Below, piece by piece: positions 1 to 45,961 of a stretch of 45,961 bases of DNA (positions are counted from its first letter, which is position 1; each line of letters begins with the position of its first letter). Below the pieces are notes generated by a model. That model did not search any database. It had not been told where the DNA came from and worked only from the letters and a program-made list of their open reading frames with translations. Both the position numbers and the translations under genes were made by a program. The DNA is taken from assembly GCA_013694695.1 (NCBI GenBank), contig JACDBX010000191.1:1-45961 (forward strand). The letters run 5' to 3'. The DNA comes from Gemmatimonadales bacterium (GTDB lineage: Bacteria; Gemmatimonadota; Gemmatimonadetes; Gemmatimonadales; GWC2-71-9).

Positions 1-569
1 ACGAACACGTCAGCGGCTTCCATCACCCCAGACTTGAGCGCCTGGATGCCATCGCCCGATTCGGGCACGAGTGCCAGCACGGTGGTGTCGGCCATGCGCG
101 TGACATCAAGTTCCGACTGGCCGACCCCGACCGTCTCCACCAGGATGCGATCGAACCCGGCAGCGTCGAGTACGTCGCATACCTCGCGGGTCGTGGTGGC
201 CAGCCCGCCGAGGGACCCGCGCGTGGCCATCGAACGGATGAAGACCCCGGGGTCGAGCGCAATCGACTCCATCCTGATCCGGTCACCCAGCAGCGCCCCG
301 CCGGTGAATGGTGACGTGGGGTCCACCGCGACCACGGCGACGCGCAATCCCTGTGCGCGGTACGCCGCCACCAGGCGCTCCGTGATGGTCGACTTCCCCG
401 CCCCGGGCGGCCCGGTCAAACCGATCCGGCGCGCCCGCCCGATCCGCGGATGGATCGCGGCGAGGAGCCGCTCGAAACCGGGGCGGCCGTTCTCCACCAC
501 CGACACCGCGCGCGCCATGGCGGCAACCTGTCCCGCGAGAAGACCCGCAACGAGTGCGTCGTGCGTCAT
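1..569 (-). CDS. meaB: MeaB/ArgK-family GTPase (methylmalonyl-CoA mutase-associated), 3' end truncated by window edge
   Basis: Minus-strand translation from ATG at 569: MTHDALVAGLLAGQVAAMARAVSVVENGRPGFERLLAAIHPRIGRARRIGLTGPPGAGKSTITERLVAAYR...; Walker A GPPGAGKST and ETVGVGQSE are typical of MeaB. Open to the window start. Confidence 0.9.
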   Translation of the reverse strand, partial: MTHDALVAGLLAGQVAAMARAVSVVENGRPGFERLLAAIHPRIGRARRIGLTGPPGAGKSTITERLVAAYRAQGLRVAVVAVDPTSPFTGGALLGDRIRMESIALDPGVFIRSMATRGSLGGLATTTREVCDVLDAAGFDRILVETVGVGQSELDVTRMADTTVLALVPESGDGIQALKSGVMEAADVF

Positions 570-617
570 GTCGGAACCTTCACCGTTCGCGGGTGCGGGG
601 CAAGGCAGTGCGGCGCA

Positions 618-1958
618 TCACAGCAGCACCATCGTGCCCAGGCCGAGCAGGAGGAGGAAGCCGCAGACGTCGGTGAATGTCGTCACGAAGATCGATGAGG
701 CCACCGCTGGATCGACGCCCAGACGCTCGAGGAACACGGGGATGAACGATCCGGCGAAACCCGCCACCACGAGGTTGCCGCTCATCGCCAGGAACACCAC
801 CAACCCAAAGCGCCACGGCTCACCGAGCATCACCGCGAGCACCCCGATGACCACGCCGATCGCCAGGCCGTTGAACGCCCCGACCAGGATCTCCTTCGAG
901 ATCACAGACCACATCCGTGACACCGGAACGAGGCCCAGCGAGATCCGTCGCACCGAAACCGCGAGCGCCTGCGTGCCGGTGTTGCCTCCCATGCCGGCGA
1001 TGATCGGCATCCACACTGCGAGCGTCGGGATGGCGGCGATCGACCGTTCGAAGTAGTAGACGACCGCTGCAGCGAGGAACGCGGTGAGCAGGTTGACGTA
1101 GAGCCACGGAAGACGACTCCGCACTGCATCACCCCAGCTTCCGCCCAGCGCCTCGTCCGGGGACACGCCGCCGAAGCGAAGCAGGTCCTCGGTCGCCTCC
1201 GCTTCCGTGACGTCGATGACGTCGTCGTAGGTCACTCGCCCCAGCAGTCGATTGGTGGCATCGACCACCGGAATGCTCGGCAGGTTGTAGCGCGCCATCA
1301 GCCGCGCGACTTCCTCCTGGTCGACGTCGGGGAATACCTGCGCGACGACATCTTCCATCACCTCGCGCACCTGCCGCCCGGAATTTGCCAGCACCAGCTG
1401 CTTGAACGTCAGCACCCCGGCCAGGCGCCGGGCGGTGTCCACCACGAAGATCTCGGTGACATCGTCGATGTTCTCCGCCTGTCGCCGTACCGCCTCCAGC
1501 GCGAGGCCCACGCTGTCGTGGTCGGTCACCGTGACGACCTGCAGCGTCATCAGGCCGCCGGCGGTTTCCTCATGGTACCCGAGGAGGCGGTCAACGTCGC
1601 GCCGATCGCCGACGGCGGAGAGGATGCGCTCCTGGTCGTCGCGATCGAGCTCGCCCAGGAGGTCGGCGGCATCGTCGTCCTCCAGTTCGTCGACGATCCC
1701 GGCGGCCTGTTCGCGGTCAAGCGCTGCCACGATGTCCTCGGCGTGCTCCTCATAGGGCATCTCGACAAGTGCCTGCGAGGAGATCTCGACCGGGAGCACC
1801 CGGACGAGCGCAAGCCGCTCGTCATCGTCGAGGTCCGAGAGCACGTCGGCGAGGTCGGCCGGCTCGAGAAGCCACGCGCGCTCGATGAAGGCCTCGATCC
1901 GGCCCTCGCGCACCAGCGCCACCAGCTCCTCGACGCGCGTCCCCATCGGCTGCGTCAC
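618..1958 (-). CDS. mgtE: Magnesium transporter MgtE (N-domain, CBS pair, TM domain)
   Basis: 446 aa; CBS region and C-terminal TM segment with WMPIIAGMGGNTGTQALAVSVRRISLG, the MgtE signature. Confidence 0.95.
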   Translation of the reverse strand: MTQPMGTRVEELVALVREGRIEAFIERAWLLEPADLADVLSDLDDDERLALVRVLPVEISSQALVEMPYEEHAEDIVAALDREQAAGIVDELEDDDAADLLGELDRDDQERILSAVGDRRDVDRLLGYHEETAGGLMTLQVVTVTDHDSVGLALEAVRRQAENIDDVTEIFVVDTARRLAGVLTFKQLVLANSGRQVREVMEDVVAQVFPDVDQEEVARLMARYNLPSIPVVDATNRLLGRVTYDDVIDVTEAEATEDLLRFGGVSPDEALGGSWGDAVRSRLPWLYVNLLTAFLAAAVVYYFERSIAAIPTLAVWMPIIAGMGGNTGTQALAVSVRRISLGLVPVSRMWSVISKEILVGAFNGLAIGVVIGVLAVMLGEPWRFGLVVFLAMSGNLVVAGFAGSFIPVFLERLGVDPAVASSIFVTTFTDVCGFLLLLGLGTMVLL

Positions 1959-3145
1959 CGGTCACCACCGTCGAGAACCGTGGGGCTGGATCCACCGCGC
2001 CGCACAAGGATTCGGGCGATGCGGGTGGGACTCGCCTGCAGTATGTCGACCTCGAGCCCGCGAATGATGAAGCGTTCGCCCGTGGCGGGGATCCGCCCCG
2101 CCAGTTCGGCGACCAGGCCGGCAAAGCTGGCGGCATCGCTCCGCGGGAGCGCCAGCCCGAAGTGCTCGGCCACTTCGGGTAGTGTCGCTGTTCCATCGAT
2201 TTCGAGCGGCGCGCCAGCCACCACCGGTGCCGGCGAAGAAGGGTCGTCCTCGTCGGATATCGCGCCCACGAGCGCCTCGAGCAGGTCCTCCAGCGTGACC
2301 ACACCGGCCGTCCCCCCGAACTCGTCGAGCACCACCGCGAAATGGCGGCGGTCACGCTGCATGTCGATCAGCAGGTCGCCCGCCAGCCGTGACTCCGGCG
2401 CGAACGCCACCGCGCGAACCGGGACAGCGTCGTCGGGATTCAGCTTGAAGAGGTCGAATGCGTGGACCATGCCAACGATGTCGTCGAGGGTGTCGCGGTA
2501 CATCGGGAGGCGGGTGTACCCACTTTCCGCGAAGACCTCGAAGACCGTCGCGTACGACGCATCATGCGCCACGGCGATCATCTCGGTCCGCGGGGTCATG
2601 ACGGCGCGCACCGGGCGCTCGGCAAATGTCATCACGCCGCCGACCATCACGAGCTCATCGCCATCCGACATGCCATTGGCGATCCCCTCACGGGCGAGGT
2701 CACGCAGGTCGCTCGCGGCGTCAGCGTTCCTCGCTGGCAGCACGAGCCCGATCGCACCGGTCCACGCCTGCAGCACCGGACGAAGCGCCAGGGCAGCGCG
2801 CGCCGCCCGGGGAACGGTCAGGGAACGCGGCAGCAGGTACGCGCCCACGAGCGTGACCGGAACCACGATCACCAGCAGGAAGAGCGCGAGCTGAGGGACC
2901 GAGAATCCGGTGAACACGCCCGGCACGACCGCACCGATCAATGCGACGCCGAGCGAGATCGCGGCCGTCGCTGATGCCACCTGGCGCTGGGTGATCGCGA
3001 GCCAGTGGAAGGAATCGTCGCTGCCACGCAGGCGTCTCGATATTGCCTCTGCCACCTGCGCCCTCGCGGTCGTCACGACGGCAGCCGAGGCAACGGCGCC
3101 GAGCACCGAGATCGTCACGGCGACCAGCAGGAGGAGCCAGATCAT
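1955..3145 (-). CDS. CNNM/CorC-like membrane protein with CBS pair and CorC_HlyC domain (paralogue 2)
   Basis: Starts MIWLLLLVAVTISVLGAVASAAVV (ATG at 3145); RAVMTPRTEMIAV, VVLDEFGGTAGVVTLEDLLEALVGAISDEDD, C-terminal RGLEVDILQASPTRIARILVRR. 4-bp overlap with mgtE. Confidence 0.88.
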   Translation of the reverse strand: MIWLLLLVAVTISVLGAVASAAVVTTARAQVAEAISRRLRGSDDSFHWLAITQRQVASATAAISLGVALIGAVVPGVFTGFSVPQLALFLLVIVVPVTLVGAYLLPRSLTVPRAARAALALRPVLQAWTGAIGLVLPARNADAASDLRDLAREGIANGMSDGDELVMVGGVMTFAERPVRAVMTPRTEMIAVAHDASYATVFEVFAESGYTRLPMYRDTLDDIVGMVHAFDLFKLNPDDAVPVRAVAFAPESRLAGDLLIDMQRDRRHFAVVLDEFGGTAGVVTLEDLLEALVGAISDEDDPSSPAPVVAGAPLEIDGTATLPEVAEHFGLALPRSDAASFAGLVAELAGRIPATGERFIIRGLEVDILQASPTRIARILVRRGGSSPTVLDGGDR

Positions 3146-4338
3146 CCCTTGCCTCCGCGAGATGGGGCCGGGAGGGCGGCCGCCTCGGGTCGCCACAATG
3201 AGACACGACGCACTCGGCGCCGAATCACCAGCTCCACCACCACACGCCATCCGTCGAGCTCGAACTCCTCCCCGGTGCGCGGCACTCGCCCAAGTGCGGC
3301 GAGCACCATCCCGCCGACGGTGTCAACGTCCTCGCGCTCGAAGTCGTGGTCGAGTTCCGACTCGAGGTCGGCGAGCGCGACACCGCCCTGCACTGTCAGG
3401 TGGCCGTCGTCGTGACGGAACAATGGCTGCACTTCATCGACATCATGTTCGTCCTGGATCTCGCCGACGATCTGCTCGAGGATGTCCTCAAGCGTGACCA
3501 GGCCCGCCGTACCACCGAACTCATCCACGACCACCGCGATGTGCCCCGGCCCGCGCTGGAAGTCGCGCAACTGGCGATCGAGCCGTTTTGCCTCGGGTAC
3601 GAATGCCGGCGGGCGGATCAGCGCCTGCCACGATTCAGATGCTTCGCGGCGGCCGCCGAGGCGCGGCAGGATGTCCTTGGCGTACAGCACCCCCACCACC
3701 TCATCAGCGTGCTCGTCGAACACCAGCAGGCGGGCGTGCTCGCTCCGCCGCAACGTGCTCGTGACCTCCGCTTCGTCCTCGCTCACGTCGACCGACACGA
3801 TGTCGATGCGAGGCGTCATGACCTCCGACACGTTCATCGATGCCAGCGAGAATACGCCGAGCGCCATTTCCTGCGGCGACGGGGCGCCGTCGCGCGGCGA
3901 GGCCTGGGTTGTGTCCGGCATGGTGCCGTTGAGCTGCTCCGCCATCCAGAGCAATGGGCGAAACGCCGGGGCGGCGGCCAATGCGACGCGTCGCGCATAC
4001 GGCACCAGTTCCGGGGCCAGCACCCCGAGAAGCCGGGGCACCAGGTCACCCACCGCCCACACGAGCACCGACACCAGCACGACCCGCAGCGCACCGAGGG
4101 CCGGCGGGAACGCCCACCATCCTGTCACCGTGGCGGCAAGGCCCGCAGCGATCGTGAGCGACGCCAGGTGCATCACGTGGAGGATGCGCTCCGGCGAGAG
4201 CCGCGACCGCGCGGGGTCCCGCGCGAGCGCGCGCGCGCCGAGCTCGCCGTCGCCCTGCCCCGCAAGCGCCACGAGCGCGGCCCAGAGCATCACCAGCCCG
4301 GTGAGCGCGGGCAGTGCTGCCATCAGCAGCGCACTCAT
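3142..4338 (-). CDS. CNNM/CorC-like membrane protein with CBS pair and CorC_HlyC domain (paralogue 1)
   Basis: Starts MSALLMAALPALTGLVMLW; VMTPRIDIVSV, IAVVVDEFGGTAGLVTLEDILEQIVGEIQDEHD. Tandem with the preceding paralogue, 4-bp overlap. Confidence 0.88.
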   Translation of the reverse strand: MSALLMAALPALTGLVMLWAALVALAGQGDGELGARALARDPARSRLSPERILHVMHLASLTIAAGLAATVTGWWAFPPALGALRVVLVSVLVWAVGDLVPRLLGVLAPELVPYARRVALAAAPAFRPLLWMAEQLNGTMPDTTQASPRDGAPSPQEMALGVFSLASMNVSEVMTPRIDIVSVDVSEDEAEVTSTLRRSEHARLLVFDEHADEVVGVLYAKDILPRLGGRREASESWQALIRPPAFVPEAKRLDRQLRDFQRGPGHIAVVVDEFGGTAGLVTLEDILEQIVGEIQDEHDVDEVQPLFRHDDGHLTVQGGVALADLESELDHDFEREDVDTVGGMVLAALGRVPRTGEEFELDGWRVVVELVIRRRVRRVSLWRPEAAALPAPSRGGKG

Positions 4339-4775
4339 GAGAGTTCCCGCACGTAGTGCTCCTGCAGCGTCCACATCGGTGAGCGGGTGCGGGCCTCGCC
4401 CTCGTCATGCACGTGACCGATAACGTGCAGGGTGCCATGCACCATCAGGCGGACAAGTTCCTCACGCACGGCGAGCCCCCGTCGCCGTGCTTCCCGCGCC
4501 GCCATGTAGCGGCAGATGTAGATGTCCCCCGTTACGGCACCGTCGGGCTGGGGCAGCGCGAACGAGATCACGTCGGTTGGCCAGTCATGGTCGAGGTGCC
4601 GCTGGTTGAGGCGGCGCATTGCGTCCTTGCCGAGGAACGTCACGGCTACGTGCGCGTCGGCGCCCTCGTGGCGCAGCACGTGGCTCACGGTGTGGCGAAC
4701 CAGCGCGGCCGCGACCGGCGCCGCGGCACCGCCGACCACCACGGCAAGCCGGCCGGGGGGCGGTACAAGCGTCAT
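4335..4775 (-). CDS. ybeY: Endoribonuclease YbeY (16S rRNA maturation)
   Basis: 146 aa; TDVISFALPQPDG and metal-binding MVHGTLHVIGHVHDEGEA (HGxLHxxGxxH). Confidence 0.92.
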   Translation of the reverse strand: MTLVPPPGRLAVVVGGAAAPVAAALVRHTVSHVLRHEGADAHVAVTFLGKDAMRRLNQRHLDHDWPTDVISFALPQPDGAVTGDIYICRYMAAREARRRGLAVREELVRLMVHGTLHVIGHVHDEGEARTRSPMWTLQEHYVRELS

Positions 4776-5725
4776 CCAGCCTGGTCTTCGGCGTACGCCC
4801 GGATGATGTCCTTGACCAGCCGATGGCGCACCACGTCCTCGTCGGTGAGATAGTGGAACGCGATGCCGTCGATCCCGGGGAGGACACGCTCAATCTGGAT
4901 GAGCCCCGAGTCCTCGCGTCGCGGGAGGTCGACCTGCGTCTTGTCGCCGGTCACGACCACCTTGCTGTTCATCCCGAGGCGGGTGAGGAACATCTTCATC
5001 TGGGCGCCCGTGGCGTTCTGCGCCTCGTCGAGAATGATGAATGCGTCTGAAAGGGTCCGCCCGCGCATGTAGGCCAACGGGGCGATCTCGATGGTGCGGG
5101 TCTCGAGCGCTTTCTGCATGCGCTCATGGGACATCATGTCTTCCAGCGCGTCATATAGTGGCCGAAGGTATGGATCGACTTTCTGCTGCAGGTCGCCCGG
5201 GAGGAAGCCGAGCGACTCGCCGGCCTCGACCGCAGGCCGGGCGAGGACGATCCGCTTGACCTGCTTGCGCGACAGCGCCTCGACCGCCTTCGCGACCGCC
5301 AGGTAGGTCTTGCCGGTTCCTGCGGGTCCGATGCCGATGACGACGTCGTGTTCCTGGATAAGCGAGAGGTACTCCCGCTGACCCGGCGTCTTCGGGATGA
5401 TCGCGCGGCGCTGCCCCGGGAGCACGATCTTGCCTGCGTCGCGCGTGACGGCCAATTCACTGGTATGGCCCTCGCTCGCAATGCGAAATACATCCTCGGG
5501 CTCGATCGGCTGGCCGGCACGCGCCATGTCGACGAACCCCTGTATGATCGGCGTGGCCCGGTCAAGCTGCGCCTGCGTACCGCTGACGTTGATGACGTCA
5601 CCGCGCTGTGACACGCGAACGCCCAGCGCGCGCTGCAACTCGGCAAAGTTGCCATCGTTGACACCGGCGAGTAGCAGTGGATCGGCCCCCTCGGCGCTGA
5701 TCGTGTGCCGGAACTCCTCGGTCAT
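4772..5725 (-). CDS. PhoH-family ATPase (YbeZ-like)
   Basis: 317 aa; GPAGTGKTYLAVAKAVEAL, RPAVEAGESLGFLPGDLQQKVDPYLRPLYDAL, FIILDEAQNAT. Confidence 0.95.
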   Translation of the reverse strand: MTEEFRHTISAEGADPLLLAGVNDGNFAELQRALGVRVSQRGDVINVSGTQAQLDRATPIIQGFVDMARAGQPIEPEDVFRIASEGHTSELAVTRDAGKIVLPGQRRAIIPKTPGQREYLSLIQEHDVVIGIGPAGTGKTYLAVAKAVEALSRKQVKRIVLARPAVEAGESLGFLPGDLQQKVDPYLRPLYDALEDMMSHERMQKALETRTIEIAPLAYMRGRTLSDAFIILDEAQNATGAQMKMFLTRLGMNSKVVVTGDKTQVDLPRREDSGLIQIERVLPGIDGIAFHYLTDEDVVRHRLVKDIIRAYAEDQAG

Positions 5726-7497
5726 GAATCCTCGATGGTGGTGGCCAGGCCGAGCGCTGCGAGATCGGCGGCAGCGACCTTCGTGGGGGCGCCTTCCAGC
5801 AGTGCGCGGGCGGCTGCCGTCTTCGGGAACGCGATCACGTCACGCAACGACGGGGCGCCGGCAAGCAGCATCGCGATCCGGTCGAAGCCGAGCGCGAAGC
5901 CTCCGTGGGGTGGTGCACCGGAACCGAGCGCGTCGAGCAGGAAGCCAAACCGGCGGCGCTGCTCCGCGTCCTCGAGCCCGAGGGCACGAAACACCGTTGC
6001 CTGGAGTGTCGGGTCCGTGATGCGAATCGAGCCCGAGCCGAGCTCGTTCCCGTTGTACACCGCGTCGTAGTGGAGCGCGCGGCAGCGTCCCGGGTCGCTC
6101 TGGACGAATGGAATGTCATCACCATGTGGTGACGTGAACGGATGATGGGTGAACACCCATGTGCCCGTTTGCGGCTCCTGCTCGAACAGCGGGAAGTCGA
6201 CCACCCAGCAGAACGCGTGCGCGGTCGTTGGCGTGATCTCCGGGCGACGCGTCAGCAGCGTGCGCACCGCGTGCAGCGCCGGGTTCGTGACCCTGTCAGG
6301 CCCGGCCACCGCGAGGACCAGGTCGCCGGTCACGCCCCCGACACCCTCGAGCGTTCCGGAGCCGAGCGCCTTGACGCCCTGACCTTCCCATCCGCCGTCC
6401 GACCGCCGCGCCCAGAGCAGTCCCCCGGCACCGGCAGCGCGCGCCGCATCGGCGAGCGTGTCGATCTCCTTCCGGCTGAATGCGGCGCCACCCGGAACCC
6501 TGATCATCCGCAACCGGCCGCCCGCCCCCAGGGCGTCCACCACGAACGGCGCGGCATCCACGCCGCGACTTGCCGTGACGTCGTCAATCTCGAAGCCGTA
6601 ACGAAGGTCGGGCTTGTCGATCCCGTAGCGCTCCATCGCCTCTGCATGCTGCAGCCGCCGGAACGGAATGGAGACGTTGTGTCCCGCCTCCGCCCAGAGA
6701 TCGTGCAGGACCCGCTCGACCACCGCCAGGATGTCGTCCTGCGAGACGAATGAGGCCTCAAGATCGATCTGGGTGAACTCCGGCTGACGATCCGCGCGCA
6801 GGTCCTCATCGCGAAAGCACCGCGCGATCTGGAAATAGCGATCGAAGCCTGCAACCATGAGCAACTGCTTGTAGATCTGCGGCGATTGCGGCAGGGCGTA
6901 GAACTCGCCCGGATGCACGCGGCTCGGCACGAGGTAATCCCGCGCACCCTCCGGGGTCGGCTTGGTCAGGATCGGGGTTTCGATCTCGAGGAAACCGAGC
7001 TCAGTGAGCGTCCGCCGGGCCTGCTGCAGCAGGCCGTGCCGCATGACGATGTTCGCTTGCAGCTCCGGGCGGCGCAGGTCAAGGATCCGGTGCTGGAGCC
7101 GGAGTTCCTCGGATGCCATTTCCTCCCCGTCACGCCGGGCCACCGGAATCGGAGGGGTCTGCGCCGGACCCACCACCTTGAGCGAGTTCACCCTGACCTC
7201 GATTTCACGCGAGGTCATCGTTGTATCCCTTGCAGGTTCAACCCTTTGCGTCACAACGCCCTCGACGAGGACGACCGTCTCCGCACCGAGGTCGGCAGCA
7301 AGGGTCATGGCTTTTGAGGGGGTCCATTTCGGGTCGCACGAGAGCTGGACGAGGCCGTCGCGGTCCCGCAGGTCGAGGAAGACGATGCCGCCGAGATCCC
7401 GACGCCGATGGATCCAGCCGCCGAGGCGGACCGTTTCCCCGACCTCGGCCGCCGTGAGTGAACCGCAGCGATGTGTCCGGAATGCCGTCTGTGACAT
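5722..7497 (-). CDS. aspS: Aspartyl-tRNA synthetase
   Basis: 591 aa; GWIHRRRDLGGIVFLDLRDRDGLVQL, ALPQSPQIYKQLLMVAGFDRYFQIARCFRDEDLRADRQPEFTQIDLE, GFALGFDRIAMLLAGA. Confidence 0.97.
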   Translation of the reverse strand: MSQTAFRTHRCGSLTAAEVGETVRLGGWIHRRRDLGGIVFLDLRDRDGLVQLSCDPKWTPSKAMTLAADLGAETVVLVEGVVTQRVEPARDTTMTSREIEVRVNSLKVVGPAQTPPIPVARRDGEEMASEELRLQHRILDLRRPELQANIVMRHGLLQQARRTLTELGFLEIETPILTKPTPEGARDYLVPSRVHPGEFYALPQSPQIYKQLLMVAGFDRYFQIARCFRDEDLRADRQPEFTQIDLEASFVSQDDILAVVERVLHDLWAEAGHNVSIPFRRLQHAEAMERYGIDKPDLRYGFEIDDVTASRGVDAAPFVVDALGAGGRLRMIRVPGGAAFSRKEIDTLADAARAAGAGGLLWARRSDGGWEGQGVKALGSGTLEGVGGVTGDLVLAVAGPDRVTNPALHAVRTLLTRRPEITPTTAHAFCWVVDFPLFEQEPQTGTWVFTHHPFTSPHGDDIPFVQSDPGRCRALHYDAVYNGNELGSGSIRITDPTLQATVFRALGLEDAEQRRRFGFLLDALGSGAPPHGGFALGFDRIAMLLAGAPSLRDVIAFPKTAAARALLEGAPTKVAAADLAALGLATTIEDS

Positions 7498-7646
7498 CGA
7501 GCCTGGGGCCGAGGAAATGGCGCGCGCGCCGTGGTGATACCGAAGCCCAAGTTAACCCAGCTACGGAAGCCGACCAACGCGGCAGGGGGCCCTTCACGAC
7601 CCTACTCGGGACGCTCGCACCGAGTGGCATCTGCTAGCTTTCCGGC

Positions 7647-8699
7647 ATGGATGCGCCCCGGAACCTCCTCGATCTCACCCCCGCCGATGCGCGAGCCACC
7701 ATCAGTGCGTGGGTCACGGCGTCGGGCCTGCCGGCGTACCGGGCCCGGCAGGTCGAGGCGCGCCTGTGGCAACGCCCGGTGGGTGCATGGACCGAGGCGA
7801 TGGAGCTTCCGGTGTTGTTGCGCGACCAACTCGAGGCGGCGTTCCCGCTGGCCCGCCTTGCAACGGGCGCGGTGCAGCAGTCAACCGACGGCACCCAGAA
7901 GTTCCTCTGGGAACTCGCCGACGGTGAGAAGGTCGAGTCGGTACTTATCCCGACCGCGTCGCGGCGGACCCTCTGCATCTCGTCCCAGGCCGGCTGTGCA
8001 CTCGGCTGTACGTTCTGCGCGACGGGCCGGATGGGCTTTCGCCGCAACCTTGCTGCCTGGGAGATCGTCGCTCAGGTGCGCGAAATCATCTTGCGCAACC
8101 CTGACGACAAGCCGACGAACATCGTCTTCATGGGAATGGGCGAGCCGCTTCTCAATTGGCCGGCGGTGGACACCGCGCTGACCATCCTCAACGCCCCAGA
8201 GGGCTTGGGTATCGGGGCACGGCACATCACGGTGTCGACGGTGGGGATCGTGCCGGGCATGGAACGGCTTGCCGCCCGCCCGGAACAGTTCAGGTTGGCG
8301 ATCTCGCTGCACTCGCCGCGAGCCGACCAACGACTCGCCATCATGCCGATCGAGAAGAAGTACCCGCTCCGCGAGGTCCTCGCCGCAGCCGCGAACTTCG
8401 CGCGGCGGATCACGTTCGAGTACGTGCTGATTGCGGGCCGGAACGACACCGACGACGACGCGGCCATCCTCGCGTCACTCGCGCGGAAGCTCGGCGCCCA
8501 CGTCAACCTGCTGCCGCTACATCCCGGCGGCGACCCCGCCCTCGTGCCCACCGACGGCCGCGGAATCAGGTCGTTCCGCGACCGCCTGCTCGATCATGGG
8601 GTCGAGGCTGTCGTGCGACGGAGCCGCGGGCTCGACATCGACGCGGCGTGTGGCCAGTTGCACGTCAAGATGGCCCGGCGCGAACCGCAGGTGCGCTGA
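7647..8699 (+). CDS. rlmN: 23S rRNA (adenine2503-C2)-methyltransferase RlmN, radical SAM
   Basis: 350 aa; SSQAGCALGCTFCATGRMGFRRNL (CxxxCxxC), IVFMGMGEPLLNW, SLHSPRADQR. Confidence 0.96.
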   Translation: MDAPRNLLDLTPADARATISAWVTASGLPAYRARQVEARLWQRPVGAWTEAMELPVLLRDQLEAAFPLARLATGAVQQSTDGTQKFLWELADGEKVESVLIPTASRRTLCISSQAGCALGCTFCATGRMGFRRNLAAWEIVAQVREIILRNPDDKPTNIVFMGMGEPLLNWPAVDTALTILNAPEGLGIGARHITVSTVGIVPGMERLAARPEQFRLAISLHSPRADQRLAIMPIEKKYPLREVLAAAANFARRITFEYVLIAGRNDTDDDAAILASLARKLGAHVNLLPLHPGGDPALVPTDGRGIRSFRDRLLDHGVEAVVRRSRGLDIDAACGQLHVKMARREPQVR

Positions 8700-8700
8700 C

Positions 8701-9714
8701 TCAGCGCCGTACTGGTGCGAGCCCCCGAACCCACGTAGCGATGTCGTCGATCACCGCCGGGTCGACGTGACCCTCGACCATGTACTCCTCTGGTCGGGGG
8801 GTGCCAGTTCCCGCAATGAAGAAGTGATTCAGTGCCGGATATCGCCTGACGGTCAGGCCCTCCCGCCGTCCAAGCAACGCGAGCCACTGATCGAGCTGCT
8901 CGATGGTGACCTGGTAGTCGCGCCCCCCCTGCAGCACCAATGTCGGCATGCGGATCTGCCGGAGCGTGGCGGCGGACGAATAGGCAGCAAGGTCGAGCCA
9001 ATACGCGGCCGGCGCGCCGAGCAGCAATTGGGTGTTTGCCGAGTCGGCCGGGGTGATGGCCCGGACCCGTTCGAGCATCGGCGCGATCATGCGCATCTGG
9101 GCATTGATCGCCGCCGTGTCTGCACCGGGAAGCGCCCCGATGTAGGCAAACTGTCGGACGACCTGGTCGACGAGGGACGCCTCCGTCGCACCCGCCATGA
9201 TGACGATGCCGGCCAGCGCCCGATCAGACGACGCGATGCGCGGCGCGACCATGCCGCCGAGCGAATGGCCAATGACGACCACCCGATTCAGATCGACTTC
9301 AGGTTGCTGCCGCAGCAGCGCCACCGCTGCGAGCGCGTCGTCGATGGTCTCGTCCTGCACCGTGAACACCCGGTTTGCGAACCAGAACGGCCTCACCTTC
9401 GTCCGCTTGTCGTACCTGAGCGATGCGACGCCACGCGCGGCGAGTCCCGTGGCGATGTCACGATACGGCGCATTCGGCCCGTAGGTGAGGTCGCGGTCCG
9501 ACGATCCCGAGCCGTGCACGATCACCACCGCCGAATGCCGTCCCGGGCCCGCGGGCGCGACAAACGTCGCGCCGAGTGGGCCAGCCGGCGTCGCGATTTC
9601 AAGGGCACGCTCGATGGGTACGTCCTGCGTCACGCGGGGCGCGGGCGCGTTGCCCCCGCAGCCCACGATCGGGAGGGCCAACAGTCCGCGCAGTACCATT
9701 GCCCGATGATCCAT
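8701..9714 (-). CDS. Alpha/beta hydrolase, predicted lipoprotein
   Basis: Start MDHRAMVLRGLLALPIVGCGG (lipobox-like); VVIVHGSGSSDRD, VVVIGHSLGGMVAPRIA (GxSxG), C-terminal YPALNHFFIAG. Confidence 0.85.
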   Translation of the reverse strand: MDHRAMVLRGLLALPIVGCGGNAPAPRVTQDVPIERALEIATPAGPLGATFVAPAGPGRHSAVVIVHGSGSSDRDLTYGPNAPYRDIATGLAARGVASLRYDKRTKVRPFWFANRVFTVQDETIDDALAAVALLRQQPEVDLNRVVVIGHSLGGMVAPRIASSDRALAGIVIMAGATEASLVDQVVRQFAYIGALPGADTAAINAQMRMIAPMLERVRAITPADSANTQLLLGAPAAYWLDLAAYSSAATLRQIRMPTLVLQGGRDYQVTIEQLDQWLALLGRREGLTVRRYPALNHFFIAGTGTPRPEEYMVEGHVDPAVIDDIATWVRGLAPVRR

Positions 9715-9737
9715 GTTGTTTCTCCTGTTTGCAACTG

Positions 9738-10712
9738 TCACGCAACCCGGTCTGGCGGCTCCTCGCCGGCGAAGAACGCTGTCAGGTTGTCGATCACGCG
9801 CTGTCCCATCGCCTCGCGCGCCTCATGCGTGGCCGAGCCGAGGTGCGGGAGCAGCACGACATTGTCAAATTCAAGGTAGCGACGATCGAGCGCCGGCTCG
9901 CCGCGGTAGACGTCGAGCCCCGCCGCGCCAAGATGGCCTGACGCAAGTGCCGCCACGACAGCACCGTCGTCCACCACGTCACCGCGAGCCGTGTTGATCA
10001 GCACCGCACCCCGCCGCATCGACGCGATCCGTTTCGCATCGACGAGGTTGCGGGTGGCCGGCGTGCTGGGGCAGTGGAGCGAGACCACGTCCACGGCGCC
10101 GAGCAGTGCGTCGAGCGTGGCGGAACCTGTTGCCCCGAGGGCTTCAAGTTCGGCAACCGAATCGTGCCTCGGATTGTGGTAGCGCACCTGCATCCCGAAG
10201 CCGCCGATCGCGCGGCGGGCCACGGCCCGTGCGATCCGCCCGGTGCCCACCAATCCGAGGGTGGAGCCGCTGACCCGTCTGCCCAGCAGGTGCGTGGGAT
10301 GCCATCCGCCCCACGCACCCGCGCGAAGTTCCCGTTCCCCCTCACCGGCGCGTCGCTGCGCCATGAGGATGAGCATCATCGTCAAGTCGGCGGTGCAATC
10401 AGTGAGGACATCGGGCGTGTTCGTCACCACGATGCCGTGCGCCCGCGCGGCGTCGAGGTCGATGTGATCGGTCCCCGCGCCGTAGCTCGCGATGATCCGG
10501 GTGCGGAGCGGATAAGCGGCGAGCACTCCCGCGGTGATCCGGTCGGTGAGCGTGCACACGAGCGCATCGGCGTCGCCCAATGCACGCTGCAGCATCAGCG
10601 GATCCGACGGCTGGTCCGAGTCCGGGATCACCGCGTTGAACTGCCGGCGAAGCTGGTCTTCGATCGGCGGCACGAGACGGCGGGTCACGTGAACCCGGGG
10701 ACGCGGGGTCAT
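9738..10712 (-). CDS. D-2-hydroxyacid dehydrogenase (glyoxylate/hydroxypyruvate reductase-like)
   Basis: MTPRPRVHVTRRLVPPIEDQLRRQF; GAGTDHIDLDAARAHGIVVTNTPDVLTDCTADLTMMLIL, LGLVGTGRIARAVARRA, ALINTARGDVVDD. Confidence 0.93.
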   Translation of the reverse strand: MTPRPRVHVTRRLVPPIEDQLRRQFNAVIPDSDQPSDPLMLQRALGDADALVCTLTDRITAGVLAAYPLRTRIIASYGAGTDHIDLDAARAHGIVVTNTPDVLTDCTADLTMMLILMAQRRAGEGERELRAGAWGGWHPTHLLGRRVSGSTLGLVGTGRIARAVARRAIGGFGMQVRYHNPRHDSVAELEALGATGSATLDALLGAVDVVSLHCPSTPATRNLVDAKRIASMRRGAVLINTARGDVVDDGAVVAALASGHLGAAGLDVYRGEPALDRRYLEFDNVVLLPHLGSATHEAREAMGQRVIDNLTAFFAGEEPPDRVA

Positions 10713-10770
10713 CGATGGCAGGATGGAGAGGTCATCCCGGTAATATTGCACGAACCCGTCAGGAGTCACC

Positions 10771-12114
10771 GTGAGTGCATCGTCGCCGCGCCCGCTGCTC
10801 GAGTCCTGCCTCGCCGCGGCCATCCGGGCGGCCGACCCCAGGCCCGCCATGGACCGAGTCCTGGCGACCCGCACGCCACCCGATGTGCCCGTCTTCATCA
10901 TCGCAGCCGGCAAGGCCTCGGAGGCCATGGCCGAATCTTTGGTGGCCTGGCTCGCGCTCCACCGGCGCAACCCGGCGGGCGGCATCGTGGTGGGAACGGA
11001 GACCGCGACTGCCATTCATCCGTCCGTCCTGGCCCTCGTCGGGGATCATCCCGTGCCCGGCGCGGCGTCACACGCGGCGGCGCGGGCGATCCACGAGTTG
11101 GTCGGCACGATCCCGTCGCGTTCTGCGGTGCATGTTGCCATCTCGGGGGGTGCGAGTTCTCTCATTGCCGGGCCACTCCCGGGACTTGCCATGAACGACG
11201 TGACGGCGCTGTTCCGCCTGCTGCTGCACTCGGGTCTCGAAATCGGCGCGGTCAACGCCGTGCGCAAGCGTGTCTCACGGTGGAGTGCTGGGCGGCTCGC
11301 ACTTGCCTGTCACCCAAGCGCGATGACCGCGTGGGTCGTCTCCGACGTGCCGGGAGACGACCTGGCCACCATCGGGTCGGGCCCCTGCACCGCCGATCCC
11401 TGGACCGCCGAAGCGGTGCGCAGCGTGCTCAATCGATCGGGGGTGGGCGCACGCATGCCCGCCGGGCTCAACCCGGCGTTCGTGCGAGACACGCCGTCGC
11501 CGTCGCTCGTCCCGGAAGTCGAGTCGGTCGTGGTCGCATCAAACACCACGGCGATGCAGGGCGCGGTGGCCGCCGCGCAGGCAGCGGACTGCCTCATCCG
11601 GGTCGATCACGATCTCCTGTCGGGTGACGCCGCCGAGGCGGGTCGACGTCTCGCCGCGACGGCCATCAACGCCGCGCGGGAATGGCACGCCCAGAACGAG
11701 GTGCTGAAGGATGAGGGCTTCGGCGGCGCGCTCCGGCCGTTGTTCCTGGCCTGGGGAGGTGAAACGACCGTGCGGATCACCGGCGAACCGGGGCGCGGTG
11801 GACGCTGTCAGGAGCTCGCGCTCGCCGCTGCCGAGGCATTGGAGGTTTCGCCCCACCCGGTGACGCTGCTCGCTGCCGGAACTGATGGCCGTGACGGCCC
11901 AACCGATGCAGCAGGCGCGGTGATCGACCAGACCACGTGGGAACAGATTGGCGAGCTCGGGATCGACGGCGCGGCGGCACTCGCAGGGCACGACACGCAC
12001 CGGGCGCTGGATGCGGTGGGTGCGCTCGTGCGGACGGGACCGACGGGAACGAACGTGATGGACGTTGTGTTCGCGGTGGTGATGCCTGCCCCCGCTACTG
12101 GCAGCGGTGACTAG
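10771..12114 (+). CDS. Glycerate kinase (DUF4147/MOFRL type)
   Basis: 447 aa, GTG start; AAGKASEAMA, ISGGASSLIAGPLPGL, MOFRL-like LLAAGTDGRDGPTDAAGAVID. Divergent from the hydroxyacid dehydrogenase. Confidence 0.9.
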   Translation: MSASSPRPLLESCLAAAIRAADPRPAMDRVLATRTPPDVPVFIIAAGKASEAMAESLVAWLALHRRNPAGGIVVGTETATAIHPSVLALVGDHPVPGAASHAAARAIHELVGTIPSRSAVHVAISGGASSLIAGPLPGLAMNDVTALFRLLLHSGLEIGAVNAVRKRVSRWSAGRLALACHPSAMTAWVVSDVPGDDLATIGSGPCTADPWTAEAVRSVLNRSGVGARMPAGLNPAFVRDTPSPSLVPEVESVVVASNTTAMQGAVAAAQAADCLIRVDHDLLSGDAAEAGRRLAATAINAAREWHAQNEVLKDEGFGGALRPLFLAWGGETTVRITGEPGRGGRCQELALAAAEALEVSPHPVTLLAAGTDGRDGPTDAAGAVIDQTTWEQIGELGIDGAAALAGHDTHRALDAVGALVRTGPTGTNVMDVVFAVVMPAPATGSGD

Positions 12115-12503
12115 CGAACGTCATCGAGGAGGCGGGACAGGCGACCGTGAGCCAGCGCCACATCCGGTGACTTCTGCACCAGCTCGAAATACCGCTGCTG
12201 GAACTCGGTGCCATTCTCGTCGGGTTGCATCAGGTCTCGCGCGGAGCCCCTGAACTGCTCGACCCTGACGGCCAGGTCGTCCGGCTCCTCGTCGACCGCA
12301 AGTTCATCCATCGCGGCGATCAGTGCGGTCAGCGGCCGCAGCCATCCGAACCACGGGTCGTGGATCGCGAGCTGAAGCAGTTCCGTGCTCCCCGGTATCC
12401 GGCCGAAGAGGCGTTCATACGCGAGCCGCTCGGCGTCGAGCAGCGCACGGTGCGACGCCAGGATCTCGGCGCGGAGTGCTCCGAGTCGCGCAAACGATGA
12501 CAT
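12111..12503 (-). CDS. Conserved hypothetical protein (~130 aa, helical)
   Basis: MSSFARLGALRAEILASHRALLDAERLAYERLFGRIPGSTELLQLAIHDPWFGWLRPLTALIAAMDEL...; coherent hydrophobic pattern, last gene of a co-oriented run. Confidence 0.65.
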   Translation of the reverse strand: MSSFARLGALRAEILASHRALLDAERLAYERLFGRIPGSTELLQLAIHDPWFGWLRPLTALIAAMDELAVDEEPDDLAVRVEQFRGSARDLMQPDENGTEFQQRYFELVQKSPDVALAHGRLSRLLDDVR

Positions 12504-12543
12504 TGCGTGTGTCCCTCCACGCTGGAGTGCGGATCGTGGTGCC

Positions 12544-12960
12544 TCATGGACGGCGACCGACAAAGTCCCGGCCGAGCACCACGCTCAGGTCTACCACCCT
12601 CGAGACATCGTAGGCATCGACGACGTCGGCGTCGCCGATCACCGCACGTACGCGGCCAACACCGGTGGTGTCGCGCCGCCTGACCAGGATCACGTTGCGT
12701 GACTTTCCTGCAAGCGCGGAATCCGCGTCGCCGAACCACACCACGTCGAGCAGTGCGCGCCGAAGCAGGGTCGCCCCGTCCCGCGCGACGCCAGCGACAC
12801 CGGAGCCGTTCAGGACCTCGATGTCGACGTCGCGCGGGAGTGAGTCCCAGGGTTCAGGGACCAACGCGGCGGAGCGGCTGCTCGATCGACCCATCCCCAC
12901 GGCGCCCGCTGCGACAATGAGGACGATCCCGACTGCCCAACCCGCACGACCCAGTTTCAT
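12544..12960 (-). CDS. LytR C-terminal-domain-like protein with N-terminal TM anchor
   Basis: MKLGRAGWAVGIVLIVAAGAVGMG (TM) then VDIEVLNGSGVAGVARDGATLLRRALLDVVWFGDAD, typical LytR_C (VEVLNGSGVxGxA). Confidence 0.75.
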   Translation of the reverse strand: MKLGRAGWAVGIVLIVAAGAVGMGRSSSRSAALVPEPWDSLPRDVDIEVLNGSGVAGVARDGATLLRRALLDVVWFGDADSALAGKSRNVILVRRRDTTGVGRVRAVIGDADVVDAYDVSRVVDLSVVLGRDFVGRRP

Positions 12961-13526
12961 CGCAGCACCTCGTCCCGGAATGCGATGCTTTCCGGAGGAT
13001 GGCTCCATCGCCGGGTATCCGCGTACGTGAACCGCCGACGCACCACGTCGCGAAGCACCCCGGCGGGATCATCCGGGAATCGTGTCGCCAGCGCGGCGCG
13101 CTCGTCGCGATCGAAGTCCCTCCCCGGCTCAAGGAAGTCTGCGCAATACAACGTGCGGCCCGTCTCGGCCCAGCCATTCCAGCCCACCGAATGCCACCGT
13201 ATCGCGCTGAGCACGTCTTCATCACGTTCCCCTTCCAGTTCGGCACGCGCCGCCGCCGCGGGGCCATGCCGGAGCTCAACCGGACCCTCGACGCCTGGTG
13301 CCCACCTGCGCATCTCGGCCTCCGGCGCATCACGGAGCGCGTCGTGCAACCAGACCGCTCGGAGCCACCTTCGCGACTCCTCGGCGGGAAGACGCATCGC
13401 GACCGTCCACTGGGTCACGAGCGCGGCGACGCGGCCGACGTGGGCCCGACGGCGCGGCGTAACAATGGCCCAGGGCGGCATGCCGTCCGGGGCCGATCGC
13501 AACAGCTCGGCACCCTGGCCAGTCAC
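12957..13526 (-). CDS. HD-domain protein, YqeK-like
   Basis: RRRAHVGRVAALVTQW ... LRAVWLHDALRD (HD) ... ELRHGPAAAARAE ... DVLSAIRWHSVGWNGWAETGRTLYCADFLEPGRDFDRDERAALA, typical of YqeK. Confidence 0.8.
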   Translation of the reverse strand: MTGQGAELLRSAPDGMPPWAIVTPRRRAHVGRVAALVTQWTVAMRLPAEESRRWLRAVWLHDALRDAPEAEMRRWAPGVEGPVELRHGPAAAARAELEGERDEDVLSAIRWHSVGWNGWAETGRTLYCADFLEPGRDFDRDERAALATRFPDDPAGVLRDVVRRRFTYADTRRWSHPPESIAFRDEVLR

Positions 13527-13891
13527 GAGTCCGGGGCGACGTGGGGCACGGTCCGATTCTCGGCATTCACGAACACCACCGACGGCCGGAACTCGGGCAC
13601 ATCACGCTCCTCGACATCGGCATACGCGATGATGATCACGATGTCACCTGCCATGCCGAGTCGGGCCGCCGCACCATTGAGCTGCAGCACGCCGCTTCCC
13701 GCAGGGCCGGGAATCACGTACGTGGTGAAGCGGGATCCATTGTTCACGTTCACGACCTGAATCTCCTCGTACTCGACGAGGTCGGACGCGTCCATCAGCT
13801 CGGTGTCGAGGGTGAGTGAGCCCTCGTAGTGCAGGTCCGCCGCGGTGATCGTGGCGCGATGGATCTTCGATTTCATCAGGCGACGCCGCAT
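13523..13891 (-). CDS. panD: Aspartate 1-decarboxylase proenzyme
   Basis: 122 aa; KIHRATITAADLHYEGSLTLD with the Gly-Ser self-cleavage site, LNGAAARLGMAGDIVIIIAYA. Confidence 0.96.
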   Translation of the reverse strand: MRRRLMKSKIHRATITAADLHYEGSLTLDTELMDASDLVEYEEIQVVNVNNGSRFTTYVIPGPAGSGVLQLNGAAARLGMAGDIVIIIAYADVEERDVPEFRPSVVFVNAENRTVPHVAPDS

Positions 13892-14746
13892 TCAGCCCGG
13901 TTCCTCTCCGAAGATGATATTGTCGATCAGTCGGGTCGAACCGACGCGCGCGGCAACGGCCGCGACCGTGCCCTGCGCCGCGTGCTCAACCGGGGCAAGC
14001 TGGTCCGGATCCACCACGGCAATATAGTCCGGCTTCACCCTGGGAGTTCCGGCGAAAACCGTCGCTGCGACCCGCTCCAGCGCCCGTCCGTCGCGCTCCC
14101 CGTCGGCCCATCGCCCACGCATTGCGGCCAGTGCGCGCGGGATCGCCAGCGCGGCACTGCGATCGGTCTCGCTGAGAAAGACGTTTCGGGAGCTCAACGC
14201 CAGTCCATCGGCCTCCCGCACCGTCACCACCGACACCAGCGCAACCGGGATGTCCAGGTCAGCGACCATCCGGCGCACCAACGTGACCTGCTGGATGTCC
14301 TTCTGGCCGAAGACCGCGACGTGTGGTTGCACGATGTTGAGCAGCTTGGCCACCACGGTGAGGACCCCCGCGAAGTGCCCCGGTCGGTGCGCACCTTCCC
14401 AGCGATCGGCAGTGGCGCCGGGCACGACGCGGGTCTCGGGGGTTCCGTGATACATCTCTTCCGCCCGCGGGACGAAGAGGATGTCGACGCCGTGCGCGTC
14501 CGCCAGCGCCCGGTCGTGTTCGAGCGGACGCGGATACCGGGCGAGGTCCTCTCCTGGAAGGAACTGCAGCGGATTGACGAAGATCGACAGCACGACGATG
14601 TCGGCACTCTCCCGTGCGGCCGCAACGAGCGCGAGGTGCCCTTGATGCAGTGCCCCCATCGTCGGCACCAGCGCGATCGTGCGCTTGGTGGACCGCAATG
14701 CGCCCAGGTGCTGCCGGATCGACTCGATCGCCTCGAATTCCTGCAT
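13892..14746 (-). CDS. panC: Pantothenate synthetase
   Basis: ALVPTMGALHQGHLALVAAARE, VFGQKDIQQVTLVRRMVADL, ALSSRNVFLS. Confidence 0.96.
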   Translation of the reverse strand: MQEFEAIESIRQHLGALRSTKRTIALVPTMGALHQGHLALVAAARESADIVVLSIFVNPLQFLPGEDLARYPRPLEHDRALADAHGVDILFVPRAEEMYHGTPETRVVPGATADRWEGAHRPGHFAGVLTVVAKLLNIVQPHVAVFGQKDIQQVTLVRRMVADLDIPVALVSVVTVREADGLALSSRNVFLSETDRSAALAIPRALAAMRGRWADGERDGRALERVAATVFAGTPRVKPDYIAVVDPDQLAPVEHAAQGTVAAVAARVGSTRLIDNIIFGEEPG

Positions 14747-14750
14747 CAAC

Positions 14751-15557
14751 TCACTCGAACGAGTGGGCGTCGTCGGGATAGGTGCCGCTTCGCACGTCAT
14801 CAGCGAACCGTCCTATGGCGTCGCGGACATCGGCGCCGAGCGTTGCATACTGCTTCAGGAACCGGGGCGCAAATCCCTCGTTGAGTCCCAGCACATCGTG
14901 CAGCACCAGCACCTGGCCGTCGCATCCCGCGCCCGCCCCGATCCCGATCGTCGGTATCCGAAGCGCGCGGGAGATCTCGGTGGCGCGTCCCCGGGCGACG
15001 AGTTCGAGAACCACGGCACTGGCACCGGCGTCCTCGAGCGCGAGCGCGTCGGCGAGCAGCGCGGCTGCATCGGCATCCGACCGGCCCTGGACCCTATAGC
15101 CTCCAAGCGCATGGATGCTCTGCGGCGTGAGGCCGAGGTGCGCGACCACCGGAATCCCCCGCTCGACAAGCGCGCGTACCGTTGGCGCCATCACTGCGCC
15201 GCCCTCGAGCTTCACCGCGTGACAATCCGTCTCGGCGAGCACCCGGCCCGCATTGCGGATCGCCTCCTCGATGCTGACCTGGTACGAAAGGAATGGCAGG
15301 TCGACGACCACCAGTGCCCGCTCCACGCCGCGCCGCACTGCCGCGGCGTGGTAGATCATCTGTTCGAGTGTTGCGCTCAGCGTGTTCCTGCGCCCCGCGA
15401 TGACTTCATTGAGAGAGTCACCGACCAGCAGGAGATCGATCCCGGCCGACTCAAGGAGGCGCGCGAAGAGGGCGTCATAGCACGTCAGCATCACCAGCTT
15501 CTCACCGGTGCTCTTGCGGGTGGCGAGGTCGCGCATGGTCGGTGCCCGGTCCGTCAT
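14751..15557 (-). CDS. panB: 3-methyl-2-oxobutanoate hydroxymethyltransferase
   Basis: 268 aa; MLTCYDALFARLLESAGIDLLLVGDSLNEV, VAHLGLTPQSIHALGGYRVQGR, IGIGAGAGCDGQVLVLHDVLGL. Confidence 0.96.
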   Translation of the reverse strand: MTDRAPTMRDLATRKSTGEKLVMLTCYDALFARLLESAGIDLLLVGDSLNEVIAGRRNTLSATLEQMIYHAAAVRRGVERALVVVDLPFLSYQVSIEEAIRNAGRVLAETDCHAVKLEGGAVMAPTVRALVERGIPVVAHLGLTPQSIHALGGYRVQGRSDADAAALLADALALEDAGASAVVLELVARGRATEISRALRIPTIGIGAGAGCDGQVLVLHDVLGLNEGFAPRFLKQYATLGADVRDAIGRFADDVRSGTYPDDAHSFE

Positions 15558-15961
15558 CGTGCCTCCAGCTCGGCGATCTCGCGCGCCCAGAACGTCCGGT
15601 CGCGCAGGCCAGGGTGCGGTAACACCAGCGTTGGGGTGTCACAGGTGAGGTCGTCGTAGCGGACCAGGTCGAGGTCGAGGGTTCGTGATGCCCAGCGCCG
15701 GGCGCGGTCCCGACCGGCAGCTCGCTCAATGTCATGGCACGCGCCGAGAAGCGCATGCGGCGAGAGGGTCGTGTCGAGTCGCATCATGCGATTGAGGTAC
15801 GGCGGCTGTTCGGCACCGCCCAGGGGCGCGGTCTCGTGCACCGTCGTGGCGGCGTCGACGCGAACTCCGTGCAGCCCGCCGAGCCCCGCTTCGGCAAAGG
15901 CGTGCCACCCTGAACGGTCGCCCAGGTTGCTTCCCACCGCTACGTAGGCCGTTGGCATCAC
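15554..15961 (-). CDS. folK: 2-amino-4-hydroxy-6-hydroxymethyldihydropteridine pyrophosphokinase
   Basis: 135 aa; TAYVAVGSNLGDRSGW, ERAAGRDRARRWASRTLDLDLVRYDDLTCDTPTLVLPHPGLRDRTF. Confidence 0.95.
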   Translation of the reverse strand: MMPTAYVAVGSNLGDRSGWHAFAEAGLGGLHGVRVDAATTVHETAPLGGAEQPPYLNRMMRLDTTLSPHALLGACHDIERAAGRDRARRWASRTLDLDLVRYDDLTCDTPTLVLPHPGLRDRTFWAREIAELEAR

Positions 15962-16764
15962 GCAGGGCCCAGCGCGGCGCGCAGTTCCGCGAGGAAGCGC
16001 GCCGAAGCAGCGACGCCGTCCCGCCCGAGAACATCGACCAGCGCACTTCCGACGACCACGCCATCGGCATGCCGGGCCACCGCCGCCGCCTGGTCCGGCC
16101 GGGAGATGCCGAAGCCCACCGCAATCGGCAACGTGGTCGCCGCCCGGACCCTTGCGATGGACGCTTCCAGACCAGCGGCGACCTCGCTGGAGGCCCCGGT
16201 CACGCCGAGTCGGGCAACGAGGTATATGAAGCCCTCTGCATGTTTCACCGATGCCTGCAGGCGTTCACTCGTGGTGGTGGGGGCCACCAGCCGGATCAGG
16301 TCGAGCGGACCGTCGCCGAGGGCGCGCTCCAGGGCAGCGTCGCCGCCGACCGGCAGGTCGGTCAGGAGTATCCCGTGGACGCCGGCGCTGGCAGCATCTC
16401 GCACCAGCCGCTCCACCCCGTATTGAAGGATCGGGTTGAGATAGGAGAACAGGACAACCGGGCGGTCGATCGCGGCGTCCGCGACAAGCTCGAGCGTCCG
16501 CGGCAGCGTCATCCCGTTCTCGAGCGCGCGGAAGGTCGACGCCTGGATGGTCGGGCCGTCCGCGAGTGGATCGCTGAACGGAACGCCCACCTCCACGATG
16601 TCGGACGATTCCGCCGCTGCCTCCAGCATCGCCCGCGACGCCTCGACGGTGGGATATCCGGCAGTCAGGTATGGAATGAGAGCTGCACGGCCATCAGCCC
16701 GCGCCGAGGTCCACGCTCGGTCGATCGCGGAATCAGACGAAATAGTGGCCAACGACGAGCCCAT
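15958..16764 (-). CDS. trpA: Tryptophan synthase alpha subunit
   Basis: ALIPYLTAGYPTVEAS, SDIVEVGVPFSDPLADGPTIQASTFRAL, GFIYLVARLGVTGA, PIAVGFGISRPDQAAAV. Start inferred at MGSSLATIS; upstream in-frame starts cannot be excluded. Confidence 0.95.
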   Translation of the reverse strand: MGSSLATISSDSAIDRAWTSARADGRAALIPYLTAGYPTVEASRAMLEAAAESSDIVEVGVPFSDPLADGPTIQASTFRALENGMTLPRTLELVADAAIDRPVVLFSYLNPILQYGVERLVRDAASAGVHGILLTDLPVGGDAALERALGDGPLDLIRLVAPTTTSERLQASVKHAEGFIYLVARLGVTGASSEVAAGLEASIARVRAATTLPIAVGFGISRPDQAAAVARHADGVVVGSALVDVLGRDGVAASARFLAELRAALGPA

Positions 16765-18175
16765 AGCGTTCAGGTGACGTAACCTTGACGATTGTCCGCG
16801 CGTGACGTCCCTCCGGATCGGCGACAGAGAGGTCGACGAGTTCACCGGGCGGCCCCAGCACGATGCCGTCCGCCGACACCGCAATCCGGACCAGCGGCCG
16901 GTGCAGCAGTTGCTGGTCGGGGTTCGGCCCCGCGACGATCGCGACCTCGAAGGTGTCGAGGATCACGCAGGTTCCGACCGGGTAGATGCCGAGAAGGTTG
17001 ATGAGCGCCTTGACGAGCACCGGATCGTATCCCCTCGCGGAGCTCATCCACATGTCCTTGAGCACGACATCCGGCTCCAGGGGCTCGGTCTGGTAGGCTC
17101 GTCGGGTCGTCGCCGCGTCGTAGCCGTCGGCCACGGAGATAAGCCGGGTGAACAGCCCGAGTCGACGCGGCCGGATGGCCCGCGGGTAGCCAGTGAGGTC
17201 GATCTTCATGTGATGTTCATGGGCCGCGAGGATCGCTCGCCACGGCAGCTCGTCACCCTCGCGCATGCGAAAGAGCGTCAGCGTTCCGAGCCATGGGTGG
17301 GCCTGCATCATGCGCCATTCCTGCTCGTCGAGCGATGACGCCTTGTTGAGCAGGGCGAGATCGAGGCGCGCCTTGCCGATGTCATGCATCATCGCGGCGA
17401 GCCCGAGGTCGTACAGCTGGAGCCGGTCGAAGCCGAGTCGCTTGCCGAGCGCGACGGCAAAGATGCTGACGTTGACCGAGTGGGTGAAGGTGTACTCATC
17501 GTACGCACGCAGCGTGGTGAGACCAGTGATGGACAACTCGTTCTCGAGCACCTGGTCGACGATGAGCTGAATGGCGCGCTTGATCCGTCGCACGCTCGGA
17601 GTCCGACCCATCCGCACGCCCTGCACCACGTCTCGCGCGGCGGCGACGCCATGCGAGTATGTGCGCTTGGCGCTCTCCAGCGCCTCGTCGCCCACCCGGT
17701 CCTCCTCCTCGGCGTCACCCGCGGCGTCGATCCAAAGTCGGATGATGTCTGCCTGCTGCATCCGCTGGCGCAGCGCGTCAAGGCGTTCGTCCGGCTCGAG
17801 GTCCGGCGTCGTCGTGCCGAGCAGCGACAACCAGCTCTGCCATTCACGCCGCGTGATACCATCCTCGATTCGGAGGAGTCCGATCCCGAAGTAGCGCATC
17901 AGTGACACGAACCCGCTGAACGCGGCGAAGTTGTCGAGCCCCAGTCGGAGGCGTGTCTGGTTGATGAAGAGGAAATCACCGGACAGCCGGACCTCGACCG
18001 ATCCCTCGAGCCGCACGATGCTGATGGTGTGGGCCAGCAGCTCGTCGAGCGCCCGTTCGACCGTTGTGTTCTCGGTGGGGTAGAGCTTGATGGCGCGCTG
18101 GGCGCCGTGGATCGACACCAGCAGCGCCCGGCCAGCCTGGCGCAGGACGCCGTCCTCGGCAGCCGACGTCGTCAT
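16733..18175 (-). CDS. HD-GYP-like (degenerate) phosphohydrolase with novel N-terminal domain
   Basis: ATGA coupling with the upstream gene (ATG at 18175). HSVNVSIFAVALGKRLGFDRLQLYDLGLAAMMHDIGK (HD), AHPWLG, AAHEHHMKIDLTGYP (GYP), RLISVADGYDAATTRRAY. Canonical HHExxDGxGYP is altered to HHMKIDLTGYP. Confidence 0.85.
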   Translation of the reverse strand: MTTSAAEDGVLRQAGRALLVSIHGAQRAIKLYPTENTTVERALDELLAHTISIVRLEGSVEVRLSGDFLFINQTRLRLGLDNFAAFSGFVSLMRYFGIGLLRIEDGITRREWQSWLSLLGTTTPDLEPDERLDALRQRMQQADIIRLWIDAAGDAEEEDRVGDEALESAKRTYSHGVAAARDVVQGVRMGRTPSVRRIKRAIQLIVDQVLENELSITGLTTLRAYDEYTFTHSVNVSIFAVALGKRLGFDRLQLYDLGLAAMMHDIGKARLDLALLNKASSLDEQEWRMMQAHPWLGTLTLFRMREGDELPWRAILAAHEHHMKIDLTGYPRAIRPRRLGLFTRLISVADGYDAATTRRAYQTEPLEPDVVLKDMWMSSARGYDPVLVKALINLLGIYPVGTCVILDTFEVAIVAGPNPDQQLLHRPLVRIAVSADGIVLGPPGELVDLSVADPEGRHARTIVKVTSPERYGLVVGHYFV

Positions 18176-19842
18176 GGCATCCAATCCCGCAGGACGCTAT
18201 TGGCGGCGCTCCGCACCACCGGTTCCCTGTCGGTGGTGTAGGTATCGACGAGCATTCGGGCGTCGAGCGATCGGACCTTACCCAGCCCGAACAGCGCGCA
18301 CGCGCGCACGTCGGGGTGGGCGCGACGACGGAAGAAACCGCGCGGCTCGAGCAGTTCGCGGATTCGCGGCAAGGCCGCGTCAGCCGCCAGCGCGCCGTAC
18401 GCCTCGAACAGCGCGCGGCGTTCGAGCCGATCCCATCCCCCGTCGGTTTCGGCGAAGAGAAGCCCCTCGAGACGACGCACCATGCCGCCCGAGCCACCCC
18501 GTTGTTGCAACAGCGCAAGCGCCGCCTGGCGCACCGTACGATCGGGATCGCCGAGTGCCTCCTCGACCGTTGCGATTGCCGTGGGTGTACCGAAACCGGC
18601 AAGGGCCGTAATCGCAGTGAGGCGCAGGGCGACACCGCCGGACTTGTAGTGCCCGATGATCTGGGGCACGAGTCCGGTGATCCCCAACCGCGCGGCCAGC
18701 GCAATGGCCGGGTCGAGGGCCTCGGGTGGACCGTTCTCCAGCACGGCCGAGAGTGCGTTCGGAGCCGCCCGTGCCAGCCCCTCAAGGCTCGGCTCCAGCG
18801 CTCGGCGCACATCGGGGTTCAGGGTCCGACCGAGGTGGGAGAGAATCGTCGGGAGCGCCGACGGCTTGAGCTCGCGCATCACTTCGCTCACGTCTTCATT
18901 GTCGGGGCGACCGATGGCGTCCTCGAGCGCGCGGAAGAGTTGCTCGAGGATCTCAGGCTGGCTCAGGCGTTCCTCGAATGACAGCACCGAGGTGTGGAGT
19001 TCCTGGTCGAGCCCGGGTGCGCGCGCCGCGATGACACGCAATTCTCGCAGGATCCGGGCGACCGCCCTGAACCCACCCGCCGCAAGCTGCGCCGGCAGCA
19101 CGTCCTCAAGGAGCGCGACCGCTTCGTGGCGCACCGCCGGTTCGCGCTGCGTCTCGAGGATGTCCATCAGCGCATCGATGGCGAATGTTCGGTAGTCACG
19201 GCGGTACTCATCATCGAGTTCGCTGCGGATCAGTCGAGTTTCCGCCTCGTCGAGGAAGTACGGGGTGGCGTCGAAATCGGTGAGATCGACCAGACCCGAA
19301 TTGTTCGGTGCCCCGCGAGCGTCATCGATCTCGCGCCTGGCCTCCCCCGGCTCGGCCGCGGCCTCGTGTGCCTCGCTCTCCTGGATGAACTCGGTTCCCT
19401 CGCCGATCACCTCGACAAAGGCGTACGTGATCAGCACGAACTCCTGTTCCCAGAGCAGCGTCAGCAGGTCATCGGCCGCGTCGACCGGGAGCAGGCGTGC
19501 GCGGTTGACGACGTGCAGCAGGCGGATGATTTCTTCCGCCTCGACGCCGGGGAGGAGCGTCAGGCGGCGCAGCCCGTCGGTGTACAGCTGCCACGCGAGG
19601 CCCTCGCTCCCGCCGCCCGACTGCTGATAGACAGCAACTCCCTCCCACTCTATATGCTGTTCGTGGATCTCCAGCACCAATCGACCGGTGACATTCCAGA
19701 CCGGCGTAAACGCCTCTACCAATGCCTCCATCGCCCGCTGATACACCGGGTTGTTGGGGAGGTACATCTGGAGCGCACGCTGGCCCTTCGTAAGGGTCCG
19801 GAGGAGTTCCTCCACGACGCGCACGTCGAGATCGGAGGACAT
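18172..19842 (-). CDS. HEAT-repeat protein with N-terminal domain resembling that of the adjacent HD-GYP protein
   Basis: MSSDLDVRVVEELLRTLTKGQRALQMYLPNNPVYQRAMEAL...; C-terminal HEAT-like helical repeats (ALAARLGITGLVPQIIGHYKSGGVALRLTAITALAGFGTPTAIATVEEALGDPDRTVRQAALALLQQRG). Confidence 0.8.
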   Translation of the reverse strand: MSSDLDVRVVEELLRTLTKGQRALQMYLPNNPVYQRAMEALVEAFTPVWNVTGRLVLEIHEQHIEWEGVAVYQQSGGGSEGLAWQLYTDGLRRLTLLPGVEAEEIIRLLHVVNRARLLPVDAADDLLTLLWEQEFVLITYAFVEVIGEGTEFIQESEAHEAAAEPGEARREIDDARGAPNNSGLVDLTDFDATPYFLDEAETRLIRSELDDEYRRDYRTFAIDALMDILETQREPAVRHEAVALLEDVLPAQLAAGGFRAVARILRELRVIAARAPGLDQELHTSVLSFEERLSQPEILEQLFRALEDAIGRPDNEDVSEVMRELKPSALPTILSHLGRTLNPDVRRALEPSLEGLARAAPNALSAVLENGPPEALDPAIALAARLGITGLVPQIIGHYKSGGVALRLTAITALAGFGTPTAIATVEEALGDPDRTVRQAALALLQQRGGSGGMVRRLEGLLFAETDGGWDRLERRALFEAYGALAADAALPRIRELLEPRGFFRRRAHPDVRACALFGLGKVRSLDARMLVDTYTTDREPVVRSAANSVLRDWMP

Positions 19843-19856
19843 GTGAACCGGAGTGC

Positions 19857-21059
19857 TCACGCCGGGGCGCCCTCGAGGGCCGCGACGTGAGCAACGTCCT
19901 TGTCGCCACGACCGCTGAGGCAGAGGAGCACCACGTGATCCGGCGCCCACTGACCCGCCTGCGCCGCGATCCACGCAATGGCGTGGGACGTCTCCAGCGC
20001 GGGGATGATCCCCTCCATGCGGGTGAAGCTGCGGAACGAGTCGAGCGCCTCGCGATCGCCAGCCGATGCGTACCGAACCCGGCCGGTGTCACGAAGCCAA
20101 CTGTGTTCCGGGCCCACCCCCGGATAGTCAAGTCCCGCTGACACGGAATGCGCGGGCAACACCTGTCCGTCCGCGTCCTGCAACAGGTAGGACAGCGATC
20201 CGTGCAGCACGCCTGGCCGCCCCAGCGTGAGCGTGGCGCTGTGCGCGACGGTGTCGATCCCCTCGCCGGCAGCCTCGACCCCGACCAGTTCGACCTCCGG
20301 GTCTTCGACGAAGCCCGCGAACATCCCCAGGGCGTTCGACCCGCCGCCGACACAAGCAACGACCGTCCCGGGCAATGCACCGGTTCGCTCGATCACCTGA
20401 CGCCGCGCTTCGCTCCCGATGACCGACTGGAAATCTCGAACCATGCGCGGGAAGGGGTCGGGGCCCACGACTGACCCGATTATGTAGTGTGTGTCGGGAA
20501 CGTTCCCCACCCAATCGCGCAGCGCCTCGTTGGTCGCATCCTTGAGCGTCCGCGTGCCGGACGTCACCGGAACCACCGTCGCGCCGAGGAGTTGCATTCG
20601 ATACACATTCGGTGCCTGGCGGGCGACGTCCTCGGATCCCATGTAGACGACGCACTCCAGGCCGAAACGCGCGCATACCGTCGCGGTTGCGACTCCGTGC
20701 TGGCCCGCCCCGGTTTCGGCGATGATCCGTCGTTTTCCCATCCGCTGGGCGAGCAGCACCTGCCCGACCGCGTTGTTGATCTTGTGGGCGCCGGTGTGAT
20801 TCAGGTCCTCGCGCTTGAGGAGGACCCTGGCACCGACCGCCGCACTGAAACGGGGTGCATCCGAAAGGGCCGAGGGACGCCCGACAAAATCACGCAGGAT
20901 CCCGTGATACTCGTCCCAGAACGCCGGGTCGGACCGGGCCGCGTCGTAGAGTGCGGTGAGGTCGTCCAGCGCCGCCACGAGCGTCTCGGGGACGTAGCGA
21001 CCACCGTATGGCCCGAATCGGCCATCGACGGCAGTTTCACGCGGCAGGACGAGCGTCAC
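19857..21059 (-). CDS. trpB: Tryptophan synthase beta subunit
   Basis: [87 protein letters not shown] start at 21059 inferred (ORF open to 21080). Confidence 0.96.
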
Positions 21060-21681
21060 GCACAGCCTCCAGGAAGGCAACGAGCCGGATCGGATCCTTG
21101 ATGCCCGGCGCCATTTCGACCCCTGAACTTACATCCACGATGTCCGGAGCCACGAGCCGGATCGCCTCGGCGACATTCCCTGCGTTGAGGCCGCCAGCAA
21201 GCACGAGGCGGCGCCGGCGAACTGCCGCGCGCGCGGCCACCGCCAGGTGCAGGGGAAGAGCGACGCCCTGCCCTCCCCCACCAGCCACCCGGGGTTCTAC
21301 GAGGATCGGCTCGTGGCCCGCTCCGATCCGGTCGATCTCGCGGTGGAGTGTCGGCGCATCGCTGAATCGCGCCACGTGCCACACCATCGTCCCCGCATCG
21401 ACGAGTTCCCGCCCGACCTCCGGCCCGTGCGACCCGTGCAACTGGGCGCCGGTCAATCCCGCCGACCTCACCACGGTGAGGATCGTCCGCGCCGACTCCA
21501 TTCCGAAGACGCCGAGCACCGGCACCCCTCCCGCCGCGTCGACGATTGCCCGGGCGCGATCGACGTCGATCACACGGGGCCCCCCGGCGAAGATGACCCC
21601 CAGGTAGGAGGCCCCCGACGCGACCGCCAGCGCTGCGTCGTCGGCGCGGGTGAGGCCGCACACCTTTGCCTCAACGACCAT
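21037..21681 (-). CDS. trpF: Phosphoribosylanthranilate isomerase
   Basis: [73 protein letters not shown]. Confidence 0.95.
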
Positions 21682-22462
21682 GTCGAGGAACGGTCGCAAG
21701 GTTTCGCACCGATGATTCTGCGGTCCCGCCGGCGACCAGGGCCGATCCGATGAGAACGGCATCAGCGCCGGCACCAGCCGCTGCGGTCACATCGCCTCGC
21801 GACTCCATGCCACTTTCGGCAACCGCGATGACATCGGGCGGAATGGTATTGAGCAATGCCCACGCGGCGGCGCAATCAATCGCGAGTGTATCGAGGTCGC
21901 GCGCATTCACCCCCAGCACGTAAGCGCCAGCATCGAGGGCGACGCGCACCTCGTCGGCGGTATGGGCCTCGACCAGGACGCCCAGCCCGATGTAGCGGGC
22001 TGCCGCGTGAAGGCGTGCGAGTTCTGCCGGACCCAACGCCCGCACAATCAACAGGACCGCGGCTGCCCCCGCCGCCCGTGCTTCCAGAAGCTGGAGCTCG
22101 TCGACCACGAAATCCTTTCGCAGCACTGGCAATGCCACCGTTCGCGCCACGCTGGTGAGGTCATCGAGTGACCCGCCGAAGTGGCCCGGCTCGGTGAGTA
22201 CCGAGATCGCGGCCGCTCCCCCACGGGCGTACTCACCTGCAAGCCGCACCGGATCGAGCGACTCGTCGATCGGCCCGAGCGACGGCGACCGCCGCTTGAC
22301 CTCGGCGATCACGGCGACCGAACCCATTCGGAGGGCCTTGGCGAAATCGGGGACCGGCGCGGCGGTCGCGCAGGCCGCCTCGAGGGCATCGCGACGGGGG
22401 CGAAGCACCTCCGCGCGCTGGCGGCTGAGGGCGAGGATGGCGTCGAGCAAGGTCGCTGGCAT
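21671..22462 (-). CDS. trpC: Indole-3-glycerol phosphate synthase
   Basis: VAVIAEVKRRSPSLGPIDESLDPVRLAGEYARGGAAAISVLTEPGHFGGSLDDL, LRKDFVVDELQLLEARAAGAAAVLLIVRAL, GVNARDLDTLAID, VAVAESGMESRGDV. Confidence 0.96.
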   Translation of the reverse strand: MPATLLDAILALSRQRAEVLRPRRDALEAACATAAPVPDFAKALRMGSVAVIAEVKRRSPSLGPIDESLDPVRLAGEYARGGAAAISVLTEPGHFGGSLDDLTSVARTVALPVLRKDFVVDELQLLEARAAGAAAVLLIVRALGPAELARLHAAARYIGLGVLVEAHTADEVRVALDAGAYVLGVNARDLDTLAIDCAAAWALLNTIPPDVIAVAESGMESRGDVTAAAGAGADAVLIGSALVAGGTAESSVRNLATVPRHGR

Positions 22463-22529
22463 CTTGAAGTTCGGGTTACCTTCGGGTAGGTTGATTCGGG
22501 TTCTCTTCGCCATCCGACCTGAGGCCATC

Positions 22530-23138
22530 GTGCCCCTGACCCGAAAGCAGCGCGAAATCCTCGATTTCCTCGGGGAAGTTATCGCCGACCACGGCTACGC
22601 ACCGAGCTTCGAGGAGATCGCCGAGAAGTTCGGTTATCAATCGTTGGCCACGGTACACGAGCACCTCACAAATCTCGAGCGCAAGGGGTACATCCGCCGC
22701 AGTTACAACGAAAGCCGGGCAATCGAGGTTCTGCCCCCGCGGGGCCTCACCGGCGCGACCGAGATTCCGCTGCTCGGAAACGTTGCGGCCGGGTACCCGA
22801 TCGAGTCGGTCATGACCGGCGATGTGGTGGCGGTCCCCGATGCGATGCTGCCCCGGCGCGGCGCCAACTATGCACTGCGCGTTCGCGGGGCGTCCATGAT
22901 CGACGAGCAGATTCTCGATGGCGACCTCGTCGTCGTGAACGGTCGAGAGAGTGCCGACAACGGCGAGATGGTGATCGCCCTGGTCAACGGCGCCGAAGCC
23001 ACCGTCAAGCGATTCTACCGTGAACCGGGTGGCTGGATCCGCCTCCAGCCCGCCAACACAGAGATGCGCCCTCTCCGGTATCAGGAAAACGATGTGCTGA
23101 TCCAGGGCATCGTGGTGGGCGTCATTCGGAAGTACTGA
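22530..23138 (+). CDS. lexA: LexA repressor (SOS regulator, S24 autoprotease)
   Basis: GTG start; PLTRKQREILDFLGEVIADHGYAPSFEEIAEKFGYQSLATVHEHLTNLERKGYIRR, Ala-Gly cleavage site NVAAGYPIE, catalytic Ser (RGASMIDEQI) and Lys (EATVKRFYRE). Confidence 0.96.
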   Translation: MPLTRKQREILDFLGEVIADHGYAPSFEEIAEKFGYQSLATVHEHLTNLERKGYIRRSYNESRAIEVLPPRGLTGATEIPLLGNVAAGYPIESVMTGDVVAVPDAMLPRRGANYALRVRGASMIDEQILDGDLVVVNGRESADNGEMVIALVNGAEATVKRFYREPGGWIRLQPANTEMRPLRYQENDVLIQGIVVGVIRKY

Positions 23139-24186
23139 CCGACGCACTCCTGAGGTCTTCCAGGGTTGCGAGTGCCCGACCGGAATCGAGCGCAGCGTGA
23201 GCCATCTCGACCGCGTCCTCCATCGACTCCGCCTTACCGCTCACCAGGATGGCGGCGCCGGCATTCAGCACCACCGCGGCCCGCACCGCCGGCGGCGCCC
23301 CACGCGGCCGCTCGAATAGCTGGACGATCGCCGCCGCGTTCTCGGCGGGCTCACCGCCGGCGAGTCCCGCCAGCGAGTCAACGCGGAAGCCCAGCGTATC
23401 CGCGGACATCGTCCACTGACGCACGTCGCCGCCTCTCACCTCCCATATCATCGTTTCACCCATCGGGGCAATCTCATCGAGCCCCTCCACGCCGTGGACC
23501 ACCATCGCGTGGCGCGCGCCCAGGTGGGCCAGCGTGGTCGCCATCAATGCGCCCCGCCTGGGGTCGGCGACGCCGATCACCTGCCGGGTGGCTCCCGCCG
23601 GGTTCGCCAAGGGTCCGACGAGGTTCATGATGGTGGGTGTGCCGAGCTTGCGCCGAACCGCAGCGACGTGACGCATTGCCGGGTGATGGGTCGGGGCAAA
23701 GAGAAAGGCGATGCCGACCTCCCGCAGGATTCGTCCCGATTGGGCCGGGGTGGCATCGATCGAGACACCCATCGCCTCAAGTACGTCGGCGGAACCGGAA
23801 CGCGACGTGAAGGATCGGTTGCCGTGCTTGGCAACAGGGATGCCGGCGCCGGCCACGACGAATGCTGCGGCTGTCGAGATGTTCAGCGTCGTGACGGTTC
23901 CGCCACCGGTCCCGCAGGTATCGACCAGGGAGCCGGGATCGGAATGGTCCACGCGCTGCATCGTATCGCGCAGCGCCCTGACCGCGCCGGCGAGTTCCGG
24001 AGCCGACTCCCCCTTGTCCCGAAGCGCCACGAGCAGTGCTTCGGTCAGCACCGGATCTGTGGTGCCCCCGAGCATCTCGAGCATCGCAGCATGCGCGGCG
24101 GCTTCCTGCAGTCCTTGTCCACGCTCCGCCACGCTGATGGCGGCCCGGATCGCAGGCGTGTCGGAGAACGGCCGGGTTGTGGTCAT
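23122..24186 (-). CDS. trpD: Anthranilate phosphoribosyltransferase
   Basis: 354 aa; DTCGTGGGTVTTLNISTAAAFVVAGAGIPVAKHGNRSFTSRSGSADVLEAMGV, MRHVAAVRRKLGTPTIMNLVGPLANPAGATRQVIGV. Confidence 0.96.
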   Translation of the reverse strand: MTTTRPFSDTPAIRAAISVAERGQGLQEAAAHAAMLEMLGGTTDPVLTEALLVALRDKGESAPELAGAVRALRDTMQRVDHSDPGSLVDTCGTGGGTVTTLNISTAAAFVVAGAGIPVAKHGNRSFTSRSGSADVLEAMGVSIDATPAQSGRILREVGIAFLFAPTHHPAMRHVAAVRRKLGTPTIMNLVGPLANPAGATRQVIGVADPRRGALMATTLAHLGARHAMVVHGVEGLDEIAPMGETMIWEVRGGDVRQWTMSADTLGFRVDSLAGLAGGEPAENAAAIVQLFERPRGAPPAVRAAVVLNAGAAILVSGKAESMEDAVEMAHAALDSGRALATLEDLRSASVSTSE

Positions 24187-24196
24187 GAAGCCGGCA

Positions 24197-24226
24197 AGCG
24201 TACGGGGACAGCCGGCGTTTTGTCAA
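24197..24226 (-). promoter_or_regulatory. Candidate sigma70-like promoter for trpD
   Basis: Minus strand TTGACA (24226-24221), 18-nt spacer, TACGCT (24202-24197). Predicted start is only a few nt before the trpD ATG at 24186. Confidence 0.4.
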
Positions 24227-24235
24227 TATTGACAA
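24220..24235. promoter_or_regulatory. Perfect 16-bp palindrome TTGTCAATATTGACAA, candidate operator
   Basis: Perfect dyad, extended by GT(T)...(C)AC flanks, in the divergent trpD/truA intergenic region; AT-rich in a GC-rich context. Confidence 0.65.
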
Positions 24236-24280
24236 CACCTTACGCAAGTTGCCGCCCCTCCGCGAGCGGGCTAGATTCAG

Positions 24281-25066
24281 GTGCTCATGGAGCGTGTTTT
24301 CATGCTGGTCCTGGAGTATGACGGCACCCGGTTCTGCGGCTGGCAGTCGCAGCCGGACGGGCGCTCGGTGCAGCAGGCAGTCGAGGGTGCGTTTTCGCGG
24401 CTTGCTGGTGCGCCGACACGGGCCACTGCGGCGGGACGGACCGATGCCGGCGTCCACGCGCACGCGATGCCCGTGACGATCACCATGCCGGAGCGATGGA
24501 GCTGCGCCGAGCTGCAGCGCGCCGCGAATGCGCTGCTGCCGCCCGACATCGCTGTCCGGGCGGTGTACCCCGTTCAGAACGGCGGGAACGCGCGCCGCAG
24601 TGCACTCGGTCGTCGGTATTGCTACACCGTCGCGACGACCGAGGAGGCCCGCTCGCCGTTCCGGAACCGTCGCGCGTGGGCGCTCGCTCGGCCACTCGAC
24701 CTGGAAGCGATGCAACGATGTGCCGACCTGTTGCCGGGCCTTCACGACTTCCGGGCCTTCGCCGCAGTCGGCGAGCCAAAGCCCCACTATAGGTGCCACG
24801 TCACCGAGGCACGGTGGGAACACGACGATGACGGATGCGCCCGCTTTACCATCAGCGCCGACCGCTTCCTGCACCACATGGTGCGAATGCTTGTCGGCAC
24901 GATGGTTGACATCGGACTCGGACGACGACCGGAGGGCGACATGGCCCGCCTGATACAACTTGATCACAATGGGAACACCAGCCCGCCGGCACCCGCGGCG
25001 GGTCTTGCGTTCATGTCGGCAGGATATCCCGCCGAACTCGTCACCGGCAACGGGGTGTCGTGGTGA
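24281..25066 (+). CDS. truA: tRNA pseudouridine(38-40) synthase TruA
   Basis: FMLVLEYDGTRFCGWQSQPDGRSVQQAVEGAF, AAGRTDAGVHAHAMPV, FLHHMVRMLVGTMVDIG. Confidence 0.95.
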   Translation: MLMERVFMLVLEYDGTRFCGWQSQPDGRSVQQAVEGAFSRLAGAPTRATAAGRTDAGVHAHAMPVTITMPERWSCAELQRAANALLPPDIAVRAVYPVQNGGNARRSALGRRYCYTVATTEEARSPFRNRRAWALARPLDLEAMQRCADLLPGLHDFRAFAAVGEPKPHYRCHVTEARWEHDDDGCARFTISADRFLHHMVRMLVGTMVDIGLGRRPEGDMARLIQLDHNGNTSPPAPAAGLAFMSAGYPAELVTGNGVSW

Positions 25067-26442
25067 GCCGGGCGCTGCGGGTTGCCGTGCTGGTCTCACT
25101 GGTTGCGTGCAGCAGTGGCGGCGAGAACGGCTTTGTGCACGAGGTGGGTGCACAGCGGCCGGTGGCTTCTATCGATGCAACGCGCCGTACAGCAATCGTC
25201 GCCGCGACAGAACAGGTGTCGGCCGCGGTGGTGTCGGTGCGCACGACCCGGCCCTCGCCGCGGCCCTCGGCGTATGACCTCTGGATCGGGCAGCCCCGCG
25301 GCACCCCGCAGAGCTTCGGTACGGGATTCATCCTGCACGAGAACGGCGTCGTCATCACCAACCAGCATGTGGTGGCCGACGCGCAACAGGTGACCGTCAC
25401 CCTTCCCGACGGGACGGACGTCGAAGGCAGGGTCCTCGGCGAGGATCCCCTCACCGACATCGCCGTGATCAAGCTCGAGCGCACCGGGCTTCCGGTAGTG
25501 CGCATCGGCACCACCCGCGACCTGATGATCGGCGAATGGGCGATCGCGCTCGGCAATCCCTACAGCTACCTGCTGGGCAATTCGGAGCCGACCGTGACCG
25601 CCGGCGTCATCAGCGCCACCCGACGAAACATCCTTCCGGTGGGCGACCAGTCGGGATCATACCTCGACATGATCCAGACCGACGCAGCGATCAATCCGGG
25701 CAATTCCGGCGGCCCACTGGTCAACGCGCTCGGCGAGGTCATCGGTGTCAACTCGTCGATCTTCTCGTCGACAGGCGGTTCGGTCGGTCTTGGATTCGCC
25801 ATACCCATCGAGCGCGCCGTGCGGGTCGCAGATGAGATCATCCGGAATGGTTCGGTACGCCGGGCGTGGGTCGGACTCACTGTGCGGCTCGGAGGCGTCA
25901 GCGGCGAGTGGAAGCAGAGCGGCGGCGTGACGGTGGGCGAGGTGGCGCCCGGCGGCCCCGCGGCGCGCGCGGGCATCCAGGCGGGCGACGTCCTGGTGCG
26001 CGCGAATGATCGCCCGCTCCGCAACTACCTCGACTGGGACGCGGTACTCCTCGACCTGCACGTGGGCGATGTTGTGCAGGCGACGGTGAGCAGCCGGGGC
26101 CGGACCTCGACCGTCCGCATCGTCACGGGAGACCTGCCCACGGTGACCGCGGAAAAGGTGCGAGTGCTCAGCGAACTCGACCTCATCACCGTGACCCCGT
26201 CGATTCGCGCCGAACGCGGAATCCAGTCATCGTTTGGTGCCCTGGTCTACCGGGTTCCCGGCGACATCACGCAGCGCACCGGCATCACCGTTGGCGACGT
26301 GATCATCGGCATCAACGGACAGGCGCTCCGGACGGCGGAAGAGGTGGCCGAGCAGGTGCGCGGCATGCGCCCCGGGCAGCAGTTCTACCTCAACATCGAG
26401 CGGGGTGGGATGCGCGGCACCGTGCCACTCCGGCTGCAGTGA
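25063..26442 (+). CDS. HtrA/DegP-like serine protease with two PDZ domains, predicted lipoprotein
   Basis: SRALRVAVLVSLVACSSGG (lipobox), GTGFILHENGVVITNQHVVADA, DPLTDIAVIKL, QTDAAINPGNSGGPLVNALGEVIGVNS; PDZ-like GGVTVGEVAPGGPAARAGIQAGDVLVRAND and ITVGDVIIGINGQALRT. Confidence 0.93.
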   Translation: MSRALRVAVLVSLVACSSGGENGFVHEVGAQRPVASIDATRRTAIVAATEQVSAAVVSVRTTRPSPRPSAYDLWIGQPRGTPQSFGTGFILHENGVVITNQHVVADAQQVTVTLPDGTDVEGRVLGEDPLTDIAVIKLERTGLPVVRIGTTRDLMIGEWAIALGNPYSYLLGNSEPTVTAGVISATRRNILPVGDQSGSYLDMIQTDAAINPGNSGGPLVNALGEVIGVNSSIFSSTGGSVGLGFAIPIERAVRVADEIIRNGSVRRAWVGLTVRLGGVSGEWKQSGGVTVGEVAPGGPAARAGIQAGDVLVRANDRPLRNYLDWDAVLLDLHVGDVVQATVSSRGRTSTVRIVTGDLPTVTAEKVRVLSELDLITVTPSIRAERGIQSSFGALVYRVPGDITQRTGITVGDVIIGINGQALRTAEEVAEQVRGMRPGQQFYLNIERGGMRGTVPLRLQ

Positions 26443-27878
26443 GCGAGCCGCGCTGGGTATCGCCCCTGGGCACCCGCTACGCGTCGCCGGCGATGCAGCG
26501 GCTGTGGAGCGAGGAGCACAAGATCGGGCGTTGGCGCAGGGTATGGCTCGCCCTCGCGGAGGCAGAGCACGAACTGGGACTCGAGATCCCCGAGGCAGCA
26601 CTCCAGGCGATGCGCGTGCATCTCGACGATGTCGACCTGCCGAGCGCCGCGGAGTACGAGCGTCGGTTCCGCCACGATGTGATGGCGCACGTGCACGCGT
26701 TCGGCGAGCAGGCACCTGCTGCACGCCCATTCCTGCACCTCGGCGCGACTTCGGCGTTCGTGACCGACAACGCCGACGTGCTGGTGATGCGGGAGGCGCT
26801 GCAGGTGACGCTCGGTCGCACGCTGGGCGTGGTGTCGGCACTGCGCCGGTTCGCCGAGCAGCACGCTACCGTCCCGTGCCTCGCCTACACGCACTTCCAG
26901 CCGGCCCAGCTCACCACCGTCGGCAAGCGCGCGACGCTTTGGACCCAGGACCTGGCCCTCGACGTGGAACGCCTGGTCGATCTGCTCCGCTCACTCCGGC
27001 TTCGGGGGTGCAAGGGCACCACCGGCACCCAGGCTTCGTTCCTGGAGTTGTTCGCGGGTGATCACGCAAAGGTGCGCGACCTCGAAGACCGTGTGGTGCG
27101 CAAGCTCGGGATGAACCGTGCGTACGCCGTCACCGGACAGACCTATCCGCGCAAGCTCGACTCGCACGTCCTTGATGTCCTCAGCGGCATCGCCCAGTCC
27201 GCCGCCAAGTTCGGCACCGACCTTCGCCTGCTGCAGCACGAGGGAGAGCTGCTCGAGCCGTTCGAGTCGGAACAGATCGGCTCGAGCGCGATGGCGTACA
27301 AGCGCAACCCGATGCGTGCCGAACGAATGGGATCGCTGGCGAGGCACGTCATCACGCTCCAGGCGAATGGGGCGCACACTGCGGCAGCACAGTGGCTCGA
27401 GCGCACGCTCGACGACTCGGCGAACCGGCGGCTCACTCTCCCCGAAGCGTTTCTCACCGTTGACGCCATCCTCCTCCTCGCGCAGAACATCGCCAGCGGC
27501 CTGGAGATTCGGCCGGTCGTGATCGCCCGGCACGTGTCGGAACAGATGCCCTTCATGGCCACCGAACGGTGGCTGATGCTCGGGGTGCGGGCCGGTGGGG
27601 ACCGCCAGGCGCTGCACGAGGTGATCCGGGTGCACTCGATGGCCGCGTCGGAGCGCGTCGGTGCGGGCGAATCAAACGACCTGATCGATCGCCTTGGCCG
27701 CGACGAGGCCTTTGCCGGCGTCGATCGAGGCGCGCTCGCGGCCGAACTCGACCCGGCGCGCTACGTCGGTCGCTCGCCGGAGCAGGTGTCGGAGTTTCAT
27801 CGCGAGTACCTCGATCCGCTGGTCGCGGTCGCAACGCCGCTGGCGCGCAGCGCCGACGCGGGAGAGCTCAGGGTATGA
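26439..27878 (+). CDS. purB: Adenylosuccinate lyase
   Basis: 479 aa; [58 protein letters not shown]. Confidence 0.95.
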
Positions 27879-28798
27879 CCATCCCGATGACCGCGAGCGA
27901 GCTTCCGCTCACGCTCTGGCGCCGCGGCAAGGTTCGCGAGGTGTACGTGGTCGACGCCGAGCGCCTGCTCATCGTGGCCAGCGACCGGGTCAGCGCGTTC
28001 GACGTCGTGATGGCCGAGGCCGTACCGCGCAAGGGCGCGGTGCTGACCCAGCTTTCCGCGTTCTGGTTTGAAGAGCTCGCGGGGGTCACGCCCTCGCACT
28101 TCATCACTGCCGACACCGACACGATTCTCGCGGCCGTGCCCGCCGTCGCGGCATACCGCAACGAGATCGATGCACGCGCGATGCTGGTATGGCGGACCGC
28201 ACCCGTGGCATTCGAGTGCGTGGTGCGCGGGTACATCGCTGGTTCCGCGTGGCTCGAGTACCGCCAGCACGGCACCCTCGCCGGCGAGCTGCTGCCCCGG
28301 GATCTCTCGGAGTCGTCGGTGCTCGACCCGCCGATGTTCTCCCCGGCCACCAAGGCCGAAACGGGTCATGACGAAAACGTGACATTCGACTCCATGAGCG
28401 CGGCGCTCGGGCCGGCGCTCGCGATCGCGCTTCGGGACACGTCGCTCGCCCTGTATGCAGCCGGTCGGGACCACGCTGCTCGGGCGGGGCTGATCATCGC
28501 CGACACCAAGTTCGAGTTCGGTCTCGACCGTACCGGACAGCCAATGCTGATCGACGAGGTGCTCACACCGGACAGCTCCCGGTTCTGGCCCGCCGACACT
28601 TACCAGCCGGGACGTAACCAGCCCAGTTTCGACAAACAGCCGCTCCGCGACTGGCTCGCGGCCGAACGCTCGGCTGGCCGATGGAACGGCGACGCACCGC
28701 CTCCGCCGCTGCCCGACCATGTCGTGGCCGCCACCTCTGACCGCTACACCGAGGCGTACCGCCGGCTCACCGGCCACGCCCTGCAGGAGATTCCCTGA
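27875..28798 (+). CDS. purC: Phosphoribosylaminoimidazole-succinocarboxamide synthase
   Basis: [72 protein letters not shown]. Confidence 0.96.
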
Positions 28799-29424
28799 TG
28801 CGCATTGCCCCCGAAGGGTGGCCGTTCATTCTTGCCGGCTGGGCGGTTCAGTTGGTGCTGGCCGTGATGGGGTGGTGGCTCGCCGCCGCCCTCTGGCTCC
28901 CGATTGCCATCTGGCTGCTGGTTTTCTTCCGCGACCCATTGCGTAACGGGCCGCGTGGTGCCGACGTGATCATTGCACCGGCCGACGGCAAGGTGGTGAG
29001 CGTCATCCCGATGCACGAACCCGACGTGATCGGGGGCACGGCGACCAGGATCTCGATCTTCATGAACGTCTTCAACGTGCACGTCAATCGTTACCCGGTT
29101 GATGGGCCGATCAGCTTCCGGCGCTACCGTCCCGGCAAGTTCTTCAACGCCGCCGACGAGAAGGCCGCGCTGGAGAACGAGCAGAGCGACGTCGGCATCA
29201 TCACCGCCCACGGACCAATCCTCACCCGCCAGATCGCCGGACTGATCGCGCGCCGGATCATCACTGATCACGGCGAGGGCGCGACCGCCCAACAGGGAGA
29301 ACGCATGGGATTGATCAGGTTCGGTTCCCGTGTCGATGTATTTGTGCCTGCTGGCGTGGAGGTGCTGGTCAAGGAGGGCCAGACCACGACGGCGGGCCAG
29401 ACCGTGATCGCGCGATGGAAATGA
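28798..29424 (+). CDS. psd: Phosphatidylserine decarboxylase proenzyme (short type)
   Basis: 208 aa; VVSVIPMHEPDVIGGTATRISIFMNVFNVHVNRYPVDG, C-terminal RMGLIRFGSRVDVFVP (Gly-Ser processing site). Confidence 0.94.
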   Translation: MRIAPEGWPFILAGWAVQLVLAVMGWWLAAALWLPIAIWLLVFFRDPLRNGPRGADVIIAPADGKVVSVIPMHEPDVIGGTATRISIFMNVFNVHVNRYPVDGPISFRRYRPGKFFNAADEKAALENEQSDVGIITAHGPILTRQIAGLIARRIITDHGEGATAQQGERMGLIRFGSRVDVFVPAGVEVLVKEGQTTTAGQTVIARWK

Positions 29425-30254
29425 GCAGCCTTCCCGCGCGCCGCACCGCGATGCGGCGGGTCGTGGTGGTGGTGCCGAGCGCGTTCACGCTCGGCAACCT
29501 CTTCTTCGGGATGTGGTCGATCGTCTCGGCATACAACGGCAACTACGTCTGGGCGGGCTGGTTCATCGTCTTCGCGGCCATCCTCGACACCCTCGATGGC
29601 CGCGTCGCCAGGATGTCGAACACGGGCTCACGGTTCGGTGCCGAGCTCGACTCACTGGTCGACGTGATCTCGTTCGGTGTGGCCCCCGCCCTGATCATGT
29701 ACTTCCTGGAGTTCTCCACCGCCGGCCGGTTCGCATGGGTGATCTGCTTCCTGTATGTCGTGGCCGCCGCCGTGCGCCTCGCGCGCTACAACGTCGTCGC
29801 CGCCCAGAGCAGCGGGAAGTATTCGTCGTGGTTCACCGGCCTGCCCTCTCCAGCGGCAGGCATCACGCTCGCCGTCTACTACGCCTTCTCGCAGACCGAC
29901 TGGTACGGACGCTCGCTCGCCTACTTCGACCTGCAGCATCAGGGTCTCGTGGCGCTGATCGTCCTCATCTCGGTGCTGATGGTGAGCAACGTCAAGTATC
30001 CGAAGTTCCCGGCTGCTGGTTTTCGCGGGCCCGCCCGACTGGCAGGGCTCGCCCTGTACATCGTGCTGATCGTCGGGGCGCTCGCCGTGCCCGCATACTT
30101 CTTCTTTCCCCTCGGCCTGACGTACATGGCCTTCGGGCTGCTGCGATCACTCGTGATCAACCTCAACCGCAATGATGAGCCCGACGATGCCGAGCGGGGA
30201 GACATCGCGCGACACCGACGCCGGCGCGAGAGCCGCCAGGAGCAGGACGGATGA
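29415..30254 (+). CDS. pssA: CDP-diacylglycerol--serine O-phosphatidyltransferase
   Basis: FAAILDTLDGRVARMSNTGSRFGAELDSLVDVISFGVAPALIMY (CDP-alcohol phosphotransferase DGxxAR...GxxxDxxxD) and multiple TMs. Confidence 0.95.
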   Translation: MEMSSLPARRTAMRRVVVVVPSAFTLGNLFFGMWSIVSAYNGNYVWAGWFIVFAAILDTLDGRVARMSNTGSRFGAELDSLVDVISFGVAPALIMYFLEFSTAGRFAWVICFLYVVAAAVRLARYNVVAAQSSGKYSSWFTGLPSPAAGITLAVYYAFSQTDWYGRSLAYFDLQHQGLVALIVLISVLMVSNVKYPKFPAAGFRGPARLAGLALYIVLIVGALAVPAYFFFPLGLTYMAFGLLRSLVINLNRNDEPDDAERGDIARHRRRRESRQEQDG

Positions 30255-30499
30255 CCTTTCGTGTGCAAGTGCGGGTGATCCCGCGTCCCGGGTTGCTCGA
30301 TCCCCAGGGTCAGGCGGTCGAACACGCCCTTGGCTCCCTCGGCTTTGCCGGTGTCGGTTCGGTGCGAGTTGGCAAGGCGATCGAGCTCTCCATCGATGCG
30401 GCTTCGGCGGACGAGGCGCGCGCAGCAGCCCGCGCAATGTGTGATCGCCTGCTCGCCAACCCGGTGACAGAGGACTACGCAATCGAGGTCGAGGCGTGA
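30251..30499 (+). CDS. purS: FGAM synthase subunit PurS
   Basis: 82 aa; FRVQVRVIPRPGLLDPQGQAVEHALGSLGFAGVGSVRVGKAIEL. Confidence 0.93.
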   Translation: MTFRVQVRVIPRPGLLDPQGQAVEHALGSLGFAGVGSVRVGKAIELSIDAASADEARAAARAMCDRLLANPVTEDYAIEVEA

Positions 30500-31200
30500 G
30501 CGCACGCGTTGCGGTGGTGCGCTTCCCCGGCAGCAACTGCGAGGACGAGACACTTGCCGCGGTCGAGCGGGCCGGCGCCGCCGGCGTCCTGCTCGACTAC
30601 CGCGCCACGTCGCTCGACGGCGCCGACGCGGTGCTCCTGCCGGGCGGGTTCTCGTACGGTGACTATCTGCGGTCGGGAGCAATCGCCCGGTTTGCGCCGG
30701 TGATGGACGCGGTCCGCGCTCACGCCGATGCCGGTGGAGTGGTCATCGGCATCTGCAATGGTTTCCAGATCGCCTGCGAGGCCGGCCTGCTACCTGGCGC
30801 CCTCCTGCGCAACGCGCAGCAGCGATTCACGTCGCGACCGGTCGATGTTCGCATCGAGCGCGCCGACACGGTGTGCACCACCCGCTTCACCGTTGGCGAC
30901 GTGATCCGCATACCGGTCGCCCACGGCGAGGGACGCTACGTGGCCGACGCCGACACCCTCGACCGCCTCGAGGGCGATGGACTCGTGGTGATGCGTTACG
31001 TGCAGGAGGACGGCGCAGACGCCCCGCACAACCCGAACGGCTCCGCGCGCGACATTGCAGGGATCTGCAATGCGGCGGGCAACGTGGTCGGTTTCATGCC
31101 GCACCCGGAGCGCCTCGCCGACGCCGTGCTTGGTTCCGATGCCGGGCACCGTATCTTCACGTCACTGGTCGATCGCCTCGGCGCCGCGGTGTCCGCATGA
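30496..31200 (+). CDS. purQ: FGAM synthase glutaminase subunit PurQ
   Basis: [67 protein letters not shown]. Confidence 0.96.
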
Positions 31201-33488
31201 CGGCCGTGGTCCACGCCGAGGCCTTTCCCGGAGAGCGGCCGGTCACCGACGCGGTGGTTCGCGAGCACAAGCTCAACGAGCTCGAGTACACGGCCATCGA
31301 GCGACTTCTCGGGCGTACCCCGACCCTCACCGAGCTTGGCATCTTCTCGGCGCTCTGGTCGGAACACTGTTCGTACAAGCACACGAAGCCGGTACTGCGT
31401 CGCTTCCCCACCGAAGGACCGCAGGTGGTTCAGGGGCCGGGGGAGAACGCCGGAGTACTTCGGCTCCCCGATGGCTGGGCGGTGGCGTTCAAGATCGAAT
31501 CGCACAATCACCCGAGCGCGGTCGAACCCTACCAGGGCGCCGCCACCGGTGTTGGCGGCATCCTGCGCGATGTCTTTACCATGGGTGCCCGGCCCGTGGC
31601 CGTGCTCAATTCGCTTCGCCTCGGTCCGCTGGACGATCCGCGCAATCGGTACCTCTTCGCCGGCATCGTGAAGGGCGTAGGTGACTACGGCAACTGCATG
31701 GGCGTGCCGACGCTCGGCGGTGAGGTGTCGTTCTCGTCGTGCTACAGCGGCAATCCGCTGGTGAACGCCATGGCGGTCGGCATTCTTCGTGAGACCGACC
31801 TGGCCACAGCCCGCGCGCATGGCGTCGGCAATGTGCTGCTGACCGTGGGCGCAAGCACAGGCCGCGACGGCATTCATGGTGCGTCGTTCGCGTCGGAAGA
31901 TCTCACCGCCGAGAGCGAGAAGCGTCGCCCCCAGGTGCAAGTGGGGGATCCGTTCACCGAGAAGCTCCTGCTGGAGGCATCGTTGGAGCTCATCACCTCC
32001 GGGCAAATCGTCGCGATCCAGGACATGGGTGCCGCCGGCCTGACGTCGTCATCCGCCGAGATGGCGGCGCGCGGTGGCGTGGGCGTCGAACTCGACACGT
32101 CGCTCGTGCCGACCCGCGAGCCCGGGATGACGCCCTACGAAATCATGCTGTCCGAGTCGCAGGAACGAATGCTGGTGGTGGCCGAGCCGCACCAGGTGGA
32201 ACGCATCCAGGCAATCTGCAGAAAGTGGGAGCTTGACGCGACGCCGGTTGGACGAGTCACCGACGATGGCATCTTCCGGGTGATCCACGACGGCCGAACG
32301 GTGGCCGCGATCCCCGGTGCGGAACTGGTCGATGGGTGCCCGATGTACGCGCCGCCCGCCGAGGAATCGCCCAAGGCACGGCAGCGGCGTTCGCTCGTGC
32401 CCGTGAAGGCGGCGCCCGACCTGCACCTCGTCCTCGAGCAATTGCTGGACGCGCCCACAATCGCGAGCAAGCGTTGGGTGTTCGAGCAGTATGACTCCAC
32501 GGTCCGGGCGGGATCCGCGATCCTGCCCGGTGGAGACGCGGGCGTGCTGCGGGTTCCCGGCACGCGGTTCGGCGTGGCGATGACGGTCGACTGCAATGCG
32601 CGTCATGTCCTCCTTGATCCGTACGAGGGGGGCAAGGGCGCCGTCGCCGAGGCCGCCCGCAACATCGCTTGCACCGGCGCACGCCCGCTGGGGATCACGG
32701 ACTGCCTCAATTTCGGCAACCCGCAAGTTCCCGCGATCTTCCACCAGTTTGTCGAGGCGTGTCGCGGGATCGCCGAGGCATGCATCGCATTCGATACTCC
32801 GGTGACCGGCGGCAATGTCTCGCTGTACAACCAGAACCCCGATGGTGCCATCGACCCCACGCCCACGATCGGGATGGTTGGCCTGATCGATAACATCACC
32901 CTTGCGGTCCCCAGCCATTTCCGGCACGAAGGCGATGCCATCCTCCTGCTGGGGACCCCGAAGGGTCACCTCGGCGGGAGCGCCTACTGGGCGGAGGTGC
33001 TTGATTGCGTGGGTGGACCGCCGCCACCCGTCGACCTTGCGGCCGAGCGTGGGCTGCAGGAAACCCTGATCGCTGCCGCGGCCAGCGGCCTGCTCATGTC
33101 GGCCCATGACCTGTCTGAAGGCGGACTGGCCGTCGCGCTCGGGGAGTGCTGCATCGGCGGACCATGGGCCACGACGACTTTCGGGTGCGATGTGGAGCTG
33201 GGTCAGCATGCTGACCAGCTCACCGATGAGCAGTGGTTGTTCGGTGAGGAGGGCGCCCGGGCCGTGGTCTCGTGCTCGCCGCAACATGTCGCCGAGCTGC
33301 AGCGTCTGGCGGCGTCGCACGCGATTCCATGCCATTACCTTGGCCTCGTGGCAGCCCCGGATGGCGAGATGCGGGTGCGGCGTCGCGAGCGGGTGTACGC
33401 CTGGCCTGTCCGCCGGCTCCGGAAGCTTCACCTCGACGCGATCCCGCGCCGTATGGCCGCCGACACCACCGTCATAGCAGGGAGCTGA
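31197..33488 (+). CDS. purL: FGAM synthase large subunit PurL
   Basis: ATG at 31197 ([18 protein letters not shown]); [58 protein letters not shown]. Confidence 0.96.
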
Positions 33489-33491
33489 ATC

Positions 33492-34882
33492 ATGTGCGGC
33501 GTGATCGGCGTTTCCGGGATTCCCGATGCCTCGCGAGTGGCCTACCTCGGCCTCTATGCCCTGCAACATCGCGGGCAGGAGAGCGCCGGGATCGTCGCCC
33601 TCGATGCTGACGTTCGCGCCCGCATCCACCGCGTGATGGGGCTGGTCGCCGACGGCTTCGATGAATCGGTCTTTGCATCGCTCACCGGCGACGTCGCGGT
33701 CGGGCACACCCGATACTCGACTGCAGGAAGCACGGTGCTGGCGAATGCGCAGCCCTATCTCGTCAATTATCACGCCGGCCCACTTTCGGTCTCCCACAAC
33801 GGCAACATCGTGAATGCCGACGAGATCCGGGAGGAGCTGGTTCGCGACGGTGCGATCTTCTCGTCGAGCAGCGACACCGAGGTCCTGATCCACCTGATCG
33901 CGCGGTCCGACGCACCGGATGTCGAGGGTCAGATCCGCTCGGCGCTCGAGCGCGTCGATGGCGCCTGCTCGGTGGTGATCTCGGTGGGCCGCACGATCTA
34001 TGCAGCCGTCGACAGTCGGGGCTTCCGGCCAATGGTGGTCGGACGGCTCGGAGGTGGGATCATCGTAGCGTCGGAAACATGCGCGCTCGACCTCGTGGGC
34101 GCGGCGAGCATGTGCGAACTCGAACCCGGCCAGTTTGTACGCATCGAGGATGGTGAGGTCACCGACCTCGAGCCGCTGTCTCCGCGGCGGGTGACGCGCT
34201 GCATCTTCGAGCTGGTGTACTTCGCGCGACCCGACTCCACCATCTTCGGGCACAGCGTCGACCGGGTTCGCAGGGAGCTCGGGCGCCAGCTCGCCCGGTT
34301 CCACCCTGCGCCCGGCGCCGACGTGGTTTTCTCCGTCCCCGACAGCGCGAACGTGATGGCGCTGGGTTACTCAGAGACCTCCGGCGTCAAGCTGGAGCAC
34401 GGGCTGATCCGAAACCACTACGTGGGGCGCACCTTCATCAACCCCACCCAGGCGCTGCGGGTCGAGAAGGTCCGCATCAAGTTCAACCCCGTCCGCGAAG
34501 TGATCGAAGGCAAGAGCGTGGTCGTGATTGACGACTCGCTGGTGCGGGGCACCACGAGCAAGGGACTGGTCCGGATGATCCGTGCGGCCGGCGCTCGCGA
34601 GGTTCACCTCAGGCTGGGCTCACCACCGATCACCGGTCCGTGTCACTACGGTATCGACACCCCAAACCGCAATGAACTGATCGCCGCGACGCACTCGCCC
34701 GAGGAGATCCGCCAGTATCTCGGGGTCGACACCCTTGAGTACCTGACACTCGACGAGATGATCGACGCGGCCGGCCATGATACACCGTACTGTCACGCCT
34801 GCTTCTCGGGCGATTATCCCACCCTGGTCGAACTGACTTCATCGGCCGAACGCCGATCCTCCCCTGCCGTGGCGGTCCCCGC

Positions 34883-34886
<4 letters not shown>
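33492..34886 (+). CDS. purF: Amidophosphoribosyltransferase
   Basis: MCGVIGVSG (N-terminal Cys nucleophile), LQHRGQESAGIVA, VVVIDDSLVRGTTSKGLVRMIRAAGAREVHLRLGSPPI. Confidence 0.96.
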
Positions 34887-37548
<2,662 letters not shown>

Positions 37549-37552
<4 letters not shown>

Positions 37553-38046
37553 GCACGCCACTGGTCGGTCTCGTCATGGGGAGCGACTCCGACTGGAGCG
37601 TGATGCGTCACGCGGCAACACGCCTCGAGGAGTTCGGCGTCGCTTTCGAGTCCCGGGTCGTCTCGGCGCACCGCACACCCGACCTGCTCTTCGAGTACGC
37701 GGCGGAGGCGGAGGCCCGGGGGATCCGGTGCATCATCGCGGGTGCCGGCGGCGCGGCGCACCTTCCAGGGATGCTTGCCGCCAAGACCACGGTGCCAATT
37801 CTTGGCGTGCCGGTGCCGAGCACCTACCTCAATGGCATCGATTCGCTCCTCTCGATCGTGCAGATGCCAGCAGGTATTCCCGTGGCAACGTTCTCGATCG
37901 GTGAGGCGGGTGCTCACAACGCCGCGCTCTTTGCGGTCGCGATGCTGGCACGCACCGACTCCGCCCTCGCCGACCGGCTGCGCGCATTCCGCGCATCCCA
38001 GGACCGGAACGTCCGGTCCCGCATCCTCCCTCCCGACCCGGCGTGA
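37549..38046 (+). CDS. purE: N5-carboxyaminoimidazole ribonucleotide mutase
   Basis: GTG start overlapping the ppdK stop; [69 protein letters not shown]. Confidence 0.96.
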
Positions 38047-39179
38047 TCCTGCCCGGCGGTACGCTCGGCGTCGTGGGCGGCGGCCAGCTGGGCCGGATGT
38101 TCACCGCCGAGGCGCAGCGCATGGGGTACCATGTGGTGGTGCTGGATCCGGATTCCGACGCACCGGCAGGACGGATCGCCGATAGGCACCTGGTACGACC
38201 GTGGACCGACCCCGACGCCCTCACCGACATGGGGGCAGCCTGCGACGCGATCACCACCGAGTTCGAAAACGTCCCCGCCGCGTCGCTTCGCGCGCTTGCC
38301 GCCCACGCACCGATCCGTCCATCGGCCGCGGCAGTGGCACCCACCCAGAACCGGATTGACGAGAAGGAGTTGCTGGCGTCGCTCGGCATCGCGGTCGGTG
38401 AATGGGCGCCGGTTCGCACGGCACGGGATCTCGACTCGGCGTGGCGCGTGGTGGGCAGCGGTCCGGCAGTCCTCAAGACCGCAACACTCGGCTACGACGG
38501 CAAGGGACAGCAGCTGATCGCGAGTGCTTCAGAGCTGGCACCGGCATTTGCCGCGCTGGGCGGGAAGGCTTGCGTGCTGGAGCGTCGGCTGGAGCTGGAC
38601 CGTGAGGTGTCGGTGATGGTGGCGCGCGGCGCCGACGGTAACGTTGTCACATGGCCGCTCGCGGGGAACGTGCATATCAATGGGATCCTTCATACATCGG
38701 CGGCGCCGGCCGACGTGCCAGAGGCGCTCAGCGCGGCCGCTCGCGACACAGCGACGACCATCATCACAGCGCTCGATTATGTCGGCGTGATGGGTGTGGA
38801 ATGTTTCGTGGTCGGTGGTGCGGTGCTGGTCAACGAGGTGGCGCCCCGCCCGCACAACAGCGGGCACTGGACCCTCGACGCGTGCGAGACCTCGCAGTTC
38901 GAGCAGCAGGTGCGGACGCTGGCCGGGCTCCCGCTCGGTACAACCGATGCCGTTTGTGCTGCGGTGATGGTCAATTTGCTCGGCGATCTCTGGCAGCACG
39001 GGCCGCCGCGGTGGGAACGGGCGCTCGCCGTCCCCGGCGTGAGGCTGCACCTCTATGGCAAGACCACCGCCCGCCCTGGCCGGAAGATGGGGCACCTCAC
39101 CGCACTCGGTCCGACCGGCGCAGAGGCGCACCGGAGGGCGATGGCGGCGTGGGGAATGCTGGCAAACTCGGACGACTAG
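38043..39179 (+). CDS. purK: N5-carboxyaminoimidazole ribonucleotide synthase
   Basis: [66 protein letters not shown]. Confidence 0.96.
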
Positions 39180-39190
39180 CTCCGGAGCTA
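39177..39190. terminator. Possible weak hairpin between convergent genes
   Basis: Perfect 14-bp palindrome TAGCTCCGGAGCTA beginning at the purK stop codon; no clear T tract. Confidence 0.25.
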
Positions 39191-39216
39191 CCAGTTTACG
39201 CCGGACGACTCGGCAT

Positions 39217-40155
39217 TCATTTCGACGGTGGTCCCGCCACCCACGTCAGCGGGACGTCTGAACCAGCGGTGAATACCGGCATTTGTTGAACGACGGTCCC
39301 AGTCTTGGCATCGAGAATCTCGAGAGAGACGTGCGGTGAAACCCGATCCCCGTACACAACCGAGAGGAAGCGCCCGTCGGGCGACCAAGCAAGGTTGACC
39401 ACCACCCGGTAGGTTCCGCGCTTGGCAACCGCTTGCGTGATTGGATTCATCACGGCGACCAACATGGTGTCGCGATTCAGTCCGGCCCTTTCATAATACG
39501 CCACCGCAATGTCGCCGGTCGCCGGAGAGACCGCCACCACCTGTGTGTTCGCCGGCCCTACGGTATCGGGCGCTGCGCCCGGCACTGTGATGTCGAGCCG
39601 GAGCAAGGCCGACTCCAAATTGTAGTTTTCAGCGAAATAGAGGTACCGCCCGTCGGGCGACCATGCAGATGTTCCTCCAATGAACCGGTCCGGCGGAATG
39701 GAATACAGGGCGGTTTCGCCCGAGCGGTCGATATTGACAAGCACGAAGTGGGGCCGCGCAAAACCCAGCGGTGTCCTCCGCGCCAGAACACGTTGTCCAT
39801 CGGGATGCCACGTGACCCGCCAATCTGCATAGCTGTTGGTGATGTCCCGTGCCAAGCCAGTCGATAGCTTGTAGATGATTACCTTGCCCAACTCGGTGAA
39901 GGCGAGCCACTCCCCATCCGGTGACACCGTCGGAAACGGCACGGTCCCGAACGGAATGGCAAGCGTGTCGAACCGCTGTGTTGCCACGTCGATGGCGATC
40001 ACCCGGAACGCATTCCCGGGCGTGACATCACCCGTGTAGATGATGCCGCTCGGTCGCACCGGGTCCGGCGGTGTGGTGACATCGCCACCGCAAGCAGCGA
40101 CCACCAACGCGAGCGACAGCCCCCAGCCGGCCCTCGGCGTGCGGGCCCGCAGCAT
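39217..40155 (-). CDS. Predicted lipoprotein with TolB/WD40-like beta-propeller repeats
   Basis: MLRARTPRAGWGLSLALVVAACGGD (lipobox VAAC); repeated SPDGEWLAF, HPDGQRVLAR, SPDGRYLYFAE, SPDGRFLSVVY. TGATG coupling with the upstream gene. Confidence 0.8.
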   Translation of the reverse strand: MLRARTPRAGWGLSLALVVAACGGDVTTPPDPVRPSGIIYTGDVTPGNAFRVIAIDVATQRFDTLAIPFGTVPFPTVSPDGEWLAFTELGKVIIYKLSTGLARDITNSYADWRVTWHPDGQRVLARRTPLGFARPHFVLVNIDRSGETALYSIPPDRFIGGTSAWSPDGRYLYFAENYNLESALLRLDITVPGAAPDTVGPANTQVVAVSPATGDIAVAYYERAGLNRDTMLVAVMNPITQAVAKRGTYRVVVNLAWSPDGRFLSVVYGDRVSPHVSLEILDAKTGTVVQQMPVFTAGSDVPLTWVAGPPSK

Positions 40156-41551
40156 CAACAACCTCCTACCGCGTCGGTTTCGCCGCCACCCGATTTACCG
40201 GTCTTACGCTGGTCGCTTGGCGGCGGCGGGCTGAACTGATCTCCCCCTCCCCCGGCCCCCGTGCAGACAAACAGATATTCGGTGGTGTCAAATCCGTTCA
40301 CGCTGGCAATGAACGTAAGTCGGTACGACGCTGATGCGGGAACCGAGAAACTTACGCTGGGCCCAGTGGCCAGCGTCGTCTGGTTCGGAGTCAGGCTGCT
40401 GATGATCTGCCACGAAACCGGCCCAGGTGCCGCGGGATCTGAAAGGGCAGCCGTGGCCGTGTGACCGCCGGGCGTAACCACCGGTGACTCGCTGAAGGTG
40501 ATCGACGTCACCTGCAGCGGTAGCGGCGTGGGAACTTTCACCGCCACGATGACGCTGTCGCCCAGCTCGAGAAATGGCGTCCACATGGTAAAGCCGCTCG
40601 GTGTTCCGCTAGACGGGAGCAAACGGATCATTGCCGTCCCGGTGGCCACTCCAGTGACGAGCCCGGTCGACGTGACCGTCGCGCGGGACGCATCGCTCGA
40701 CACCACATAGTGATCACCCCATCCTTTGCTCAGATTCGCCGCACTAGGGTCGTCGGTGCGCCACGCCGAAAGCGATAGCTGCACCGTGTTCTGGGGCGCA
40801 AGGCTGTCCACAAGGGTGGGGTAGACATCGGTGCCAATGATCAACGGCTGGTTGAAGAAGAAAGCGTCCAGGTTCGTTCCGGCGTAAGCGCGGAAAATGG
40901 GCTCGACTTCGTGGTGACATATGCCTTCGGGGATGAAGTTCCCCTCGGCCGCCTTCGGCAGAAATGTCACGCAATTCAGCGTGAAGGGGTATTGCGCGTC
41001 CCGCGGACCACCAGCATGGACATTGCTGTAGCCAAGTACGTGCGCGAGTTCATGCTTGATCGCGTTGACCAGGCTGCCCCTGTTCAGGTTGTTGCATGAT
41101 GACGATGTCGCGGGGATGATAGTGACAATCGTCGGGCGTGAGTTGCCGTCTACGTCCGTAACACCGCAGTACGCTGAGCCGGTTCCCGTGACCGTCACCG
41201 TCACGACCCCGCCGCCCTGACTCGCCGCGAGAATGGGCGAACCGGTGTAGCGCCCCTGTGCAAGCAACGTGTTCCATGCAGCAACAGCATCCGAAATCGA
41301 ACCGTCGATGTTGTTGGGCGAGCCGACCGTAATGGTGTAGTTGGGATACCAACACGTGGGGTCGACGGGTGTTGAGCCGCTGGGGGTACAGAGTCCACCC
41401 GCCAAGACCGAGGCGGCAATAACGCCCGGCGAGTCGGACGAGGGGGTCGTGCCGGGCTCAGCACACGCCGTGGCGAGGATCAGGGAAGCGGCAACAGTCG
41501 CACGCAGTGCATTCGAGGGCCGGGCGGTTGCCCGGCGGGGGGGGGATACAT
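40155..41551 (-). CDS. Putative secreted zinc metalloprotease lipoprotein with Big_2-like domain; 5' end frameshifted or phase-variable in this sequence
   Basis: NAIKHELAHVLGYSNVHAGG (HExxHxxG), Ig-like YVVSSDASRATVTSTGLVTGVATGTAMIRL. Reading frame upstream of 41405 continues as ...ALRATVAASLILATACAEPGTTPSSDSPG (signal peptide with lipobox), but the SD-preceded ATG at 41551 is one base out of frame because of a 9-nt G tract. Confidence 0.65.
41537..41545. repeat. G9 homopolymer tract (C9 on the coding strand)
   Basis: cccggc GGGGGGGGG ataCAT: nine consecutive G between the candidate ATG (41551-41549) and the lipoprotein frame. Confidence 0.9.
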
Positions 41552-41583
41552 GCGAACCTCAGGGATAGGGGTAACGAAGCATC

Positions 41584-41606
41584 GGCGCGGGTACCGCGCC
41601 TGTCAA
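41584..41606 (-). promoter_or_regulatory. Candidate promoter with inverted repeat in the spacer
   Basis: Minus strand TTGACA (41606-41601) followed by exactly 17 nt GGCGCGGTACCCGCGCC (7-bp inverted repeat), then a weak GATGCT. Confidence 0.35.
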
Positions 41607-41634
41607 GGGGATGCAATTCGCTGCCCCACAGACG

Positions 41635-41650
41635 TGGCCACCGGTGGCCA
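41635..41650. terminator. Perfect palindrome TGGCCACCGGTGGCCA just after the oligopeptidase stop, possible terminator stem
   Basis: 16-bp perfect dyad 5 nt beyond the minus-strand stop at 41656; no U tract. Confidence 0.35.
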
Positions 41651-41655
41651 TCTCG

Positions 41656-43695
41656 TCACTCACGCGTATTACTTACCCCCAGCGCCACCAACAGGAATGC
41701 CTGGTCGGTCGCGATCTCCTTGAACCGTTCGTAGCGCCCCGATGCCCCGCCATGCCCCGCCCCCATGTTGGTGAGCAGCAGCAACGGCGCATCGTTGGTC
41801 CTGAGGCGCCTCAGCCGCGCCACATACTTCGCGGGTTCCCAGTACATCACCTGTGAATCGTTGATGGCGGTGCGCACCAGCATCGCTGGATACTCACCAG
41901 CGCGCAGGTTGCGGTACGGGTCGTACGCTTCCATCCACAGCCGCTCGGCGGGTACTGCCGGATTCCCCCACTCCTCGTACTCCCCCACGGTGAGCGGCAG
42001 CGTCGAGTCACTCATGGTGGTCACCACATCGACGAACGGCACGTGAGTCACCACTGCCGCGAAGAGGTCGGGCCTGAGATTGGTGACTGCACCCATCAGC
42101 AGTCCGCCGGCACTGCCACCCTCGATGGCGAGCCGCCCTGGTGCCACTCGCCCGGTGTCCTGGAGGTGGGCTGCGCAGGCGATGAAATCGGTGAAGGTGT
42201 TCATCTTGTGCTGCATCCGGCCGGCGTCGTGCCACGCCTTGCCGAGGTCTCCCCCGCCCCGGATGTGTGCCACGCCGAACACGATGCCGCGGTCGAGCAG
42301 TGACACCCGTGACGACGAGAACGACACCGAGTACGGATAGCCGTACGCGCCATACGCGGTAAGCAGCCCCGGCGCGGTGCCGTCCGCCGGTACGTCGAAG
42401 CGTCGGACCAGCGAGATCGGAATCCGGGTGCCATCGGCAGCGGTCGCGTGGGTGCGCTCGGTGACGTACTGCGTCGGGTTGTACCCGCCCAGGACTTCCT
42501 CCTGCTTGAGCAGCGTCAGCGTCCGGCCGTCTAAGTCATAGTCGTAGATGGATGTGGGCGTCACGAACGATTCGTAACCAATGCGGATGCTCGTAGCGTC
42601 CCATTCGGGGTTCGCGTGCATCCCGACGTCGTAGCTGGCCTCCGGGAACGCTACCCGATGCTGCTCCCCACTCTCCAACTGGTGCACATGAAGTTGCGGG
42701 ATCCCATCGATCCGCTCGCTCAGCACAATATGACCCGCGAAGGCATCGATGTCCTCGATCATCACCGCGTCGTCGTGCGCTACGATCTCTTCCAGCGTAT
42801 CACTCGGCCCTTCCACCGGCATGCGCGCTATCCGGAAGTTGCGCCCCGTGTCGTTGATCCTCACCAGGAAGTGCCGGCTGTGGTGCTCGATGTCGTACTC
42901 GATCTCGCTCCGACGGGGCATCAGCGTGCGCCAGAGCCCACGGGGGGCGGATGCCCGGAGCACCCGGCATTCGCTGGTGGTGTGACTGCCGATGGTGAGG
43001 ACCAGCCACTCGCGGCTGCGGGTGCGTCGCACGCTGAGCGAAAATGCCTCATCGTCCTCGTGCAGCACCAGCTCCGGCTCGCCACCGATCGCCTGGCGCC
43101 AGAGCGTGTCCCCTCGCTTGGTGACCGGATCTTCGGTCACGTACAGCAATGTCCTGCTGTCATCCACCCACGCCACGCTGGTCACCCGTTCCGCCACCAG
43201 ACGCTCACGCTCGCCCGTGGTGAGGTTTCGGACCATCAACCGATACTGCCGGAACCCGGTGTCGTCGGTGGAGTAGGCGAGCAGCGCATCGTCGTCGCTC
43301 ACGGCGAAGGCGCCGAGGGCCATGAACGAATGGCCATCCGCCATCGCGTTCAGGTCGAGCAGCACTTCCTCCGTGCTGCCTTCCGCCCTGCGGCGGCGCG
43401 CGTGCACGGGGTACTGCATCCCCTTCTCGAAACGGCGATAGTACTCGTAGCCGCGCAATGGCACCGGCACCGAGACATCTGTTTCCCGGATCCGGGCCAC
43501 CATCTCCTCGAAGAGCTGTTGCCGAAGCGGGGCCGTCGGTGCCAGCACCGCATCGGCGTGCGCATTCTCGGCTTCGAGGTAGAGGATGGTGTCGCGATCG
43601 GCGCGGTCGCGGAGCCAGGCGTACTCGTCGGGAGCGGCGGGATCGTCCCGCGGGGTCGCGACGGGTGCTGTGGATGGAGCGAAGAGACCGTTCAT
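41656..43695 (-). CDS. Oligopeptidase B (S9A prolyl oligopeptidase family)
   Basis: MNGLFAPSTAPVATPRDDPAAPDEYAWLRDR; TAYGAYGYPYSVSFSSSRVSLLDRGIVFGVAHIRGGGDLGKAWHDAG, AIEGGSAGGLLMGAVTNLRPDLFAAVV, C-terminal MGAGHGGASGRYERFKE. Confidence 0.94.
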   Translation of the reverse strand: MNGLFAPSTAPVATPRDDPAAPDEYAWLRDRADRDTILYLEAENAHADAVLAPTAPLRQQLFEEMVARIRETDVSVPVPLRGYEYYRRFEKGMQYPVHARRRRAEGSTEEVLLDLNAMADGHSFMALGAFAVSDDDALLAYSTDDTGFRQYRLMVRNLTTGERERLVAERVTSVAWVDDSRTLLYVTEDPVTKRGDTLWRQAIGGEPELVLHEDDEAFSLSVRRTRSREWLVLTIGSHTTSECRVLRASAPRGLWRTLMPRRSEIEYDIEHHSRHFLVRINDTGRNFRIARMPVEGPSDTLEEIVAHDDAVMIEDIDAFAGHIVLSERIDGIPQLHVHQLESGEQHRVAFPEASYDVGMHANPEWDATSIRIGYESFVTPTSIYDYDLDGRTLTLLKQEEVLGGYNPTQYVTERTHATAADGTRIPISLVRRFDVPADGTAPGLLTAYGAYGYPYSVSFSSSRVSLLDRGIVFGVAHIRGGGDLGKAWHDAGRMQHKMNTFTDFIACAAHLQDTGRVAPGRLAIEGGSAGGLLMGAVTNLRPDLFAAVVTHVPFVDVVTTMSDSTLPLTVGEYEEWGNPAVPAERLWMEAYDPYRNLRAGEYPAMLVRTAINDSQVMYWEPAKYVARLRRLRTNDAPLLLLTNMGAGHGGASGRYERFKEIATDQAFLLVALGVSNTRE

Positions 43696-43778
43696 CGCGG
43701 AAAGATATGCCGACCGGTGCGCGGTGCATGACCGCAATGCATCAAGCCCCGCTGCCTGGGGGCAACGAGGCCTGATGA

Positions 43779-44146
43779 TGGAGGCGCAGGGAATCGAACC
43801 CTGGTCCGAACCAACTTCCGGGACCGCTTCTACGTGCGTAGGCTCTGCTTCACACTTGGCGTCGGGCCGGCGCAGTGCCAGCCTTCCCGACGTTGACCTC
43901 CTGTGTAACACACTTCCGATGTCGGAGGACCATCGGTCGCTAGTCCGGATTGATGATTCCCAAGCCGACGCCCCGGACGGGCTTCGGACCCAGGAGGTGC
44001 ATGAAGCGAACTCCTAGGAGCTCAGCTTACGCAGCCATCGCCAGATCAGTGTTGGCAATTGTGTTTTTTCCGAGTGGTTTTATCAGGACCTCGGACCTGA
44101 GCACGCGACGATGCCTTCTATCAATCCGTCGAAGCCGATCGCCCCC
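43779..44146 (-). ncRNA. ssrA: Transfer-messenger RNA (tmRNA, ssrA)
   Basis: 5' GGGGGCG(AUCGGCUUCGACGG) pairs with 3' CGCCUCC-A including a G3-U pair; T-arm CAGGG-TTCGATT-CCCTG; tag ORF GCC AAC ACT GAT CTG GCG ATG GCT GCG TAA at 44056-44027 (ANTDLAMAA). 3' CCA not genomically encoded. About 368 nt. Confidence 0.96.
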
Positions 44147-44154
44147 GTATCCTC

Positions 44155-44160
44155 AATATA
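44155..44160 (-). promoter_or_regulatory. Candidate -10 element of the tmRNA promoter
   Basis: Minus-strand TATATT 8 nt before the inferred tmRNA 5' end; no convincing -35. Confidence 0.45.
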
Positions 44161-44188
44161 GCAGCGCCACCCCCCGGCGCCATCCCGC

Positions 44189-45112
44189 CTACTCAGGCCG
44201 TGTGGCCGTCCCTCGGAGCCACCCTCTCCAGCGGAACCACGCGAGGATCCCCGCGGCCACGATGAACATCAGGAGCAGAACGGCCGGGTAGCCGTTGGGG
44301 TTCCGGAGCTCGGGCATGAACTCGAAGTTCATCCCGTAGACCCCGACGATGAAGGTGAGAGGGAGGAAGATCGCCGAGAGGGCGGTCAGGATCCGCATCA
44401 CGTCGTTGGTCTTGTGGGCGCCCACGGCGAGATGGACCTGCAGCAGGAGGTTCACCTCTTCCAAAAGCTGGTCGGCCCAGAAGAGGTAGGCGTCCACCGA
44501 CTCCCGCACGTCCTGATAGAGCGCCGACGGCGGGCCCGTGGCCGGCATCAGCTTCTGCACCACGTTGGCGGTCTGCCAGAGGATGCGCCTGGTGAGCGAA
44601 ACCCGTCGCTTGAGGTTGTATGCCTCCTTGAGCGACGGAGCTGCGGCCCCTTCATCGAAGAGCGATCCCTCGAATGCGTCAAGCGTCGTCTCGGCCTCGC
44701 CGAGCGGCTGCTCGAAGGAGGCCAGAGTGGCATTGGTCAGCGCGGCGAGCAGCGCGGGCTCCGTGTACGGGACCCCGCTGGACGCGAGTCGCTCCTGCAC
44801 CCGCGTCACCTCAGCCAGCTCGACCCGGTGAACCGTGAGTACGAAATCGTCGCGAAAGAATATGGCGACCTTGCGGGTGAGCTCCTGGATGCTCGACGCG
44901 GCGTCGTGCGCCGTCAAGTCGTGAACCCGGAGAATCACGAAGGTTGCATCGCCGAGTCGTTCGTACTTGGGGAGGTGATCCGGCTCAAGGCAGTCCTCGA
45001 CCACGGTCGCCGGAAAGTTGTGCTCGGCGGCCAGCTTCTGCAGTTCCTCGAGGGTCGGCTGGACGACGTCGATCCAGGTGAGCGGCGGGCCCTCGACGAT
45101 CCGCCGTTCCAT
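44189..45112 (-). CDS. corA: CorA-family magnesium/cobalt transporter
   Basis: MERRIVEGPPLTWIDVVQPTLEELQKLAAEHNFPATVVEDCLEPDHLPKYE; C-terminal TALSAIFLPLTFIVGVYGMNFEFMPEL (GMN motif) and a second TM. Confidence 0.95.
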   Translation of the reverse strand: MERRIVEGPPLTWIDVVQPTLEELQKLAAEHNFPATVVEDCLEPDHLPKYERLGDATFVILRVHDLTAHDAASSIQELTRKVAIFFRDDFVLTVHRVELAEVTRVQERLASSGVPYTEPALLAALTNATLASFEQPLGEAETTLDAFEGSLFDEGAAAPSLKEAYNLKRRVSLTRRILWQTANVVQKLMPATGPPSALYQDVRESVDAYLFWADQLLEEVNLLLQVHLAVGAHKTNDVMRILTALSAIFLPLTFIVGVYGMNFEFMPELRNPNGYPAVLLLMFIVAAGILAWFRWRGWLRGTATRPE

Positions 45113-45149
45113 CAGGCGCGGTGGCTCGCTGGAGTCAGCGCGGGGGGCG

Positions 45150-45961
45150 TCATGCCGCGCCCGCCATGGCTGTCGAAACCAGGTAGTCGGCGAAGATTCG
45201 TTCCGCGTCGGCCATGCGTTCCACCTGGAAGAGCTTCTCGCGGAGCGTGGTCGCGCCGTGCAGACCCCTGGTGTACCAACCGAAATGCTTCCGGAACTCG
45301 ACCATCGTGCTGCGCGTGTCGCCCTGCAGCTCGAGCGCGAGGCGTGCGTGCTCGAGCGCGACGGCGAACTTGTCCGCCGGATCTGGCGCCGACGGGCGCT
45401 CCTCGCCATCGAGCAGCGCGCGGGCGTCGCGGAATAACCACGGGTTGCCGAACGAGCCCCGGCCGATCATCACGCCGGCACAGTTGGTGTGTTCCTTCAT
45501 CCGGATCACATCCTCAGGTGTGTTGAGGTCGCCATTGCCGATCACCGGCACGTCGAGCGCCTCTACGACCATCGCGATGTCGTCCCAGTTGGCCTTTCCC
45601 GTGAACATCTGGGTGCGCGTCCGGGCGTGCAGCGTGAACGCCTTGGCGCCGGCGTCCTGCATCCGCAGCGCAATCCCGACCGGGTCACGTGACGTTTCCG
45701 ACCATCCGCTGCGCGTCTTCACCGTGACCGGCAGGTGGGTGGCGGCGACGCATCCGGCGATGATTCGGTCGACCAGGTCGAGGTCGCGCAGGCAACCCGA
45801 CCCGCCGTTGCGCTGCACCACCTTCTTCACCGGGCAGCCGAAGTTGATGTCGATGAAGTCGGGGGCGTAGTGCTCTGTCACCAGTGCCGCTGCCTCAGCC
45901 ATGGCGTCGACCTGCGCGCCATAGATCTGGATCCCGATGGGGCGCTCGACTTCATCGAACT
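45150..45961 (-). CDS. tRNA-dihydrouridine synthase (DusB-like), 5' end truncated by window edge
   Basis: FIDINFGCPVKKVVQRNGGSGCLRDLDLVDRII, VKTRSGW, AFTLHARTRTQMFTGKANWDDIA, VIGNGDLNTPEDV, GVMIGRGSFGNPWLF. Confidence 0.95.
   Translation of the reverse strand, partial: FDEVERPIGIQIYGAQVDAMAEAAALVTEHYAPDFIDINFGCPVKKVVQRNGGSGCLRDLDLVDRIIAGCVAATHLPVTVKTRSGWSETSRDPVGIALRMQDAGAKAFTLHARTRTQMFTGKANWDDIAMVVEALDVPVIGNGDLNTPEDVIRMKEHTNCAGVMIGRGSFGNPWLFRDARALLDGEERPSAPDPADKFAVALEHARLALELQGDTRSTMVEFRKHFGWYTRGLHGATTLREKLFQVERMADAERIFADYLVSTAMAGAA

Follow-up and report, generated by a model that had tools for sequence, protein, structure and literature searches.

A C9 tract two codons into an accessory lipoprotein gene of a Gemmatimonadales genome is a candidate slippage switch in its OFF length

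Introduction

Homopolymer phase variation, in which the length of a coding tract sets the reading frame, has been documented mainly in host-associated bacteria. One such system is nalP of Neisseria meningitidis, which encodes an autotransporter surface protease and undergoes phase variation through a poly-C tract, the gene being ON when the tract contains 7, 10 or 13 Cs (PMC3723659). More generally, tracts at the 5' ends of genes are sites of hypermutable inactivation (PMC2831843). The mechanism of homopolymer slippage is already known, and the Gemmatimonadota case described here is a candidate for it. In the open-licence full-text literature, we found no title or abstract describing phase variation in Gemmatimonadetes/Gemmatimonadota, which is a weak negative.

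The DNA analysed is a stretch of 45,961 nt (hereafter the window), corresponding to contig C10 of a Gemmatimonadales MAG of 195 contigs; the genome is 2.80 Mb and 94% complete. An original prediction, made from the letters of the window, had proposed that a homopolymer puts a lipoprotein protease gene out of frame with its start codon. Here, we describe how that prediction fared and how the locus compares with known systems.

Results

The tract separates an ATG from a long lipoprotein frame

The following features define the start region:

41537-41545, minus strand: C9 homopolymer (G9 on the plus strand), the proposed slippage tract, in codons 3-5 after the ATG
41549-41551, minus strand: ATG start codon, with GAGG ahead of it at a spacing of 5 nt (41560-41552)
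41480-41551, minus strand: abortive frame of 23 codons, opened by ATG 41551 with C9
40155-41558, minus strand: lipoprotein gene frame of 467 codons, lacking a usual start codon ahead of the lipobox

Read directly, the minus strand is ...CCCTGAGGTTCGC-ATG(41551-41549)-TAT-CCCCCCCCC(41545-41537)-GCCGGG..., and the run at 41545-41537 contains exactly nine Cs. It is the sole C/G tract of at least 8 in the window, and the allele is defined by one assembled sequence with one tract length. The G9/C9 run, the GAGG-N5-ATG arrangement and the 23-codon frame were thus all as originally predicted, down to every sequence detail. With C9, the frame of ATG 41551 reads MYPPPAGQPPGPRMHCVRLLPLP* and ends after 23 codons at the TGA at 41482-41480. 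The 467-codon frame is preceded by an in-frame TGA (41561-41559) and is then open to the TGA at 40157-40155. As had also been stated, this frame contains no ATG, GTG or TTG between the upstream TGA and the TTG at 41405, which sits past the lipobox.

The products of other tract lengths were computed, giving 30 codons for C8, 31 for C11 and 465 for C10, so that one extra C does join the ATG to the long frame, in agreement with the prediction. This junction is obtained only at tract lengths of 1 modulo 3 (7, 10, 13), and the C9 run is therefore a coding tract whose length sets the frame, which is one of the properties that define homopolymer phase variation.

The joined frame has a lipoprotein signal peptide and a zincin-like motif

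We compared the N-terminus of the joined frame with the PROSITE PDOC00013 rules for lipoproteins, which are the pattern {DERK}(6)-[LIVMFWSTAG](2)-[LIVMFYSTAGCQ]-[AGS]-C, the Cys at position 15-35 and a K or R among the first seven residues. The joined frame has the lipobox SLILATAC, its Cys at position 30 and an Arg within the first seven residues; it agrees with all of the rules, and the description of a textbook lipoprotein signal peptide was correct.

The 467-codon frame further contains a putative zincin motif (HELAHVLG), a weak Big_2 match and a C-terminus that ends in Cys. Searches of Pfam and NCBIfam gave no match to a peptidase family, the solved-structure matches fell outside the HELAH region, mostly on the Ig-like region, and the AlphaFold model was uninformative (pLDDT 30). 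The HExxH signature of zincins is present as HELAH here and as HEFAH(VLG) in a relative from another genus (G017, see below), and the corresponding sequence of a paralogue on contig C147 is QETAG. Of the label "metalloprotease" in the original prediction, the motif stands, but neither Pfam nor NCBIfam supplies a peptidase family and the paralogue has lost the motif; a protease role is a motif-level guess from HELAH.

A C-terminal domain with a conserved Cys tail (DAVGGC, NAVGGC, DAVANC) recurs in otherwise different secreted proteins of Gemmatimonadales. It occurs at 40158-40190 of the window and at loci L003, L004, L083 and L084, and its carriers include a 155-aa lipoprotein (contig C123) and a subtilase-like protein in genome G023.

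The lipoprotein gene belongs to an accessory pair

The long frame is flanked by two genes:

39217-40156, minus strand: downstream lipoprotein with PD40/TolB-like beta-propeller repeats
41656-43911, minus strand: upstream gene of the S9 prolyl oligopeptidase family, with orthologues in congeners

The ATG of the downstream lipoprotein (40156-40154) overlaps the TGA of the upstream lipoprotein gene (TGATG), and the former is therefore probably translationally coupled to the latter. The paralogue in the same genome (L004, G000:C147:9365-10756; 33% identity) and the relative in another genus of the same family (G017; 29% identity) align over most of the lipoprotein. Cysteines are conserved among the three, one of them at the C-terminus or close to it, and the long frame is thus a genuine gene. 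At all three loci, a second lipoprotein-like gene lies next downstream. In the window and in G017, this second gene encodes a PD40/TolB-like beta-propeller lipoprotein and its start overlaps the upstream stop; the protein downstream of the C147 paralogue is only weakly similar.

The two genes form an insertion bounded by the S9 gene and purK, which are 2.5 kb apart in the window and lie directly end to end in congener G003, where the site is empty. An S9 orthologue, either clear or as a fragment, was found in eight of the nine congeners, and the lipoprotein gene is absent from all nine; the pair is accessory. Searches of the nine congeners, of the family and the order, of 398 genomes from the class and of genome_contigs and plasmids gave no close orthologue that would allow a comparison of tract length. 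The nearest homologues are the two that are 29-33% identical, and what a profile search across the order recovered was mostly cross-matches to Big_2. JABDII01, the one relative of the gene that bears a name, matches a same-family genome, which points to Gemmatimonadales as the order of the MAG.

The G017 relative has a normal start without poly-C. The C147 contig terminates in CCCCC just upstream of the signal peptide of the paralogue and in frame with it, which is no more than suggestive of a shared poly-C start because the contig end hides the rest of the run. We rejected a repeat-induced break at this contig end, since its terminal 200 nt are unique. A G15 run is present at the very start of contig C117 (G000:C117, L023), beside an apparent regulator gene fragment; that this run might mark the missing half of the paralogue was rejected, since the gene next to it is unrelated and lies on the opposite strand.

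Inverted repeats around the start

Two inverted repeats are located close to the start codon:

41519-41536, minus strand: 7-bp all-GC hairpin GCCGGGC-AACC-GCCCGGC (-15 kcal/mol), directly 3' of the C9 tract
41584-41600, minus strand: intergenic GC palindrome GGCGCGG-TAC-CCGCGCC

The hairpin had not been mentioned in the original prediction. Six all-GC stems of this kind are present in the window, and the placement of the hairpin beside the tract may therefore be coincidental; it could just as well favour slippage or interfere with sequencing. In the intergenic region around 41584-41600, neither a sigma-70 promoter nor a terminator was called. A perfect 16-bp palindrome, TGGCCACCGGTGGCCA, is located at 41635-41650, just past the stop codon of the S9 gene. 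The possibility that the upstream region is a shuffled cassette repeated elsewhere was rejected, as there is no real second copy and the best chance match lies inside unrelated coding sequence.

Homopolymer tracts in the genome

All 43 C/G tracts of at least 8 in the genome were listed, and the frame on either side was judged by a codon-usage model for which the window served as training set. Besides the C9 tract under study, 14 tracts of 8-9 have coding signal on both sides, and all 14 keep phase. Start-proximal tracts are also in frame (C9 at C152:8873; C8 at C156:6388 and C164:15791), as is the C9 tract at C161:9333, and no second case of an out-of-frame, start-proximal tract in a gene was found among the 43 tracts. 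The C9 at C124:646 was rejected as a second frameshift because it forms a stop/start gene junction. Since the other coding tracts keep phase, we rejected the view that the assembly is generally bad at homopolymers. The assembly indel that the original prediction had named as the mundane alternative is thus unlikely in the form of a general problem, leaving room for a single error.

Runs of at least 8 numbered 43, versus about 42 extrapolated from the decay of run lengths, and those of at least 9 numbered 13, versus 9.0. Assuming 2,500 genes, about 0.35 tracts of at least 9 are expected by chance within the first 30 nt of some gene, and an SD-like 4-mer precedes about 5% of the window's ATGs at the same distance. 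With these run counts and chance expectations, the combination of tract, position and SD is suggestive but statistically not overwhelming. Six tracts of at least 8 are located within 150 nt of contig ends, versus 0.9 expected (P ~3e-4). Poor coverage at tracts, or heterogeneity in their length, could account for this excess, and read support near tracts may therefore be thin. The genome encodes MutS1 and MutL.

One congener, G007 (e.g. L135-L139), contains 710 C runs of at least 9, whereas the remaining nine genomes of the genus have 1-13 each. The distribution of run lengths is bimodal and peaks at exactly 9 (C7 twice, C8 nine times and C9 30 times in 99 kb); a T precedes 28 of the 30 C9 runs, and 15 of the 17 confident coding cases keep frame. 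This excess reflects either a genuine motif or an artefact that is systematic in a single assembly.

Discussion

Our preferred reading, to which we give a probability of about 0.4, is that C9 is a natural OFF allele that arose by slippage in a 5' poly-C tract, with switching being putative. An accessory gene for an outer lipoprotein would have its native start at the SD-preceded ATG 41551, and the nine Cs directly past codon 2 would be a slippage-prone stretch whose present length is OFF. Slippage by one C during replication would lead ribosomes into the 23-codon abortive frame and would probably also lower the coupled downstream lipoprotein; at 7, 10 or 13 Cs, the lipoprotein would be made. 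Such a switch is favoured by a tract placed exactly two codons into the gene of a lipoprotein, by a frame that is otherwise undamaged and by the C run at the C147 paralogue. It is tempered by tract counts that equal chance, the lack of a second such start among the 43 tracts, the presence of MutS1 and MutL, the normal start of the G017 relative and the excess of tracts at contig ends, where read support may be thin. To the frames, the tract, the lipoprotein signature, the two-gene layout and the accessory status, all of which are observed, this reading adds what we infer: a true majority length of C9, variation of the tract within the population and reversible switching.

A wider reading would see here a contingency-type, poly-C-controlled surface lipoprotein operon in free-living Gemmatimonadales, with the paralogue sharing the poly-C start and a small family being switched stochastically. 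This is decidedly unlikely.

A possible, if doubtful, alternative to the OFF allele is that a recent slip in the C run disrupted a gene that this strain can dispense with, and which would now be a young pseudogene without selected or reversible switching. A large survey put singleton frame transitions mostly down to errors or indels (PMC3711429). The gene is accessory, being absent from the nine congeners and from the empty purK/S9 site in G003, and the family would seem to decay, because the C147 paralogue has lost the HExxH motif. However, the frame shows no other damage along its 467 codons, so that any loss of the gene must be recent, and the lesion is located exactly in a tract that is able to slip back.

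We consider it unlikely that the true tract is C10, the gene is intact and the missing C is an assembly or consensus indel. The fragmentation of the MAG into 195 contigs, the excess of tracts at contig ends, which points to poor coverage there, and the break of the C147 contig at a C run all speak for such an error; against it, the 14 other coding tracts of 8-9 are in frame, and the contig runs on for about 4.4 kb past the C9 tract. In one assembly, either a one-off inactivation or a consensus error would have an appearance identical to that of an OFF switch.

It is improbable that C9 is genuine and that the full protein is made by recoding, either through RNA polymerase slippage or through -1 ribosomal slippage, perhaps aided by the hairpin. 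A -1 shift on C CCC CCC would yield the same MYPPPRR... product, and a strong hairpin is located directly downstream of the C run. The usual spacer between slippery heptamer and stem for a -1 frameshift is 5-9 nt, but the stem here starts 0-3 nt past any usable heptamer, which is too close. Moreover, the arrangement is found in no conserved relative, and a survey of transcriptional slippage concerns A/T runs (PMC1088944). Finally, an unusual start (CTG or ATC) within the signal peptide, with the ATG being incidental, is very improbable: CTG codons do occur in the long frame ahead of the lipobox, but neither has an SD, and the signal peptide that is left would have at most 15 residues.

If verified, the slippage switch that we prefer would show that a cell surface can be switched stochastically away from host immunity, in an environmental phylum that is uncultured and GC-rich. 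As in Mycobacterium tuberculosis, where the glpK poly-G tract (7 bp) and other tracts frequently acquire frameshifting indels (PMC11898584), a G/C tract is involved; in M. tuberculosis, there are indel data on a population scale, whereas the case here is a single sequence, and the genome studied here encodes MutS1 and MutL. The inlA gene of Listeria monocytogenes also has a tract near its 5' end at which a frameshift results in a very short peptide, of 8 aa for inlA and 23 here (PMC2831843). The inlA tract is poly-A, and its two states and their reversion were measured. No sequence relation is expected between the lipoprotein of the window and nalP. Switching of nalP was shown by tract lengths in multiple strains and by immunoblots, whereas the present case consists of one sequence and a protease role at the level of a motif. 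What the two have in common is a poly-C tract that lies within coding sequence and belongs to a surface protein (predicted here, as is its putative protease role), and the same ON lengths of 7, 10 or 13 Cs, which for the window are those computed to join the frames.
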